Assembly: GCF_015644585.1 (NCBI RefSeq)
Contig: NZ_JADOBI010000001.1
Location: forward strand, 496,001-560,000
DNA from: Rahnella laticis
Lineage (GTDB): Bacteria > Pseudomonadota > Gammaproteobacteria > Enterobacterales > Enterobacteriaceae
Reading direction: 5' to 3'
Length of the DNA: 64,000 nt
Shown: positions 1 to 64,000 of the stretch, in pieces
Layout: each line of letters opens with the position of its first letter
Position numbering within the stretch: position 1 is the stretch's first letter
The notes under the pieces: generated by a model
What the model saw: the letters and a program-made list of their open reading frames with translations, nothing else
What the model was told of the DNA's origin: nothing
Databases searched by the model: none
Position numbers and translations under genes: made by a program

Positions 1-117
1 GGTTTGTTTATCGAACGCGACGATGTCCGGCGGCGGATCCTGCTGTTTCAAATCGGTGGCAAGGATGGTGCCGACCTCGCCTAAACCGATTATCGCTATA
101 CGGGTAATGTCAGTCAT
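1..117 (-). CDS. NAD(P)-binding dehydrogenase, N-terminal fragment (cut by window edge)
   Basis: Only the first 39 codons are inside the window. They open with a Rossmann-type dinucleotide-binding start, IAIIGLGEVG at residues 7-16, followed by an acidic residue at about the right place for the end of the second strand. This is the pattern of the 6-phosphogluconate/3-hydroxyisobutyrate dehydrogenase superfamily. The ATG overlaps the end of galD by 8 bases, so it is the last visible gene of the galBCD operon and probably acts on a gallate-pathway or related hydroxy acid. The substrate cannot be told from this fragment. Confidence 0.6.
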   Translation of the reverse strand, partial: MTDITRIAIIGLGEVGTILATDLKQQDPPPDIVAFDKQT

Positions 118-1234
118 GCTCTGCCTCCTGATGGCCGCCCCAGACGCTGGCGGGAATGGCGACGCGGCCTTCAAAAATCAGGCGGGCGGTGCGCAGAAGG
201 GCGCATCCGGCCAGCCGTTGTGCGCCGCTTTTATCCGGGTCGAGTTGCAGTTCAACGCTGAATTCGCCGGTCGGATGTTCCACGCTGATGAGCGATACCG
301 GGCCATGAATACCACCGGACGGCGTGTGCGCCAGTCCCTCGGTCACGGAGCCGGGGATCAGACAGGCGCTGGCGACGCTGACCGCACCGAGCACGCCAAT
401 CGAGGCGTGGCAGCGGTGTGGAATGAACGTCCGGCTCGATATTGCGCCGCCGTTTCGCGGTTCCGCGATAAGCGTCATTTTAGGTACCGTACGCTGTGAA
501 ACGTCGCCGAGATTCATTTTAAAACCAGCCTGTAAACGGATCGATTCAAGACGCGCTTTCAGCTCAGAATCGGCGTCGAGCTGTTCACGGCTTTCATAGC
601 CGCTGCGGCCTAAATCTGCCGCGCGCAGCAGAACCACCGGCATGCCGTTATCGATACAGGTGACTTCGGTACCGTCGAAAACGTCCCGCGCATTGCCCGT
701 GGGCAGTAAAGCGCCACAGCTGGAACCGGCGATATCCGCAAATTCCACGCTGATTTTTGCCGCCGTGCCCGGCACGCCGTCGATACGCAAATCGCCCTGA
801 TAGCAAACCTGACCGTCTTCAACCGGGACATGCGCCGTGGCAATCTGCCCGGTGTTTTCCATATAAATACGCACCGGCGTGATGCCGTTTCGAGCGGCAA
901 TCAGATCCCGTTCGAGGGCGAACGGGCCGACGGCGGCCAGAATATTGCCGCAGTTCTGGCCGTAGTCCACCACGGCGTTGTCCACGTTAACCTGCGCAAA
1001 CAGGTAATCGACATCGGCGTCAGCGCGGGCAGAAGGGCGGATTATTGCTACTTTGCTGGTCAGCGGATCGGCACCGCCCAGCCCGTCTATCTGGCGCGGA
1101 TCGGGCGACCCCATAACGGCCAGCAAAACGCGGTCGCGTAACGCCGGGTCTCGCGGCAGATCGTCAGCCAGAAAGAAGGCGCCTTTAGACGTGCCGCCGC
1201 GCATTAACAGGCAGGGAATTCGGGTCTGTGGCAT
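110..1234 (-). CDS. galD: 4-oxalomesaconate tautomerase (GalD, PrpF family)
   Basis: A 374-residue PrpF-family protein (DapF-like fold). It starts PCLLMRGGTSKGAFF, the conserved N-terminal PrpF/GalD segment, and has GGADPLTSKVAI near residue 53 and DYGQNCGNI near residue 90. In Pseudomonas putida GalD isomerises the keto and enol forms of 4-oxalomesaconate, the product of gallate ring cleavage, before GalB hydrates it. Here it follows galB and galC on the same strand, which supports this role over aconitate isomerisation by PrpF in the methylcitrate cycle: no prp genes are nearby. The function is family knowledge plus context. Confidence 0.88.
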   Translation of the reverse strand: MPQTRIPCLLMRGGTSKGAFFLADDLPRDPALRDRVLLAVMGSPDPRQIDGLGGADPLTSKVAIIRPSARADADVDYLFAQVNVDNAVVDYGQNCGNILAAVGPFALERDLIAARNGITPVRIYMENTGQIATAHVPVEDGQVCYQGDLRIDGVPGTAAKISVEFADIAGSSCGALLPTGNARDVFDGTEVTCIDNGMPVVLLRAADLGRSGYESREQLDADSELKARLESIRLQAGFKMNLGDVSQRTVPKMTLIAEPRNGGAISSRTFIPHRCHASIGVLGAVSVASACLIPGSVTEGLAHTPSGGIHGPVSLISVEHPTGEFSVELQLDPDKSGAQRLAGCALLRTARLIFEGRVAIPASVWGGHQEAEHD

Positions 1235-1243
1235 AACGGTTCC

Positions 1244-1969
1244 TCAGCCTTTGGCGGCCAGTTCCAGCTCCGCGGTGGAGTCGTAATATTTCAGCCCTTT
1301 TTCGGCCAGACGTGGACGCATGTTGTAAATATCCAGCCCGAGTTCGCCATCGGCCATCCGCGCCCGTTTGCTTTCTTCCAGCGCTTCCCGCTGGCGGCTG
1401 GCTTCACGCACCCGCGCGACGTCTTCGCGGCGAACCACTACCACGCCGTCGTCGTCCGCCACAATGGCATCGCCCGGATACACCAGCTGACCGGCGCAGA
1501 CCACCGGCACGTTGACCGATCCGAGCGTTTCTTTCACCGTACCCTGCGCGTAAACCGCCCGTGACCACACGCGGAATCCCATATCACGCAGCGTTTTGGT
1601 ATCACGTACGCCAAGATCTGCCACCAGCCCGACGACGCCGCGTGCTTTCAGCGAAGTGGCCAGCAGATCGCCGAAGAATCCGTCGGAGCAGGGCGATGTC
1701 GGTGCGACCACCAGAATATCGCCCGGCTGACATTGTTCGACGGCGACGTGGAACATCCAGTTATCGCCCGGTGCGGTGAGCACGGTGACGGCGCTGCCGG
1801 AAATGGCGCAGTCTTGCTGGATCGGACGGATGGCGGGATCCATCAATCCAGTGCGGCCCTGCGCTTCGTGAACGGTGGCCACCCCAAAAGCGGCCAGCGC
1901 CGTGACATCAACAGAATTTGCTCGTGGAATATTGCGCACCACCACGCCTTTTTTGCCGATGAGGCTCAT
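1244..1969 (-). CDS. galC: 4-carboxy-4-hydroxy-2-oxoadipate aldolase / oxaloacetate decarboxylase (GalC/LigK, RraA-like)
   Basis: A 241-residue protein of the RraA/HMG aldolase fold. It starts [14 protein letters not shown] at 1969; a longer in-frame upstream extension runs back through galB and has no family resemblance. The conserved segment GDILVVAPT (mid-protein) and the downstream [13 protein letters not shown] match the class II pyruvate aldolase active site, where the Arg-Asp pair helps hold pyruvate and the divalent metal. It cleaves 4-carboxy-4-hydroxy-2-oxoadipate to pyruvate and oxaloacetate, the last step of gallate or protocatechuate 4,5-cleavage. Its ATG overlaps the galB stop by 4 bases (ATGA), so the two are translationally coupled. 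Confidence 0.88.
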
Positions 1970-2712
1970 GCTAAATCCTCCGTCACGCGCGGGAAGATGC
2001 TCTGATAACCTTCGCCGTAAACGATGTTTTTGGTGCTGGTGATGCCGACGTTGCGCTTGGCCTGAACGCCGCGCTGCTGGGCGACGCGGGTGTAGTATTC
2101 CCACAAATGTTCCTGGCCGGCCATGCACTGAATCGCCTGATATTTTTTGTCCCAGACGTCGGTGATGTCGAGCAGCACGTCAGGTTTCCATTCGCACTGT
2201 TCCGGCTGATGCGGCTCGAAACAGTAAACCGGCGGTGCGCCGACGATGGTTTCGCCGGGTTTATAACCTTCTGCCTGAGCGATAATTCGCGCTTCCTGCG
2301 CCAGATGGGTGGCCATCGGATGATCGTAGTTGTACGGGTCTTTCAGGGAATGCGTCAGAACGAAATGCGGCTGCACGCGGCGGAAAACGTCGGCCAGGCG
2401 GAACAGCGATTCTTTATCGGCACGCAGCGGATAATCGCCCATATCAAAAAATTCGACGGTAGCACCCAGAATTTCAGCCGCGGCCATCGCTTCCTCGCGA
2501 CGCGACGCTTTCACAATCTCTTCGGTCATATTGCCTTTACGCCACAGTTTGGCGGATTCGCCTCGCTCGCCGAAAGACAGGCAAACGATGTGAACGGCGT
2601 AACCGGCCTGCGTATGTTTCGCGATGGCACCGCCTGCGCGCCAGACGAAGTCGGCGGAGTGGGCGCTGACGACTAATGCACTTTTGCTTTCATCTTTTTT
2701 TGGCTGAGTCAT
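1966..2712 (-). CDS. galB: 4-oxalomesaconate hydratase (GalB, PIG-L type)
   Basis: A 248-residue PIG-L/LmbE-fold protein. The metal-binding signature of the family appears as AHSAD at residues 17-21 (usual form AHPDD), with later histidines in the segment [12 protein letters not shown]. In P. putida GalB is the PIG-L-type hydratase converting 4-oxalomesaconate to 4-carboxy-4-hydroxy-2-oxoadipate. It is unrelated in sequence to LigJ, which does the same reaction in sphingomonads. It is the first gene of the galB-galC-galD unit, divergent from the LysR-type regulator, so its promoter lies in 2713-2863. Confidence 0.88.
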
Positions 2713-2863
2713 GGATAGATCCTGGGTTTAGGGTGATCAGATTGCCTGAGTTCCATGCTGTCAGTCCGAGCCTGCGGCGGGTAATTCATTTGATTGCAGG
2801 GGGTATGCGTTTTATTTATATTGCTGAGGGATGTCACGAAAAAAAACCTGACGGGAGAAGGGG

Positions 2864-4081
2864 ATGGCACAAGACGAGATGCTGAGTAACCTGATGCAAA
2901 TACGCGCTTTTTGTCAGGTGGTCGATCAGGGAAGTGTATCGCGTGCAGCCGATGAGCTTTACCGCACGCAGTCGGCGGTGACGCGGGCGATCCGCGATCT
3001 GGAACAGGCTCTCGACGTGCCTCTGTTTGAGCGTCATGCCAACGGAATGTTGCTCACCGATTTTGGTAAATGCGTGCTGCCGCGTGCGCGCCGGGCGATT
3101 GCCGAACTGCGGCTGATCCCGTCGCAGCTGGCGAAATTACACGGCAAAGCCGGGCAAACGCGCAGCGAAACTGAACCGCTGTATCTGTTTAATGTCCGTC
3201 GTTTGCAGATTTTCATTTCGCTGTGTAAAACGCGGCATATGCAGACGGTCGCCACGCTGCTCGGGCTGAGCCAGCCAGCGGTCAGCGCGGCGTTAAAGGT
3301 ATTGGAAAACGGTGCCGGTCTGGCGCTGCTGGAACGCACGCCGCACGGCATGATGCCGTCGCTGGCAGGGCAGGATATCGTGCCGAATTTGCGTCGTGCG
3401 CTTAACGAACTGCGGCATATTCCCGCCGATATCGCCGCCCGTCGTGGCGTGCTGGAAGGCACCGTGCAGGTCGGCGCGCTGCCGCTCGGGCGGACACGTT
3501 TGCTGCCACAGGCGATCATCGGGCTGACGCAGCGTTACGGCGGCGTCAAAGTGATCACCAATGAAAGCGCGTTCAGCGCGCTGGCGTCCGAGTTGCGTTC
3601 GGGCGAGGTGGATTTCATCTTCGGCGCGCTGCGTTCGAACGATTATGCGGCGGATATGGTGACAGAAACGCTGTTCACCGAAAGCATGGTGATTCTGGCG
3701 CGAAAAGGGCATCCGCTGCTCCGTGAACCGGTAACGCAGGAACATCTGCGTACCGCGCGCTGGGTCTTACCGCGTGCGGAAACCCCGGCGCGACGGTTAC
3801 TGGACAACAGCTTTACCGCGATGGAAATTCCGCCGCCCGATCCGGTGGTGGAAAGCGGCGATCTGGGCATCGTGCGCGGCTTGCTGCTCGGTTCGGATAT
3901 GCTGGCCGCCGTTTCCGCCCGCCAGCTTGAGCATGAACTGGAAAGCGGCGAGCTGATAAAACTGCCGCTGGATCTGGCCGATACACACCGCGCCATCGGC
4001 CTGACTTTCCGCGCAGGAAGCCTGCTTTCCCCCGCCGCCCAGGCGCTGGTGGAGGAAATCCGGCAGGTTTGCAGTGCTTAA
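2864..4081 (+). CDS. LysR-type regulator with two N-terminal HTH domains (GalR-like)
   Basis: A 405-residue protein, about 100 residues longer than a normal LysR regulator. The extra length is a second DNA-binding domain: HTH1 at about residues 10-68 (QGSVSRAADELYRTQSAVTR) and HTH2 at about 112-170 (HMQTVATLLGLSQPAVSAAL), followed by one effector-binding domain from about residue 198. The ATG at 2864 follows a GAGAAGGGG ribosome site. Divergent placement 150 bp from galB, which lies in a gallate gene set, makes it the probable gallate-responsive activator of that operon. A LysR-type GalR is known for the gal genes of P. putida; I cannot confirm orthology without alignment. Confidence 0.85.
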   Translation: MAQDEMLSNLMQIRAFCQVVDQGSVSRAADELYRTQSAVTRAIRDLEQALDVPLFERHANGMLLTDFGKCVLPRARRAIAELRLIPSQLAKLHGKAGQTRSETEPLYLFNVRRLQIFISLCKTRHMQTVATLLGLSQPAVSAALKVLENGAGLALLERTPHGMMPSLAGQDIVPNLRRALNELRHIPADIAARRGVLEGTVQVGALPLGRTRLLPQAIIGLTQRYGGVKVITNESAFSALASELRSGEVDFIFGALRSNDYAADMVTETLFTESMVILARKGHPLLREPVTQEHLRTARWVLPRAETPARRLLDNSFTAMEIPPPDPVVESGDLGIVRGLLLGSDMLAAVSARQLEHELESGELIKLPLDLADTHRAIGLTFRAGSLLSPAAQALVEEIRQVCSA

Positions 4082-4283
4082 GGGCATTACAGATTGTTCT
4101 AATTTGTTGCGGAAGACGCGCCTGCTGGCGTTCAGAACATAGCTGGCCCGGGGTTTTGATGTAAGATAGTGCAGATTTTTCGTTACGCTGCTTATCTGTC
4201 TCACTGAGATACCCTCAATAGTCGTGAAACTTGCGGAGTAAGATTTAGCCCCTGCAATTCAGGAGCTTGCAAAGAGATGAATT

Positions 4284-5396
4284 ATGAAAACTACAGAAAA
4301 CGAAGTGGCTCGCAAAAAGAAAGTCGTTCTGGTGACGGATTTGCTCATCGGGCGGGGCGGAATGGAAAACGTAACAAGCCAAATCGTATCTGAATTTAAA
4401 AAGAGCGATGAGTTTGATGCCGGATTCTTCGTGATTAACAGTGGCGAAAAAACGCAGTCCAGAACGTGGTTGGATAATGCTGTCTTCCATGAAAGTGTGT
4501 GTAAATTAAGAAATAAAAAAATCAAAAACTTTATACATACGCTCAGACTGATGTTCTTTATTAAGAAACATAAACCTGATCACGTTATTACGCTCAATAC
4601 TATCCCTAATCTGATGGCGTATCGCGCAATCAAATATTCAGGACAGAAATCTGTTTTGTCGACCTGGATGCATCTTCCTCCCAAAGAAAGATACCGTCCG
4701 CATTATCTTTTGTCTGCACGTCATCATTTCGCCATCAGCGGGGAGATTAAGAATCAACTCGTGGCCCTGGGCGTCGCTCCGGCCGATGTTGATGTAGTGT
4801 TTAATCCGGTTAAAAAGACAGAAGTCGTTATTCCAAGACCCTCTCATCTTCGAATCCTGTACGTAGGCCGGATTCATTTCGAAAGGCAAAAACAGTTAAA
4901 AGATTTGTTCGATGCTGTCCGGAAAATCAACATTCCCTGGTCCCTGGAAATTGTCGGTGACGGAGAGGATGTGGCTGAATGCCAGGCTTATACGCATACG
5001 CTGGGTATTTCAGGCCATGTTACATGGCATGGCTGGCAAAGTGATCCCTGGAAATATGTCGAGGAAAGCATTCGGGAAGTTAGCTGTCTGGCGATGACCT
5101 CGAATTTCGAAGGGTTCCCGCTTGTCTTGCTGGAGGCTATTTCCCGCGGGATCTATTGTATTTCTTCCGATTGCGTCAGCGGTCCATCCGAAATAATTGA
5201 AAACAATATAAATGGCAGGCTTTATCCGCAAAATGATAGTGTGCGTCTCTCTGAAATTCTGCAACAAACCGGCATGGCTGTGGCCCTGCCCGAACATGCT
5301 TTAATCAAAGAAAGCATAGGGAAATTTTATGAAGACAAGTATATGGAAAACTTCAAGATGATCCTTAATAAAATCTCTGAGGATAAAAATGCTTAA
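4284..5396 (+). CDS. LPS core glycosyltransferase, WaaB-like (GT4 family)
   Basis: A 370-residue GT-B glycosyltransferase. The N-terminal half has the glycine-rich acceptor loop LIGRGGMENV (about residues 22-31). The C-terminal half has ILYVGRIHFERQKQ, VGDGED and SNFEGFPLVLLEAISRG, the EX7E-type donor site of GT4 enzymes. The phrases WHGWQSDPW and SSDCVSGPSEII closely match what I recall of E. coli WaaB, the UDP-galactose:(glucosyl)LPS alpha-1,6-galactosyltransferase. It overlaps the ligase gene downstream by 8 bases. Base composition is visibly AT-richer than the gallate genes on both sides, suggesting separate origin. The sugar transferred is not predictable. Confidence 0.82.
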   Translation: MKTTENEVARKKKVVLVTDLLIGRGGMENVTSQIVSEFKKSDEFDAGFFVINSGEKTQSRTWLDNAVFHESVCKLRNKKIKNFIHTLRLMFFIKKHKPDHVITLNTIPNLMAYRAIKYSGQKSVLSTWMHLPPKERYRPHYLLSARHHFAISGEIKNQLVALGVAPADVDVVFNPVKKTEVVIPRPSHLRILYVGRIHFERQKQLKDLFDAVRKINIPWSLEIVGDGEDVAECQAYTHTLGISGHVTWHGWQSDPWKYVEESIREVSCLAMTSNFEGFPLVLLEAISRGIYCISSDCVSGPSEIIENNINGRLYPQNDSVRLSEILQQTGMAVALPEHALIKESIGKFYEDKYMENFKMILNKISEDKNA

Positions 5397-6639
5397 CCAC
5401 AATGAAACACGGATTTTGAAAATAATTGTTAACACGACTGTCATTGGACTGTGTATTTCACTGGCGTTAAGTATGTTTGTCACAGGCTTACCTCAGAAGA
5501 TCTTTTACGTCTTATCGTATGTTTCTTTTTTCACTGTTTTGTATGCATTTTTTAAAAAACATTTCGCCTGCAAGAGTGAGAGATTTTACCTCGGCATATT
5601 CCTTTCGCTGGTGTTTTTAGCCGTTGTCAGGTTTACCTGGGCCATGATATTCAAACATGATGGCGTCACGCCGTCCCCGGCCAGTGCGGGTATCATTAAT
5701 AATTATTTATTGGGCAGCAAAAGGATCCTTCTGGGTGCCTTTATTTTGCTCTGTTTTTCTGTCTACGGTTTTCTGGTGACGAAAAGAACCATCCTGTTAA
5801 GCAAGATCATCATCACCATCGGGTTGATGATTACGCTGGGAGTCGGGTTACATGAGCATCTTACGCTTAACGAACGCATTAAACTGACCACGGATGCGGC
5901 CTCCATATCGTCTTATATGGTTATCTTCATTTACTGTGCGCATCTTGGTTTAAGCCGTCTGGAGCATAATGCGTCTTCTAAAATTTTAGATTTAATCGCG
6001 TTTGTCGTGACTTTCGCTATTTTGTATTTATGCGGAACGAGAATAACCGTTCTGGCGCTTATTTTCCTCAAGATTACCTTTATGCTGATTGAGTATAAAA
6101 TCAACCTGATCAGGAACTGGCGCGTAACCGGACTTATTATTCTGGCCATTGCCGTTATTATGGGTGTTACAGGAAAACGCTGGGCGCAAGGGATCAATGA
6201 TATTCAGGAATATGATGTTCAAAGTTCCACATCCTTAGGTGCGCGGATGGCAATCTGGGAAAGTGGAAACTTTTTCCTGCATAGCCATTTAGGCTTTTCA
6301 TCGCCGGATGAAAGAACCGAAATCGCGCGGAAATTCATTAAAACGAATCATCCTGAAAATATTGAGGGATATACCAATGTTCAGTACAACATGCATAATG
6401 AATTCCTCGAAGTCACCACTTTGCAGGGGCTCTTAGGCACATTATCGTTGCTATTAATCTATGGCGTTATCATTGTCGGTGGCATCAGGAAATGCGATAT
6501 AAAAGGCGTGATGATACCGTTTATTGTGTTGTTTATTACCGGGCTGACCGATTCAGTGATTTTGAATAGCCAGACGGCCACACTATTTGTCATTGCGCTG
6601 GCGATTTGCAGCCTCAAACCTTTCAAAGCAGTGAAATGA
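5389..6639 (+). CDS. O-antigen ligase / Wzy_C family membrane protein (WaaL-like)
   Basis: A 416-residue polytopic membrane protein with about ten to twelve hydrophobic segments. A large soluble loop in the second half contains TSLGARMAIWESG (about residue 282) and the histidine segment MHNEFLEVTTLQGLLG, the hallmark of the Wzy_C/O-antigen ligase domain. Such enzymes join undecaprenyl-linked O-antigen to the lipid A core on the periplasmic side of the inner membrane. Pairing with a WaaB-like transferase favours WaaL over an O-antigen polymerase, but these two classes are hard to separate by sequence. The start overlaps the transferase gene by 8 bases, so the two are co-expressed. Confidence 0.78.
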   Translation: MLNHNETRILKIIVNTTVIGLCISLALSMFVTGLPQKIFYVLSYVSFFTVLYAFFKKHFACKSERFYLGIFLSLVFLAVVRFTWAMIFKHDGVTPSPASAGIINNYLLGSKRILLGAFILLCFSVYGFLVTKRTILLSKIIITIGLMITLGVGLHEHLTLNERIKLTTDAASISSYMVIFIYCAHLGLSRLEHNASSKILDLIAFVVTFAILYLCGTRITVLALIFLKITFMLIEYKINLIRNWRVTGLIILAIAVIMGVTGKRWAQGINDIQEYDVQSSTSLGARMAIWESGNFFLHSHLGFSSPDERTEIARKFIKTNHPENIEGYTNVQYNMHNEFLEVTTLQGLLGTLSLLLIYGVIIVGGIRKCDIKGVMIPFIVLFITGLTDSVILNSQTATLFVIALAICSLKPFKAVK

Positions 6640-6649
6640 TTTTTATACC

Positions 6650-6680
6650 AGCATCAGGGCCCGCTTTGGGCCCTGATGCT
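6650..6680. terminator. Hairpin between convergent waaL-like and aroQ genes
   Basis: A perfect 13-bp inverted repeat, AGCATCAGGGCCC and its complement, with a 5-base loop (GCTTT). It lies between the ligase stop and the convergent aroQ stop. On the minus strand the stem is followed by an AT-rich run (GGTATAAAAAT); on the plus strand no T tract follows. It probably ends transcription of both, better for the minus strand. Confidence 0.7.
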
Positions 6681-6712
6681 GAATGCCTGCCAGTATCATC
6701 CTTTCCGATAAC

Positions 6713-7153
6713 TCACTTATTCAAATTCACCACCGCCTGGCGGATGGCGTATTCGTAGCCCTGAATGCCGAAACCGCAGATGACACCGACGGAAACGTCG
6801 GAGAGGAATGAGTGGTGGCGGAACGCGTCGCGTTTATGCACGTTGGTGATGTGCACTTCATATAGCGGCAGGCTTACGGCGGTGACCGCGTCGCGGATGG
6901 CGACCGAGGTATGGGTCCAGGCGGCGGCGTTCAGCACAATGGCATCGGCAGAGCCGCGACAGGCCTGAATGCGGTCGATCAAATCGCCTTCGTGGTTGGT
7001 CTGGAAAAATTCGATTTCCGCACCGCAGCTTTTTCCGGTCTGATGACACAGTGTTTCGATGGTGGCCAGCGTGTCATAACCGTAAGTTTCCGGTTCGCGG
7101 GTGCCGAGCAGATTCAGGTTCGGGCCGTTAAAGACGGCAATTTTGTAGTTCAT
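6713..7153 (-). CDS. aroQ: Type II 3-dehydroquinate dehydratase, probably catabolic
   Basis: A 146-residue protein with the full type II dehydroquinase pattern: NGPNLNLLGTREPETYG at residues 9-25 (with the catalytic tyrosine), NAAAWTHTSVA for substrate binding, and EVHITNVHKRDAFRHHS. It interconverts 3-dehydroquinate and 3-dehydroshikimate. Location as the last gene of the galT-galA-lactonase operon, rather than beside accB, suggests a peripheral role in quinate or shikimate breakdown, since dehydroshikimate can be turned into protocatechuate or gallate. A second housekeeping copy elsewhere in the genome is expected but cannot be seen here. Confidence 0.9.
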   Translation of the reverse strand: MNYKIAVFNGPNLNLLGTREPETYGYDTLATIETLCHQTGKSCGAEIEFFQTNHEGDLIDRIQACRGSADAIVLNAAAWTHTSVAIRDAVTAVSLPLYEVHITNVHKRDAFRHHSFLSDVSVGVICGFGIQGYEYAIRQAVVNLNK

Positions 7154-7168
7154 CGGGTCTTCCTTTCT

Positions 7169-8002
7169 TCAGTAATCTGCAAAACCAAACAGGTCTTTTG
7201 GTGTCTGCCACAGGATCTGGTGCCGCGTTTTCTCATCCGGGAATAACTGTTCCACCAGCATCAGCAACGTGCCGAGGTCCATCCGGTGTTCTGCGCGCAG
7301 GAACGGCCAGTCGGAACCCCACATGCAATGTTCAGCGCCGAATGCCTCAAGCAGCGCGTGCTGATAAGTGTGGCCGTCCTGATACGGAAAAGGCTGACGG
7401 CTGAATTTCGATAAGCCGGACAGTTTCACCCAGGTGCGTTGCTGGCTCGCGAGCTGCAACAGCGCCTGAAACGCCGGTTGCTGCAAACCTTTCGTCACAT
7501 CGGGGCGGCCTGAGTGATCGATGAGCAGGCGGGTTTTCGTGCGGTTGATCAGCGGCAAAAGTGCCAGCAACTGGTCGCCTTGTACCTGAATGGCGGCGAA
7601 CATGTCCAGTTCGGTCAGGCGCCCCATCAGGGCATCGAGGTGTAAAAAAGGTGCCGTGCCGAGCATCGCCACATTCATCGCGATACCGACCACGCCGGCC
7701 TGTTTGAGCGCGGCGAGTCTTTCCAGCGGAAGTTCAAAAGGTACCACGGCGATGCCCCTGAAGCGGCCATTGCCTTTTTCCAGCGCATCCAGCAGGCATG
7801 AGCTGTCAGTGTTATACCCTGACGTCGGGCCGACAATCAGGGAGTGGCGGATGTTGTAGGCTTGCATCACCGCGCGGTAATAATCGGCGGTGCCAATCTC
7901 GTGCCCTTCCGGACGGTACGGCGTGTCCGGAAGGTACGGGAAGCGCGCCGGATCAAACACGTGATGATGGGTGTCGATCTTGGGTTGCTCAAATATCGTC
8001 AT
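7169..8002 (-). CDS. Amidohydrolase, 2-pyrone-4,6-dicarboxylate lactonase (LigI)-like
   Basis: A 277-residue amidohydrolase-2 family TIM-barrel protein. It has the HxH-type metal motif as DTHHHVFD near residue 10, a central LLIDHSGRPD segment and the C-terminal catalytic aspartate in MWGSDWPF (about residue 230). This layout matches LigI of the COG3618 group. LigI opens 2-pyrone-4,6-dicarboxylate to 4-oxalomesaconate, which would feed GalD/GalB. The start codon overlaps the galA stop by 4 bases (ATGA). The substrate is inferred from gallate context; other lactonases of the same family remain possible. Confidence 0.72.
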   Translation of the reverse strand: MTIFEQPKIDTHHHVFDPARFPYLPDTPYRPEGHEIGTADYYRAVMQAYNIRHSLIVGPTSGYNTDSSCLLDALEKGNGRFRGIAVVPFELPLERLAALKQAGVVGIAMNVAMLGTAPFLHLDALMGRLTELDMFAAIQVQGDQLLALLPLINRTKTRLLIDHSGRPDVTKGLQQPAFQALLQLASQQRTWVKLSGLSKFSRQPFPYQDGHTYQHALLEAFGAEHCMWGSDWPFLRAEHRMDLGTLLMLVEQLFPDEKTRHQILWQTPKDLFGFADY

Positions 8003-9261
8003 GCTTTCGCTTTACCTGCTACAGAGTAGAGAACTTGCTGATTGCGGGTCTTCTGGAATTCCTCCAGCGTTTCACCGCGCATCGCGGAATAAATATGTAA
8101 GTTGGACACGCCCACCACGGCACCGAGTTTTTCCAGCAGGAAGAAGCTCACGCCGTAATGAATCATCCCGCGCCAGTCGAGTTCGCGCAGGAGTTTTTGT
8201 TCATCAGCGGTCAGTTTGTTTTCGGCAAACATCGCGTTCTGGTCAGTGAGGAAACGCTCGCGCCACGCGGGCTGGATCAGGCGATGCAGGAACCGGTTCA
8301 TCCGGAAGGCTTTCAGGCTGCGCGCCTGGGTAAACGGATAGGTGCCCGGCAGTTTTTCCACGCCCGCCAGCTGTTGTGCGATTTTATCGCGCTGGCGCTG
8401 CTGCACGTCCACCGGTGCTTCACGGGACTGATTTTCGAGGATCAGCGTCGCAATACCGGTCATCGACGGCAGGTAATAGGCCTGATGCAGTTTCTTCACG
8501 TTGGCGGAAAGTGCACCGCGCATCACCAGCCACATGATGACTTCCGAACCTTCCAGCCCGCCGAGCGTGGCGAACTCCGCCAGCGTCATTTCAGTCAGAC
8601 GTTCCGGGTCGTTCACGATCATATCGACAAACTGTTCGTCCCACTGCGGGTTGTTAAAGCCGCAACGTTCGCCGTGAACCTGATGGGAAACGCCGCCGGT
8701 GGCAACAATCGCCACGTTCAGATCTTCCGGAAAACTTTCGATGGCGCGGCGCAGCGCCTGACCGAGTTTGTAGCAACGGCGAGCCGTCGGGATCGGGAAC
8801 TGCAACACGCCGATTTGCAGCGGAACGATTTGCGTCGGCCAGCCGCCTTCATGCGGCATCAGCGCGGAAAGCGGTGAAAACAGGCCGTGATCCAGCGGTT
8901 TGTCCTGGAAGAACGACATATCAAATTCGTCCGCCATCAGGCTGGCACCGATGTGCTGAGACAGCGCCGCATGGCCTTTCACCGGCGGCAGGTCGCGCGG
9001 GCCGCCGCCTTCATCCGCGACTTCGTAGTGGTCATCAATGCCTAACGTAAACGCCGAATAGTGATCAAAGAAAAAGGACGTGACGTGGTCGTTGAAGATA
9101 TACACCAGCGCGTCGGGTTTCTTTTCTTCGAGCCATTTTTGCATCGGCGCAAAACTCTCGAAAATCGGTGCCCAGGCGCTTTCGTCCTGTTTGTTATGAT
9201 CCACTGCGAAACCGATAGTCGGGGTATGTGAAACCGCTAAACCGCCTATGATCTTAGCCAT
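7999..9261 (-). CDS. galA: Gallate dioxygenase (GalA), extradiol ring cleavage
   Basis: A 420-residue protein from the ATG at 9261; a 12-codon upstream extension is dropped because family members start MAKIIGGLAVSHTPTIG. The first 280 or so residues form a LigB-type extradiol dioxygenase domain, with iron-ligand candidates in AVSHTPT near residue 9 and in FNDHVTSFFFDHYSAF (about 57-72). The C-terminal 130 residues form a LigA-like domain, as in GalA of P. putida and DesB, where both subunits are fused. The enzyme opens gallate between C4 and C5 with O2 to give 4-oxalomesaconate. It lies 92 bp downstream of the transporter gene. Confidence 0.93.
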   Translation of the reverse strand: MAKIIGGLAVSHTPTIGFAVDHNKQDESAWAPIFESFAPMQKWLEEKKPDALVYIFNDHVTSFFFDHYSAFTLGIDDHYEVADEGGGPRDLPPVKGHAALSQHIGASLMADEFDMSFFQDKPLDHGLFSPLSALMPHEGGWPTQIVPLQIGVLQFPIPTARRCYKLGQALRRAIESFPEDLNVAIVATGGVSHQVHGERCGFNNPQWDEQFVDMIVNDPERLTEMTLAEFATLGGLEGSEVIMWLVMRGALSANVKKLHQAYYLPSMTGIATLILENQSREAPVDVQQRQRDKIAQQLAGVEKLPGTYPFTQARSLKAFRMNRFLHRLIQPAWRERFLTDQNAMFAENKLTADEQKLLRELDWRGMIHYGVSFFLLEKLGAVVGVSNLHIYSAMRGETLEEFQKTRNQQVLYSVAGKAKA

Positions 9262-9353
9262 CTTAAATCCTCTGAACTTTTTGTAGGGTAATCGCAACGC
9301 AGCCGCTGCGTCAGTGTATTTATGTTTCTAATTATCAGGAGGCTAACGCAAGG

Positions 9354-10733
9354 TTAGCGGATGTTCATGGTGCGCGACAACTCCGGGATGTCAGTAATAT
9401 CAACGCCTTTGATCATCTCGGCCGGGTGTGCCGCGCGGTGCAAAAGAATACTCAGGCCAGCCAGCAGGGCAGGCAACGCCAGAATAATGAAGATCATGTT
9501 CTCGCCGGAGAAAACCCCCAGCAGGATGCCGCCCATAGACGAGCTGATGATGGCGCCGCTGCGGCCAATGCCGTGCATCCAGCAGACGCCGGTGGCGCGC
9601 ATTTCGGTCGGGTAGAAGGCCGGGGAAAATGCCTGAAGCCCGGTCTGTGCGCCGTTAATACACACGCCGCTGATGAAGACCAGAAGCGCCAGCACGTCCG
9701 GGCCGAAGTTGCCGATACCCTGCGACAGCAGGCTTACCATGCCCATGATGTAGAAACCGGCGATGACGCGTTTCGCGGTGAATTTATCCATCAGACCACC
9801 GACCATCAGGCCGCCGAAGGTGCCGCCGAGCTGGAATAAACCGGCGACGATGGCGGCGCGTTCCAGCGAGAAACCACCGTTACGCATAATGGTTGGCAGC
9901 CAGCCGTTGAGCAGGTAAATCACAAACAGCCCCATGAAATACGTGACCCACAGGACAATCGTGCCTTTGGCGTAACCGTTGGTGAACAACTGAAAGACTT
10001 TGGCTTTTTTCTGAATCACCGGCGCCTTCAGGACGAATTTAGTTTCCGCGCTGAACAGGCCACCGGCGCGGGTCAGCACTTTGGCAATCTTCTCTTTCGC
10101 AACGTTGCGCACCACCATGTACATCGCCGATTCCGGCAGGATCCACATCAGCAATGGCAGCATCAGCAGCGGCACAATGCCGCCTGCGAAGATCACCGCT
10201 TTCCAGCCAAAATGCGGTAACAAACCGGCGGCGACAAAGCCACCGGCACCGGATCCGACGTTAAAGCCGCTGTACATCACGGTGATCATCAGGCTGCGGC
10301 GGCGCTCAGGCATGTATTCCGAGACCAGCGTGACGGTGTTGGGCATGACCGCGCCTAAACCGAGGCCGGTGAGAAAGCGCAAAATAGCCATTTCCATCGG
10401 CGTGCGGGCGAAGGTGCTCAGCAGGCTGAACAGGGCGAAGCAGAGAATGGACCACATCAGGACGCGTTTTCGTCCAAACCGGTCGGCGTTTGGCCCGGCA
10501 ATCAGCGCACCGATGGCGACGCCGAACATGGCAGCACCCAGGATCGGCCCCATTTCCGCACGGCTGATACCCCAGTCTTCAATCAGCGCCGGGGCGATAA
10601 AACCCATCACCGCCGCGTCGTAGCCGTCGAACATTATGATGATGAAACACAGCCCCAGAACCACCCATTGATATTTTGATATCGGGCGTTCGTCTATCCA
10701 CGTTTTAACATCCACGATGGTGTTGTTGCTCAT
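9354..10733 (-). CDS. galT: MFS aromatic acid:H+ symporter, gallate transporter (GalT-like)
   Basis: A 459-residue major facilitator protein with twelve predicted membrane helices. It has the aromatic acid transporter signature DGYDAAVMGFIAPAL in helix 1 and the loop motif GPNADRFGRKRV between helices 2 and 3; the conserved aspartates in helix 1 are present. PcaK, GalT and BenK share this form. It is the first gene of the operon with galA, the lactonase and aroQ, so gallate is the most likely substrate, though related hydroxybenzoates or shikimate are possible. Confidence 0.85.
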   Translation of the reverse strand: MSNNTIVDVKTWIDERPISKYQWVVLGLCFIIIMFDGYDAAVMGFIAPALIEDWGISRAEMGPILGAAMFGVAIGALIAGPNADRFGRKRVLMWSILCFALFSLLSTFARTPMEMAILRFLTGLGLGAVMPNTVTLVSEYMPERRRSLMITVMYSGFNVGSGAGGFVAAGLLPHFGWKAVIFAGGIVPLLMLPLLMWILPESAMYMVVRNVAKEKIAKVLTRAGGLFSAETKFVLKAPVIQKKAKVFQLFTNGYAKGTIVLWVTYFMGLFVIYLLNGWLPTIMRNGGFSLERAAIVAGLFQLGGTFGGLMVGGLMDKFTAKRVIAGFYIMGMVSLLSQGIGNFGPDVLALLVFISGVCINGAQTGLQAFSPAFYPTEMRATGVCWMHGIGRSGAIISSSMGGILLGVFSGENMIFIILALPALLAGLSILLHRAAHPAEMIKGVDITDIPELSRTMNIR

Positions 10734-10864
10734 AGGGTACGCTCTCTGTTTTTTTTATTAATATGTGATCGGATTAAAACTTTGAAAAAATACTCACTGA
10801 CTTCCGGAGCACACCGGCGTGCCGTGATGGGGTTTTATTAAAATTATTTTTTTATTAAACAATG

Positions 10865-10902
10865 AGTTGGTTATTCATTGTGGTGCTTCCTGATAACCAA
10901 CT
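10865..10902. promoter_or_regulatory. Inverted repeat upstream of galT, possible operator
   Basis: A perfect 10-bp inverted repeat, AGTTGGTTAT and ATAACCAACT, separated by 18 bases, about 130 bp before the galT start codon. The length and spacing suit a regulator binding two half-sites or a stem-loop. The tandem-HTH LysR regulator is one candidate binder. Function is inference. Confidence 0.45.
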
Positions 10903-10982
10903 TAGGGGCTGGAAAGCGTGCTGTCTGCCATAAAATCATTATGCAGGTATGAGTTTTGTTTATCACGACGGGTAACCGAATA

Positions 10983-11001
10983 ACGGCAGGCTGGCTGCCG
11001 T
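10983..11001 (-). terminator. Short hairpin after the DapF-like gene
   Basis: The 7-bp inverted repeat ACGGCAG/CTGCCGT has a 5-base loop and lies 57 bases beyond the DapF-like stop codon. No clear T tract follows on the minus strand, so it is a weak terminator candidate. Confidence 0.35.
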
Positions 11002-11057
11002 CGGAGGGAGTTAATGTGAAAATGCAAAGAGAGCGGGGAGAAAAGGGCGGAGAAAAT

Positions 11058-11897
11058 TTATTCCGGCATGCCCCAAAAGCAGTCGTCATCGAGGGTGACG
11101 GAGGCGATTTTTTGCACCGGTCCGCGCATGCTGACCTGAAAATCACCGCTGAAGCTTATCGCCAGTGTGCCGCCCGGCATATGCACCGTGACGTTGTCGT
11201 CCACGTGTCCGAGTTTGCGCATGGCGCTGGCGGCGGCGCAACTGCTGCTGCCGGACGCCAGCGTGTAACCGGCTCCGCGTTCCCAGATCCCGATGCTGAT
11301 ATTGTTGCGATCCAGCACTTCAACAAACTGCACGTTGGTGCGTTTCGGGAAAATCGCCAGCGTTTCTATTTCTCCGCCCAGTTGTCTGACTAAATCCAGG
11401 TCGAGCTTTTTCACCAATATCACGCAATGCGGATTGCCCATCGACACCAGTGTGGCGCTGAGCTGATGGCCGCCGACGACCAGCGGAAACGCCAGCGCGT
11501 CGTCGCCTTCGACGCTCGCCGGTAACGCCGACGGCGAAAATTTTGCCTGCCCCATATCCACAATCACCTGATGCGCGCCTTCGGCGACTTCGCAACGCAC
11601 CTGACCGCCCAGCGTATTCACCAGAAAAGGCGCATGCCCGACGCGGCCAATATCAGACAGATAACGGGCGTAAATACGCAGGCCGTTGCCGCTTTTCTCC
11701 GCCTCGGATCCGTCGGGATTGATGATGCGCAATGTCGGGATTTCTGCGTCATCGATGTCGATCAGTAATCCGTCAGAACCGATGCCGTAATGGCGGTCAC
11801 AGATGCGCTGAATTTGCTGATTTGTCAGCAGGCTGGCGACGCTGTGATGGCAGACCAGATAATCGTTACCCAGCCCGTGATAGCGGTGAAAAAGCAT
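11058..11897 (-). CDS. DapF-fold isomerase-like protein with both catalytic cysteines replaced by serine
   Basis: A 279-residue homologue of diaminopimelate epimerase, from the ATG at 11897 (MLFHRYHGLGNDYLV); upstream in-frame codons have no family match. The DapF landmarks are kept: HGLGND near residue 7, NPDGSEAEKSGNG at 60-72, VSMGNPHCVI near 151 and ERGAGYTLASGSSSC at 206-220. In DapF the two proton-shuttling cysteines lie in CGNG and ACGSG; here they are Ser69 (AGC codon) and Ser215 (TCC codon). It is therefore unlikely to be the lysine/murein DapF. It may be a repurposed isomerase, dehydratase or binding protein. It is divergent from a GNAT gene and follows the gallate block; its role is unknown. 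Confidence 0.85.
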   Translation of the reverse strand: MLFHRYHGLGNDYLVCHHSVASLLTNQQIQRICDRHYGIGSDGLLIDIDDAEIPTLRIINPDGSEAEKSGNGLRIYARYLSDIGRVGHAPFLVNTLGGQVRCEVAEGAHQVIVDMGQAKFSPSALPASVEGDDALAFPLVVGGHQLSATLVSMGNPHCVILVKKLDLDLVRQLGGEIETLAIFPKRTNVQFVEVLDRNNISIGIWERGAGYTLASGSSSCAAASAMRKLGHVDDNVTVHMPGGTLAISFSGDFQVSMRGPVQKIASVTLDDDCFWGMPE

Positions 11898-12089
11898 GTT
11901 TGTGATCCCAATATATTCATCATTGATATGAATACATGTAATGGGAAAACGGCGGTTTGTCAGCTTTATTTTGACTGGATTTACCACGCGGATTCCCGGG
12001 CTGATGAGTTCACGAATGTAAAATTCGCGCCGCGTGTGGTAATAAACACTTTCGCCGGTTATTCCGCGAGCCACAACAAGGAGTTATTC

Positions 12090-12668
12090 ATGGAAACCTT
12101 TACCGTTCCGGTGGCCTTTCCGCCACTGAAAATCGTGACGCCCCGCCTGACGCTGCGGCAGTGGCGCGACAGCGATGCCGATCCGTTTGCCGAAATGAAT
12201 GCTGACCCGCGGGTGATGGAGTTTTTTCCGTCCACAATGACCCGTGAAAAAAGCGACGAGATGCTCACCCGTTGCCGGGATTTGATTGCGGTGCGCGGCT
12301 GGGGGATCTGGGCGGTTGAGCTGCGTGAAACCGGTGAGTTTATCGGTTTTGTTGGCCTGCATACGCCCGGTTATGATTTGCCGTTTACGCCGTGTGTGGA
12401 AATCGGCTGGCGGCTTCGTGCTGACGTGTGGGGAAAAGGCTATTGCAGCGAGGCGGCGCATGCAGCGCTGAATGCCGGATTTGAACAGCTCGGGCTGGAT
12501 GAAATCGTGGCCTTTACAGCCTTACCGAATGTGCGCTCGCAGGCGGTGATGAAGAAAATGGGGATGACGTGTGACATCAGCGAAAACTTCAACCATCCGG
12601 CGGTAGAGAAGGGAAGCTGGCTTGAGGAGCATTGCCTGTACCGGCTCAAACGCGGATATCTCGCATAA
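12090..12668 (+). CDS. GNAT N-acetyltransferase (RimJ/RimL-like)
   Basis: A 192-residue GNAT-family protein. The ATG at 12090 follows AAGGAG with 7-base spacing; the frame is open further upstream but has no match to the family. It begins with the RimL-type start TPRLTLRQWRDSDADPFAEM and has the acetyl-CoA pyrophosphate loop in RADVWGKGYCSEAAHAAL (about residues 109-126), then the usual NVRSQAVMKKMGM helix. Such enzymes acetylate small molecules, antibiotics or protein N termini; the target is not predictable. It diverges from the DapF-like gene across about 190 bp. Confidence 0.85.
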   Translation: METFTVPVAFPPLKIVTPRLTLRQWRDSDADPFAEMNADPRVMEFFPSTMTREKSDEMLTRCRDLIAVRGWGIWAVELRETGEFIGFVGLHTPGYDLPFTPCVEIGWRLRADVWGKGYCSEAAHAALNAGFEQLGLDEIVAFTALPNVRSQAVMKKMGMTCDISENFNHPAVEKGSWLEEHCLYRLKRGYLA

Positions 12669-12670
12669 AG

Positions 12671-12694
12671 AAAAGGGCCTTAGCGGCCCTTTTT
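12671..12694. terminator. Bidirectional terminator between GNAT gene and nanT
   Basis: Stem AAAAGGGCC/GGCCCTTTT with a 5-base loop (TTAGC) and A and T tracts on both sides. It lies just after the GNAT stop and just after the convergent nanT stop. Confidence 0.85.
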
Positions 12695-12707
12695 GCTGTC
12701 TGCTGGT

Positions 12708-14237
12708 TTAACTGCGCGCGCATCCCGGTTTCTGAAACGCCGGTTTTACCCCCGCTGCGCCGCTGAAGGGCTGGCCGTCGATGGCGTCGTGCGTTCTCAG
12801 GCCGGAAGGGCGGATCCAACGCTGTACCCGGGAAGGCATATCAAAGCCAATCAGTAAAATAACGACAAACGTCAGGCTGAATGACAGCGAACCCAGCGCA
12901 GTACCGAGGCTGAGATGCTGGGAAATAGACGCGCCCAGTATCGGTGCCAGTGCGCCGCCCAGCGCACCGACGTTATAGGTGAAACCCAGACCGGCCGCGC
13001 GCTGTTCGGTATCAAAATAACCGCCGAGCAGTTTAGGCAGTAAACCCGCAATGCCCTGACCGAGCATTTGCTGTAAGAACAGCAGCCCGCCGAGGAAAAG
13101 CATGTCCGAACCTTTGATGGCGAACAGCGGAATAATCAGCAACTGAGAAATCAGCAGGCTGGTGACGTAGGCTTTGCGCGTGCCCAGCCAGTCGCCGAGG
13201 AAGCCGCCAACGCAACAGCCGACCGCCGCGCCGAACCCGCTGAAGAACAGGACGTTACCGACGGTATGCGGGTCATAACCCAGATCTATTTTCAGGTAGG
13301 TCGGTAACAATGCCTGGATCGGCCACGAATACAGAAAGGCGCAAAACACCACCAGCATCAGCATCACACCGGTCGGCCAGCGTTCGCCGCTGGTTTGCAC
13401 CATGAAGCAGATGAAAATGGCGGCGCAGGAAATGCCGAGCACGGCGATGAAAGGCGCAGACACCATGCCGGTGAAACAGGCGTACAGCGCCGCGGCGGCA
13501 AAAAGAGTCAGCCCGATATTGAGATAACTGAGGCGGCTGCGATAGAGAATATCGACCATATTGCGGTCACTGTGTTGTTTGTTTTGCTGGTTTTTGCGCT
13601 GAGATTCTTTCCAGTCTTCGGCTTCGGGCAGGTTTTTACGCAGCCACAGCGCGAACACGATCGGCAGTAATCCGATGTAAAACAGCATCCGCCAGCCGAA
13701 AGCCGGAACGATGTAACTGTATGCCTGCGCCGCCAGCACGGCACCGATCGAGAAGCCCGAAATCAGGAATCCGCTGGCCTTGTTACGCATGTTTTTCGGC
13801 CAGCTTTCCATCACGTAGGTTGAGCTGGAGCCGTACTCGCCCGCCATGCCGATGCCGATAATCAGGCGTGCGATAAATAATGTGGTGTAACCCGGAGCCA
13901 GCCCGCAGGCCAGCGTGCCGCAGGAAAACAGGACGATGCTGGTGATCATCGCCAGCTTGCGGCCATACCGGTCGCCCATCGCGCCGAGCACTAATCCGCC
14001 AAACCAGCGGGAGATGAAGGCAGCGGAAATCAGGCTGCTGGCCTGTAAAAGCGTCAGGCCGAACTCCTGTTTAATGTCCGTCAGCACCAGCGTGATAATC
14101 ACAAAATCAAACCCGTCCAGGGCGTAACCGACCCAGGCGGCGGCGAAGGCTTTCCATTGCGCAGGTGACAATTGTTTGTACCAGCGGGGCGCTTTTGTCT
14201 CTGGCCTGTCAGCACGAGGCTGTAATGAATTGCTCAT
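12708..14237 (-). CDS. nanT: Sialic acid:H+ symporter NanT
   Basis: A 509-residue major facilitator protein with about 14 hydrophobic segments, the NanT arrangement, with an extra pair of helices in the central region. Segments such as [43 protein letters not shown] and [12 protein letters not shown] agree closely with E. coli NanT as I remember it. It imports N-acetylneuraminate across the inner membrane. Its gene lies downstream of the RpiR-type regulator and nanK on the same strand, but about 300 bp after the regulator, so it probably has its own promoter with a GGAGT-type operator at 14356. Confidence 0.93.
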
Positions 14238-14355
14238 ATCGTCGCTCTCTCCACATCCCGTCGGTCACGGGCAAAATTGTTGTCAGGGGTCGCTCATCGT
14301 CTCTGTTTTCGTCTTCGGGTTATTTCGTGTTTTGCTCCAAGCGAAATGTTAATTA

Positions 14356-14368
14356 GGAGTAAAACTCC
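14356..14368. promoter_or_regulatory. Candidate NanR-type operator upstream of nanT
   Basis: A perfect palindrome GGAGT-AAA-ACTCC, 119 bp before the nanT start. Near copies occur before nanE at 16496 and 16526. Repetition before separate nan units suggests it is the binding site of the local RpiR-type regulator. This is inference from the sequence pattern. Confidence 0.5.
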
Positions 14369-14537
14369 ATTTGAGTGTATTAGATCGCTCCGGCATTTCA
14401 ATCACGGACTGAGAAAAGTGTGATAAAGAAGGTGAAATGCTGAACAGGGAAAGATAAGCAGCAGGATGGAGAGGTCAGAAGGCGCGCTGAAAAAGGATCA
14501 GCGCGATGAAAGCCTGAAAATGCGGCAGGAAATGGTT

Positions 14538-15422
14538 TTAGCGGGTGCCGTGCTGGCTGATGGCCTGCGTGGTTTTACGTTTGGTTTGCTCCGCCTGCAC
14601 CGGATCGGCTTTCACCAGCAGCGCGTAAATCAGGTCAAGAACGAACAGTTGTGCGATTTTGGTGCCGATGGAGTCGCCCTGCAACTGACCCTGCTTGTTG
14701 CCGTTAATCAGCACGTAATCGGCCATGCCGGTGATGGGAGAACCGACATTGTGAGTCAGCGCGACGGTGGTCGCTCCGGCTTCTTTCGCCAGTTTAAGCG
14801 CATGCACCGTTTCGGCGGAGGTGCCCGAATGGCTGATGCCGATGGCGACATCGCCGGGCTTCATCAGCGAAGCCTGCATGTACATGAAATGATTGTTGGT
14901 CGCCGCGTCAACGCGCAGCCCGATACGCATGAGCTTGCTTTTGGCGTCTTCAGCGGTAATGCCGGAAGAGCCCAGCCCGAAAATACAAATCCGGTCAGCG
15001 GGGCGCATCAGTTTCACCACCTGTTCGACGTTTTCCAGCGACAGCAGATTAATGGTTTCGGTCAGCACGTTATTGATCGCCGACTGCAATCTTCCGGCAA
15101 TCGCCTGCGGGCTGTCGGCGTCCTGAACATCGGCGTCCAGGAGGCTTTCTTCAGGATCCGGACGCGTCGCCACTTCGATCGCCAGATCCATTTTGAAATC
15201 CTGAAAACCTTTGTAACCCAGCGTGCGGCAGAAACGAATAATCGTGGCTTCACCGGCCTGCGTGAGGGTGGAAAGTTCAGCGAGGGAAAGTTGCGTGACT
15301 TTGGAAGGTTCGGCCTGAATATAAACCGCAATGCGCTGCGCGGAGCGGGTCAGGCTGTTTCGCATCGCCCCCAGAGCATCAAGAATTTTACCTGGTTTGA
15401 AATGTTGAGCACCCGTTTTCAC
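14538..15422 (-). CDS. RpiR/SIS-family regulator of sialic acid genes (NanR-type)
   Basis: A 294-residue protein with an N-terminal RpiR HTH domain (about residues 10-85, TQAGEATIIRFCRTLGYKG) and a C-terminal SIS sugar-phosphate domain (about 130-265, IFGLGSSGITAEDAKSKL and GISHSGTSAETV). The GTG at 15422 follows a GAGGTG ribosome site; an earlier ATG at 15473 would add 17 residues without family match. E. coli NanR is a GntR protein, but Vibrio and Haemophilus use an RpiR-type NanR that senses N-acetylmannosamine 6-phosphate or glucosamine 6-phosphate. The position between nanT and nanK supports that role. Confidence 0.85.
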   Translation of the reverse strand: MKTGAQHFKPGKILDALGAMRNSLTRSAQRIAVYIQAEPSKVTQLSLAELSTLTQAGEATIIRFCRTLGYKGFQDFKMDLAIEVATRPDPEESLLDADVQDADSPQAIAGRLQSAINNVLTETINLLSLENVEQVVKLMRPADRICIFGLGSSGITAEDAKSKLMRIGLRVDAATNNHFMYMQASLMKPGDVAIGISHSGTSAETVHALKLAKEAGATTVALTHNVGSPITGMADYVLINGNKQGQLQGDSIGTKIAQLFVLDLIYALLVKADPVQAEQTKRKTTQAISQHGTR

Positions 15423-15524
15423 GTGGACACCTCGGGGGAAAGAGTGACAGAAACAATGATTTAACCGGTGCACATCATTACATAGTTGGCTGACTCCGTG
15501 AAGCCTGATTACCGCCGCGCAGGG

Positions 15525-16397
15525 CTACAGCGTGGCTCTGGCCCATAACGCCGCGCCGATTAAACCGCTGTCCTGCCGGTGATGCGCCGGAAGCAGCGCA
15601 ACCCGGTAAATCGCCGGTAACTGGTTAAGCGCATGCGCCACTTTTTCCCGATACCCTTCCGCCAGCCCGACGCTGCCGCCCATCATGACGACGTCCAGAT
15701 CCAGCGAGATATGCATGTCCGCCAGCATTGACGCAACGGCCGCCGCTGAACGACCGATCACCCGTTGCGCCTTGCTGTTACCCGCGCGGGCGCGTTCGAA
15801 AACCTGTTCCGCGCCCAGCGGTCTGGCGTTCTCCATCATCGCATGGCCGATGGCGGTGCCTGATGCGACGCTTTCGACACAACCGCGACGCCCGCAGCCG
15901 CACAGCCCGCCCTGCGGATCAAACGCGGTATGGCCGATGTGCCCGGCGAGCCCGTTGCGGCCGGTTAATAATTTTCTGTTCCAGATAATTCCGCCGCCCA
16001 CGCCGGTTGAGACAGTGACAAACAGCGCGTTATCGCAGGTTTCCTGCACGGCCTGATATTCCGCCCACGCCGCGGCCTGTCCGTCATTGAGCACGACATT
16101 CGGTAAATCCGCTACGGCGCGGATGCAGTCCTGCAGAGGAAACCCCGCCAGCCCGCCGAGATTCGCCGGGTTCAGCGCGGTCAGCCGCCCCTGGCTGATA
16201 ATGCCGGTCGAGGCAGCGGCAATCAGATCCACCCGGTTACGCCATGGCGTAATCAGTTTTTCCAGCGCGCCGGCTAACCCGGCGGCATCACCGTGCGGCG
16301 TGGCGATCTGCTGACGTTCAGACAGCGTGCCGTCTTCCGCCACAATGGCCGCCGCAATTTTTGTCCCGCCAATATCCAGTGCTAACGCGTTTCCCAT
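15525..16397 (-). CDS. nanK: N-acetylmannosamine kinase NanK (ROK family)
   Basis: A 290-residue ROK kinase, close to the E. coli NanK length. The ATG at 16397 follows GAGGAAAA; a GTG five codons upstream overlaps that ribosome site and is rejected. Phosphate-binding [12 protein letters not shown] is at residues 8-19, [11 protein letters not shown] in the middle and the zinc motif [10 protein letters not shown] near residue 165, with GHIGH just before it. It phosphorylates N-acetylmannosamine at C6, the step before NanE. It diverges from nanE across about 140 bp. Confidence 0.9.
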
Positions 16398-16495
16398 CTG
16401 AGTTTTCCTCACAAAACTGAATGCCGGTCACTAACATGAAGCGGTAACCGCGATTTGCGCCATTGCGCGCTGAGAACAAAAGATCTACCATGATT

Positions 16496-16539
16496 GGAGT
16501 TATACTTCATTTAAAATTTAATATTGGAGTTTTAAGTTC
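16496..16539. promoter_or_regulatory. Two direct copies of a GGAGT-type operator before nanE
   Basis: Two similar elements, ATTGGAGTTATACTTCAT and ATTGGAGTTTTAAGTTCAT, start exactly 30 bp apart (GGAGT at 16496 and at 16526), about three helical turns. The second also supplies the nanE ribosome-binding GGAG and runs into its ATG. They resemble the palindrome before nanT (14356), so they probably bind the same regulator and control the divergent nanK/nanE promoters. Confidence 0.5.
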
Positions 16540-17256
16540 ATGGTAAAGACAAACGTGCGCAACATGAATGATCTCCTGACCCGGCTTGCCCGCGGGCTGA
16601 TCGTTTCCTGCCAGCCGGTGCCCGGCAGTGCCATGGACAAACCGGAAATCGTCGCCGCGATGGCGTGCGCAGCGCTCGACGGCGGGGCGGTGGCGCTGCG
16701 TATTGAAGGCATTCGCAACATTGAAGCGGTGCGCCGGTCAACGGATGCACCGGTTATCGGCATTATTAAACGCGACCTGCCGGATTCTGACGTGCGGATC
16801 ACGCCGTGGCCGGAAGACGTGGACGCGCTGAGCGCCGCCGGAGCCGACATTATTGCTTTTGACGTCACGCAGCGTTTTCGCCCCGTGCCGGTTGAGGCGT
16901 TATATCAGCGCGCCCGCGAAGCGGGATGCCTGACGATGGCCGACGCATCATGCCTTGAAGATGGCCTGCTGGCGCAAAAACTTGGCTGTGATTTTATCGG
17001 CACGACGCTCTCGGGCTATACCCAAACGCCGGTGCCCGAAACGCCGGATATCGCGCTGGTCCGCGCACTGGCGCAGGCCGGATGCCGGGTGATTGCCGAA
17101 GGCCGTTACAACTCCCCCGCGCTGGCCGCTGAAGTGATGGCGGCGGGCGCTTACGCCGTTACCGTCGGATCTGCCGTGACGCGTATCGAACATATTTGCG
17201 GCTGGTTTTGTGAGGCCATTGCGCAAAACGAACAGAACAAACTGACCGGTTTCTGA
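16540..17256 (+). CDS. nanE: N-acetylmannosamine-6-phosphate 2-epimerase NanE
   Basis: A 238-residue TIM-barrel NanE protein. It has the opening [19 protein letters not shown], the segment [18 protein letters not shown] with the catalytic lysine region, [11 protein letters not shown], and the phosphate-binding end [13 protein letters not shown] plus [13 protein letters not shown]. It converts N-acetylmannosamine 6-phosphate to N-acetylglucosamine 6-phosphate, which then enters the nag pathway encoded elsewhere. It is the first gene of the nanE-nanA unit and uses the ATG at 16540 after GGAG. Confidence 0.93.
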
Positions 17257-17300
17257 AAAAACGGACTGATTCCCTTAACTTCCCATTGATGAGAAAGCAC

Positions 17301-18191
17301 ATGAAAAAATTAACAGGTCTGATTGCTGCTCCACACACGCCGTTTGATGCGCAGGGTGAGGTGAATTTTCCGGTCATCGATCAGATAGCGGAACATCTGG
17401 TGAACGAAGGCGTGAAGGGCGTTTACGTCTGTGGAACTACCGGTGAAGGCATTCACTGTTCAGTTGAAGAACGTAAAAAAATAGCCGAACGCTGGGTGAA
17501 AGCCGCGCAGGGCAAATTAAGCATTACGCTGCACACCGGCGCACTCAGTATTAAAGACGCGGTGGAATTATCGCGCCACGCCGAAACGCTGGATATTTTT
17601 GCCACGTCGGTTATCGGGCCGTGCTTCTTTAAACCGGCAAACGTGGATGACCTGATTGATTACTGCCAGGCGATAGCGTCGGCGGCACCGTCAAAAGGTT
17701 TCTATTATTACCATTCCGGCATGTCTGGCGTGAATCTGGATATGGAACAGTTCCTGATCAAAGGCGGATCCAAAATCCCGAACCTGTCCGGCATTAAATT
17801 CAACAGCGCAGATTTGTATGAATTCCAGCGCTGCCAGCGCGTCAGCGGCGGTAAATTCGATATTCCGTTTGGCGTAGACGAACATCTGCCCGGCGGTCTG
17901 GCCGTCGGTGCCACCGGCGCAGTAGGCAGCACCTATAACTACGCCGCGCCGCTGTTCCATAAAATCATTGAAGACTTTAACGCCGGGAATCAGACCGCCG
18001 TCCGTCAGGGCATGGATCGCGTTGTGGCGCTGATCTGCGTACTGGTGGAGTTCGGCGGTGTCGCCGCAGGCAAAGCCGCGATGAAACTGCACGGCATCGA
18101 CGCCGGCAACCCGCGCCTTCCGCTGCGCGCACTGACCCGGGAACAAAAGCAAACCGTCGAAAACCGCATGCGCGATGCATTAGGTTTATAG
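17301..18191 (+). CDS. N-acetylneuraminate lyase, animal-like subtype (NanA function)
   Basis: A 296-residue DapA/NanA-family aldolase. The family site GTTGEG lies at residues 45-50, the tyrosine cluster FYYYH at 134-138 and the Schiff-base lysine in GIKFN at Lys166. GVDEHLPGGLAVGATGAVG and the late PRLPL follow the pattern I recall from vertebrate N-acetylneuraminate lyases more than E. coli NanA. It splits sialic acid into N-acetylmannosamine and pyruvate. The ATG at 17301 is chosen (GAGAAAG upstream); in-frame TTG 17286 and ATG 17289 would add 4-5 residues. It lies 44 bp after nanE, so it belongs to the same unit. Confidence 0.85.
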   Translation: MKKLTGLIAAPHTPFDAQGEVNFPVIDQIAEHLVNEGVKGVYVCGTTGEGIHCSVEERKKIAERWVKAAQGKLSITLHTGALSIKDAVELSRHAETLDIFATSVIGPCFFKPANVDDLIDYCQAIASAAPSKGFYYYHSGMSGVNLDMEQFLIKGGSKIPNLSGIKFNSADLYEFQRCQRVSGGKFDIPFGVDEHLPGGLAVGATGAVGSTYNYAAPLFHKIIEDFNAGNQTAVRQGMDRVVALICVLVEFGGVAAGKAAMKLHGIDAGNPRLPLRALTREQKQTVENRMRDALGL

Positions 18192-18222
18192 CCCGGGAGT
18201 TCGTTGCTAAACCCCCTCCCAA

Positions 18223-18244
18223 CCTCCCCCTTCGCAGGGGGAGG
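18223..18244. repeat. GC-rich inverted repeat, REP-like
   Basis: CCTCCCCC and GGGGGAGG form an 8-bp stem with the loop TTCGCA, preceded by a related C-rich run at 18212-18220. It lies between the convergent lyase and ROK kinase genes. No T tract follows on either strand, so it looks more like a dispersed REP-type unit than a simple terminator. Confidence 0.55.
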
Positions 18245-18252
18245 AGCAAAAA

Positions 18253-19182
18253 CTATCCTTCTATTCTCCCCATCACTGATGCCCCCACCAGCCCGCCAGC
18301 TGTCAGAAATTTCCCCGGTACCAGCAGTGTCTCCGCATAATTATGTAAAACTCCTTTACGCACCGCCTGATCCAGCGCCGCAATCAGCGCCGTTGCAGAC
18401 GCCAGGCCGCCGCCCGCGACAATCCGTGAAGGGCCGAGAATATTCACCAGCAGCGCCAGCGGTTCGGATACGATTTGCAGCCAGGCGTTTACCGTCAGCC
18501 CGCAGGCCGCATTACCGGCTTGCCAGCCGCTGACGATCTCCAGGCTGGTTTTATCCTGCTGATGGAAATGCTTATGCAGGCGCTCAAGGCCGCGTGCGGC
18601 ACCCAGCATATCGAGGCAACCGGTCTGACCGCAGCCGCATTTGAGGCGCGGAACGGCGTAGGTTTCGCCGTCAATCATGACTTCGGTGCGCGTGATGGCG
18701 CCGTGTCCCCATTCGCCGGTGACGCCACCGTGGCCGCGAACCAGATGGCCGTTAATGACCACGCCGCCGCCGACGCCGGTACCCAAAATAATCGCCACAA
18801 CCACCGCATGATTTTGCGCGTTTCCGGCATGGGCTTCGGCCAGTGCAAAACAGTCGGCGTCGTTGGCGGCGGTGACCGGGCGGTTCAGCGCCGCGCTCAG
18901 ATCTTTTGCCAGTGAACGTCCGGTGAAGGCCGGAATGTTGGTCGCCAGCAGTTCGCCGGTTTGCGGAGAAACCAGCCCGGCGGTGGAAATCGCCAGCGGG
19001 GCAGACGCGGGTAAATCACCGCCAAACTGTGTGATGAAGTTTTGCATTGCCGCCACGAAATCATCCCACGACGAAACGGGTGTCGGCACTTTGCCGCATT
19101 CTTCCACTTCGCCGGAAGCACGTGAAACGCCAAACTTAATAAATGAACCGCCGATATCGGCGCAGAAAACCGCAGAACTCAT
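18253..19182 (-). CDS. ROK-family sugar kinase (N-acetylglucosamine kinase-like)
   Basis: A 309-residue ROK kinase with ADIGGSFIKFGV (residues 9-20, ATP phosphate loop), IILGTGVGGGVVING near residue 132, the GEWGH motif with the zinc-ligand histidine, and CGCGQTGCLD near 183. It has no HTH, so it is an enzyme, not a repressor. Its start overlaps the end of the ABC permease gene by 4 bases (ATGA), so it is made with the transporter. It probably phosphorylates the sugar brought in or released by this system, perhaps an amino sugar. The zinc site and length resemble NagK, but the substrate is not proven. Confidence 0.85.
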   Translation of the reverse strand: MSSAVFCADIGGSFIKFGVSRASGEVEECGKVPTPVSSWDDFVAAMQNFITQFGGDLPASAPLAISTAGLVSPQTGELLATNIPAFTGRSLAKDLSAALNRPVTAANDADCFALAEAHAGNAQNHAVVVAIILGTGVGGGVVINGHLVRGHGGVTGEWGHGAITRTEVMIDGETYAVPRLKCGCGQTGCLDMLGAARGLERLHKHFHQQDKTSLEIVSGWQAGNAACGLTVNAWLQIVSEPLALLVNILGPSRIVAGGGLASATALIAALDQAVRKGVLHNYAETLLVPGKFLTAGGLVGASVMGRIEG

Positions 19183-20045
19183 GAGCGTGTGTCCAGTAAG
19201 TCGCGCAGCCCGTCGCCCAGTACGTTAAAACCAAGCACGGTCAGCATAATGGCCAGACCCGGGAACAGCGAAAGGTAAATATTAATGCCGAGGAAGTTAC
19301 GGCCATCGCTCATCATGGTACCCCATTCCGGCATCGGCGGTTGCACGCCTAAACCTAAAAATGAGAGGCTGGCGGCGGCCAGAATAACGGTGCCCGCGGT
19401 CAGCGTCGATTGCACAATGATCGGGCCGATGGCGTTGCGCAGAATGTAATGGACAATAATCCGGTAATTCGACAAGCCGAGTGCCTGCGCGGCTTCGACG
19501 TATTCCATCTGCTTTAAACCGAGCGTGAGGTTACGGCTCAGACGCGCATAGACCGGGATCGCAAACAGGGAAATGGCGATCAGTAGGTTGACCAGCCCGC
19601 CGCCGAGAATGCTGACCACCAGAATTGCCAGCACGATGCCCGGAAACGCAAACAGCATGTCCATAAACCACATGATGATCATGTCGGTATAACGACCGGC
19701 CATACCGGCAATAATCCCTAACGGAATGCCGATAATCATCGCCAGCCCGACGCTCAGCACCACTTCGACAATGGAAATCCGGGCGCCGTAAATGACGCGG
19801 GCAAAGATATCGCGGCCGTAATCGTCGGTGCCAAACCAGTGATCGGCGTTTGGCGCGAGCAGGGTATCAATCAGATCCTGTGCGTAAGGATCGTGGCGGG
19901 CAATCAGCGGCGCGAATAACCCCATCAGGACGATCAGGCCGACAATCAGGCCGCCGAGCGTCACCGCAGGATGACGCCAGCACCAGCGAAACAACCGCAG
20001 CGTGCGCGGTTTGCGACGGGGTAATTGCGTGATAATGGCAGACAT
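19179..20045 (-). CDS. Peptide-type ABC transporter permease (DppC-like)
   Basis: A 288-residue inner-membrane permease with an N-terminal OppC_N segment and five to six helices. The EAA coupling loop is EAAQALGLSNYRIIVHYILRN (its first part begins near residue 185), and it ends DGLRDLLD as DppC/OppC proteins do. It pairs with the DppB-like permease, sharing one base (TAATG). With the binding protein, the fused ATPase and the ROK kinase it forms one divergent transport system. Substrate unknown. Confidence 0.88.
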   Translation of the reverse strand: MSAIITQLPRRKPRTLRLFRWCWRHPAVTLGGLIVGLIVLMGLFAPLIARHDPYAQDLIDTLLAPNADHWFGTDDYGRDIFARVIYGARISIVEVVLSVGLAMIIGIPLGIIAGMAGRYTDMIIMWFMDMLFAFPGIVLAILVVSILGGGLVNLLIAISLFAIPVYARLSRNLTLGLKQMEYVEAAQALGLSNYRIIVHYILRNAIGPIIVQSTLTAGTVILAAASLSFLGLGVQPPMPEWGTMMSDGRNFLGINIYLSLFPGLAIMLTVLGFNVLGDGLRDLLDTRS

Positions 20046-20965
20046 TAGTCGAACCTTATTTTTGGATTCAGGAAGGCTATCAGTAATTCACCGAGCAGGT
20101 TCATCACCACCACGCCGCAAACGGCCACCAGCGCGACGCCCTGGATCACCGGATAATCACGATAGCGCACGGAATCGACCAGCAGACGGCCAATGCCCGG
20201 CCAGTTGAAGACGGATTCCGTGACCACCGCGCCGCCAATCAGACTGCCGAAATTGAGCGCCACAATGGTGACAATCGGGATCAGCGCGTTGCGAAAGGCG
20301 TGGCTGCAATAAACCGTGGTGGCGGATAACCCTTTGGCGCGCGCGGTACGGATATAATCTTCCGACAAGACGTCGAGCATGCTCGAACGCGTCATGCGTG
20401 CCATCACGGCCATCGGTAAAACCGCCAGCGTGACGGAGGGCAAAATGTAGCTTTTCCACGACGTGGCACCGAGCAGCGGCAGCCAGCCGAGATTCACCGA
20501 AAAGGTATTCATTGCCATCAGCCCGAGCCAGAAGTTGGCGATGGACGCACCGGCAATCGCCAGCAGCATCACGCCAAAATCCGGCCAGCGGTTGCGGTAA
20601 ACCGCGCCTATCATGCCCGCCGGAACGCCAATCGCTACCGCCAGGAAATATGACAGCACGGCGAGCATCAGGGTGTAAGGCATACGCTCGCCGATTTCCT
20701 GCGTCACCGGTTGTTGCGACTGCAACGAGACGCCGAGATTGCCGTGCAGCACATTACCGGCAAAATGCAGGTATTGCGTGACCAGCGGCTGATCCAGTCC
20801 GAGGCGCACGCGCATGGCGTCCACCGCTTCCTGTGTGGCTTCAGGCCCGGCCATCAGGCGTGCCGGATCGCCCGGCAGCGCGCGGATGGACACAAAAATC
20901 AGCATCGAAACCCCGATCAGGATGATCGGGAAAGCGATTAGCTTTTTGGCAAGATAGGCTTTCAT
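20045..20965 (-). CDS. Peptide-type ABC transporter permease (DppB-like)
   Basis: A 306-residue permease with the DppB landmarks: an N-terminal helix, SIRALPGDPARLMAGPEA (about 26-43), and the coupling loop RTARAKGLSATTVYCSHAFRN (starting near 200). Either GTG 20968 or ATG 20965 could start it, with AAGAG and GGTGG close upstream; ATG is preferred. It stands 27 bp after the binding protein gene and is the transporter's first membrane subunit. Confidence 0.88.
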   Translation of the reverse strand: MKAYLAKKLIAFPIILIGVSMLIFVSIRALPGDPARLMAGPEATQEAVDAMRVRLGLDQPLVTQYLHFAGNVLHGNLGVSLQSQQPVTQEIGERMPYTLMLAVLSYFLAVAIGVPAGMIGAVYRNRWPDFGVMLLAIAGASIANFWLGLMAMNTFSVNLGWLPLLGATSWKSYILPSVTLAVLPMAVMARMTRSSMLDVLSEDYIRTARAKGLSATTVYCSHAFRNALIPIVTIVALNFGSLIGGAVVTESVFNWPGIGRLLVDSVRYRDYPVIQGVALVAVCGVVVMNLLGELLIAFLNPKIRFD

Positions 20966-20992
20966 CACTCTTTTCCACCGTAAATGACGCTG

Positions 20993-22537
20993 TTATTTTT
21001 TCTGTGCGTCTTTGACCACGATCTGACCGCCCGGAATCATCGTCACGCCGGAAATCCCGGTGCCGGTGGCGTACAAATCATTCTGGTAGTACAGCAAGAC
21101 CTGTGGCGCCTGCTGGTTGATTTCTTTCTGCGCCTCGACGTAAATCGCGTTGCGGGTATTTTCATCCAGCGTTGACGCGGCTTTATCTAACATTTCATCG
21201 AGTTTCGGATCGTTAAAGAAGCCGAGGTTTGCGCCGCCGGGTGCGAAGCTTTTGCTGTAATACAGCGGACGAAGTTGCAGGTCTGCGCCGTTCGCGCCGG
21301 AAGACCATGACGCCAGAATTGCGCCGGTGTTATCGGCTTTTTTCCCGGCCTGATCGGCAAACGCGGCTTTGGTCCATACGCCGCTTTCCATAATGCGTAC
21401 GTCCAGTTTCACGCCAATTTTCGCCCACATGCTTTGCAGCACCTGGCCGATCCGCGCGTCCTGACCTTGTACCGCAATCGACATGCTGAATCCGTCAGCG
21501 ACACCGGCTTCTTTTAACAGCGCTTTGGCTTTGGCGAGATCCAGCGGATACGGGTTCAGCGTTTTGTCATAACCGGCGGTAACCGGTGCCAGCGGGGAAT
21601 TCGCCGGTTGCGCGAAGCCGGACATGATGGCGCGCACCAGCCCGTCGCGGTCGGTGGCGTAGTTCAACGCCTGACGGACGCGAACGTCGCCAAGCGGTTT
21701 GAGATCGGTGTTGAGCGCGACCCAGAACACGGCGGCACCCGGGCTTTCGTGCAGGCTGAATTTCGGATTGTTTTTCAGTACGCGGGCGAACTGCGGCGGC
21801 ACCGGGTTGATGACGTCGGTTTCACCGGCCTGCAACGCCATGTTCATGACTGACGGCTCGGCGCTCCACGTCCATTTGATGTCGTCCGGCCCGGCGGCTT
21901 TATCGCCCCAGTAGCCCGGATATTTTTCTTCCAGCACGAATTCGCCGGTTTTGTACTGCACCATTTTGTACGGGCCGGTGCCGACGGCTTTGCTGTCGAG
22001 CGTGCCGGTTTTATCCGCCGCCGGGCTGACCATCAGACACGCGCCGGTGGTGAGTAAATTGAGGAAGGCCGGATACGGTTTTTTCAGTTTGAAGACAACG
22101 GTGGATTCGTCGGTTTTGGTCACGCTGTCGAGGAAGGTGCGAAGACGTCCGCTGGCGGCCAGCCCGCGTTTGGTGTCGAGATGGCGGGCGAAGTTGGCGA
22201 CTACGGCGTCGGCGTTAAACGGCGTGCCGTCGTGGAATGTTACACCGCTGCGCAGTTTGAATGTCCAGACCAGACCGCTTTCATCGCTGCTCCATGAGGT
22301 GGCGAGCGCGGCTTCCGGTTTCAGCTGAGGCGACATGCGCAGCAGACCTTCGTACATCGGATCCAGCACCGTGCCGGTAAACGTGGCGGTCTGGTTGCCC
22401 GGGTCCATGCTGCGCGGCGCTTCGTTTTGCATCACGTTCAGCGTGGCGGCGAAAACCGGCAGCGAAAACGCGGCGAGAAGGGCGCTGCTCAGCAGTGATA
22501 ACTGCACGGGACGCCGGATGTAACGGGTAATCTTCAT
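20993..22537 (-). CDS. Periplasmic solute-binding protein, family 5 (DppA/OppA-like)
   Basis: A 514-residue SBP_bac_5 protein. A classical signal peptide (basic start, hydrophobic stretch, cleavage near SLPVFA-AT, residue 30) sends it to the periplasm. Family features include LDPMYEGLLR, WTFKLRSGVTFHDGTPFNAD and ALNYATDRDGLV. Members bind peptides, glutathione, nickel or sugar oligomers; the neighbouring ROK kinase and M81 hydrolase suggest a ligand with both amide and sugar parts. It is the first gene of the minus-strand unit, divergent from the ROK repressor. Confidence 0.88.
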   Translation of the reverse strand: MKITRYIRRPVQLSLLSSALLAAFSLPVFAATLNVMQNEAPRSMDPGNQTATFTGTVLDPMYEGLLRMSPQLKPEAALATSWSSDESGLVWTFKLRSGVTFHDGTPFNADAVVANFARHLDTKRGLAASGRLRTFLDSVTKTDESTVVFKLKKPYPAFLNLLTTGACLMVSPAADKTGTLDSKAVGTGPYKMVQYKTGEFVLEEKYPGYWGDKAAGPDDIKWTWSAEPSVMNMALQAGETDVINPVPPQFARVLKNNPKFSLHESPGAAVFWVALNTDLKPLGDVRVRQALNYATDRDGLVRAIMSGFAQPANSPLAPVTAGYDKTLNPYPLDLAKAKALLKEAGVADGFSMSIAVQGQDARIGQVLQSMWAKIGVKLDVRIMESGVWTKAAFADQAGKKADNTGAILASWSSGANGADLQLRPLYYSKSFAPGGANLGFFNDPKLDEMLDKAASTLDENTRNAIYVEAQKEINQQAPQVLLYYQNDLYATGTGISGVTMIPGGQIVVKDAQKK

Positions 22538-22666
22538 GTTCTGCCCTCTGCGTGAAAAATCGGATTAAGTGGTTCTGGCTACGTCGTTTTATTGCGTTAT
22601 TCGACAGATCTCATTACAAGACATTTTTTAACAAATAGTTCATATGAAATACTTATGTCGAAACAT

Positions 22667-22687
22667 TTAGTTTATTTTGTGAACTAA
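22667..22687. promoter_or_regulatory. Candidate ROK-repressor operator
   Basis: An inverted repeat TTAGTT and AACTAA with a 9-base spacer, within the AT-rich gap between the divergent binding protein and ROK repressor genes. The half-site spacing and AT-rich form resemble NagC/Mlc operators. Binding by the adjacent ROK repressor is inferred. Confidence 0.45.
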
Positions 22688-22761
22688 TTGGCATTGATAT
22701 ATCCATTTTTACCGTTTAATGTCAATGCAGATGAGCCAAAACTGAGAGCAGCGAAACGAAT

Positions 22762-23901
22762 ATGCTAACAACTTTGCAACGTCAGATATTGGGGGCGGTC
22801 AATGCCTCCGGCGGCATCAGCCGCACAGAGCTGGCGCAGCTTTCGGGAATGAGCAAGGCGGCGATAGGCGGCGTGGTTCGCGAGATGATCGACGCCGGTT
22901 TTCTGCATGAAGCCGAAACGGTACCCGGCAGCGGGCAGGGAAGGCCGTCGGTGCGCCTTGTGGTTCACCCGGACGGCGCGTGGTTTGCAGGCGTTTCTTT
23001 GCTGCAAAATCCGGCGCAGATGGCGCTGATCAATCTGCACGGCGAAATTCTCTCGCGGGTGTCGTTTGCGGCTGATTCTGACCCGCAGCGGCTGGCGGAA
23101 AACATCGCGCTGGCGTTGCCGGCCTTGCTTGAGCCGCATCCTGAAGCGGCCAAAAAAATGGTCGGGCTCGGGGTGACGTTATCGGGCCTGATTGATGAAC
23201 ATCAGTCCACCTGCGTGCAGTCGGCGCTGCTGGGCTGGCGTGATGTGCCGCTGGCCAAGCTGATTTCGCAGGCCACCGGCATGGACGTGGCGATTGAGAA
23301 CGACGCTAAAGCGCTGGCGGTGAGTGAGAAAAACTTCGGTCAGGCGCGTGATCTGAGCAGTTTTACACTGGTCAGCCACGGTGCGGGGATCGGCAGCGCG
23401 CATTTCATTGCCGGAAAATTGCACCGCGGGCTGCACGGCGGTGCCGGGGAAATTGCCCACTGCACGCTGGAGCTCAACGGTTCGCCCTGCCGCTGCGGAA
23501 AGCGCGGTTGTCTGGACACGCTGGCCTCGCTCAATGCGATTGCGGAAATGGCCAGAGCCGAAGGGCTGGACGCCACCACCATCGGCGGGCTGGAACAACA
23601 GGCGATGCAGGGTGTCAGCGCGGCTATCCGCATTCTGCATCGCGCCGGTTCTGCGCTTGGCCTGGCGATATCCCATCTTATTCAGATTAATGACCCGGAC
23701 ATGATCCTGATTGCCCATCAGGACGCGGATTTTTCCGGCCTGTTTGGCACCGTGGTTCAGCAATCTATCGAAGCCAACGTGTTGCCGGGTAACGCCGGGA
23801 AAACGCCGGTTCGCACTTTCACCCTAAACGACGACACCTGGGCGCGCGCGGCGGCAAGCATTGCTGCGCACCGCTTTCTTGTCGGCCTGAAGCCAGTCTG
23901 A
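22762..23901 (+). CDS. ROK-family transcriptional repressor (NagC/Mlc-like)
   Basis: A 379-residue protein. An N-terminal winged HTH (about residues 5-60, ISRTELAQLSGMSKAAIGGVV) is followed by a ROK domain with a kinase-like sugar site (SHGAGIGSAHFI), GEIAHCTLE and the zinc motif CRCGKRGCLD near residue 247. The phosphate-binding loop of true kinases near the start of the domain is poorly kept, as in repressors. It diverges from the binding protein gene and leads the M81 and ATPase genes (12 bp apart), so it probably controls both units in response to a sugar. Confidence 0.87.
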   Translation: MLTTLQRQILGAVNASGGISRTELAQLSGMSKAAIGGVVREMIDAGFLHEAETVPGSGQGRPSVRLVVHPDGAWFAGVSLLQNPAQMALINLHGEILSRVSFAADSDPQRLAENIALALPALLEPHPEAAKKMVGLGVTLSGLIDEHQSTCVQSALLGWRDVPLAKLISQATGMDVAIENDAKALAVSEKNFGQARDLSSFTLVSHGAGIGSAHFIAGKLHRGLHGGAGEIAHCTLELNGSPCRCGKRGCLDTLASLNAIAEMARAEGLDATTIGGLEQQAMQGVSAAIRILHRAGSALGLAISHLIQINDPDMILIAHQDADFSGLFGTVVQQSIEANVLPGNAGKTPVRTFTLNDDTWARAAASIAAHRFLVGLKPV

Positions 23902-23913
23902 GGAATCATCAAC

Positions 23914-25347
23914 ATGCGTATAGCTGTCAGCGGTATTCATATTGAATGCAGCACTTACAACCCGGTTCTCAACGAGGAAAAGGATTTCACTGTGGTTCGT
24001 GACGCGCAGCTGCTGGCGTCGCCGCGTTTTCGTTTCCTGCAAGATTATCCGGCGACGTTTTTGCCGACAATCCACGCCCGCGCCATTGCCGGCGGGCCAG
24101 TCGCGCGGGCGACTTACGACAAATTCAAAGCGGAAATGCTGGCCGGGCTGGAAGCGCAAAAACCGTTTGATGGCCTGTATCTGGCGATGCACGGCGCGAT
24201 GTATGTCGAGGGGCTGGAAGATGCGGAAGGCGACTGGATTGCCGCTGCGCGCAAAGCCGTCGGGCCGGATTGCCCGATCAGCGTCAGTTACGATTTGCAC
24301 GGCAATGTTTCGCAGCGAATTATCGATGCCATTGATATGTTTTCGACGTACCGCACCGCGCCGCACATCGACGTGGAAGAAACCATGCGCCGCTCGGTGG
24401 CCATGTTAGTGAAGCATCTGCAAACCGGCGAAAAACCGACGCTGCTGTGGGTGCCGGTGCCGGTTGTACTGCCGGGCGAACGCACCAGCACGGAAGATGA
24501 ACCGGCGAAAAGTTTGTATGCCCGTCTGCCGGAAATGGATGAAGTGGACGGCGTTTGGGACAGCTCGCTGATGGTCGGTTATGTCTGGGCCGATGAACCG
24601 CGTGCGACGGCGGCGGTGATCATGACCGGCACGGATCGTGCGGCGCTCGAAGTTCAGGCAACCACTCTGGCGCAGGCTTACTGGGATGTGCGTGAAGATT
24701 TCGTGTTCGGTTGTGAAACCGACACGGTGGAAGCCTGCGTGCGCAAGGCGATTGACTGCGAAACCCGTCCGGTGGTGCTGGCAGATTCCGGCGATAACCC
24801 GACCGGCGGTGGCGTCGGTGATCGTGCGGACGTGTTGCAGGAACTGATTAAGCAGTATGCGCAAAATGTGGTGGTGGCCGGAATTGCTGACGCGCCTGCG
24901 ACCGACGCGGCGTTTAACGCCGGTGTCGGATCAGTATTAACGCTGACGCTGGGCGCTTCGCTGGATCACTCCAGCCCGCAGGTGAAAGGCGAGTTTGAAG
25001 TGATTTTCCTGCTCGATGCGCTGGCACCGGCTGACCGTCAGGCGGTATTGCGCACTGGCGGCATTGACGTGGTGGTGTCGGCGCGCCGTCGCCCGTATCA
25101 CAACATCAGCGATTTCACCGTGCTGGAGCTGGATCCGCATACCGCCGATATCGTGGTGGTGAAATCCGGTTATCTGTCACCGGAGCTGGCGCCGATTGCC
25201 AGCCCGAATCTGATGGCGCTGTCGAACGGCGTGGTCGATCAGTTCGTCGAACGTCTTCCGCGCAACCGCAAGGCGCGCAAAACTTTCCCGTTCGACCGCG
25301 ATTTCAGCTATGTGCCGCAGGTTCAGCTGTCGGCAAGGAGCAAATAA
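23914..25347 (+). CDS. M81-family metallohydrolase (MlrC-like)
   Basis: A 477-residue protein of the M81/MlrC family (DUF1485 plus MlrC C-terminal domain). It has GIHIECSTYNPV at residues 7-18, LAMHGAMYVEGLEDAEGDW near 90 and SYDLHGNVS near 128, which hold probable zinc ligands, and GDNPTGGGVGDRADVLQ near 293. The reference member, microcystinase C, cuts linearised microcystin peptides; substrates of most homologues are unknown. No signal peptide is seen, so it is cytoplasmic and would act on the imported compound. It ends 1 base before the ATPase start codon. Confidence 0.85.
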   Translation: MRIAVSGIHIECSTYNPVLNEEKDFTVVRDAQLLASPRFRFLQDYPATFLPTIHARAIAGGPVARATYDKFKAEMLAGLEAQKPFDGLYLAMHGAMYVEGLEDAEGDWIAAARKAVGPDCPISVSYDLHGNVSQRIIDAIDMFSTYRTAPHIDVEETMRRSVAMLVKHLQTGEKPTLLWVPVPVVLPGERTSTEDEPAKSLYARLPEMDEVDGVWDSSLMVGYVWADEPRATAAVIMTGTDRAALEVQATTLAQAYWDVREDFVFGCETDTVEACVRKAIDCETRPVVLADSGDNPTGGGVGDRADVLQELIKQYAQNVVVAGIADAPATDAAFNAGVGSVLTLTLGASLDHSSPQVKGEFEVIFLLDALAPADRQAVLRTGGIDVVVSARRRPYHNISDFTVLELDPHTADIVVVKSGYLSPELAPIASPNLMALSNGVVDQFVERLPRNRKARKTFPFDRDFSYVPQVQLSARSK

Positions 25348-25348
25348 G

Positions 25349-27169
25349 ATGAACGAGCCGCAAAACCGTCAGCCCGTGCTGAGCGTTAAGCATCTGACCA
25401 CGTCCTTTCGCGGGGAAGACGACTGGCTGCCGGTGGTGCGCGATTTGTCGTTTGACGTCTATCCCGGCGAAACGCTGGCGATTGTCGGCGAATCCGGTTC
25501 GGGAAAAAGCGTAACGTCGCTGTCGGTAATGCGTCTGCTCAAGGCGCAAAGCAGCCAGATTGAAGGAGAAGTACGGCTGAATCAGCGCAGTTTGCTGGCG
25601 TTATCGGATAAGGAGATGCGCGATATTCGCGGCAACGAGATGGCGATGATTTTTCAGGAACCGATGACGTCGCTCAATCCGACGTTTAGCATCGGGCGGC
25701 AAATCGCCGAAAGCCTGAAACGTCACCGGGGAATGTCCTCTTCGCAGGCACGGGCGGAAACGCTGAAACTGCTGGAGAAGGTGCGCATTCCCAATGCGGC
25801 AAAACGGTTTGATGAATACCCGCATCAGTTTTCCGGCGGGATGCGTCAGCGCGTGATGATTGCCATGGCGCTGGCGCTGAAACCCAAACTGCTGATTGCC
25901 GATGAACCGACAACGGCGCTGGACGTGACGATTCAGGGACAGATTCTGGATTTGATTAAGACGTTGCAGGAAGAAGAGGGCATGGCCGTTTTGTTCATTA
26001 CGCACGATATGGGCGTGGTGGCGGAAATCGCCGACCGGACGCTGGTGATGTATCGCGGCGAAGCGGTGGAAAGCGGGGCGACGGAGGATATTTTCCATCG
26101 CCCGCAACATCCTTATACCCGCGCGCTGCTGGCCGCCGTGCCCAAACTCGGATCAATGCGTGGCCGCGACTGGCCGCTGCGTTTCCCGCAAATCAGTCTG
26201 CAAACCGGTGAGGCGAATACGCCGCAGGAAGTGGCCGGAACGGTCGATGTCGGGCTAACGCCGCTGCTTTCGGTGAAGAATCTGAGCGCGCGTTTTCCGG
26301 TCTATGGCGGCGTATTCAGCCGTCAGGTCGGCGCGGTGCATGCGGTTGAAAACATCAGCTTCGAATTATTCCAGGGCGAAACGCTTTCACTGGTCGGGGA
26401 ATCCGGCTGCGGAAAATCGACGACCGGCCGCGCCGTGACGCGTTTGCTAAAACCGCACAGCGGTGCGATTGATTTCGACGGTTTTGATGTGATGAATCTG
26501 GGTAAACGCGATATTTTGCAAATGCGTCAGCGCATCCAGATGATTTTTCAGGATCCGTTTGCCAGCCTGAATCCGCGTATGCGCATTGGCGACGCGCTGA
26601 TCGAACCGATGCTGCAACACAAACTGCATAACCGCAGCGATGCGCGGGAAAAAGCGGCGTCGCTGATGCAAAAAGTCGGGCTGTCGGCGGATATGATGCG
26701 TCGTTTTCCGCATGAATTTTCCGGCGGGCAGCGTCAGCGAATTTGTATCGCCCGCGCGCTGACGTTGGATCCCAAAGTGATAGTGGCCGACGAATCGGTT
26801 TCCGCGCTGGATGTGTCTGTGAAAGCGCAGGTGGTCAATCTGCTGCTCGATTTGCAGGAAAGCATGAATCTGTCGTATCTGTTTATTTCGCACGATATGG
26901 CGGTGGTCGAGCGGGTCAGTCATCGCGTGGCGGTCATGTATCTGGGGGAAATTGTGGAGATCGGACCGCGTGCGGCAATATTCGATAATCCGCAGCATCC
27001 GTACACGCGCAAGCTGATGGCGTCAGTGCCGGTGCCAGATCCGTCGCGCAGAATGCTGAAAAGGCAGATGCAGGTCGATGAGCTGAAAAGCCCGGTGCGC
27101 GATAACGGTTATATTCCACCGCAAAGGCAGTATCAGGAAGTTTCAGCAGGACATTTTGTTCAGGTTTGA
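25349..27169 (+). CDS. Fused peptide-type ABC transporter ATPase (DppD-DppF fusion)
   Basis: A 606-residue protein carrying two complete ATPases in one chain. The first half has Walker A GESGSGKS (about 47-54), signature FSGGMRQR and Walker B LLIADEPT. The second half has GESGCGKST, signature FSGGQRQR and Walker B VIVADES. Each half ends with the oligopeptide ATPase C-terminal region (HPYTRALLAAVPKL and HPYTRKLMASVPVPD). It powers the DppBC-like permease pair. The ATG at 25349 comes right after the M81 stop, with GGAG inside the end of that gene. Fusions of this kind are also known in GsiA. Confidence 0.9.
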   Translation: MNEPQNRQPVLSVKHLTTSFRGEDDWLPVVRDLSFDVYPGETLAIVGESGSGKSVTSLSVMRLLKAQSSQIEGEVRLNQRSLLALSDKEMRDIRGNEMAMIFQEPMTSLNPTFSIGRQIAESLKRHRGMSSSQARAETLKLLEKVRIPNAAKRFDEYPHQFSGGMRQRVMIAMALALKPKLLIADEPTTALDVTIQGQILDLIKTLQEEEGMAVLFITHDMGVVAEIADRTLVMYRGEAVESGATEDIFHRPQHPYTRALLAAVPKLGSMRGRDWPLRFPQISLQTGEANTPQEVAGTVDVGLTPLLSVKNLSARFPVYGGVFSRQVGAVHAVENISFELFQGETLSLVGESGCGKSTTGRAVTRLLKPHSGAIDFDGFDVMNLGKRDILQMRQRIQMIFQDPFASLNPRMRIGDALIEPMLQHKLHNRSDAREKAASLMQKVGLSADMMRRFPHEFSGGQRQRICIARALTLDPKVIVADESVSALDVSVKAQVVNLLLDLQESMNLSYLFISHDMAVVERVSHRVAVMYLGEIVEIGPRAAIFDNPQHPYTRKLMASVPVPDPSRRMLKRQMQVDELKSPVRDNGYIPPQRQYQEVSAGHFVQV

Positions 27170-27201
27170 ATTGGAATCTGGAAAGGTGCTTTTTGGAGAA
27201 G

Positions 27202-27219
27202 AGACTCAGGGATGAGTCT
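27202..27219 (-). terminator. Hairpin downstream of tRNA-Tyr
   Basis: The repeat AGACTCA/TGAGTCT with a GGGA loop lies just beyond the CCA end of the tRNA and beyond the ATPase gene on the other strand. The T tract after it is broken (CTTCTCC), so termination strength is doubtful. Confidence 0.45.
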
Positions 27220-27224
27220 TGAGA

Positions 27225-27309
<85 letters not shown>

Positions 27310-27397
27310 ACAATTTTCGTGGTCTTTACTCTTTTAAAAATCATCATGCGCTACATGGATGATTTCTCGTTACAGCGGTTAGCTGCGAACGGGGCGC

Positions 27398-27425
27398 ATA
27401 ATACCAAATGAAACGGATGTGTAAA
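27398..27425 (-). promoter_or_regulatory. Promoter of tRNA-Tyr
   Basis: On the minus strand TTTACA (-35), 16 bases, then TATTAT (-10), followed by a GC-rich discriminator GCGCCCCG typical of stringently controlled stable RNA genes. The tRNA starts about 85 bases downstream, so a 5' leader is trimmed. Confidence 0.8.
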
Positions 27426-27471
27426 GCGCTGAAAGCGATAAAAAAGTTCGTTTGCGGTTTTTTTGCCCTTA

Positions 27472-27500
27472 ACGGTGCTTCTCTGAGCGAAAAGCACCGT
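27472..27500. terminator. Hairpin downstream of purU
   Basis: ACGGTGCTT and AAGCACCGT form a 9-bp stem with an 11-base loop, just after the purU stop. No T tract follows on the minus strand, so it may be a weak or factor-dependent end point. Confidence 0.45.
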
Positions 27501-27512
27501 CAGGCGCGCGGA

Positions 27513-28361
27513 TTACAGAATAACGGTGCGGTTACCGTAAACAAATACGCGCTGCGCCAGCACGCGGTATAACGCGCGGCTGAGCACATTTTTCTCAACG
27601 TCACGGCCTGCACGCATCATATCTTCAGCGGTATAGGTGTGATCGACGTTGATAACGTCCTGCATGATGATCGGACCTTCGTCCAGATTGTCATTAACGT
27701 AGTGCGCCGTGGCACCAATCAGTTTCACGCCTCGTTCGTAAGCCTGATGATACGGACGTGCACCGATAAAGGCCGGCAGGAACGAGTGGTGAATGTTGAT
27801 CACCTGATGCGGGTAATGCTGGACAAAACCTGGCGTGAGGACGCGCATGTATTTCGCCAGAACCACATAATCAGGCTGGTATTGGTCGATTTGCGCAATC
27901 ATAGCGCTGTCGTGCTGTTCGCGGGTCAGGCCATCGTGGCTGACCAGATGGAACGGAATATCAAAACGCTCAACCAGCGTTTGCAGCGTATCGTGGTTAC
28001 CGATAACCGCAGCAATTTCCACATCCAGACCGCCGTAAGCCGCTTTCATCAGCAGGTCGCCCAGACAATGTGCTTCCTTGGTGACCAGAATCACGATGCG
28101 GCGACGCCCGGTGCTGTTGAGTTCACGCACTGAACCGGCAGGCAGCGCGCTGTCCAGATCGGCGAGCAACGTGTTGTCGTTGAAGATCCCTTCCAGCTCC
28201 GTACGCATGAAGAAGCGCCCGGTGCGGTGATCCACAAATTCGTTGTTTTGCACGATGTTGAGTTCGTGTTTGTAGCAAATGTTAGTGATTTTGGCGATCA
28301 GACCTTTTGCGTCAGGGCAAATGGTGCGTAACACCTTAGTTTGTACGTTCTGTTGCGGCAT
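27513..28361 (-). CDS. purU: Formyltetrahydrofolate deformylase PurU
   Basis: A 282-residue protein. An N-terminal ACT domain (about residues 8-85, TICPDAKGLIAKITNICYKH) is followed by a formyltransferase-type hydrolase domain with AVIGNHDTL, VVLAKYMRVLTP and NIHHSFLPAFIGARPYHQA, which includes the catalytic Asn-His pair. It hydrolyses 10-formyltetrahydrofolate to formate and tetrahydrofolate, supplying formate for PurT and balancing one-carbon units; methionine and glycine act through the ACT domain in E. coli. It is next to tRNA-Tyr as in E. coli. Confidence 0.96.
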   Translation of the reverse strand: MPQQNVQTKVLRTICPDAKGLIAKITNICYKHELNIVQNNEFVDHRTGRFFMRTELEGIFNDNTLLADLDSALPAGSVRELNSTGRRRIVILVTKEAHCLGDLLMKAAYGGLDVEIAAVIGNHDTLQTLVERFDIPFHLVSHDGLTREQHDSAMIAQIDQYQPDYVVLAKYMRVLTPGFVQHYPHQVINIHHSFLPAFIGARPYHQAYERGVKLIGATAHYVNDNLDEGPIIMQDVINVDHTYTAEDMMRAGRDVEKNVLSRALYRVLAQRVFVYGNRTVIL

Positions 28362-28407
28362 GAGGGTGTGGATCCTGTCGAATTCTCGTATTAATTAAGC
28401 AGCCGGT

Positions 28408-28872
28408 TTATTTACCGCAGCACTTCTTATATTTTTTACCCGATCCGCACGGGCAGGCGTCATTGCGGCCTGTCTGCGGTTTAATTCCGTCGATATAGTA
28501 CCAGCGATCTTTCAAACGAAGAAATCGCGAGCGTTCATGGATGAGATGAACTTTTTCATCACCGGGCTCGGTGAAACGCGCCGCAAACTCGACAAAGCCT
28601 TCGTTTGCATCACGTCCGTCCTGCGACGCAATAACCTGCAATCCTTGCCAGTGCGTATTGGCGAAGCCTTCCTGTAAACTGCTGCGCCATTGTTCGGGCT
28701 GACAGTCCGGGTGCCAGGTGGCGATCAGATAACTCGCATTTTGCATCGCATACGCGGTGTACCGCGAACGCATTAAGGCCGACGGAGTGGGCGCCACTTT
28801 GGTCTCAGAAAGGTACGGCTGGCAGCATTCTTCATAGGAAAGGTTGCTGCAACAAGGGCAAAGTTGTGACAC
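28408..28872 (-). CDS. ychJ: UPF0225 protein YchJ (SEC-C motif)
   Basis: A 154-residue protein with cysteine-rich SEC-C zinc motifs at both ends: [13 protein letters not shown] at residues 5-17 and [13 protein letters not shown] at about 140-152. The middle is an NTF2-like domain ([20 protein letters not shown]). It starts with GTG at 28872 after AGGAG. Its function is unknown; SEC-C motifs in SecA bind zinc and partner proteins. It sits between purU and the divergent rssA as in E. coli. Confidence 0.92.
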
Positions 28873-29010
28873 GGGAACTCCTGAATCGGCTGCAGGGGCG
28901 CAGGTTGCGCTATTGAATGCACCAAAGTGATATGTTACCTAACAAACTTGCCGGGTGACAACGCGCTTCCCGGCCGATTCTTCACTATTGCGCAATATTA
29001 AGGTCATCAG

Positions 29011-29922
29011 ATGAGCAGAAAAGTCACCATTGGCCTCGCGTTAGGCTCCGGCGCAGCAAAAGGATGGGCACATATCGGGGTGATCAATGCCCTGAAAGAT
29101 ATGGATATCGAGGTCGATGTGGTGGCCGGATGTTCCGTCGGCGCGCTGGTGGGCGCGGCGTATGTCAGTGGCCGCTTGCCGTCGATGGAAAGCTGGGTGC
29201 GTTCGTTCAGTTACTGGGACGTACTGCGGCTGATGGATTTCTCCTGGAAACGCGGTGGCCTGTTGCGCGGCGAGCGCGTGTTTAACGCCGTCGGGCAGAT
29301 TATCCGCATCACGGATTTTGAAAAGTGTTCGAAGAAATTCGGCGCGGTGGCGACAAACCTGAGCACCGGGCGCGAGTTGTGGCTGACCAAAGGGGATTTG
29401 CCTGAGGCAGTGCGCGCGTCCTGTAGTATGCCCGGCCTGCTGGCACCGGTCTGGCATAACGGTTACTGGCTGGTCGATGGCGCGGTGGTGAACCCGGTAC
29501 CCATCTCGCTGACCCGCGCGTTGGGGGCGGATATCGTGATTGCCGTCGATTTGCAGCATGACGCTCATCTGATGCAACAGGATTTACTGACCGTACAACC
29601 TACGGACGAAGCACTGGATACCGAGAAAGATCTGAGCTGGCGTGACAGAATTCGCCAGCGCCTGACCCGGCCTAACGCACGCAAACCGAATGTCAGCCCG
29701 TCGGCGATGGAGATTATGTCCACGTCCATTCAGGTGCTGGAAAACCGGCTCAAACGTAACCGTATGGCAGGGGATCCGCCGGATGTGCTGATCCAGCCTT
29801 ATTGTCCGCAAATCTCGACGCTGGATTTCCATCGTGCTGAAGAAGCGATTGAGGCCGGACGCCTCGCCGTTGAAAAACAGAGAGAGCATTTGCTGCCCCT
29901 GATAAAAAATAGACAGTTCTGA
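29011..29922 (+). CDS. rssA: Patatin-like phospholipase family protein RssA
   Basis: A 303-residue patatin-domain protein. It has the oxyanion-hole segment LGSGAAKGWAHIGV (residues 11-24), the nucleophile elbow GCSVG with Ser42, and the dyad aspartate in VDGAVVNPVP (near 155). It would hydrolyse acyl esters in the cytoplasm, though no physiological substrate is known for E. coli RssA. It precedes rssB by 96 bp on the same strand. Confidence 0.94.
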   Translation: MSRKVTIGLALGSGAAKGWAHIGVINALKDMDIEVDVVAGCSVGALVGAAYVSGRLPSMESWVRSFSYWDVLRLMDFSWKRGGLLRGERVFNAVGQIIRITDFEKCSKKFGAVATNLSTGRELWLTKGDLPEAVRASCSMPGLLAPVWHNGYWLVDGAVVNPVPISLTRALGADIVIAVDLQHDAHLMQQDLLTVQPTDEALDTEKDLSWRDRIRQRLTRPNARKPNVSPSAMEIMSTSIQVLENRLKRNRMAGDPPDVLIQPYCPQISTLDFHRAEEAIEAGRLAVEKQREHLLPLIKNRQF

Positions 29923-30018
29923 ATGGTTTAAAATGTGATTGCCGGAATCTGACAATTCTGCCAAGCAGAAACAGGCTTTATGAGCCACTATTAGAATAAG
30001 AAATTCTGGGGGACCCTG

Positions 30019-31032
30019 ATGGACAAGCCACTTACAAGCAAGCATATTCTCATCGTTGAAGACGAAGCGGTTTTTCGATCTCTCCTTGCTGGCTATGTAA
30101 GTTCCCTGGGTGCCACCTTTACAGAAGCGCAAAACGGGCTGGAAGCATTGTCTCTGGTCGAAGATTATCCCCCTGATCTCATCCTCTGCGATTTAGCGAT
30201 GCCCGAAATGGGCGGCATGGAGTTTGTCGAAAACTTAAGATTGCAGGGCAATAAAATCCCCGTTCTGGTGATCTCCGCGACCGATAAAATGACCGACGTG
30301 GCGTCGATGCTGCGGCTTGGCGTCGAAGATGTTCTGCTCAAACCGATTAATGATCTCCAGCGTTTGCGCGAGGCGCTGCTCTCTTCTTTATATCCCAAAC
30401 TGTTTTCATCGCAGGCGATGGAGGAGAGTTCGCTGGTCCAGGACTGGGAAGCGCTGTGCCGTAATCCCAACGAGGCGCAGCGTTTATTGCAGGAATTGCA
30501 GCCGCCGGTTCAGCAAACGCTGGCGCATTGCCGGATTAATTACCGGCAACTGACCACGGCGGATAAGCCGGGACTGGTGCTCGATATTGCGGCGCTGTCT
30601 TCGAAAGATTTGGGTTTTTATTGTCTGGATGTGACGCGTGCAAATGAAAATGGCGTTCTCGCGGCATTATTACTGCGCGCTATTTTCAACAGTTTGTTGC
30701 GGGAGCATTTGAGTAATCAGCATCAGCGTTTACCGCAAATGTCGACATTACTGAAACAAGTGAATCATGTATTCAAACAAGCCAATCTCGACGGACAATT
30801 CCCGTTGTTGCTGGGTTATTATCACGCTGAACAAAAAAACCTCATTCTGGTGTCTGCGGGATTACACGCAAACGTAAATACCGGGACAAATATGATTCAG
30901 CTGAGTAATGGCGTTCCGCTGGGCACCACCGGCGCAACGTATTCCAATCAGATCAGTCAGCGGTGTGAGGCGTGGCAGTGTCAGGTGTGGGGATCGGGTG
31001 GACGTCTGAGATTAATGCTCTCGGTTGAGTGA
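30019..31032 (+). CDS. rssB: Two-component regulator RssB, adaptor for sigma-S degradation
   Basis: A 337-residue orphan response regulator. The receiver domain (residues 8-125) has the phosphorylation site Asp58 in LILCDLAMPEMGG, the acidic pair near residue 15 and Lys in LLKPIND. The C-terminal part is an inactive PP2C-like domain. RssB delivers RpoS to ClpXP and is blocked by anti-adaptors such as IraP. The ATG follows a GGGGGA ribosome site. Confidence 0.95.
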   Translation: MDKPLTSKHILIVEDEAVFRSLLAGYVSSLGATFTEAQNGLEALSLVEDYPPDLILCDLAMPEMGGMEFVENLRLQGNKIPVLVISATDKMTDVASMLRLGVEDVLLKPINDLQRLREALLSSLYPKLFSSQAMEESSLVQDWEALCRNPNEAQRLLQELQPPVQQTLAHCRINYRQLTTADKPGLVLDIAALSSKDLGFYCLDVTRANENGVLAALLLRAIFNSLLREHLSNQHQRLPQMSTLLKQVNHVFKQANLDGQFPLLLGYYHAEQKNLILVSAGLHANVNTGTNMIQLSNGVPLGTTGATYSNQISQRCEAWQCQVWGSGGRLRLMLSVE

Positions 31033-31175
31033 GCAAATTCTGACGTATTAATATCAATGTCTTCATAATATTGAGTATTTTTTCCGCAGGTTATTTTGCC
31101 TTTCTGTTTTATCCCCTTCTTCTAAGACCTATCTTATGCAAAATATGCCTTTCCAGCGGCACGAGCGGCTGAAAC

Positions 31176-31184
31176 TGGTATAAT
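31176..31184 (+). promoter_or_regulatory. Extended -10 promoter before ugd
   Basis: TGGTATAAT is an extended -10 element 62 bp before the ugd ATG. No good -35 is seen 17 bases upstream, which is usual for this class. Confidence 0.55.
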
Positions 31185-31246
31185 CCGGTTCGGAATTTTG
31201 GCTGTCTATTTTGCGTTGATTATAAATAACAAATAGGAATTCGCTG

Positions 31247-32590
31247 ATGAAAGTAACAGTTTTTGGTATCGGTTACGTCGGACTTGTTCAGGCGGCGGTT
31301 CTTGCTGAAGTCGGGCATGAAGTATTGTGCATCGATGTTGATGCTAAAAAGGTAGAAAACCTGAAAAATGGGCAGATCCCAATTTTCGAACCAGGTTTAA
31401 CTCCGCTGGTTCAGCAGAACTATGAAGCAGGGCGTTTGTTGTTCAGCACCAATGCGGCTGAAGGCGTGGCGCACGCAACGGTTCAGTTTATTGCTGTCGG
31501 TACACCTCCGGATGAAGATGGCTCCGCAGACTTGAAATATGTCACGGCTGTGGCGCGCACCATCGCCGAGCACATGACCGAACCTAAAGTGGTCATTGAT
31601 AAATCCACCGTTCCTGTTGGCACCGCCGATAAAGTTCGCGCTGTGATGACGGAAAAACTCAAAGAACGCGGCGTTGATATCGATTTTAACGTGGTCTCTA
31701 ACCCTGAATTCCTCAAAGAAGGCGCGGCAGTGGCTGACTGCATGCGACCTGAGCGTATCGTTATTGGTACGGATAATCCGGATGCCATTGACCCTATCCG
31801 TGAACTGTACGAGCCGTTCAACCGCAATCACGACCGCATGATCCTGATGGATATCCGCAGCGCAGAGCTGACCAAATACGCTGCAAACTGCATGCTGGCG
31901 ACCAAAATCAGCTTCATGAATGAGATGTCCAATCTGGCCGAAATGCTGGGCGCAGATATCGAAAAAGTGCGTCAGGGCATTGGTTCTGATTCCCGCATCG
32001 GTTACCACTTCATTTATCCAGGCTGCGGTTACGGCGGTTCCTGTTTCCCGAAAGACGTTCAGGCGCTGATCCGTACCGCTGAACACATTGGCTACCAGCC
32101 AAAACTGCTTCAGGCTGTTGAGCAGGTCAATTATCAGCAAAAATATAAATTGCCAACGTTCATTCAGCGCCACTTTGGTGATGACCTGAAAGGCAAAACA
32201 TTTGCGCTATGGGGCCTGTCATTCAAACCAAATACCGACGACATGCGTGAAGCATCCAGCCGCGTATTAATGGAACAGCTCTGGGCTGCAGGTGCAAAAA
32301 TCAAAGCGTATGACCCAGAAGCGATGAATGAAACTCAGCGTATTTACGGGCAACGTGACGATCTGGAATTGATGGGGACAAAAGAGTCCGCATTACAAAA
32401 TGCCGATGCGTTGATTATTTGTACCGAGTGGCAGAATTTCCGCGCGCCAGACTTTGATGCCATTAAAAAGGCATTGAAAGAGCCGGTCATTTTTGACGGT
32501 CGTAATTTATACGATCCGGAACGTTTGGAAAAACGCGGATTTACTTACTATGGCATTGGCCGTGGTGCATCAATCAATCCCGTTTTGTAA
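31247..32590 (+). CDS. ugd: UDP-glucose 6-dehydrogenase
   Basis: A 447-residue protein of the UDP-glucose/GDP-mannose dehydrogenase family. NAD-binding GIGYVG is at residues 7-12, [14 protein letters not shown] and [13 protein letters not shown] follow, and the catalytic cysteine lies in [12 protein letters not shown] near residue 260. It oxidises UDP-glucose to UDP-glucuronate. It stands where galU lies in E. coli (between rssB and hns) and is followed 9 bp later by a UDP-glucuronate 4-epimerase gene, so the pair makes UDP-galacturonate for surface polysaccharides. At 447 residues it is longer than E. coli Ugd (388). Confidence 0.94.
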
Positions 32591-32599
32591 GGAGACTTC

Positions 32600-33607
32600 A
32601 TGAAATATCTGGTAACCGGCGCAGCGGGCTTTATTGGGTTCTATGTGTCACAACGTTTGCTGGCGGCAGGCCATTCAGTTGTCGGTCTTGATAATCTGAA
32701 TGACTATTATGACGTCAACCTCAAACTTGCCCGGCTTGCTCAGCTTGAGAATAAAGACGACTTTACCTTTATTAAGCTGGATTTGGCTGACCGGGAAGGT
32801 ATGGCGGCATTGTTTGCAGAGCAGCGTTTTGAGCGCGTTATTCATTTGGCTGCGCAGGCTGGTGTCCGATATTCCATCGAAAACCCTTTAGCGTATGCTG
32901 ATTCTAACCTCATCGGTTTTGTTAACGTTCTGGAAGGTTGTCGTCATAATAAAGTCGGGCATTTGTTGTATGCCTCGTCCAGCTCGGTTTATGGCCTGAA
33001 CAAAAAACAGCCTTTCTCAACGGATGATTCTGTCGATCATCCGGTTTCATTATATGCCGCGACCAAAAAAGCCAACGAATTAATGGCTCACACTTATTCA
33101 CATCTTTATGGCATTCCTACGACCGGATTACGATTCTTTACCGTATACGGTCCGTGGGGCCGTCCGGATATGGCATTGTTTAAATTTACCAAAGCCATGA
33201 TTGCCGGGCAGAGTATTGATGTTTATAACCGCGGCGAAATGTACCGTGACTTTACTTATATTGATGATATCGCGGAATCGATTGTACGTTTGCAGGATGT
33301 TATCCCGCAGCCTGATGCAGAGTGGACAGTAGAAAACGGTTCTCCGGCAAGCAGTTCTGCGCCATACGCTGTTTATAATATCGGTAATAACAATCCGGTT
33401 AAGCTGATGACGTATATCAGTGCGCTGGAGAAGGCTCTGGGTACGGTGGCGGATAAAAATCTGTTGCCGATGCAGCCTGGTGATGTAAAAGACACCAGCG
33501 CTGATACAGCGCCGTTGTATAAGGCTATTAACTTCAAGCCCGAAACTCCGGTGGAGCAGGGCGTGCAGAACTTTGTCGACTGGTATCGCGGGTTCTATCA
33601 GGTCTGA
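32600..33607 (+). CDS. UDP-glucuronate 4-epimerase (NAD-dependent SDR)
   Basis: A 335-residue extended short-chain dehydrogenase. It has GAAGFIGFYV at residues 7-16, DNLNDYYDVNLK typical of the uronic acid epimerases, the SSSSVYG active-site serine region and YAATKKANE with the catalytic Tyr-Lys. RFFTVYGPWGRPDMALFKFT and RDFTYIDDI complete the family pattern. It converts UDP-glucuronate to UDP-galacturonate in the cytoplasm. AAGGAG precedes its ATG, and it is cotranscribed with ugd. Confidence 0.92.
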   Translation: MKYLVTGAAGFIGFYVSQRLLAAGHSVVGLDNLNDYYDVNLKLARLAQLENKDDFTFIKLDLADREGMAALFAEQRFERVIHLAAQAGVRYSIENPLAYADSNLIGFVNVLEGCRHNKVGHLLYASSSSVYGLNKKQPFSTDDSVDHPVSLYAATKKANELMAHTYSHLYGIPTTGLRFFTVYGPWGRPDMALFKFTKAMIAGQSIDVYNRGEMYRDFTYIDDIAESIVRLQDVIPQPDAEWTVENGSPASSSAPYAVYNIGNNNPVKLMTYISALEKALGTVADKNLLPMQPGDVKDTSADTAPLYKAINFKPETPVEQGVQNFVDWYRGFYQV

Positions 33608-33623
33608 GTTTGTTTTTTCGCTG

Positions 33624-33648
33624 AAGGCTGCCTGCGGGCGGCCTTTTT
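33624..33648 (+). terminator. Terminator after the ugd-epimerase operon
   Basis: AAGGCTGCC and GGCGGCCTT pair around a TGCG loop (one G-T pair), followed by TTT. Intrinsic terminator for the plus-strand operon. Confidence 0.85.
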
Positions 33649-33751
33649 ATGAATTCAGCTTATTCTGATGGTTATTTAATCGTGCTGATTTATTGCTTTG
33701 CGTAGTTTAAAAGCGTGAATTGCGAATGAGAAAACGCGCGGTTTTAAAAGT

Positions 33752-33784
33752 AAAAAAAAGCCCGTCAGTGATGACGGGCTTTTT
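33752..33784. terminator. hns terminator (bidirectional)
   Basis: GCCCGTCA and TGACGGGC form an 8-bp stem with a GTGA loop, flanked by A8 on one side and T5 on the other. It ends hns on the minus strand and can stop leftover plus-strand transcripts. Confidence 0.9.
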
Positions 33785-33812
33785 GTATTAACATTGCTGT
33801 TAATAAGGGCAA

Positions 33813-34220
33813 TTACAGCAGGAAATCGTCCAGTGATTTACCTTGCTCTTCGATTGCTTTCTTGATTACAGCTGGAGTACGACCCTGGCCAGTCCAGGTT
33901 TTGTTTTCGCCGTTCTCATCAACGTATTTGTATTTAGCAGGACGTGCTGCACGTTTTGCTTTACCGGTTGCTTTAGTAGCAGCCATAGTTTGCAGCAATT
34001 CGTTAGGATCAATACCGTCAGCAATCAGCATTTCGCGATATTGTTGCAGTTTACGTGTGCGCTCTTCAATCTCAGCAGCTGCCTGAGAATCTTCTTCGCG
34101 ACGCTCGTTCACAACAACTTCTAATTTTTCCAGCATCTCTTCCAGAGTTTCCAGAGTGCATTCTCTTGCTTGCGCACGCAGAGTACGGATGTTGTTCAGA
34201 ATCTTTAATGCTTCGCTCAT
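33813..34220 (-). CDS. hns: Nucleoid-associated protein H-NS
   Basis: A 135-residue protein. The N-terminal coiled-coil oligomerisation region ([20 protein letters not shown], about 1-80) is joined by a linker to the DNA-binding domain with the AT-hook-like TWTGQGRTP near residue 108. It silences AT-rich and acquired DNA; the LPS pair at 4284-6639 is the kind of region it binds. Its long, AT-rich upstream gap suits autoregulation as known in E. coli. Confidence 0.97.
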
Positions 34221-34261
34221 TATACTAGTCTCGAATTATATTGGTGGGGGGCGTTTGGCTA

Positions 34262-34290
34262 ATAATAGAATGCTCTTTGCTATTCTGCAA
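34262..34290 (-). promoter_or_regulatory. hns promoter
   Basis: On the minus strand TTGCAG (-35), 17 bases, then TATTAT (-10), about 42 bp before the hns ATG. This predicts a leader of about 35 bases, like that of E. coli hns. Confidence 0.8.
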
Positions 34291-34834
34291 TAGCCAATTT
34301 GTTTGCCTGACCTTAATTTACGCATTTAAAGCAAATAGTGTTTATCGTATGAAAATATAGTTGGGGCCAGACCGGCTATTTATCTGGGGGCCATAACCCG
34401 CGTTTCAATACTTTGCCAGAGGTTATTGTTGCTTTTCATAGGGAGTTTTATAAGCATGCGATTGTTCACAAAATTAAAGGATAAGTGAAGACATTCAATG
34501 TAAAGATATGGCAAATGAGAGCGCGAAGATCCTGCCCGGCGAATGATCAATACATTGGATCTCCCTGGGATCGCCCATTAATGTATAGACAATACAATTA
34601 TGCCGACCCTGTAACATATAAGGAGTACATCCGTAGGTAATGAGTAACGTTAACTAATTATCATCTAATGCTTTTATAATCTCTGTTTGTAAATTTCTGT
34701 GTTTTTTTCAAATGCAATGTCACATCGACCGGAAGGGGATAATCCCTTTCTACTTATTGTTATAGGCTGGCTGGCGTGTGGTACAATAGCCGCCGAAAAT
34801 TTATGCCATCCAATACATATGGGGTCACTGTTTC
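34291..34834. other. Long AT-rich gap between divergent hns and tdk
   Basis: About 540 bp with no convincing gene. It holds the tdk promoter region: an extended -10 (TGGTACAAT, 34779-34787), 48 bp before the tdk ATG. A 7-bp inverted repeat, ATACATT/AATGTAT, lies at 34550-34586. The AT-rich tracts fit H-NS binding and autoregulation. Confidence 0.55.
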
Positions 34835-35443
34835 ATGGCTCAGCTTTATTTTTATTACTCGGCAATGAATGCCGGTAAGTCTACCTCGTTGTTGCAATCT
34901 TCATATAATTATCAAGAACGTGGTATGCGTACACTGGTGCTGACCGCAGAATTAGATCATCGCTTTGGCGTCGGGAAAGTCAGCTCCCGTATCGGGCTGT
35001 CGTCCGATGCAGAGCTTTATAACAAAGACACTGAGCTCTTTAATCTGATAGCGCAGGAGAACCGCTCACAGCGTCTGAGCTGCGTTTTGATAGATGAGTG
35101 CCAGTTTCTTACCAAGTTGCAGGTATCGCAGCTCACAGACGTTGTGGACGATCTGGATGTGCCTGTGCTTTGTTATGGGCTGCGGACGGATTTCCGTGGA
35201 GAGCTTTTTGAAGGCAGCGAATATTTACTGGCCTGGGCGGACAAGCTGGTTGAGCTCAAAACGATTTGCCATTGTGGCCGTAAGGCAAACCGTAATCTGC
35301 GTTTAGATGAAAATGGCAATGCGCTGCATGATGGCGCACAGGTTGTTATTGGTGGGGATGAAAGCTACGTCTCCGTGTGCCGTAAGCATTACAAAGAGGC
35401 GATGGCGGCTATTGACACGAAGGATGACCCTAAGTCCGTCTGA
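34835..35443 (+). CDS. tdk: Thymidine kinase
   Basis: A 202-residue type II thymidine kinase. The P-loop SAMNAGKST is at residues 9-17, the DECQFL acidic site near 88 and the lasso/zinc region with cysteines in CHCGRKA and CRKHYK. It phosphorylates thymidine and deoxyuridine in the salvage pathway. Placement beside hns matches other enterics. Confidence 0.97.
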
Positions 35444-35515
35444 GGCCATTACAGCGCGTCTGGAAAGGATGATGTCGTCAGGATAAACCGTTTAGCCTAC
35501 TTTGTTTCCTGAAAT

Positions 35516-35543
35516 AAAAAACCCGCCTTTCGGCGGGTTTTTT
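35516..35543. terminator. Bidirectional terminator between tdk and adhE
   Basis: ACCCGCC and GGCGGGT pair around TTTC with A and T runs on both sides. It serves the convergent tdk and adhE genes. Confidence 0.92.
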
Positions 35544-35563
35544 GCTATCAGAATCTCAGCAGA

Positions 35564-38233
35564 TTATTTTTTGCTGGTTTTCTTCTCAGCTTTAGGCGCT
35601 GCAACAACCACTTCTTCAGCAACTTCTTCGCTGAATTCGCGACCGTAGTAGGTATCCATCAGAATCTGTTTCAGTTCTGCAATCAGAGGGTAACGTGGGT
35701 TAGCACCGGTACACTGATCATCGAACGCATCTTCAGACAGTTTATCTACTTTAGCCAGGAAGTCTGCTTCCTGAACGCCAGCTTCACGAATAGACGTTGG
35801 GATGCCCAGTTCCGCTTTGATTTCATCCAACCAGTTCAGCAGTTTTGCAATTTTCTGTGCAGTACGGTCACCAGGAGCGCCCAGACCAAGATGGTCAGCA
35901 ACTTCTGCGTAACGGCGACGCGCTTGCGGGCGGTCATACTGACTGAAAGCAGTCTGTTTAGTTGGGTTATCGTTGGCGTTGTAGCGAATCACGTTAGAAA
36001 TCAACATGGCGTTAGCGAGGCCGTGCGGGATATGGAACTCAGAGCCCAGTTTGTGGGCCATTGAGTGGCAAACCCCCAGGAAGGCGTTGGCAAACGCGAT
36101 ACCCGCGATAGTTGCCGCATTGTGAACACGTTCACGAGCAACCGGGTTTTTAGCGCCGTCCTTGTAGCTTGCTGGCAGGTTTTCTTTCAGCAATTTCAGT
36201 GCCTGCAGAGCCTGACCGTCAGAATATTCATTAGCCAGTACAGAAACGTAAGCTTCAAGTGCGTGAGTCACTGCATCCAGACCACCGAAGGCACACAGTG
36301 ATTTTGGCATGTTCATGACGAGGTTTGCGTCAACGATAGCCATATCAGGTGTCAGTGCATAGTCAGCCAGTGGATATTTCTGACCAGTTGCATCGTCGGT
36401 GACAACGGCGAACGGAGTGACTTCAGAACCTGTACCGGAAGTGGTGGTGACCGCAATCATTTTTGCTTTCACGCCCATTTTCGGGAATTTGTAGATACGT
36501 TTACGGATATCCATAAAGCGCAGCGCCAAATCTTCAAACTGAGTGTCCGGGTGTTCGTACAGAACCCACATGATCTTCGCGGCATCCATTGGGGAACCGC
36601 CACCCAGAGCGATGATAACGTCTGGTTTGAAGGAATTCATTTGCTCAGCACCTTTACGAACGATGCTCAGTGTTGGATCCGCTTCAACTTCGAAGAACAC
36701 TTCAGTTTCAATGCCATGACCTTTCAGAACGCTGGTGATCTGGTCAGCATAGCCGTTGTTGAACAGGTAACGGTCAGTCACGATGAAGGCGCGTTTCGCT
36801 CCATCCGTTGCCACTTCTTCCAGCGCGATTGGCAGTGAGCCACGGCGGAAGTAGATTGATTTCGGAAGTTTATGCCACAACATGTTTTCTGCTCGCTTCG
36901 CTACAGTTTTCTTGTTGATCAAGTGTTTAGGACCGACGTTTTCAGAGATGGAGTTACCACCCCATGAACCGCAACCCAGCGTCAGAGAAGGAGCAAGTTT
37001 GAAGTTGTACAGGTCACCGATACCACCCTGTGAAGCCGGGGTGTTGATCAGGATACGTGCGGTTTTCATTTTGTTGCCAAAATAGTTCACACGTTCTGGT
37101 TGGTTGTCCTGGTCTGTGTACAGACAAGAGGTATGGCCGATACCGCCCATTTCTACCAGTTTCTCAGCTTTGTTTACCGCATCTTCGAAATCTTTAGCAC
37201 GGTACATTGCCAGGGTAGGGGACAGTTTTTCGTGTGCAAACGTTTCAGATTCGTCAACAACGCTGACTTCGCCGATTAACACTTTGGTGTTAGCAGGAAC
37301 TTTGATGCCGGCCATTTCAGCAATTTTGACTGCTGGCTGACCTACGATAGCAGCATTCAGGCCACCGTTTTTAAGGATGATATCAGAAACCGCTTTCAGT
37401 TCTTTGCCCTGCAGCATGTAGCCGCCATGGGAAGCGAAACGTTCGCGAACTGCGTTATAAGCAGAATCAACGACGATGATTGACTGTTCAGAAGCACAGA
37501 TTACGCCGTTATCGAAGGTTTTAGACATCAGAACAGAAGCGACAACACGTTTGATGTCGGCAGTTTCGTCAACAACAACTGGGGTGTTACCTGCACCTAC
37601 ACCGATGGCGGGTTTACCAGAGCTGTATGCGGCTTTAACCATGCCAGGACCACCGGTTGCCAGAATCAGGTTCAGGTCAGGGTGATGCATTAATTGGTTA
37701 GAAAGTTCTACACTTGGTTCATCAATCCAGCCGATGATGTCTTTTGGTGCACCTGCAGCGATAGCGGCTTGCAGCACGATATCAGCAGCTTTGTTGGTCG
37801 CATTTTTTGCACGTGGGTGCGGGGAGAAGATGATGCCGTTACGGGTTTTCAGGCTAATAAGCGCTTTGAAAATCGCAGTGGAAGTCGGGTTGGTGGTTGG
37901 AACGATACCGCAGATCAGGCCGATTGGCTCAGCGATAGTGATGGTACCGAAAGTATCATCCTGACCCAGAATGCCACAGGTCTTTTCATCTTTGTAAGCA
38001 TTGTAGATATATTCAGAGGCGAAGTGGTTTTTGATCACTTTGTCTTCGACGATACCCATTCCGGATTCTTCAACAGCCAGTTTGGCAAGGAGAATTCGAG
38101 AATCGGCAGCAGCCAGGGCGGCGGCAGCGAAAATCTTATCTACTTGTTCTTGACTGAAGTTGGCATATTCGCGCTGTGCCTTCTTGACTCGTGCTACGAG
38201 TGCGTTTAGTTCAGCGACATTTGTTACAGCCAT
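35564..38233 (-). CDS. adhE: Bifunctional acetaldehyde-CoA/alcohol dehydrogenase AdhE
   Basis: An 889-residue fusion protein. The N-terminal half (about 1-440) is a CoA-acylating aldehyde dehydrogenase with the catalytic cysteine in FDNGVICASEQS. The C-terminal half (about 450-870) is an iron-dependent alcohol dehydrogenase with GGGSPMDAAK and iron-binding histidines in the segments HALEAY and CHSMAHKLG. It turns acetyl-CoA into ethanol during fermentation and forms spirosome filaments in E. coli. The final 20 residues are a low-complexity Lys/Glu/Val tail. The long upstream region carries FNR- and Fur-like sites. Confidence 0.97.
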   Translation of the reverse strand: MAVTNVAELNALVARVKKAQREYANFSQEQVDKIFAAAALAAADSRILLAKLAVEESGMGIVEDKVIKNHFASEYIYNAYKDEKTCGILGQDDTFGTITIAEPIGLICGIVPTTNPTSTAIFKALISLKTRNGIIFSPHPRAKNATNKAADIVLQAAIAAGAPKDIIGWIDEPSVELSNQLMHHPDLNLILATGGPGMVKAAYSSGKPAIGVGAGNTPVVVDETADIKRVVASVLMSKTFDNGVICASEQSIIVVDSAYNAVRERFASHGGYMLQGKELKAVSDIILKNGGLNAAIVGQPAVKIAEMAGIKVPANTKVLIGEVSVVDESETFAHEKLSPTLAMYRAKDFEDAVNKAEKLVEMGGIGHTSCLYTDQDNQPERVNYFGNKMKTARILINTPASQGGIGDLYNFKLAPSLTLGCGSWGGNSISENVGPKHLINKKTVAKRAENMLWHKLPKSIYFRRGSLPIALEEVATDGAKRAFIVTDRYLFNNGYADQITSVLKGHGIETEVFFEVEADPTLSIVRKGAEQMNSFKPDVIIALGGGSPMDAAKIMWVLYEHPDTQFEDLALRFMDIRKRIYKFPKMGVKAKMIAVTTTSGTGSEVTPFAVVTDDATGQKYPLADYALTPDMAIVDANLVMNMPKSLCAFGGLDAVTHALEAYVSVLANEYSDGQALQALKLLKENLPASYKDGAKNPVARERVHNAATIAGIAFANAFLGVCHSMAHKLGSEFHIPHGLANAMLISNVIRYNANDNPTKQTAFSQYDRPQARRRYAEVADHLGLGAPGDRTAQKIAKLLNWLDEIKAELGIPTSIREAGVQEADFLAKVDKLSEDAFDDQCTGANPRYPLIAELKQILMDTYYGREFSEEVAEEVVVAAPKAEKKTSKK

Positions 38234-38499
38234 AATGCTCTCCTGATAAAGTTAAACTCTTTTAGTAAATAATCCGCCAAAGGCTAGTATAGACCTGCTA
38301 TCAGTCACCGTGAGAAACTAATTAATGCTAAGGATCTCAATGTGTTGTCTTTGTCTCTTTATTTGCTCAAAGAGCTTTCAGTTGTGAAGCACCGGGTAAA
38401 GTCGATATCTTTTAAATCACCTTTATCACTGAACGTTTTGTCTTCAAGTAACGCTGAGTGACTATGTACTGAGCTTACCTATTTGTAGGCAGGGTGAAT

Positions 38500-38513
38500 T
38501 TGATCTGGATCAC
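38500..38513. promoter_or_regulatory. FNR-like site upstream of adhE
   Basis: TTGAT-CTGG-ATCAC matches the FNR consensus TTGAT-N4-ATCAA at nine of ten positions. It lies about 270 bp before the adhE start, near where the promoter is expected. It suits oxygen control of a fermentation gene. Confidence 0.6.
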
Positions 38514-38550
38514 TAAATACCGATGCTGACACCTTTCAGCAGGGTGTTGT

Positions 38551-38565
38551 TGAGAATGATTATCA
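38551..38565. promoter_or_regulatory. Fur box candidate between adhE and ychE
   Basis: TGAGAAT-G-ATTATCA differs by one base from the 7-1-7 Fur palindrome TGATAAT-N-ATTATCA. The target could be adhE, ychE or an unannotated small RNA. Confidence 0.6.
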
Positions 38566-38764
38566 AATTTACCCATGGATAATACAGTTTAGTAGCTAAA
38601 GTTATCAATAAAAAAACTCATTTTTAACAAAAGCCTTATTCACTACCTTTATTTCGAAATCTGGTGATAAAAACTATGAAACGGCGTGGCGCCTTTACGG
38701 GGATTCCAGTACATTAGCGCCCATCAAAACCTTCTTCTGCTGGCATATTTGTGCGGAGTTCTGC

Positions 38765-39409
38765 GTGAGCCAATCTTTATTAGATTTTTCAGGGTATATC
38801 AAATTTTTCGTCGGCCTTTTTGCACTGGTCAACCCGGTGGGGATCTTGCCGGTGTTTATCAGCATGACCAGCTATCAGGCAGCGGCAGGGCGTAATAAGA
38901 CCAACATGACAGCCAACCTGTCAGTGGCCATTATTTTGTCGACGGCGCTCTTCCTTGGCGATGCGATTTTGCACCTGTTCGGGATTTCCATTGATTCGTT
39001 CCGTATTGCCGGCGGGATCCTGGTGGTGACGATAGCGATGTCGATGATCAGCGGCAAGCTGGGTGAAGATAAGCAGAATAAACAGGAGAAGTCAGAAACG
39101 GCGATCCGTGAAAACGTTGGCGTGGTTCCGCTGGCGTTACCGCTGATGGCCGGGCCGGGTGCGATAAGCTCGACGATTGTCTGGAGCTCACGCTACAACG
39201 GCTGGCAGAATCTGCTGGGGCTGACCGTTGCTATAATCTTCTTTGCATTTTGTTGCTGGCTGCTGTTCCGTGCGGCACCTTTATTAGTCCGCCTGTTAGG
39301 GCAAACCGGCATCAACGTCATTACCCGTATCATGGGTCTTTTACTGATGTCACTCGGTATTGAGTTTATCGTCACCGGTATTAAAGCTATTTTCCCCGGT
39401 TTGCTCTGA
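38765..39409 (+). CDS. ychE: MarC-family membrane protein YchE
   Basis: A 214-residue inner-membrane protein with about six helices. It has the MarC-family opening FVGLFALVNPVGILPVF (about residues 15-31) and the repeated counterpart VPLALPLMAGPGAIS (about 120-134). GTG at 38765 follows GGAG. Its function is unknown; earlier links of MarC to drug resistance were not upheld. Gene order adhE-ychE-opp is as in E. coli. Confidence 0.92.
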   Translation: MSQSLLDFSGYIKFFVGLFALVNPVGILPVFISMTSYQAAAGRNKTNMTANLSVAIILSTALFLGDAILHLFGISIDSFRIAGGILVVTIAMSMISGKLGEDKQNKQEKSETAIRENVGVVPLALPLMAGPGAISSTIVWSSRYNGWQNLLGLTVAIIFFAFCCWLLFRAAPLLVRLLGQTGINVITRIMGLLLMSLGIEFIVTGIKAIFPGLL

Positions 39410-39424
39410 TTCTTAGCCAGCAAA

Positions 39425-39465
39425 TTCTCGCGGATACATTAACGTTATCCGTGAGAATTATTATC
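39425..39465 (+). terminator. ychE terminator
   Basis: A 12-bp stem, TTCTCGCGGATA with TATCCGTGAGAA (one G-T pair), loop of 9, then a T-rich stretch TTATTATCCCTT. Confidence 0.75.
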
Positions 39466-40064
39466 CCTTCTTATAATCCTGTGCATTAATATAGTGCAGC
39501 TAATGGCTTAATTGAGAGCATTTGCACCCTAATGTGGCGTAAATCTCCGTCTCACCTTCCTTTTTAATCCAAGTCTCCATTTATTCTAATAAACTTAGCT
39601 AATTCTTCGCTAAATACTGTTATTTATTGCCCGTATTGCCGTTAATTTATCCACATCATTCTGTAAGGCTTGTGCAGGCCGTACCGAGATGTTATTAGTG
39701 TTAACACAGCAGTTAACAGCGCTTTATCCTTGAAATCATCCCATTGTTAACTGATTGTGTCAGAGCAGTTCCTGAACAACCGCCTTTACAAAAAGGTGTG
39801 AGAAATAGCGTGTTAACTCGACATATAACAATGGGTTAAGTGCCATTTCTGATGCGAGGTCGCGGGTGTCCTTCTGGCACACTTAACGCATAAAAGAGAA
39901 TTACGTAACAAATTTGCAAAATTTATTGGCGCCCGTATCAGGCTTCTGATAATTTTCAAATCGTCTTCAAAAATGGAATTTTGTTTAGAGTCATGCTCTG
40001 AGTGAGAATGAATCTTGCCAGGCATAGAGAGATTGAAGCAATTTCATTTGTTTTGGAGAGTGTC

Positions 40065-40223
40065 GTGTCATCATGCGTATCACAAAATTATCCTCGCTCG
40101 CTTTCCGTGAAAAGAAAGTCAGGCACTGAGATGACGACAATTAACAACCTTGTGTTGACTCTCCCGATTCAACAAAACAAATCTTCAGTACTTCTTCAGA
40201 TTAAAATGAATGACAGCGCTTAA
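40065..40223 (+). CDS. Possible small protein upstream of oppA (52 codons)
   Basis: A GTG start with GGAGAG four bases upstream opens 52 codons, including an internal ATG at 40131. Overlapping it out of frame is an 18-codon frame (40073-40129) that ends one base before that ATG. The product has no recognised domain, no signal peptide and no clear membrane segment. It may be a leader peptide, a small protein or chance; only the ribosome site supports it. Confidence 0.25.
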   Translation: MSSCVSQNYPRSLSVKRKSGTEMTTINNLVLTLPIQQNKSSVLLQIKMNDSA

Positions 40224-40536
40224 CTGCGACGGATTTTCTATCGCCTTAATTCGGGTTAAAAGAAAATAATCGGGTGAAGTACAGAAATAACAGAATGTGA
40301 TCGCCTGGTGTACGACTGAACATTGTGGAGTGGCGTACGGGGTTATCAAATGGAGTGGGATCATCCTCATCGATCCCGGAAACCGCACGGCGAATACAGC
40401 CTGACGTTTCATCAAACCTGAGATGTAGCAATATGCAGTAATAGGGGACAGCCATCTGCGGATGGTACTACATGGGGGGCCTTTCTCGAGCAATTCGTTC
40501 CTGCTTTTGAAACCCATTGACCCAGCAAGGGTTTAT

Positions 40537-40556
40537 CTTGCACCCGGGCGTGCAAG
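40537..40556 (+). promoter_or_regulatory. Hairpin in the oppA leader
   Basis: CTTGCA and TGCAAG pair around an 8-base GC-rich loop, ending 30 bases before the oppA ATG. Its position just upstream of the ribosome site suggests control of translation or mRNA stability. This is inferred. Confidence 0.4.
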
Positions 40557-40585
40557 TTCATAATAAAAATTGGAGTTAAATAAAA

Positions 40586-42226
40586 ATGACCAACATCACA
40601 AAAAAAAATCTGCTGGCTGCATGCATCATGGCTGCAGTGGGCACAATTTCTGTCAATAACGCATTTGCGGCCAATGTGCCTGCTGGCGTGACACTGGCTG
40701 CAAAACAAGAACTGGTGCGTAATAACGGTTCTGAAGTTCAGTCACTTGACCCGCATAAAGTTGAAGGCGTGCCGGAATCAAACGTCATCCGTGATCTGCT
40801 TGAAGGCCTGGTCAATACCGACAGCAAAGACGGCAGCGTAATTCCTGGCGTAGCAACCAGTTGGGATAACAAAGATTTTAAAGTCTGGACCTTCCACCTG
40901 CGTCCGGAAGCTAAATGGTCAAATGGCGATCCTGTCACTGCAGAAGATTTCGTTTACAGCTGGCAGCGCCTGGCTGACCCGAAAACCGCTTCTCCATACG
41001 AGAGCTACCTGCAATACGGGCACATCGAAAACATCGATGACATCATCAGCGGCAAGAAAAGCCCTGATACCCTGGGTGTGAAGGCGATTGATGACCATAC
41101 CCTGCAAGTGACACTGACCGAACCTGTTCCGTATTTCGTAAAAATGCTGTCTCACACCGCGATGAAGCCGGTAAATAAAAAAGTGGTTGAGAAATTTGGT
41201 GACAAATGGACTCAGCCTGAAAACTACGTGAGCAACGGCGCGTACACCCTTAAAGCCTGGACCGTCAACGAACGTATCGTCCTGGAACGTAGCCCGACTT
41301 ACTGGGACAACGCGAAAACTGTGATCAACCAGGTGACTTACCTGCCAATCTCTTCTGAAGTGACAGACGTAAACCGCTACCGCAGCGGCGAAATCGACAT
41401 GACTTACAACAACATGCCGATCGAATTGTTCCAGAAACTGAAAAAAGAAATCCCGGCTGAAGTTCATGTTGACCCGTATCTGTGTACTTACTACTACGAA
41501 ATCAACAACCAGAAAGCACCATTCACCGATTCCCGCGTTCGTGAAGCGCTGAAACTGGGCCTGGATCGCGACATCATCGTGAACAAAGTGAAAGCGCAGG
41601 GCGATCTGCCAGCGTACGGCTACACCCCGCCTTACACCGATGGTGCAAAACTGACGCCTCCGGCCTGGTTCAAAGAAACACAGGAACAACGTAACGAGCA
41701 GGCGAAAAAACTGCTGGCCGAAGCAGGTTACACTTCCGCTAAGCCTCTGACGTTTGATCTGCTGTACAACACTTCTGATCTGCACAAAAAACTGGCTATC
41801 GCTGCTGCCGCTATCTGGAAGAAAAACCTGGGCGTCGACGTTAAACTGGTAAACCAGGAATGGAAAACCTTCCTCGACAGCCGTCATCAGGGCAACTTCG
41901 ACGTTGCGCGTGCGGGCTGGTGCTCTGACTACAACGAACCTTCTTCCTTCCTGAACACCATGCTGTCTGACAGCAGCAACAACACCGCGCACTATAAGAG
42001 CCCGGCGTTTGATAAAGACATCGCTGATACTCTGAATGTGAAAACTGACGAAGAACGCGCAGCGCTTTATCAGAAAGCGGAAACTCAGTTGGATAAAGAC
42101 TCTGCCATCGTACCTGTTTATTACTATGTGAACGCCCGTCTGGTGAAACCTTACGTCGGGGGTTACACCGGTAAAGATCCACAAGACAACGTCTACGTGA
42201 AAGATCTGTACATCATCAAACACTAA
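40586..42226 (+). CDS. oppA: Periplasmic oligopeptide-binding protein OppA
   Basis: A 546-residue SBP_bac_5 protein with a Sec signal peptide cleaved near VNNAFA-AN (residue 29). Family segments include SEVQSLDPHKVEGVPESNV, WSNGDPVTAEDFVYSWQRL and RAGWCSDYNEPSSFLN; the aspartate in WCSDYNEP binds the peptide amino end in known structures. It captures peptides of two to five residues for the OppBCDF importer. Codon use is strongly biased to frequent codons, as expected of an abundant protein. Confidence 0.96.
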   Translation: MTNITKKNLLAACIMAAVGTISVNNAFAANVPAGVTLAAKQELVRNNGSEVQSLDPHKVEGVPESNVIRDLLEGLVNTDSKDGSVIPGVATSWDNKDFKVWTFHLRPEAKWSNGDPVTAEDFVYSWQRLADPKTASPYESYLQYGHIENIDDIISGKKSPDTLGVKAIDDHTLQVTLTEPVPYFVKMLSHTAMKPVNKKVVEKFGDKWTQPENYVSNGAYTLKAWTVNERIVLERSPTYWDNAKTVINQVTYLPISSEVTDVNRYRSGEIDMTYNNMPIELFQKLKKEIPAEVHVDPYLCTYYYEINNQKAPFTDSRVREALKLGLDRDIIVNKVKAQGDLPAYGYTPPYTDGAKLTPPAWFKETQEQRNEQAKKLLAEAGYTSAKPLTFDLLYNTSDLHKKLAIAAAAIWKKNLGVDVKLVNQEWKTFLDSRHQGNFDVARAGWCSDYNEPSSFLNTMLSDSSNNTAHYKSPAFDKDIADTLNVKTDEERAALYQKAETQLDKDSAIVPVYYYVNARLVKPYVGGYTGKDPQDNVYVKDLYIIKH

Positions 42227-42238
42227 TTAAATAGTGCT

Positions 42239-42267
42239 GAGCAGGGCATCCCCGAGCTGCCCTGCTC
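42239..42267 (+). terminator. Hairpin between oppA and oppB
   Basis: GAGCAGGGCA and TGCCCTGCTC form a 10-bp stem with a 9-base loop, followed by a weak T-rich run. It probably causes partial termination or protects oppA mRNA, giving more binding protein than permease. Confidence 0.7.
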
Positions 42268-42413
42268 GTTATATTTTGATGAAGGTAAAGTTTTTAGCGC
42301 GAAATTTTCGTGCTGAAGCAAAGAGCCACCACGACGGTAATCACCCGATGGCCGTCGTGACCAAGCCATAAACTATCAAGCTGTAGTGACAGGCTTAGAA
42401 ACAGGTACGGGCA

Positions 42414-43334
42414 ATGTTAAAGTTTATTTTACGCCGCTGTCTGGAAGCGATTCCGACGCTATTCATTCTGATCACCATCTCGTTTTTTATGATGCGTCTC
42501 GCACCGGGCAGCCCTTTTACGGGTGAGCGTAATCTTCCGCCAGAAGTGATGGCGAACATTGAGGCGAAATACCACCTCAATGACCCGATGTATAAGCAAT
42601 ATTTCCACTATTTAGAACAGCTGGCGAAAGGCGATTTTGGCCCGTCGTTCAAATACAAGGATTACACCGTTAATGATCTGGTTGCGGCCTCGTTCCCGGT
42701 TTCCGCGAAACTCGGACTGGCGGCATTTATCATGGCGATTTTCTTTGGTGTCTCGGCGGGAGTTGTTGCTGCGCTGAATCAAAACACGAAATGGGATTAT
42801 ACCGTGATGGGCGTCGCGATGACCGGGGTGGTTATCCCCAGTTTCGTGGTTGCGCCGTTACTGGTGCTGATATTTGCGATTACCCTGAAATGGCTGCCGG
42901 GCGGTGGCTGGAATGGCGGCGGAGCGAAATACATGATCCTGCCGATGGTCGCACTCTCACTGGCGTATATTGCCAGTATCGCGCGTATCACCCGCGGTTC
43001 TATGATTGAAATTCTGCACTCCAACTTCATCCGTACGGCTCGCGCCAAAGGTTTACCGCTGCGTCGCATTATCCTGCGTCACGCACTGAAACCCGCGCTG
43101 CTGCCGGTACTGTCTTATATGGGGCCGGCTTTCGTTGGGATTATCACCGGTTCTATGGTTATCGAGAGCATTTTCGGATTGCCGGGTATTGGCCAGCTGT
43201 TTGTTAACGGAGCATTAAACCGTGACTACTCGCTGGTTCTCAGCCTGACCATTTTGGTGGGCGCATTGACCATTTTGTTCAATGCAATCGTCGACGTGCT
43301 GTACGCCGTCATCGACCCGAAAATCCGTTATTAA
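42414..43334 (+). CDS. oppB: Oligopeptide ABC transporter permease OppB
   Basis: A 306-residue permease with about six helices. It opens MLKFILRRCLEAIPTLFILI and has MRLAPGSPFTGER (about 27-39) and the coupling loop RTARAKGLPLRRIILRHALK (near 205). It forms the membrane channel with OppC. A 190-bp gap separates it from oppA. Confidence 0.95.
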   Translation: MLKFILRRCLEAIPTLFILITISFFMMRLAPGSPFTGERNLPPEVMANIEAKYHLNDPMYKQYFHYLEQLAKGDFGPSFKYKDYTVNDLVAASFPVSAKLGLAAFIMAIFFGVSAGVVAALNQNTKWDYTVMGVAMTGVVIPSFVVAPLLVLIFAITLKWLPGGGWNGGGAKYMILPMVALSLAYIASIARITRGSMIEILHSNFIRTARAKGLPLRRIILRHALKPALLPVLSYMGPAFVGIITGSMVIESIFGLPGIGQLFVNGALNRDYSLVLSLTILVGALTILFNAIVDVLYAVIDPKIRY

Positions 43335-43349
43335 TGCCGGAGTACGTCA

Positions 43350-44258
43350 ATGATCTTAAGTAAAAAAAATAGCGACGTCGTCGAAAACTTCAGCGAAAAG
43401 CTGGAAGTTGAAGGCCGCAGTTTGTGGCAGGACGCGCGACGCCGGTTTATGCATAACCGCGCGGCGGTCACCAGCCTGATTGTGCTGGCCTTTATCGCAC
43501 TCTTCGTTACGTTTGCGCCGATGTTGTCACAGTTTGCCTACGACGATACTGACTGGAACATGATGTCTGGCGCGCCTGATTTCGCCTCTCACCACTATTT
43601 CGGCACCGATTCTTCTGGCCGTGATTTGCTGGTGCGTGTGGCTATCGGCGGACGCATTTCCCTGATGGTCGGTGTGGCTGCAGCCCTGGTGGCGGTGATC
43701 CTCGGTACGCTGTACGGATCTTTGTCCGGCTATCTGGGGGGTAAAATCGACTCCGCCATGATGCGCCTGCTGGAAATCCTTAACTCCTTCCCGTTCATGT
43801 TCTTCGTTATCCTGCTGGTGACGTTCTTCGGGCAGAATATCCTGTTGATCTTCGTGGCAATCGGGATGGTGTCCTGGCTGGACATGGCGCGTATTGTTCG
43901 CGGCCAGACCCTCAGCCTGAAACGCAAAGAATTCATCGAAGCCGCGCTGGTGAGTGGTGTGAACACGCGCAATATCGTTTTGCGTCACATCGTTCCTAAC
44001 GTGCTGGGCGTTGTGGTGGTGTATGCGTCACTGCTGGTTCCAAGCATGATCCTGTTCGAATCCTTCCTGAGCTTCCTGGGTTTGGGCACGCAGGAGCCAC
44101 TGAGCAGCTGGGGCGCGTTGCTGAGCGACGGCGCCAACTCGATGGAAGTTTCACCCTGGTTGCTGCTGTTCCCGGCAGGTTTCCTGGTTGTCACTCTGTT
44201 CTGTTTCAATTTTATCGGTGATGGCCTGCGTGATGCCCTCGACCCGAAAGATCGTTAA
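43350..44258 (+). CDS. oppC: Oligopeptide ABC transporter permease OppC
   Basis: A 302-residue permease with an N-terminal OppC_N helix (VTSLIVLAFIALFVTFAPML) and the loop EAALVSGVNTRNIVLRHIVP (near 194) that contacts the ATPases. It ends DGLRDALDPKDR. It lies 15 bp after oppB and 11 bp before oppD. Confidence 0.95.
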   Translation: MILSKKNSDVVENFSEKLEVEGRSLWQDARRRFMHNRAAVTSLIVLAFIALFVTFAPMLSQFAYDDTDWNMMSGAPDFASHHYFGTDSSGRDLLVRVAIGGRISLMVGVAAALVAVILGTLYGSLSGYLGGKIDSAMMRLLEILNSFPFMFFVILLVTFFGQNILLIFVAIGMVSWLDMARIVRGQTLSLKRKEFIEAALVSGVNTRNIVLRHIVPNVLGVVVVYASLLVPSMILFESFLSFLGLGTQEPLSSWGALLSDGANSMEVSPWLLLFPAGFLVVTLFCFNFIGDGLRDALDPKDR

Positions 44259-44269
44259 GGAGTGCGACC

Positions 44270-45295
44270 ATGAGCACAATTGAAAATTCCACATTTGCAG
44301 CACCTGCCGCAACTGAGGGCACAGCGTCGCCGATTCTTTTAGATGTCAAAGACCTGCGCGTGACCTTCGGAACCCCGGACGGTGATGTTACCGCCGTTAA
44401 CGACCTTAACTTCGATCTGCGTGCCGGTGAAACGCTCGGTATTGTCGGGGAATCCGGTTCCGGTAAATCCCAGACCGCCTTCGCCCTGATGGGGCTGCTG
44501 GCCAGCAACGGCCGCATCGGCGGGACGGCGAAATTCAACGGTCGCGAAATCCTGAATCTGCCACAAAACCAGCTGAACAAGCTGCGTGCAGAACAGATTT
44601 CGATGATTTTCCAGGATCCGATGACGTCCCTCAACCCGTACATGCGCGTTGGCGAACAGCTGATGGAAGTCCTGGTTTTGCACAAAAAGATGAGCAAACG
44701 CGAGGCGTTTGAAGAGTCCGTGCGGATGCTGGATGCGGTGAAAATGCCGGAAGCCCGCAAGCGTATGAAAATGTACCCGCATGAATTCTCTGGTGGTATG
44801 CGCCAGCGTGTCATGATTGCAATGGCCTTGCTGTGCCGCCCGAAATTGCTGATTGCTGATGAGCCAACCACGGCGCTGGACGTGACCGTTCAGGCGCAGA
44901 TTATGACGTTACTCAACGAGCTGAAAGCTGAGTTTAATACCGCCATTATCATGATTACCCATGACCTGGGTGTTGTTGCCGGTATTTGCGACAAAGTGCT
45001 GGTGATGTATGCCGGTCGCACCATGGAATATGGCCGCGCACGCGATGTCTTCTACGAGCCTTGCCATCCGTATTCCATCGGCCTGCTCAATGCAGTTCCG
45101 CGTCTGGATGCCGAGGGTGGGGCGATGCTGACTATTCCTGGCAACCCGCCGAACCTGTTGCGTCTGCCGAAAGGCTGCCCGTTCCAGCCACGTTGCCCGC
45201 ATGCCATGGATATTTGTGCCTCTGCGCCGCCGCTTGAGCGTTTCGGTGATGGTCGCTTACGTGCCTGCTACAAGCCGCTGGAGGAACTGGTATGA
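44270..45295 (+). CDS. oppD: Oligopeptide ABC transporter ATPase OppD
   Basis: A 341-residue ATPase with Walker A GESGSGKS at about 60-67, signature FSGGMRQR and Walker B LLIADEPT. The C-terminal cysteine cluster (CPFQPRCPHAMDIC) probably binds an iron-sulfur cluster, as found for related transporters. The stop overlaps the oppF start by 4 bases. Confidence 0.95.
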   Translation: MSTIENSTFAAPAATEGTASPILLDVKDLRVTFGTPDGDVTAVNDLNFDLRAGETLGIVGESGSGKSQTAFALMGLLASNGRIGGTAKFNGREILNLPQNQLNKLRAEQISMIFQDPMTSLNPYMRVGEQLMEVLVLHKKMSKREAFEESVRMLDAVKMPEARKRMKMYPHEFSGGMRQRVMIAMALLCRPKLLIADEPTTALDVTVQAQIMTLLNELKAEFNTAIIMITHDLGVVAGICDKVLVMYAGRTMEYGRARDVFYEPCHPYSIGLLNAVPRLDAEGGAMLTIPGNPPNLLRLPKGCPFQPRCPHAMDICASAPPLERFGDGRLRACYKPLEELV

Positions 45296-46329
45296 CAGAC
45301 AACACAGTAATGAACAGTGCGGCTATGAATTCGTTCGCGCCCGAGAAAAAAGTTCTGCTCGAAGTGGCAGATCTGAAAGTCCATTTCGACATCAAAGACG
45401 GTAAACAATGGTTCTGGCAACCGTCCAAAACGCTGAAAGCGGTAGACGGCGTGACGCTGCGTCTTTACGAAGGCGAAACGCTGGGCGTGGTAGGCGAATC
45501 GGGTTGCGGCAAATCGACGTTTGCCCGCGCACTGATTGGCCTGGTTAAAGCCACAGACGGGCGTGTGGCCTGGCTGGGCAAAGATCTGCTGAACATGTCT
45601 GACAGCGAATGGCGTCACACGCGCAGCGATATCCAGATGATTTTCCAGGATCCGCTGGCGTCCCTGAATCCGCGTATGACTATCGGCGAAATCATCGCCG
45701 AGCCGCTGAAAACCTATAACCCGAAAATGCCTCGTACCGAGGTGAAAGAAAAAGTGAAGGCGATGATGCTGAAGGTCGGGCTGTTACCTAACCTGATCAA
45801 CCGTTACCCTCACGAGTTTTCGGGCGGCCAGTGCCAGCGTATCGGTATTGCCCGCGCGCTGATCCTTGAGCCAAAACTGATTATCTGTGACGAACCGGTT
45901 TCAGCGCTGGACGTTTCCATTCAGGCGCAGGTCGTCAACCTGTTGCAGCAATTGCAGCGTGAAATGGGACTGTCACTGATATTCATCGCGCACGATCTGG
46001 CGGTGGTTAAACATATTTCTGACCGTGTTCTGGTTATGTATCTGGGTCACGCGGTTGAGCTGGGCACGTATGACGAGGTATATAACAATCCTCAGCATCC
46101 GTATACCCGCGCGCTGATGTCTGCGGTGCCGGTTCCGGACCCGGACAAAGAGCGCAACAAAACCATCCAGCTGCTGGAAGGGGAGTTGCCTTCGCCGATC
46201 AACCCGCCATCCGGTTGCGTGTTCCGTACGCGCTGCCCGATTGCCGGGCCGGAATGTGCGATAACCCGCCCGTTGCTGGAAGGTAGTTTCCGCCATGCGG
46301 TTTCCTGCCTGAAAGTTGATCCGCTCTGA
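45292..46329 (+). CDS. oppF: Oligopeptide ABC transporter ATPase OppF
   Basis: A 345-residue ATPase with Walker A GESGCGKST at 68-76, signature FSGGQCQR and Walker B LIICDEPVSALD. The signature has Cys where most relatives have Arg (FSGGQRQR). It has the same C-terminal cysteine cluster (CVFRTRCPIAGPEC). It is the last gene of oppABCDF and is followed by a strong terminator. Confidence 0.95.
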   Translation: MTDNTVMNSAAMNSFAPEKKVLLEVADLKVHFDIKDGKQWFWQPSKTLKAVDGVTLRLYEGETLGVVGESGCGKSTFARALIGLVKATDGRVAWLGKDLLNMSDSEWRHTRSDIQMIFQDPLASLNPRMTIGEIIAEPLKTYNPKMPRTEVKEKVKAMMLKVGLLPNLINRYPHEFSGGQCQRIGIARALILEPKLIICDEPVSALDVSIQAQVVNLLQQLQREMGLSLIFIAHDLAVVKHISDRVLVMYLGHAVELGTYDEVYNNPQHPYTRALMSAVPVPDPDKERNKTIQLLEGELPSPINPPSGCVFRTRCPIAGPECAITRPLLEGSFRHAVSCLKVDPL

Positions 46330-46360
46330 TGATCAGGCGCCAAAACTGACGCATAAAAAA

Positions 46361-46385
46361 ACCTGCCATTGGCAGGTTTTTTTTC
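46361..46385. terminator. Terminator between oppF and yciU
   Basis: ACCTGCC and GGCAGGT pair around ATT, with A7 before and T8 after. It serves convergent oppF and yciU. Confidence 0.92.
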
Positions 46386-46400
46386 GTCCGGAGTGACAAA

Positions 46401-46736
<336 letters not shown>

Positions 46737-46805
46737 TTACAGATGAATGTATTCAGGCTTATACAAGCCGGTACTGCGTGTATTACATCACGCCCGAAGC
46801 GGCTT

Positions 46806-48266
46806 TTACAGCAGCGGACTGAAAAAGTAGAACAAACGTTCGACGATGCGGTGCCAGAAAGGCCGTTTCAGCCACGCCTCAACATCCAGCAGATGCGAAC
46901 GGGCAATATAATCTTCCTGCACACGCCCCAGATCATCACCAAATCCGGCATCATCAATGACCAGCGTAATCTCGAAATTCAGCCACAGGCTGCGCATATC
47001 CAGATTCACGGTGCCGACCAGGCTGAGCTGGCCGTCGACCAGAATACTTTTGGTATGCAACAGACCGTCTTCAAACTGATAAATTTTGACACCGGCTTCC
47101 AGCAGTTCGCCAAAGAATGCCCGGCTCGCCCAGCCAACCATCATTGAATCGTTCTTCATCGGCAGAATAATACTGACGTCCACGCCACGCTGTGCGGCGG
47201 TACAAATCGCGTGCAATAAATCATCGCTCGGCACGAGATACGGTGTGGTCATCACCAGTTGTTCACGCGCAGAATACGTGGCGGTCAGAAGCGCCTGATG
47301 GATCATATCTTCCGGGAAACCCGGACCGGACGCGATCACCTGAATCGTATGGCCGCTTTCCTGCTCGAACGGCATCTGATTGAGATCGGGTTCGGGCGGC
47401 AGAATGCGTTTACCCGTTTCAATCTCCCAGTCACAGGAATACACAATGCCCATGGTGGTCGCCACCGGGCCTTCCATACGTGCCATCAGATCAATCCACT
47501 GACCCACGCCGGCATTTTGTTTAAAGAAGCGCGGATCGACCATATTCATGCTGCCGGTATAGGCAACATAATTGTCGATGAGCACGACTTTACGGTGCTG
47601 ACGTAAGTCCATGCGGCGCAGGAACACGCGGAAAAGATTCACCTGCAACGCTTCCACAACTTCAATACCGGCATTGCGCATCATAGCCGGATAAGGGCTG
47701 CGGAAGAATGCGACGCTGCCTGCGGAATCCAGCATCAGACGGCAGTGGATGCCGCGACGCGATGCGGCCATCAGCGATTCTGCAACCTGATCCACCAGCC
47801 CGCCGGGTTGCCAGATGTAAAACACCATCTCAATGTTGCTGCGTGCCAGCCCGATGTCGCGCATCATGGCTTTCAGCACGTCATCACTGGTTGTCAGCAA
47901 TTGCAGCTGATTGCCTTTAACACCGGCAATGCCCTGGCGGCGTTCGCAAAGCTGGAAAAGCGACGCGGCAATTTCGCTGTTTTCAGTGGCAAAAATTCGT
48001 TTGCAGTCTTTGAGATCGTTCAACCAGCGCGCCGTTGAAGGCCACATGGCTTTAGCGCGCTCGGCGCGGCGTTTACCTAAATGCAGTTCACCGAATGAAA
48101 GATAGGCAATAATACCGACCAGCGGAATGATGTAGATAATCAGCAACCACGCCATGGCAGAAGGCACTGCGCGGCGTTTCATCAAAATGCGCAAGGTCAC
48201 GCCGGCAATCAGTAACCAGTAACCGAAAACCAGAAGTCCGCTGATTACCGTATAAAATGTTGTCAT
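46806..48266 (-). CDS. clsA: Cardiolipin synthase A
   Basis: A 486-residue phospholipase D-family protein, the E. coli ClsA length, when started at ATG 48266 ([12 protein letters not shown]). Two N-terminal membrane helices are followed by two HKD motifs: [19 protein letters not shown] (near 222) and [18 protein letters not shown] (near 402). It joins two phosphatidylglycerol molecules to give cardiolipin and glycerol at the inner membrane. An eight-codon upstream extension is dropped. Confidence 0.95.
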
Positions 48267-48555
48267 AAAGGCGAAAAATCCTGTTCGCAAGTTGTCGAAG
48301 TGAGTGTACGGGAAAGGGGGGAACTTTTAACCAACTTTATCCCACCAATCAATCAGCTACCTCTTAAATCTGTATCCGATTAATAAAACTTTCACTGTCC
48401 TGACATCAAGGTTAGCTGATAACGCTGAATAAGGGAAAAACAAGACTTGGATCACAACGTCATCGGCCTATAATGTCCCCGCAGTTTTTTACGATGAGAA
48501 ATTTTCCGGCTAAGAAACGCTTCCGTTAATAACGGTCATCACGGGACACAGGTGA

Positions 48556-48738
48556 ATGAAACGCAGTAAAAATGAAGTCAGCCGCTGGCGCATGTTACGC
48601 CAGACTCAGCGCCGGAGAAGCCGCTGGCTGGAAGGTCAGTCGAGACGCTATCGTCACATCTACCGAATTCGTCAGATTCATCATCAGCAACATCAGCGTT
48701 TGTCATTGTATGCCGTGAACTACGAATGGAATGCGTGA
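48556..48738 (+). CDS. yciY: Small basic protein YciY
   Basis: A 60-residue, very basic protein. The start MKRSKNEVSRWRMLRQ and SRWLEGQSRR match E. coli YciY as I recall it. ACAGGTGA precedes the ATG. Its function is unknown. Its stop codon abuts the stop of the convergent zinc-ribbon gene with no base between them. Confidence 0.85.
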   Translation: MKRSKNEVSRWRMLRQTQRRRSRWLEGQSRRYRHIYRIRQIHHQQHQRLSLYAVNYEWNA

Positions 48739-48900
48739 TTAGCGGGATTTAGGCTGAAACAGCGCGCCACATTTTTTACACACCAGCGTGGAGTTTTTGC
48801 GAACTTTAGCGCTCATCTGTTCAGAAACGTAACCGCATTCCGGGCAGGTGACCTTCGTGGTCGTACTGGTTAGAAACTTCAATCCGTCGAAGAATGACAT
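48739..48900 (-). CDS. Small zinc-ribbon protein
   Basis: A 53-residue protein started at the ATG at 48900 after GAGGTAAG. Two CxxC pairs, CPECG and CKKCG, 24 residues apart, form a zinc ribbon; between them lies KVRKNSTLVC. It resembles small YnfU-type zinc-ribbon proteins of enterics, but I cannot confirm the family. The lysine-rich end and small size suggest a nucleic acid or ribosome contact, which is speculation. Confidence 0.75.
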   Translation of the reverse strand: MSFFDGLKFLTSTTTKVTCPECGYVSEQMSAKVRKNSTLVCKKCGALFQPKSR

Positions 48901-49016
48901 AGTGCTTACCTCGTGGGCAGGGGTAGGCATCCTAACACACAACGGATGAAAGCAATGTGACGGCTTTGGAGAAATGGCGCCAGAGCGTTTCTGCTGCGGC
49001 GCGCGCTTTCCGTTAC

Positions 49017-49307
49017 TCAGTCGAAAAGCTCAGAAAGAAAACTCTTCTTTTTATACGGCTTTTGTGAGGAATAGTGCCCGCGATTGTCATGCCCGCTGTG
49101 ATGGCGGTGATCGTCGCGGCGCGCGGGTTCTTCATAGCGCGGTGCGGAAGGGCGTTCCGTCTGCTGGATCACGGCGGATTTTTCGATGATTTTATCCAGC
49201 TCTCCCCGATCCAGCCAGACGCCACGGCAATCCGGGCAATAGTCGATTTCTATCCCCTGACGTTCAGACATAACCAGCTGACTTTCTTTGCATACAGGAC
49301 ATTGCAT
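49017..49307 (-). CDS. TFIIB-type zinc-ribbon protein
   Basis: A 96-residue protein. The N-terminal 45 residues form a zf-TFIIB domain: CPVC at 3-6 and CPDC at 24-27, followed by RGVWLDRGELDKI. The rest is a charged, His- and Arg-rich tail (DDHRHHSGHDNRGHY) ending SFLSELFD. The same family is common and uncharacterised. The neighbour is another zinc-ribbon gene, so the two may share a role. Confidence 0.82.
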   Translation of the reverse strand: MQCPVCKESQLVMSERQGIEIDYCPDCRGVWLDRGELDKIIEKSAVIQQTERPSAPRYEEPARRDDHRHHSGHDNRGHYSSQKPYKKKSFLSELFD

Positions 49308-49451
49308 ATCGGGCTCTCCGCTCGGTATTAATTAATAAGTGATGCAGTGAATGTTCAGGTAACCGGATATTTAGACAATCAATTGCTGTAAGCAAAAGTA
49401 AAGTTGCTTAAAAGAAGGGCAGCGGCAGGGATGAAGCGCAGATAAGCAGAA

Positions 49452-49476
49452 GGCGGGCAGCCTGAGACTGCCCGCC
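49452..49476 (-). terminator. Hairpin after yciI
   Basis: GGCGGGCAG and CTGCCCGCC form a 9-bp stem with a 7-base loop just after the yciI stop. The T run after it on the minus strand is short (TTCTGCTTAT). Confidence 0.65.
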
Positions 49477-49481
49477 GGAAA

Positions 49482-49778
49482 TCAGAATACGCGTTTGAAC
49501 GGTTTCACCGTCACCGATTTATAAACACCTGCGGCAACATACGGATCAGCGTCAGCCCACACTTTGGCGGCTTCCAGCGTTTCAAATTCGACGACCAGCA
49601 GGGAACCGGTCATTCCCGCAGCGCCCGGATCTTCGCTGTCGATGGCCGGTGTCGGGCCGCCAATCAGGACGCGGCCTTGTTCCTGTAATTTTTTCAGACG
49701 TTCGATGTGCGCCGGGCGCGCAAGCGTGCGTTTTTCCAGTGAGTCGGAAACGTCTTCAGAATAAATAACGTAAAGCAT
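49482..49778 (-). CDS. yciI: YciI-family protein
   Basis: A 98-residue protein of the YCII (dimeric ferredoxin-like) family. It has the conserved histidine-aspartate region [11 protein letters not shown] and LIGGPTPA. Known structures form dimers with a putative His/Asp site; the reaction is unknown. It diverges from tonB as in E. coli. Confidence 0.93.
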
Positions 49779-49910
49779 GAGTCACCTTTAATGGGTTTTT
49801 ATTGAGCAATTTCTGGCCGCCATCGGCAGTCAGATCATTTTGCAGAATCAACATAGCTAAACCTGAAGCCCGGGGAAAGTGCTTTGCGTGGGATCAAAGC
49901 AAAGGTTATT

Positions 49911-49925
49911 TGAGAATAGTTGTCA
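49911..49925. promoter_or_regulatory. Candidate Fur box upstream of tonB
   Basis: TGAGAAT-A-GTTGTCA has three mismatches to the 7-1-7 Fur palindrome. It lies 67-81 bp before the tonB ATG. tonB is iron-repressed by Fur in enterics. Confidence 0.55.
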
Positions 49926-49991
49926 TCTCGGTGTTGAATATGATTGCTATTTACATTTAAACTTGCGGCTTCACGGGGAAAATGAATCATT

Positions 49992-50723
49992 ATGCCGCTA
50001 AAAAAGTTTAGATTTATCCGCAAGGTTACGTTGCCTGCCGTTCTTTCTGTCACTTTGCACATTGCTGTTATTGCGGGTGTTTTGTACATGGCAGTCGGTG
50101 AGTCAATTAAGTTGCCGACGCAGGAACAAAAAGTCATGAGTGTGACGATGGTCAACCCGGCTGACTTTGCGCCACCTCCGCCGCCGCCACAGCCTGAGCC
50201 AACACCGCCGGAACCTGAGCCTGAACCGGAAGTGGTGCCAGAGCCTCCGCCGCCGCCGGAAGCGGTTGTGATCCCGGAACCGCCGAAGCCTAAACCTAAG
50301 CCGGTGAAAAAACCGGTCGTGAAGCCAAAAGTGAAACCGGTTGAACGTCCGGTAGAAAAACCAACGCAAACGGTACAAACCGCGCCCGTGACCAGCAATC
50401 AGCCGGTTACGAAGCCAGTGAGCCAGCCACCTGCGTCCACCAATGCCCAGAGCAATACCGGGCCGCGACCGCTGCAACGTGGTGAACCCATGTATCCGGC
50501 GCGTGCGCTGGCGCTGCGTATCGAAGGGCGTGTCCGCGTGCAGTTTGATGTCGACGGTGATGGCCGCGTACAAAATATCCGCGTACTTTCCGCTGAGCCG
50601 CGCAATATGTTTGAGCGTGAAGTGAAACAGGCGATGGGGAAATGGCGTTACGAACCGAAGGCCGCCAGCAACTTAGTGGTTAACCTGGTGTTCAAAATCA
50701 AAGGCGGCACCACCGTCGAATAA
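49992..50723 (+). CDS. tonB: Energy transducer TonB
   Basis: A 243-residue protein. One membrane anchor lies at about residues 14-34 and includes SVTLHIAVIAGVLY, whose Ser-His pair contacts ExbB/ExbD. A periplasmic spacer at about 60-130 is rich in Pro-Glu, then Pro-Lys. The C-terminal domain has MYPARALALRIEGRVRVQF and YEPKAASN. TonB transmits the proton gradient to outer-membrane siderophore and vitamin B12 receptors. Confidence 0.96.
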   Translation: MPLKKFRFIRKVTLPAVLSVTLHIAVIAGVLYMAVGESIKLPTQEQKVMSVTMVNPADFAPPPPPPQPEPTPPEPEPEPEVVPEPPPPPEAVVIPEPPKPKPKPVKKPVVKPKVKPVERPVEKPTQTVQTAPVTSNQPVTKPVSQPPASTNAQSNTGPRPLQRGEPMYPARALALRIEGRVRVQFDVDGDGRVQNIRVLSAEPRNMFEREVKQAMGKWRYEPKAASNLVVNLVFKIKGGTTVE

Positions 50724-50751
50724 AGCGGCATCGTGCCCGTTGCTCCATAAA

Positions 50752-50776
50752 AAAGGTCGCCTTCATGGCGACCTTT
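50752..50776. terminator. Terminator between tonB and yciA
   Basis: AAAGGTCGCC and GGCGACCTTT pair around a 5-base loop (TTCAT). It lies between the convergent tonB and yciA genes. Confidence 0.88.
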
Positions 50777-50801
50777 GTCTTTCATACTGTTCGTGTTCTG
50801 T

Positions 50802-51242
50802 TTAATCCTGAGACACACCGCCAGAATCGACACTGAAATTGCTGCGGCCGTCAGGCAACTGACGGGATTTTCCAGATTCATCCACCGCAACGTACGTGAA
50901 CACCGCTTCAGTGGCTCTGTAGCGCTGTCCGATAGGCTCTGAGGAGACCTTCTTCACCCACACTTCGACGTTGATGGTGATCGAGCTGTTACCGGTACGA
51001 ATACAGCGCGCATAACAACACACCACATCACCTACCGCTACTGGCTTGAGGAACGTCATGCCGTCCACACGAACGGTCACTACGCGGCCTTTGGCGATTT
51101 CCTTCGCCTGGATCGCGCCGCCCATGTCCATCTGTGACATCAGCCATCCGCCAAAGATATCGCCGTTTGCATTGGTGTCAGCCGGCATTGCCAGCGTGCG
51201 CAGTACCATTTCACCATTGGGTAAACTTTGTTTTTCGTTCAT
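50802..51242 (-). CDS. yciA: Acyl-CoA thioester hydrolase YciA
   Basis: A 146-residue hotdog-fold thioesterase from the ATG at 51242. It has LAMPADTNANGDIFGGWLMSQMD, cut here by motif: the NANGDIFGG catalytic segment at about 23-31, and a second conserved GNSSITINVEVW. It hydrolyses a wide range of acyl-CoAs in the cytoplasm. A further 18 upstream codons in frame lack family support. Confidence 0.94.
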   Translation of the reverse strand: MNEKQSLPNGEMVLRTLAMPADTNANGDIFGGWLMSQMDMGGAIQAKEIAKGRVVTVRVDGMTFLKPVAVGDVVCCYARCIRTGNSSITINVEVWVKKVSSEPIGQRYRATEAVFTYVAVDESGKSRQLPDGRSNFSVDSGGVSQD

Positions 51243-51320
51243 GTTTGATTGCTTCACAGTGATCAATGTTTTATTCAAAACAACGAAGGCCTTCAAAAGA
51301 AGGCCCGTGCAGAAGAATGC

Positions 51321-51860
51321 TTATTTTTTTTCATCATCCGGCATGTGCCGGTAAATATAGATGCCGCTGAGCAGCGTGAAGACCAGCGTCAGAACAGTCA
51401 GCCCGAACACTTTGAAGTTAACCCAGATATTCTGTGGCAGCCAGAAAGCCACGTAGATATTTGCCAGACCGCACAGCAGGAAGAAAATCGCCCAGCTGAC
51501 ATTCAGCTTATTCCAGACGTGGTCGGGAAGCGTCAGCTCTTTGCCTAACATGCGCTGAATCAGAGGCTTTTTCAGAACCAGCTGGCTTATCAGTAAAGCG
51601 CCGGAGAACAGAACGTAAATGACGGTGACTTTCCATTTAATGAATTCATCATTATGGAAGACCAGCGTCAGGGTGCCAAAAACAGCCACCATGGCGAAGG
51701 TGATTAACGTCATTTTCTCAATTTTGCGATACATCACCCAGGTGATGACTAACGCCAGCGCAGTGGCAGCGATCAACGCGCCTGATGCGACAAAAATGTC
51801 GTAAAGCTTATAAACCACAAAAAAGACAATCAGGGGAAGAAAATCGAGGAGCTGCTTCAT
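51321..51860 (-). CDS. yciB: Inner-membrane protein YciB (septation protein A family)
   Basis: A 179-residue protein with five hydrophobic helices. It starts [20 protein letters not shown], with the conserved [11 protein letters not shown] near 120. In Shigella IspA affects septation; in E. coli YciB interacts with cell-envelope and division proteins and is linked to osmotic stress. It lies between yciA and yciC as expected. Confidence 0.94.
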
Positions 51861-51923
51861 ACTTCATTCCATGTTTTATATATGTGATGACTATACCGGA
51901 ATCATTTACCGGACAAAAGAAAA

Positions 51924-51951
51924 GGGCGCCGGAGCGCCCCTTAAAAAGTTA
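51924..51951 (-). terminator. yciC terminator
   Basis: GGGCGC and GCGCCC pair around CGGA, and on the minus strand TTTTCTTTT follows. It lies 20 bp beyond the yciC stop. Confidence 0.75.
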
Positions 51952-51959
51952 TGTCACTA

Positions 51960-52715
51960 TTAAACATGTAATTTCATGTAAAGACGGAACAGATAAATCA
52001 GGATAAATGCCGTGATGACATTGCTGAGCGCGCCGAAAATCACCGCGCTTATCATCGGATTCAACGCACTTAACGCGCCGACGAAAAGCATCAGAACCAC
52101 CTGCGCCAGAATCCACATCAAAACGCCCGGCGCAACCAGGCGCACATGGCTGAAGGCCAGACGGGTGCTCAGACGCATCGCTTTAAACATCCCGACCTGC
52201 TCTTTACAGGCGATGATTGGCGACATTGACCAGGCAATAGCAATCAGAAATGCAGGCACGAAAAGCAGTGCCAGACCGAGACGGAACATCACGCTGAAGA
52301 CGAACAGCAAAAGGATTAAGCGCGGCAACACAGGCAAAGAAGCGGTCACCACCTGGGTTACGCTGGCGCGCACGCCCTGTGAAACCAGCTGGATCAGCGT
52401 CAGGATCCCGCCAACCAGAATCACATTTCCGGCAAGCGTAGAGAACAGCGCCGCAATGCTATAGCGGAAAATGGCGCTTTGCTGTTCCGGCGTGACCTGT
52501 TGTTCAATGAAACCCATCATATCGGCGACGCTCATGCCCGCCATGTTGTTCATAAGTTGCCCGATAGCATCAAGCTGATCGGCTGACGGGCTTAAAATCC
52601 AGCTCAATATGACGGTAATTAATGCGGCCAGCAGGGAAAGCGCGAAAACGCTACTCAGCTGATTACGCAAAAAATTATAACTGTCACGGTACAATGTACT
52701 GGCCGTGATAGACAT
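51960..52715 (-). CDS. yciC: UPF0259 membrane protein YciC
   Basis: A 251-residue inner-membrane protein with about six helices, started at the ATG at 52715 after AAGGAG. It begins MSITASTLYRDSYNFLRNQL. Upstream in-frame codons overlap the cysteine-cluster gene and are discarded. Function is unknown; it is often linked to yciB and ompW. Confidence 0.92.
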   Translation of the reverse strand: MSITASTLYRDSYNFLRNQLSSVFALSLLAALITVILSWILSPSADQLDAIGQLMNNMAGMSVADMMGFIEQQVTPEQQSAIFRYSIAALFSTLAGNVILVGGILTLIQLVSQGVRASVTQVVTASLPVLPRLILLLFVFSVMFRLGLALLFVPAFLIAIAWSMSPIIACKEQVGMFKAMRLSTRLAFSHVRLVAPGVLMWILAQVVLMLFVGALSALNPMISAVIFGALSNVITAFILIYLFRLYMKLHV

Positions 52716-52803
52716 GGACGCTCCTTGGCACAAGCTAAAAATAACAAGGCAGGGATTGTAACCTGTAATAGGTCCCCGCCGATACTTTTGCGCTGACTTC
52801 CTG

Positions 52804-53205
52804 TCAGTCAGCCTGATGAACCTCTGCCAGCTCTGGCGTGAAAGCCCCGACATCGATCATCGGTAAATCCACATCCAGCGGCGGCAGGCCGTAACGCGCA
52901 CGTGCGCGATCGCAGGCCGTATTGCCGACACCGTTCAGCCCCGACTGATCAAACTCGCGGCAGGGTGTCGGGCGGTTAAGGTAAACAGAGCAGGAAACCG
53001 ATTGTCCCACTTCCCCTTCCAGAGCCACACAGCGAGGCGTCTTGCTGTTGGTGCCTTTCATGCAGCTCAAAAAAGGCGTGACTTGTTCTGTCAGTGACTG
53101 CGGAACAACGCCGCCAGCCTCTTCAGATTCAGCCCAATAAAATGAAACACGGAAATAGGCGCAGCATGCGCCACAGGTCATACAAGGATTATTAATTTCG
53201 CTCAT
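52804..53205 (-). CDS. YkgJ-type cysteine-cluster protein
   Basis: A 133-residue protein of the CxxCxxCC zinc/iron-chelating family: CMTCGACC at residues 8-15, then [23 protein letters not shown] and a late [11 protein letters not shown]. Seven to eight cysteines form the presumed metal site. Its function is unknown. It lies 88 bp upstream of yciC on the same strand. Confidence 0.85.
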
Positions 53206-53332
53206 CTTGGGAAGCTACCGACTCCTTACGGCACCAAACCAAAACCAACAGGGTTCAGGCAAATTACGCAGCGGCATTTTTTTTAGCAACTGAAATTTTG
53301 GGCTTTCATGAAACAGCAAAATCCCCTCGTTT

Positions 53333-53346
53333 TTGATGCAGATCAA
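53333..53346. promoter_or_regulatory. FNR box upstream of ompW
   Basis: TTGAT-GCAG-ATCAA is a perfect FNR consensus, centred 158 bp before the ompW ATG. FNR control of ompW is known in E. coli. Confidence 0.75.
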
Positions 53347-53497
53347 TTCCTTTGTTTTTAGATATTTAGATCGGATTGAGAAAGATGCAATTTCTGAAAA
53401 ATTGTTTTAAAGATGTGATCCCGCATTGATCAAACCGTACCAAAGAGTAGGTATCATTCGCGCGGCCAATAAATAAACCATACAAAGGGAAGGGACA

Positions 53498-54130
53498 ATG
53501 AAAGCAGCATATTGGGCATTAGTGGCAGCAGCGGCATTTCCGGCAATCGCGAGCGCACATGAAGCAGGGGATGTGATTGTTCGTGTAGGGACAGCAACCG
53601 TTCGTCCAACCGAAGGTTCAGACAACGTGCTGGGGCTGGGTTCTTTTAACATCAATAACAACACGCAGATGGGTTTGACGCTCGGCTACATGTTCACCGA
53701 CAACATCGGGATGGAACTGCTGGCTGCGACGCCGTTCCAGCATAAAGTCGGTCTGAATAGCACCGGAACAATCGCTGAAGTTAAACAGTTACCGCCGTCA
53801 TTGATGGCGCAATACTACTTCGGGGATAAGCGTGACAAACTGCGTCCGTACCTCGGTTTGGGTATCAACTACACCACGTTCTACGATACGAATTTCAACC
53901 AGACCGGGCGCGATGCCGGGCTTTCTGATCTGAGCGTGAAAGATTCCTGGGGCGTGGCCACGCAGGCGGGTCTGGATTACAACCTGGATGATAACTGGCT
54001 GATCAACATGTCTGTCTGGTGGATGGATATCGATACAGAAGTTAAATTCAAAGCGGGCGGCGAGCAGCAAAACATCAACACCCGGATTGATCCATGGGTC
54101 TTTATGTTTGGCGTCGGCTATCGTTTCTGA
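53498..54130 (+). CDS. ompW: Outer membrane protein OmpW
   Basis: A 210-residue protein with a signal peptide cleaved near AIASA-HEAG (residue 20). The mature part forms an eight-stranded barrel; LGLGINYTTFYDTNFN and the C-terminal WVFMFGVGYRF with final phenylalanine fit the family. It is a narrow hydrophobic channel and colicin S4 receptor in E. coli. AAGGGAAGGG precedes the ATG. Confidence 0.95.
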   Translation: MKAAYWALVAAAAFPAIASAHEAGDVIVRVGTATVRPTEGSDNVLGLGSFNINNNTQMGLTLGYMFTDNIGMELLAATPFQHKVGLNSTGTIAEVKQLPPSLMAQYYFGDKRDKLRPYLGLGINYTTFYDTNFNQTGRDAGLSDLSVKDSWGVATQAGLDYNLDDNWLINMSVWWMDIDTEVKFKAGGEQQNINTRIDPWVFMFGVGYRF

Positions 54131-54156
54131 TATTGCCTGTCACGTTGCATAAAAAA

Positions 54157-54176
54157 AGAGGCGCTCTGGCGCCTCT
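54157..54176. terminator. Terminator between ompW and the BON lipoprotein gene
   Basis: AGAGGCGC and GCGCCTCT pair around TCTG; A7 before the stem gives a T7 tract on the minus strand. It serves convergent genes. Confidence 0.88.
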
Positions 54177-54202
54177 TCGCATTTCATCAGAAAGATCTCT
54201 GA

Positions 54203-54517
54203 TTATTTCAGTCGCATATCGTTCTCGATGGAACGTACACCCGCCACGCCACGCGTGACTTCTACCGCACGGTTTGCATCTGCCGTTGACGTCACGAAAC
54301 CACTTAACTGAACGCGGCCTTTGAAGGTCTCAACGCTGATTTCCCGTGATTTGATGGTCTTATCGGCCAGCAGGGCGGATTTGACTTTCGTGGTGACTAC
54401 GGTGTCATCGATGTAACCACCCGTGCCTTCAGATTTTTTTGTCGGTGCGCAGGCAGCCACGGCCATGACGACCACAGCGGCCATGCAGAAAGCAGACAAT
54501 GTCTTGAATAGCTTCAT
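54203..54517 (-). CDS. BON-domain lipoprotein
   Basis: A 104-residue protein with a lipoprotein signal ending VAAC (Cys23) and a single BON domain (about 35-103: DDTVVTTKVKSALLAD, VQLSGFV). BON domains bind phospholipid or peptidoglycan, as in OsmY and DolP, which have two; this protein has only one. Residues after Cys (Ala-Pro) do not give the Asp +2 inner-membrane signal, so it is probably sent to the outer membrane. It uses the ATG at 54517 after GGAGAG. Confidence 0.85.
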   Translation of the reverse strand: MKLFKTLSAFCMAAVVVMAVAACAPTKKSEGTGGYIDDTVVTTKVKSALLADKTIKSREISVETFKGRVQLSGFVTSTADANRAVEVTRGVAGVRSIENDMRLK

Positions 54518-54687
54518 AAATAACTCTCCATGCTTTGTTATAAAACCAAAAGTCACCCGATTCAGACTCAGGCAAACAATACTTCGAGCACCCGTATTGT
54601 TATTGATTTGCCGAGTGATTTTAGTTTGGATTATTGGCGGGGTTTATACAAATCGAATGGAGAAAAAAAACGTAAGAATTTAAAAGA

Positions 54688-54724
54688 AACAGAACCTTAG
54701 TCAGGCATTGAATAAGGTTCTGTT
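54688..54724 (-). terminator. trp operon terminator
   Basis: AACAGAACCTTA and TAAGGTTCTGTT form a 12-bp stem with a 13-base loop. On the minus strand TTTCTTTTAAA follows. It lies 18 bp after the trpA stop. Confidence 0.85.
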
Positions 54725-54741
54725 CACCGAAACGCTTGTGA

Positions 54742-55548
54742 TTATGCGCGGGTGGCGGCTTTCATTTCACTGACGAAACGGGAAAGCTGAGCCAGCATTT
54801 CTGATGGCTGATGCTGATTATTCTCGATGATGCGTACCGTCGCGGAACCGGATATCGCACCCGCCGCACCGGCGGCCAGCGTTTCTTTCACCTGTGAAGG
54901 TTCTGAAATACCGAAGCCCTGCAAAGGCGGCGCTGCGTTATATTCGCGCAACTTATCGACCAGGTGATTCAGCGGCGTCAGCGCGCGTTTTTCCGTCCCG
55001 GTCACACCGGCGCGTGACAGCAAATAGGTGTAGCCGCGGCCATGGGAGGAAATCTCACGCAGCAGATCGTCTGACGCATTTGGCGGGCAGATGAAGATCG
55101 GCGCGATGCCGTGACGTAACGCCGCCGCGCGGAACGGGGCCGATTCTTCAAACGGCACGTCGGCGACGAGCACGGAGTCCACGCCCACTTCAGCGCAACG
55201 CTGGTAGAAAGTTTCAATGCCGTTATGGAACACCAGGTTGGCGTACATCAGCAGGCCAATCGGGATATCCGGATGTTTTTCGCGAATGCGCGCCAGCATA
55301 TTGAAGCATTGCGTTGGCGTCACACCGGCGGCAAACGCGCGCAGGTTGGCGTTCTGAATCGTCGGACCGTCGGCCAGCGGATCAGAGAACGGAATGCCCA
55401 GCTCCAGTGCGTCGGCACCGGCTTCAATCAGCGTGTCGATAATAGAGAGCGACAGCTCAACGCCCGGATCGCCCAGCGTCACGAAGGGAACAAAGGCCCC
55501 TTCTTTTTTGCTTTCCAGACGCTTAAATAATTGCTGATAACGTTCCAT
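54742..55548 (-). CDS. trpA: Tryptophan synthase alpha subunit
   Basis: A 268-residue TIM-barrel protein. It has VPFVTLGDP (with Glu at position 49 region [14 protein letters not shown]) and Asp in [11 protein letters not shown]. It cleaves indole-3-glycerol phosphate to indole, which passes through a tunnel to TrpB. It shares one base with the trpB stop (TAATG). Confidence 0.97.
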
Positions 55549-56738
55549 TAAATTTCTCCCCGGGCAGTCAGGATGTCATGTACGGTGAAAATATCTTTGT
55601 CGCCGCGGCCAGAAAGATTCACCACAAGAATTTGTTCTTTCTCTGGCGTTTCCTTGATGAGTTTCAGCGCGTAAGCCAGCGCGTGTGAAGATTCCAGTGC
55701 CGGAATAATCCCTTCATGGCGGGACAATTCTTTAAAGGCGTCCAGCGCTTCGTCATCGGTAATCGACACATATTCCGCGCGGCCGATGCTGTTCAGGAAA
55801 GCATGCTGCGGCCCGACAGACGGGAAATCCAGACCGGCAGAAATGGAATAAGATTCTTCAATCTGGCCTTCTGAGGTTTGCATCATCGGGGCTTTCATCC
55901 CGAAATAGATACCAACGTGTCCGTGTTTAAGCGGCGCGCCGTGTTGCCCGGTTTCGATACCCAGCCCGCCCGGTTCAACACCAATCAGCTTCACGCTGGT
56001 GTCATCGATGAAATCAGCAAACATGCCGATGGCGTTAGAGCCACCGCCGACGCAGGCGATCACGGCGTCCGGCAGACAGCCTTCGCGTTCCTGCATTTGC
56101 GCTTTGGTTTCTTCGCCAATCATGCGCTGGAATTCACGCACAATCGTCGGATACGGATGCGGGCCCGCAGCGGTTCCCAGCATATAGTGAGCGGTTTCAT
56201 AGCTGCCAGACCAGTCGCGCAGTGCCTCGTTACAGGCATCTTTCAGCGTGGAAGAACCGCTGTGAACCGGGATCACTTCAGCGCCCATCAGACGCATACG
56301 GAACACGTTCGGTGACTGGCGTTCAATGTCTTTTGCGCCCATATAAATCCGGCATTTCAGGCCGAGCAGGGCACAGGCCAGAGCGGACGCCACGCCGTGC
56401 TGACCGGCACCGGTTTCAGCGATGATTTCGGTCTTGCCCATGCGCTTTGCCAGCAGCGCCTGACCCAGCACCTGGTTCGTTTTGTGTGCGCCGCCGTGCA
56501 ACAGATCTTCACGCTTGAGATACAGCTTGGTTTTGGTACCTGCGGTCAGGTTTTTACACAATGTCAGCGCCGTCGGGCGGCCTGCATAGTTTTTCAGTAA
56601 ATCGATGAATTCAGCCTGAAACGCCGGGTCACGCTGCGCGCTGACAAAAGCTTCTTCCAGCTGCACCAGCGCAGGCATCAGAATTTGCGGGACGTACTGG
56701 CCGCCAAATTCGCCGAAGTAGGGATTAAGTAAAGTCAT
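55548..56738 (-). CDS. trpB: Tryptophan synthase beta subunit
   Basis: A 396-residue PLP enzyme. The PLP lysine lies in [11 protein letters not shown] (Lys near 87), and the phosphate loop is [10 protein letters not shown] near 230. It condenses indole and serine to tryptophan. Order in the operon is trpE-G-D-CF-B-A. Confidence 0.97.
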
Positions 56739-56781
56739 GTGATTCCATCCTGTCTGTCAATTTTTGCGTCACTGCGGGGAA

Positions 56782-58146
56782 TTAATAAGCCCGCAGTGTC
56801 TGGAATACGGCGGTAATTTTACCCGCATCTTTAATGCCCGGTTCGCTCTCGACGCCTGAATTAAAATCCAGACCCGCACAACCGAGCTGCGCGGCCTCGA
56901 CGCAATTATCTGCGCTCAGGCCACCGGCCAGCAGAACATTGCTCAGGTCTTGCCCGGCCAGTTTGCTCCAGTCGAAACGATGCCCTGTTCCGCCTTTACC
57001 GTTATCGAGAACATAACGGTCAACGTGATTCAGATTGCGTGCCGGCAACGTGTCTTTCACGCTCAGCGCTTTCCAGATCTGCACCGCAGAAGGCAGCTCG
57101 CTGCGCAGCGCGTCGATATACGCCTGATCTTCATCGCCATGAAGCTGCACGGCGGTGAGATTCAGCGCCTGAGCGGTTTGCGCGACGTCAGCCAGTGGCG
57201 TATCACGGAACACGCCGACGTATTTCAGCGGTGCGCCGTTTTGCACTTCTTTCGCCTGCGGCTGCGTCACGAAACGCGGAGAGGCGTCGACAAAAATTAG
57301 TCCGCCGTAAATCGCACCGGCATCATGGGCGGCTTTCGCATCCTGCGCACGGGTCAGGCCGCACACTTTGTTGTCGCCAAGCAGCACACGGCTGACGGCG
57401 GTGTTCAGGTCTGGCTCTGACATCAGCGCGCTGCCAATCAGGAAACCGTTAGCAAAACGGCTGAGTTCGCGGATCTGGCCGTAGGTATTAATGCCGGATT
57501 CGCTGATGACCGTCACGCCGTGCGGCACGCGGGGTGCCAGTTCACGCGTACGGTTCAGGTCAATCGACAGATCGCGCAGATCACGGTTATTGATACCGAC
57601 CACTTTCGCTTTCAGATTCACCGCACGTTCCAGCTCTTCTTCATTACTGGCTTCGGTCAGCACACCCATATTCAGGCTGTGCGCGACGGCGGCGAGCTGC
57701 ACGTATTGTTCATCGTTGAGTACGGAGAGCATCAGCAAAATGGCATCGGCCTGATAAAAGCGCGCCAGATGAATCTGATACGGGTCGATAATGAAGTCTT
57801 TGCACAGCACCGGCTGCGTGACGGTTTTGCTCACCAGCGGCAGAAAATCAAAGCTGCCCTGGAAGTATTTTTCGTCCGTCAGAATGGAAATGGCCGATGC
57901 GTAGTTTTTGTAAACACCGGCAATTTCTACCGGATCAAAGTTCTCACGGATCTTTCCTTTGGAAGGAGAAGCCTGCTTGCACTCAAGAATAAAAGCCGTT
58001 CTTGCGCCCTGAAGCGCGTCGTAAAAACTGCGCTGGCTTTGAGTTATTTCGTTCTGAAAGCTGGCCAGCGGTTGTTGTTCTTTGCGTGCCGCGACCCAAA
58101 CTTCCTTATCGCGAACAATTTTGTGGAGCACGGTTTCCTGCTGCAT
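56782..58146 (-). CDS. trpC: Bifunctional indole-3-glycerol phosphate synthase / phosphoribosylanthranilate isomerase
   Basis: A 454-residue fusion (TrpC-TrpF). The N-terminal 255 residues are the synthase (ILECKQASPSKGKIRENFDP, VLCKDFIIDPYQIHLAR). The C-terminal 200 are the isomerase (VCGLTRAQDAKAAHDAGA, LAGGLSADNC). ATG 58146 is chosen over GTG 58149; both follow GAGG and the trpD stop is adjacent. The fusion is normal for enterics. Confidence 0.96.
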   Translation of the reverse strand: MQQETVLHKIVRDKEVWVAARKEQQPLASFQNEITQSQRSFYDALQGARTAFILECKQASPSKGKIRENFDPVEIAGVYKNYASAISILTDEKYFQGSFDFLPLVSKTVTQPVLCKDFIIDPYQIHLARFYQADAILLMLSVLNDEQYVQLAAVAHSLNMGVLTEASNEEELERAVNLKAKVVGINNRDLRDLSIDLNRTRELAPRVPHGVTVISESGINTYGQIRELSRFANGFLIGSALMSEPDLNTAVSRVLLGDNKVCGLTRAQDAKAAHDAGAIYGGLIFVDASPRFVTQPQAKEVQNGAPLKYVGVFRDTPLADVAQTAQALNLTAVQLHGDEDQAYIDALRSELPSAVQIWKALSVKDTLPARNLNHVDRYVLDNGKGGTGHRFDWSKLAGQDLSNVLLAGGLSADNCVEAAQLGCAGLDFNSGVESEPGIKDAGKITAVFQTLRAY

Positions 58147-58149
58147 CAC

Positions 58150-59163
58150 TTATCCTCTTGCTGCCAATGCAGTCACGCGCTGGTAGGGTTCACCGCTGCG
58201 CATGACATCTAAAGCCTGTTGAGCGTTTTGCTTCAAATCTTCCTGACCGAAAAGACGCAGTAACATCGCCACATTGACGGCTACCGCGGCTTCATGGGCC
58301 GCATCACCTTTACCTTGTAATAAGCGTGCCAGAATGTCACGGTTTTCTTCCGGCTCGCCGCCCAGCAGGGATTCGATCGGATAATTGTCCAGCCCGAAGT
58401 CCTGCGGTGTCACTTCATAGGTGGTGATTTCGCCGTCTTTCAGTTCAGCAACCTGTGTTGCCGAGTGAATCGCCACTTCATCCATTCCGCCGCCGTGAAC
58501 CACCGCCGCACGCTCGTAACCGAGGGCGCGCAGGGTTTCTGCAATCGGCTTCACCAGTTCCGGGCTGTACACGCCAATCAGTGCCAGCGGCGGACGCGCC
58601 GGGTTAATCAGCGGGCCGAGCACGTTGAACAGCGTGCGGGTTTTCAGCGCCTTGCGCACCGGCATCGCATGGCGGAAACCGGTGTGATATTGCGGTGCGA
58701 ACAGGAAGCACACATTCAAATCGTCCAGCGCCGCGCGGGATTCTTCCGCTGGCATATCCAGACGGATGCCGAAAGCGGCCAGTAAATCCGATGAACCTGA
58801 ACGGCTGGACACGCTGCGGTTACCATGTTTCGCCACGCGTGCGCCACAGGCCGCCGCCACAAAGGCGCTGGCGGTGGAAATATTGATGCTGTTGGTGCCG
58901 TCGCCGCCGGTGCCGACGATATCCGCGAACGGATAATCAGGGCGCGGGAACGGTTCGGCGTGTGCCAGTAACGCTTTTGCGGCACCGGCGATTTCAGCGG
59001 GCTGCTCGCCGCGCACCTTCATGCTGATCAGCGCCGCCGCTAACTGCGCGGGTTCCAGCTCACCGTTCACGATGGCGGTAAATAATTGCTGGCTTTCTTC
59101 CTGCGTCATCGCCTGAGCCTGATACAGATTTTCGAGAATGCCGGGGATAGTTTGCGTTTTCAT
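58150..59163 (-). CDS. trpD: Anthranilate phosphoribosyltransferase (separate TrpD)
   Basis: A 337-residue type III phosphoribosyltransferase. It has the PRPP site [14 protein letters not shown] (near 85) and [15 protein letters not shown]. It adds phosphoribose to anthranilate. Unlike E. coli, it is not fused to the TrpG glutaminase, which lies upstream as a separate gene. Confidence 0.96.
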
Positions 59164-59174
59164 GACAGTTCTCC

Positions 59175-59753
59175 TTACGCCAAAGCCCAGGCCAGTGTCT
59201 GCTCAAGCAGACGCGCACCCTGTGAAGTTAAAATGGATTCCGGATGGAACTGGAAGCCGCAAACGCGATCTTCTTCGTGACGCACCGCCATCACCATGTC
59301 GCCGTAACGGGCGTTAACCGTCAGCCCTTCGGGGATCTGACTGCCGACCAGCGAGTGATAACGCGCCACCGGCAGCGGGTTATTCATCCCCGCGAACATC
59401 GCTTCGTTGTCATGCGTAATAGAAGAGGCTTTACCGTGCAGGATTTCACCTGCCTGACCGACGAAACCGCCGTAGGTTTCCACAATCGCCTGATGTCCGA
59501 GACAGATACCGATAATCGGTAACTGACCGCGCAAGCGTTTCAGCAGTTCCGGCATACAGCCCGCTTCAGACGGTGTACCCGGGCCCGGAGAAAGCACCAG
59601 CACCGGTTTTTCCAGCTGGCTGAGTTTTTCGATAATCACGTCAGCCGGGATCTGATTACGGTAAATCACCACGTTATGGCCGCTGGAACGCAGCTGATCG
59701 ACCAGGTTGTACGTAAAGGAATCCACGTTATCGATGAGTAAAATGTCGGCCAT
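59175..59753 (-). CDS. trpG: Anthranilate synthase component II, glutaminase (TrpG)
   Basis: A 192-residue class I glutamine amidotransferase. It starts [19 protein letters not shown] at 59753, one base after the trpE stop; a long in-frame upstream run lies inside trpE and is rejected. The catalytic Cys lies in GICLGHQ near 84 and the His-Glu pair in FHPES near 170. It supplies ammonia to TrpE. Confidence 0.96.
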
Positions 59754-59754
59754 C

Positions 59755-61317
59755 TTAAAATACCTCTTTCGCATTGTGGGCAGTGGCGATGGCGCGCAGC
59801 ACGGCACGGGCTTTATTACGGGTTTCGTCAGCTTCGGCTTGTGGTACGGAATCGAGCACCACGCCGCCGCCCGCCTGAACGGTGGCAATGCCGTCTTCCA
59901 CATACGCGGAGCGGATGACGATGCAGGTGTCCAGATCACCGTGTGCGGTGAAATAGCCCACTGCGCCGCCGTAACTGCCACGACGGGTTTGCTCAGAGGC
60001 TGAAATCAGCTGCATGGCGCGGACTTTTGGTGCGCCGGTCAGCGTGCCCATATTCATGACGGCCTGATAAGCGTGCAGCACATCCAGATCGGCGCGCAGC
60101 GTGCCGACAACGCGGGACACCAGATGCATCACGAAGGAATAACGGTCAACTTTGGTCAGGTCCGCGACGTAACGGCTGCCTGGCTCGCAGATACGCGCCA
60201 GATCGTTACGGGCTAAATCCACCAGCATCAGATGCTCGGCCAGCTCTTTATGGTCGGTGCGCATTTCCAGCTCGATGCGGCTGTCGAGATCCAAGTCCAG
60301 TGAGCCGTCAGCACGGCGACCACGCGGGCGGGTACCGGCAATCGGATAAATTTCAATCTGGCGGTTAGTTGCATCGTATTTCAGTGCGCTTTCCGGTGAC
60401 GCGCCGAACAGCGTGAAATCGTTGTCCTGCATGAAAAACATATACGGGCTTGGGTTGTTGTTTTTCAGCGTTTCGTAGGCCGCCAGCGGAGCAGGGCATG
60501 GCAGGGAGAAACGGCGTGACGGCACAACCTGGAAGATTTCACCGGCGCAGATTGCCACTTTCATTTTCTCAACCACGGCACCAAACACCTCATCGGTCTG
60601 GTTCACGCTCAGCTGCATTTCCGGCACGCTCTGGTGCGGGATGTTATGTGGCGGCAATTGCAGCTGATGTTGCAGCTGTTCCAGACGCTCATGCAGACGC
60701 TGTTTTTCCTCAGAAGACGGCGTAAACAGGCTGGCCTGCAAACGACAGGTGCGGTTCTGGTGGTCGAGCACCAGCAGGGTTTCTGCCAGATAGAAGCAGA
60801 AATCCGGGCAACGCTGGTCGGACGCTAACTGCGGCAAATCTTCAAAACCGGCAACAAGGTCATAAGCAAACAGGCCGCCGAGGAACATCGCTTCACGCTC
60901 GTGTGCCGGTGATTCTACCGAAGTCAGAATGCTGCGCAGGGCATCGAAAACAGAGCGGGAACGCAGACGGGCATCTTCATCCTGCATCTGGTCGATCGCC
61001 GGGAAAGTCAGTTCGCGGCCATTCGGGCGAACGTCAATGCAAATTTCAGACGGCAGCGCGCTGTCGATCAGCGGCAGCAACGACGCACCGTTCGGCGTCA
61101 GTGCCTGAATGGAAACCCGGGAACCCAGCGCGGTGATGCGCAGGGCGCTGTCGACAATCAACAGGCTCTTCAGGTTTTCCTTGCTGGTGACTTCTGAGGA
61201 TTCCAGCAGCAGGGTCGCCGGACGCGCGCCGCACAACTGATGAAAGATGGCCGTTGGATCGCCGCGGTAACATCCTTGTGCGGTCAGCAATTCTAAACGT
61301 GGTTTTTGAATAGTCAT
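59755..61317 (-). CDS. trpE: Anthranilate synthase component I
   Basis: A 520-residue chorismate-using enzyme. The feedback site is LLLESSEV near residue 36 (Trp binding). The catalytic domain has [33 protein letters not shown] and [12 protein letters not shown]. It makes anthranilate from chorismate with TrpG. It is the first structural gene after the attenuator. Confidence 0.97.
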
Positions 61318-61361
61318 TTTGCTTCCTGAAATTTTCTGAACGTTTTCAAACAGACGGCCAC

Positions 61362-61386
61362 AAAAAAGCCCGCGTTAAGCGGGCTT
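61362..61386 (-). terminator. trp attenuator terminator
   Basis: On the minus strand AGCCCGC and GCGGGCT pair around a 5-base loop (TTAAC) and are followed by TTTTTT. This is the 3:4 hairpin of a trp attenuator, between trpL and trpE. Confidence 0.92.
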
Positions 61387-61423
61387 CGGAAATCTTGCAG
61401 CGTCTGATGACAGCTATGCGTGA

Positions 61424-61486
61424 TTACTCCGCCCGACAAGGGGAAGTACGCCACCAGCTGAGAACCGCCATCATGTGAGTTTTCAT
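61424..61486 (-). CDS. trpL: trp operon leader peptide TrpL
   Basis: A 20-residue leader peptide, MKTHMMAVLSWWRTSPCRAE, with tandem Trp codons (TGGTGG, at 61451-61456) at the place expected for attenuation. Ribosome stalling there when charged tRNA-Trp is low would prevent the 61362-61386 terminator from forming. An ATG three bases upstream could also start it. Confidence 0.92.
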   Translation of the reverse strand: MKTHMMAVLSWWRTSPCRAE

Positions 61487-61511
61487 CATCAGACACTCTT
61501 TTTAAGTTTGG

Positions 61512-61559
61512 GAAAGTTCGTGTTTATAAGAACTGCGCGTTCTTAAAACCTAAACTTTC
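61512..61559 (-). promoter_or_regulatory. Extra long hairpin in the trp leader
   Basis: An outer 7-bp stem (GAAAGTT/AACTTTC) encloses an inner stem (AAGAAC/GTTCTT extended by several pairs) around TGCGC. It lies between the promoter and trpL, so the leader is about 120 bases before trpL, longer than in E. coli. Confidence 0.6.
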
Positions 61560-61607
61560 TGAATTCGTTTGTCACGCCGTTCATTACTGAATCATCCCGT
61601 GAACTTG

Positions 61608-61642
61608 CGTACTAGTAAACTAGTTCACGAAGGCAAAGTCAA
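61608..61642 (-). promoter_or_regulatory. trp promoter with overlapping TrpR operator
   Basis: On the minus strand TTGACT (-35, 61637-61642), 17 bases, then TTTACT (-10, 61614-61619). The -10 lies inside GAACTAGTTTACTAGTAC, a near match to the E. coli trp operator. TrpR with tryptophan would block RNA polymerase here. Confidence 0.9.
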
Positions 61643-61793
61643 CCCTCAATTTGTCTGATTTCACACCTTTAGTGCGGTCAGATTGTTACAGCACCGTAAC
61701 CGTGCGTAAAAACCGGGTGAAATCATCCCTAACGTGCACAGCGCTAACGCGTTATGATAAGTGCTGCATTCAGAAACAGGTTAAATCCCCGAC

Positions 61794-62723
61794 GTGACGA
61801 TGACTTCGCCAACAACAGCTTCACCCTCAGCAGACGATCAGACTTCCGGCACTGCATTCAGGATCTACGATCTCCACAGCCACACGACCGCATCGGACGG
61901 CTATTTAACGCCCGAAGCGCTGGTGGCCCGCGCCGTTGAAATGCGGGTTGGCGTTCTGGCGATCACCGATCACGACAGCACTGAAGGGCTGGCGCGTGCG
62001 GCGCAGGCGATAGCCAGCCAGCAACTTCCGCTGCAACTGGTGAACGGCGTTGAGATTTCGACGCTGTGGGAAAACCATGAGATTCATATTGTCGGATTAG
62101 GCATCGACCCTGAACATCCGGCGATGGTGAGCCTGCTGAAAAGTCAGGCTGAACTCCGCCAGCAGCGCGCGCAGGAAATGGGCCGCCGGCTGGCGAAAGC
62201 ACGCATCGAAGGTGCGTGGGAAGGCGCGTTGCGTCTGGCGCAGGGCGGTGCGGTAACCCGCGCACATTTTGCCCGGTATCTGGTTGAATTTGGTGCGGCG
62301 GATAACATTGCGCAGGTCTTCAAAAAGTACCTCGCCAAAGGCAAGACCGGCTACGTTCCGCCACAGTGGTGTACAATAGAACAATCTATTGAAGCTATTC
62401 ATCAGTCTGGCGGGCAGGCCGTTGTCGCGCATCCGGGACGTTATGACCTGTCGACAAAATGGCTGAAACGCCTGCTGGCCTATTTTTCTGAGCACGGCGG
62501 TGATGCGATGGAAGTCGCGCAGTGTCAGCAGGCGCCGAACGAACGCGCGCAGCTGGCGACCTTTGCCCGCGATTATCAACTGCTGGCTTCGCAAGGTTCT
62601 GATTTCCATCAGCCCTGCTCGTGGATTGAGCTGGGGCGCAAACTTTGGCTTCCCGCAGGTGTGGAACCGGTGTGGAAAAACTGGCCGGTCACTGAAAAAC
62701 AGCCTGAAATTGAACTGGTCTGA
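61794..62723 (+). CDS. rnm: RNase AM / PHP-domain 5'-3' exoribonuclease (Rnm, formerly YciV/TrpH)
   Basis: A 309-residue PHP-domain phosphoesterase. It has YDLHSHTTASDGYL near residue 25, AITDHDS near 56, VNGVEIST near 84 and QGSDFHQP near 268, giving the trinuclear metal site. In E. coli it removes nucleotides from 5' ends of 5S and other rRNAs and acts on 3',5'-bisnucleotides. GTG 61794 or ATG 61800 may be the start. It diverges from trpL. Confidence 0.93.
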   Translation: MTMTSPTTASPSADDQTSGTAFRIYDLHSHTTASDGYLTPEALVARAVEMRVGVLAITDHDSTEGLARAAQAIASQQLPLQLVNGVEISTLWENHEIHIVGLGIDPEHPAMVSLLKSQAELRQQRAQEMGRRLAKARIEGAWEGALRLAQGGAVTRAHFARYLVEFGAADNIAQVFKKYLAKGKTGYVPPQWCTIEQSIEAIHQSGGQAVVAHPGRYDLSTKWLKRLLAYFSEHGGDAMEVAQCQQAPNERAQLATFARDYQLLASQGSDFHQPCSWIELGRKLWLPAGVEPVWKNWPVTEKQPEIELV

Positions 62724-62794
62724 ACCCTGCTATATGACGTCATGTTTTACGCTGACGTCACAGAGGGCAGACCTGAAAAGAATTGAGAGGAACA

Positions 62795-63415
62795 ATGAGT
62801 CAATATTTCTATATTCATCCTGAAAATCCGCAGCCACGCCTGATCAGTCAGGCGGTTGAATTGCTGCGCAAAGGGAATGTGATCGTTTACCCGACCGATT
62901 CGGGCTACGCGCTGGGCTGTCGCCTGGAAGAAAAGAACGCGATGGAGCGCATTTGCCGTATCCGTCAGCTGGACGGCAACCACAACTTCACGCTGGTCTG
63001 CCGCGATTTGTCCGAGCTTTCCACATACGCGTACGTGGATAACTCAGCTTTCCGTCTGATCAAAAATAATACGCCGGGCAACTACACGTTCATTCTGAAA
63101 GCGACGAAAGAAGTGCCGCGCCGTCTGATGAGCGAAAAGCGTAAGACGATCGGTTTACGTGTGCCGTCCAACCCGATTGCAATTGCACTGCTCGACGCGC
63201 TGGGCGAGCCGCTGATGTCCACCACGCTGATGCTGCCGGGCAATGACTTTGCGGAATCTGATCCGGAAGACATCAAAGATCACCTGGGCAAACTGGTCGA
63301 TCTGGTCATTGACGGCGGTTCGCTGGGCCAGCAGCCTACCACGGTCATCGATCTGACCGAGTCATCGCCGGAAGTGGTCCGTGAAGGCGCGGGCGATCCC
63401 ACACCGTTCCGGTAA
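62795..63415 (+). CDS. yciO: YciO, Sua5/YrdC-family protein
   Basis: A 206-residue YrdC-domain protein, with ATG at 62795 after GAGAGGAA. It has VIVYPTDSGYALGC near 32 and the RIRQLDGNHNFTLVCRDLSELS segment, split here by length. The family binds double-stranded RNA and threonylcarbamoyl-AMP; YciO has a weaker or different activity than TsaC. It follows rnm closely. Confidence 0.94.
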   Translation: MSQYFYIHPENPQPRLISQAVELLRKGNVIVYPTDSGYALGCRLEEKNAMERICRIRQLDGNHNFTLVCRDLSELSTYAYVDNSAFRLIKNNTPGNYTFILKATKEVPRRLMSEKRKTIGLRVPSNPIAIALLDALGEPLMSTTLMLPGNDFAESDPEDIKDHLGKLVDLVIDGGSLGQQPTTVIDLTESSPEVVREGAGDPTPFR

Positions 63416-63433
63416 CTGCTGTTTGAAAAATAA

Positions 63434-63495
63434 TCAGCCCGCAAATCCCTTAGCAGGATACAAATTGCGGATAAATGTGTATAATGGCGGGCTGA
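63434..63495. promoter_or_regulatory. Promoter of rluB bracketed by an inverted repeat
   Basis: TATAAT (-10) lies at 63480-63485. TCAGCCCGC (63434-63442) and GCGGGCTGA (63487-63495) form a perfect 9-bp inverted repeat around it, followed by CTTTTTT. The repeat may act as a long-loop terminator for yciO or as an operator; the choice is unclear. Confidence 0.5.
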
Positions 63496-63542
63496 CTTTT
63501 TTGTAAGTCGTTGTATTAAAGCGCAATAAACGAATTTTGGCG

Positions 63543-63596
63543 GGCAGACAATGGGTCACATTGTGCTGCCGGCTCCCCCCGACGCCTGTGAAGGCG
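63543..63596 (+). promoter_or_regulatory. Two hairpins in the rluB 5' leader
   Basis: Hairpin 1 (63543-63570) pairs GGCAG-CAATG with CATTG-CTGCC with small bulges. Hairpin 2 (63583-63596) pairs CGCCT and AGGCG around GTGA. They lie just before the rluB ribosome site, so they may control its translation. Confidence 0.5.
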
Positions 63597-63613
63597 ACAA
63601 ATGAGGCTGCTCA

Positions 63614-64000
63614 ATGAGCGAGAAGTATAATTCCCAGAAGCACACCAGCGACAAATCCAAACCGGCACGTTCGTCTGGTGACAAGCCTAAAAGCGGCAGA
63701 AATTCCGGCGCAGCGAAAAGCCGTCCGGAACCGTCGCGGGCTGAAAAGCGTGGTGAAAAACCACGTACCGATAAGCCACGTTCTGACAAACCGCGTACCG
63801 ATAAACCGCGTGCTGACGCAGGTCGCAGCGATTCACGTTCTGATTCCCGCATTGAAAAACCCCGCATGGGTAAACCGGCACGTCCGGACAACGCGCGCGA
63901 TGATAAAAAGCGTCCGCTGAAACCGCGTGGCACCAAGCCTAAAGCTGAAGCATTGTTTGATGAAAACGGTGACGAAGAAGAAGTGAAGTACCAGAAGCCG
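63614..64000 (+). CDS. rluB: 23S rRNA pseudouridine(2605) synthase RluB, N-terminal part with KPR-repeat extension (cut by window edge)
   Basis: The first 129 codons are inside the window. The ATG at 63614 starts MSEKYNSQKHTSDKSKP. The visible part is a disordered, highly basic extension with repeats of KPR(T/S)D (about residues 50-85), followed by an acidic patch DENGDEEEVKYQKP that should lead into the S4 domain. Identity rests on position after yciO and on the known presence of charged ends in RluB of related genera. The catalytic domain is not seen. Confidence 0.7.
   Translation, partial: MSEKYNSQKHTSDKSKPARSSGDKPKSGRNSGAAKSRPEPSRAEKRGEKPRTDKPRSDKPRTDKPRADAGRSDSRSDSRIEKPRMGKPARPDNARDDKKRPLKPRGTKPKAEALFDENGDEEEVKYQKP

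Follow-up and report, generated by a model that had tools for sequence, protein, structure and literature searches.

A DapF lineage with serine at both catalytic cysteine positions, a candidate serine-based diaminopimelate epimerase found in Rahnella

Introduction

The closest described relatives of the protein reported here are the DapF enzymes, which convert LL-diaminopimelate (LL-DAP) to meso-DAP and are cited here, like the other literature, from excerpts of the papers. In the DapF of Anabaena, Asn13, Gly76, Asn77, Gly225 and Thr226 bind the reacting end of DAP, and Asn66, Asn164, Asn197, Glu215 and Arg216 bind its distal end (PMC12039745). The two thiols of this Cys/Cys form lie at helix N-termini and receive hydrogen bonds from backbone NH groups (Gly76 and, for the second thiol, Gly227), and the excerpt of the same paper places no basic group within 4 Å of them (PMC12039745). 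DapF-like relatives with changed substrates include the cofactor-independent racemases of histidine (HisR/CntK), 2,4-diaminobutyrate (PddB) and O-ureidoserine (7VDY). Unlike the Ser/Ser form described below, HisR, CntK and PddB have two cysteines in the excerpts cited, and in PddB the three distal asparagines are all replaced and the arginine is a valine (PMC8225329).

A catalytic serine has precedents in the same fold class. In the proline racemase superfamily, a Ser/Cys 4-hydroxyproline epimerase and a Ser/Thr trans-3-hydroxyproline dehydratase carry a catalytic serine in place of the first cysteine (PMC4113996; text and legend of the excerpt disagree over which accession is which enzyme). 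These members have one serine only and act on other substrates, and no Ser/Ser epimerase is among those described in that excerpt (PMC4113996). A search of the open-access literature, covering in two cases the best-ranked matches (20 of 60 and 15 of 56) and with subscription papers outside its scope, found no report of a Ser/Ser DapF.

Here, we analysed a DapF homologue with serine at both positions, encoded in 64,000 nucleotides of Rahnella laticis DNA (the whole stretch analysed, hereafter the window). It has the fold, length, ligand contacts and helix-N-terminal catalytic positions in common with DapF (TIGR00652, PF01678; Anabaena 9MRO, H. influenzae 1GQZ), and differs from it in the catalytic pair, Ser/Ser instead of Cys/Cys, and in residues of its clade that are rare in Cys/Cys DapF. 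Whereas PddB has lost the distal DAP anchors, the Ser/Ser family keeps them.

Results

The Ser/Ser gene and its product

The features of the locus are as follows.

11058..11897, minus strand: Ser/Ser DapF homologue P0001, 279 amino acids (translation)
11691..11693, minus strand: codon 69, AGC, serine for the first catalytic cysteine (computed from the start at 11897)
11253..11255, minus strand: codon 215, TCC, serine for the second catalytic cysteine (computed from the start at 11897)
11898..12089: intergenic region of 192 bp between the divergent GNAT and Ser/Ser genes
12090..12668, plus strand: GNAT acetyltransferase (PF13302), divergent, start set by eye below aaggag

The minus-strand translation runs from an ATG at 11897-11895 to a stop at 11058. 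Translation, alignment and TIGR00652 confirmed the initial annotation of a DapF-family protein with Ser69 (AGC) and Ser215 (TCC). Both serines align with cysteine in the five PDB DapFs compared and in the canonical dapF of the same genome (G000:C6:86049-86843). Beyond this Cys/Cys protein on contig C6, which is 35% identical to the window protein, no further DapF homologue was found in the 5.7-Mb host genome. The window protein scores 219.4 bits on the DapF equivalog model TIGR00652 (cut-off 114.65), so automatic pipelines would name it DapF, and 166.6 bits on PF01678 (cut-off 34.7), the sole Pfam family matched; in this it differs from GalD/PrpF proteins (PF04303), as PF04303 is not matched. 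The two cysteines that define DapF are replaced (Ser69, Ser215), and when the PROSITE signature around the first cysteine (pattern as given in an excerpt of PMC8225329) was compared by eye, the protein failed at the cysteine alone. The threonine that marks the dehydratases of the proline racemase superfamily at the second position is not present either (Ser215).

The AlphaFold model of the window protein has a mean pLDDT of 92.7 (36-sequence alignment), and its predicted helices 70-82 and 216-228 begin directly after Ser69 and Ser215. The top PDB structural matches of the model are DapF enzymes, the best being the ligand-bound Anabaena DapF (9MRO, TM 0.91). No member of the Ser/Ser subfamily was found among the 20 matches of a PDB sequence search, the best of which are ordinary DapFs, or among the 50 matches listed by a PDB structure search, in which identity to the window protein is at most 36%.

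Genomic neighbourhood

The gene looks monocistronic because of the gaps to its neighbours. As the initial annotation had it, the gene adjoins no lysine gene. The canonical dapF lies elsewhere in the genome. The gallate block and GNAT gene that were named as its setting are present in the window, where an MFS transporter and a gallate dioxygenase follow 324 bp 3′ of the gene, but this setting is not kept in G002 or outside Rahnella. In the window and eight other Rahnella loci, the gene (a remnant in G004) adjoins the MFS transporter and gallate dioxygenase, and the GNAT cluster was found in all nine other Rahnella loci compared (L026 and L115 being from the same genome). In Rahnella G002 (L117), GNAT is kept, no gallate gene cluster lies within about 9 kb, and the gene adjoins an operon that encodes a D-Ala-D-Ala dipeptidase and an ABC transporter of the peptide type (Pfam, NCBIfam). 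Gallate gene clusters were absent from all 15 non-Rahnella loci compared, including those of Rouxiella, Mangrovibacter and G336.

A dipeptidase/ABC-type operon lies about 1.1 kb from the Ser/Ser gene in Rouxiella (L029; families were assigned by Pfam/NCBIfam for L117 only), and in a Selenomonadales genome (L034) a cystathionine-lyase-type gene is followed by the Ser/Ser gene and then by GNAT. A staphylopine-like metallophore locus was considered for the ABC operon near the gene in some genomes; it was dropped because the L117 substrate-binding protein scores far below the nickel/opine cut-offs and the operon has a D-Ala-D-Ala dipeptidase. In the spirochaete family described below, lysA is mostly found near the Ser/Ser gene; the enterobacterial neighbours vary by genome.

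Other parts of the window were also read. A PrpF-family (GalD-like) protein encoded at 110..1234, about 10 kb from the Ser/Ser gene, matches PF04303 only, and we take the GalD/PrpF fold (PF04303) to be related to that of DapF. The stretch 4284..6639, flanked by a LysR-type regulator and the gallate-block dehydroquinase, holds glycosyltransferase-like and membrane-protein ORFs (functions guessed by eye), which look like an insertion because relatives occur at that place in just two of the nine other Rahnella loci (L113, L118). A type II dehydroquinase and an amidohydrolase (6713..9297) directly adjoin the gallate dioxygenase, which suggests that the gallate block also uses quinate or shikimate-type compounds. 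NanE, a DHDPS-family protein, ROK-family proteins and an RpiR-type regulator make up an amino-sugar cluster at 14538..19182, in which the DHDPS-family protein is probably a sialate lyase and not to be counted as a lysine gene.

Conservation in Rahnella and Enterobacterales

A full-length copy was found in 13 of the 14 genomes of the genus, that of the window included. All 13 are Ser/Ser, and the other 12 share 86-96% identity with the copy in the window. In G004 (G004:C1:92297-92582; L113, L222), only codons 1-34 and 210-277 are left, and the gene is therefore dispensable in that species; the remnant is an internal deletion of the Ser/Ser gene and adjoins the GNAT gene. The median pairwise dN/dS is 0.077 among the 13 Rahnella copies (78 pairs) and 0.015 for the canonical dapF (21 pairs, 7 genomes), and the Ser/Ser gene is thus under clear purifying selection, though weaker than that on the housekeeping dapF. 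The canonical dapF is present in 14/14 Rahnella genomes (residues read in 7) and in 6/6 other enterobacterial genomes with the Ser/Ser gene that were checked. Close relatives (E ≤ 1e-60) occur in 6 of 394 genomes and 4 of 114 genera of the order, which therefore points to rare and patchy acquisition in Enterobacterales. In a plasmid search, 112 records matched, all with less than 60% identity, and the 30 listed have at most 37.8%.

A single clade of Ser/Ser proteins

A pattern scan of a species-genome collection returned at least 591 relatives, and the best 80 loci were kept. Among these, 14 have the Ser form (41.6-95% identity) and 66 are Cys/Cys (34-41.7%). The 14 are from Rahnella, Rouxiella, Mangrovibacter, Spirochaetaceae, a Spirochaetes MAG, Selenomonadales, an Aquificota MAG, two Puniceicoccales MAGs and L081, for which the alignment stops short of the second motif. 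Residues were then compared in 57 distinct Ser/Ser and 95 Cys/Cys sequences, with L184 (second motif not found) and L113 in neither group. Serine stands at both positions in 57/57 distinct clade members. In addition, Y6, S41, P61, K68, I75, G97 and Q190 as well as I202, I204, Y211, S217-S219, L229 and M240 each occur in 90% or more of the Ser/Ser set and are rare in the Cys/Cys set.

In a maximum-likelihood tree (140 rows, quick search), the Ser/Ser sequences form one side of a single branch with an SH-aLRT of 99, and this branch persists in a tree without columns 58-78 and 203-225 (139 rows). The trees omit 14 rows (13 near-copies and L113), the second also L160, and sequences of the verrucomicrobial order are outside them. 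The enterobacterial sequences fall among those of spirochaetes and of other lineages, and each serine site uses both TCN and AGY codons (167 Ser/Ser loci, some overlapping). As judged from these alignments and trees, the Ser/Ser pair is fixed throughout one clade with good support. The prospect of homologues that mostly carry Cys/Cys, which would have marked a recent degenerate copy, is thus not borne out, and that explanation was rejected on the fixed Ser/Ser pair, the single clade, the dN/dS of 0.077 and the use of both serine codon families. A 'Cys/Thr' DapF in G410, seen in a tblastn alignment, turned out to be an alignment artefact; the protein reads Cys/Cys.

The DAP-binding pocket

By alignment, the reacting-end contacts of Anabaena DapF map to N11, G70, N71, G216 and S217 of the window protein and the distal contacts to N60, N155, N188, E206 and R207. 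The mapped contacts are invariant in 57/57 Ser/Ser sequences save for position 217 (Ser in 53, Thr in 4), and they are also kept in 52 loci from 51 verrucomicrobial genomes (217 being Ser or Thr). Serine at the equivalent of position 217 is normal in the DapF of H. influenzae and E. coli, according to an excerpt of PMC5296763. The contacts, distal anchors included, are unchanged in the enterobacterial branch. The conservation of the distal anchors, which are lost in PddB, therefore speaks for DAP or a very close analogue as the substrate.

Spirochaete genomes

In the GTDB family of L031, 21 of the 30 genomes have a DapF match (E ≤ 1e-8), and 20 of these 21 carry the Ser/Ser form only, the exception being G442 with Cys/Cys. 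Ser/Ser was read directly in 19 family genomes and, in G416 (contig end cut, row L081), from the alignment. The lysA gene is above cut-off in 19 of the 21 family genomes with DapF versus 2 of the 9 without (Fisher p = 5e-4, kinship ignored). In 17 of the 20 Ser/Ser genomes of the family, lysA and the Ser/Ser gene share a contig and lie no more than 6.2 kb apart (in one of the 17, G411, the lysA piece is truncated and scores below cut-off). In loci whose genes were resolved by the gene caller, the operon order is c36-alr-dapF-M20-lysA (e.g. L031, L035, L204, L206, L211, L212, L214, L217); c36 is an amidohydrolase-family protein in L206 and has no Pfam match in L031. The alr/dapF and dapF/M20 pairs of L206 each overlap by 4 bp in longest-ORF calls. 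In G442 (L219, L218), the operon is without dapF and has a 24-bp gap between alr and M20, and the only DapF of this genome is Cys/Cys and lies on another contig, which looks like a natural swap between the Ser/Ser and Cys/Cys forms.

Ddh (meso-DAP dehydrogenase, a known bypass) was above cut-off in 0 of the 35 genomes tested; dapB had some match in 32/35 but was above cut-off in only 11/35. Two genomes, G418 and G439, have lysA above cut-off with neither a DapF match nor Ddh above cut-off, and two others, G419 and G436, have the Ser/Ser DapF with lysA not above cut-off; many spirochaete and verrucomicrobial genomes are fragmented. Among 392 spirochaete genomes, 208 have a DapF match and 16 were identified as Ser/Ser. 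The remaining matches score lower, and the 15 of them that were read comprise 14 Cys/Cys and one undecided. Outside the family, seven genomes (G572, G454, G816, G615, G465, G537, G483) have the Ser/Ser form only, with lysA above cut-off in four, just below it in two (289.7 and 279.8 vs 297.9) and weak in one. Two DapF matches were found in seven spirochaetes outside the family (G410, G481, G445, G459, G548, G484, G529).

Verrucomicrobial genomes

Two Puniceicoccales MAGs (0.7 and 0.9 Mb) have a Ser/Ser DapF only, with dapB above cut-off and neither lysA nor Ddh. In the GTDB order of G414, which we take to be Opitutales, 309 of 372 genomes have a DapF match, 302 of them a single one (counted by eye); 269 matches are at E ≤ 1e-45 and 40 are weaker. 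All 51 genomes read in this order are Ser/Ser (52 loci, namely the 12 best and 40 stretches from the stronger matches listed, with G1037 present twice as L230 and L256). A DapF match of only E 1e-9 to 1e-20 was seen in 25 genomes of the order, and these very weakly matched genomes may have a divergent or other DapF form.

Ddh was above cut-off in 20 of the 372 genomes. The DapF match is missing in 11 of these 20 versus 52 of the 352 others (p = 7e-5, kinship ignored; 5 of the 11 were scored by absence among the matches listed), so that nine genomes have both Ddh and a DapF match and 52 have neither. A DapF match is thus rarer where the Ddh bypass occurs, which is the pattern expected for a DAP epimerase. 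The neighbours found in 20 verrucomicrobial loci did not include lysA, alr or M20 (none clustered with spirochaete Alr, M20 or LysA), and no neighbour cluster is kept in more than four of these loci.

As for cell-wall chemistry, GC/MS detected ornithine and small amounts of DAP in Opitutus terrae and three Lacunisphaera strains, with TLC for DL-DAP negative and the DAP isomer not resolved in Opitutaceae, according to excerpts of PMC5303756. A DapL route and a 'DapF' (Lacunisphaera, WP_069963382.1) are listed there for one genome (PMC5303756). From its order alone, we infer that the named Lacunisphaera strain carries the Ser/Ser form. For Coraliomargarita, an excerpt of PMC3035286 holds an older statement that DAP is absent.

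Discussion

Taken together, these comparisons suggest that the gene belongs to an old DapF lineage, which we call DapF-S, and that it probably encodes a genuine DAP epimerase (LL-DAP to meso-DAP) using a serine pair. With slightly less assurance, we lean towards a Ser/Ser epimerase that is the sole DAP epimerase in the spirochaete family and most of the verrucomicrobial order and a thiol-free second isozyme in Enterobacterales. The protein departs from DapF in one defining feature, the two cysteines, and most likely works like DapF.

In the proposed mechanism, DAP would be held as in Cys/Cys DapF: the N-termini of helices 2 and 4 would bind the reacting carboxylate, and Asn60, Asn155, Asn188, Glu206 and Arg207 the distal amino-acid end. 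Ser69 and Ser215, each at a helix N-terminus, would provide the base and the acid, one on either face of the alpha-carbon. As a base, a serine alkoxide is much less readily available than a thiolate. Helix dipoles and clade-specific groups could support alkoxide formation, and Lys68, Ser217-Ser218-Ser219 and Tyr211 may assist in generating or stabilising it. The position of Gly227 of Anabaena DapF is Ser218 in 57/57 Ser/Ser sequences and Gly in 95/95 Cys/Cys sequences. Lys68 is present in 54/57 Ser/Ser sequences (Ile or Thr in 3/57) and Tyr211 is replaced by Trp or Phe in 2/57; therefore, neither helper is obligatory. The turnover of an engineered Cys-to-Ser HisR was greatly reduced (excerpt of PMC11602996), and C72A or C207A in chlamydial DapF abolished complementation of a D-Glu auxotroph (excerpt of PMC5885031); both results concern enzymes that are not built for serine. 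The premise of the initial annotation that both cysteines are required in the known epimerases of this fold is too strong, as the Ser/Cys member described in PMC4113996 (excerpt) is a working two-base epimerase.

The main role of the enzyme as a DAP epimerase would be in one spirochaete family and one verrucomicrobial order, and Rahnella and a few other Enterobacterales may have acquired the gene as an accessory second copy. Our best guess for Rahnella is a thiol-free isozyme that would be safe from oxidation or alkylation, or a part in peptidoglycan-peptide salvage. In corynebacterial DapF, formation of a disulfide between the catalytic cysteines turns the enzyme off (excerpt of PMC5296763), which makes an oxidation-proof spare enzyme attractive, although this is only an idea. 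The dipeptidase/ABC operon of G002 and, less closely, that of Rouxiella hint at cell-wall amino-acid salvage.

Since all enterobacterial genomes checked have a canonical dapF in addition to the Ser/Ser gene, the second copy need not share its function, and the enterobacterial branch (Rahnella, Rouxiella, Mangrovibacter, G336) could have been neofunctionalised for another amino acid, for a DAP-like compound (lanthionine, cystathionine or a DAP-containing peptide) or for cell-wall amino-acid salvage. Such a change would fit the dipeptidase/peptide-ABC operon near the gene in G002 (L117) and Rouxiella (L029), the cystathionine-lyase-type neighbour in Selenomonadales L034 and the dN/dS above that of the canonical dapF (0.077 vs 0.015). 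However, we consider it unlikely, with all DAP contacts, distal anchors included, unchanged in this branch and with neighbours that vary from genome to genome. A catalytically silent DAP-binding protein, serving as a sensor, a scaffold or an RppH-type regulator, is a still more doubtful reading. The much slower Cys-to-Ser mutants of HisR (excerpt of PMC11602996) and the E. coli RppH-DapF complex in the PDB (interaction paper PMC4227774, excerpt) lend themselves to it, but the Ser/Ser protein is the only DapF homologue in most lysA-bearing members of the spirochaete family, where it is encoded near lysA, and G442 appears to have the Ser/Ser form swapped for the Cys/Cys form.

The position of alr directly 5′ of the Ser/Ser gene in the spirochaete operon, together with the PLP-dependent 'DapF2' proposed for staphylococci (excerpt of PMC9026213), raises the question of whether the PLP-dependent Alr-family protein of the operon is the DAP epimerase and the Ser/Ser protein does something else. 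This is very improbable: the Alr of L031 reaches 381 bits with TIGR00492, the model for alanine racemase (cut-off 168), G442 retains the operon alr and yet has a Cys/Cys dapF, and the neighbour clusters of the 20 verrucomicrobial loci included no Alr-like protein. The initial annotation had considered a new dehydratase, isomerase or tautomerase linked with gallate catabolism, and the MFS transporter and gallate dioxygenase that adjoin the gene in the window and eight other Rahnella loci, as well as the PrpF/GalD-type protein about 10 kb off in the window, are in keeping with it. We find it hardly credible, as gallate clusters are absent from G002 and from all 15 non-Rahnella loci compared, so that the setting is confined to Rahnella, while lysA mostly lies nearby in the spirochaete family and the pocket retains all of the amino-acid contacts to DAP. 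The accompanying argument, that a Cys-to-Ser change in the proline racemase family goes with dehydration, does not carry over, as the dehydratases carry Thr at the second position (PMC4113996, excerpt), where the window protein has Ser.

A DAP epimerase with a serine pair remains the reading that we prefer. DapF is the textbook two-cysteine, cofactor-free epimerase and a target of drug design, with covalent inhibitors that attack its thiols. The family model scores the Ser/Ser proteins as ordinary DapF, which amounts to an annotation blind spot. The serine clade would be a natural experiment in how a carbon acid with a pKa of about 29 can be deprotonated without a thiolate, and its members are predicted to be DAP epimerases that are immune to thiol reagents and oxidation. 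If true, this would overturn the rule that DapF chemistry requires a thiol/thiolate pair.
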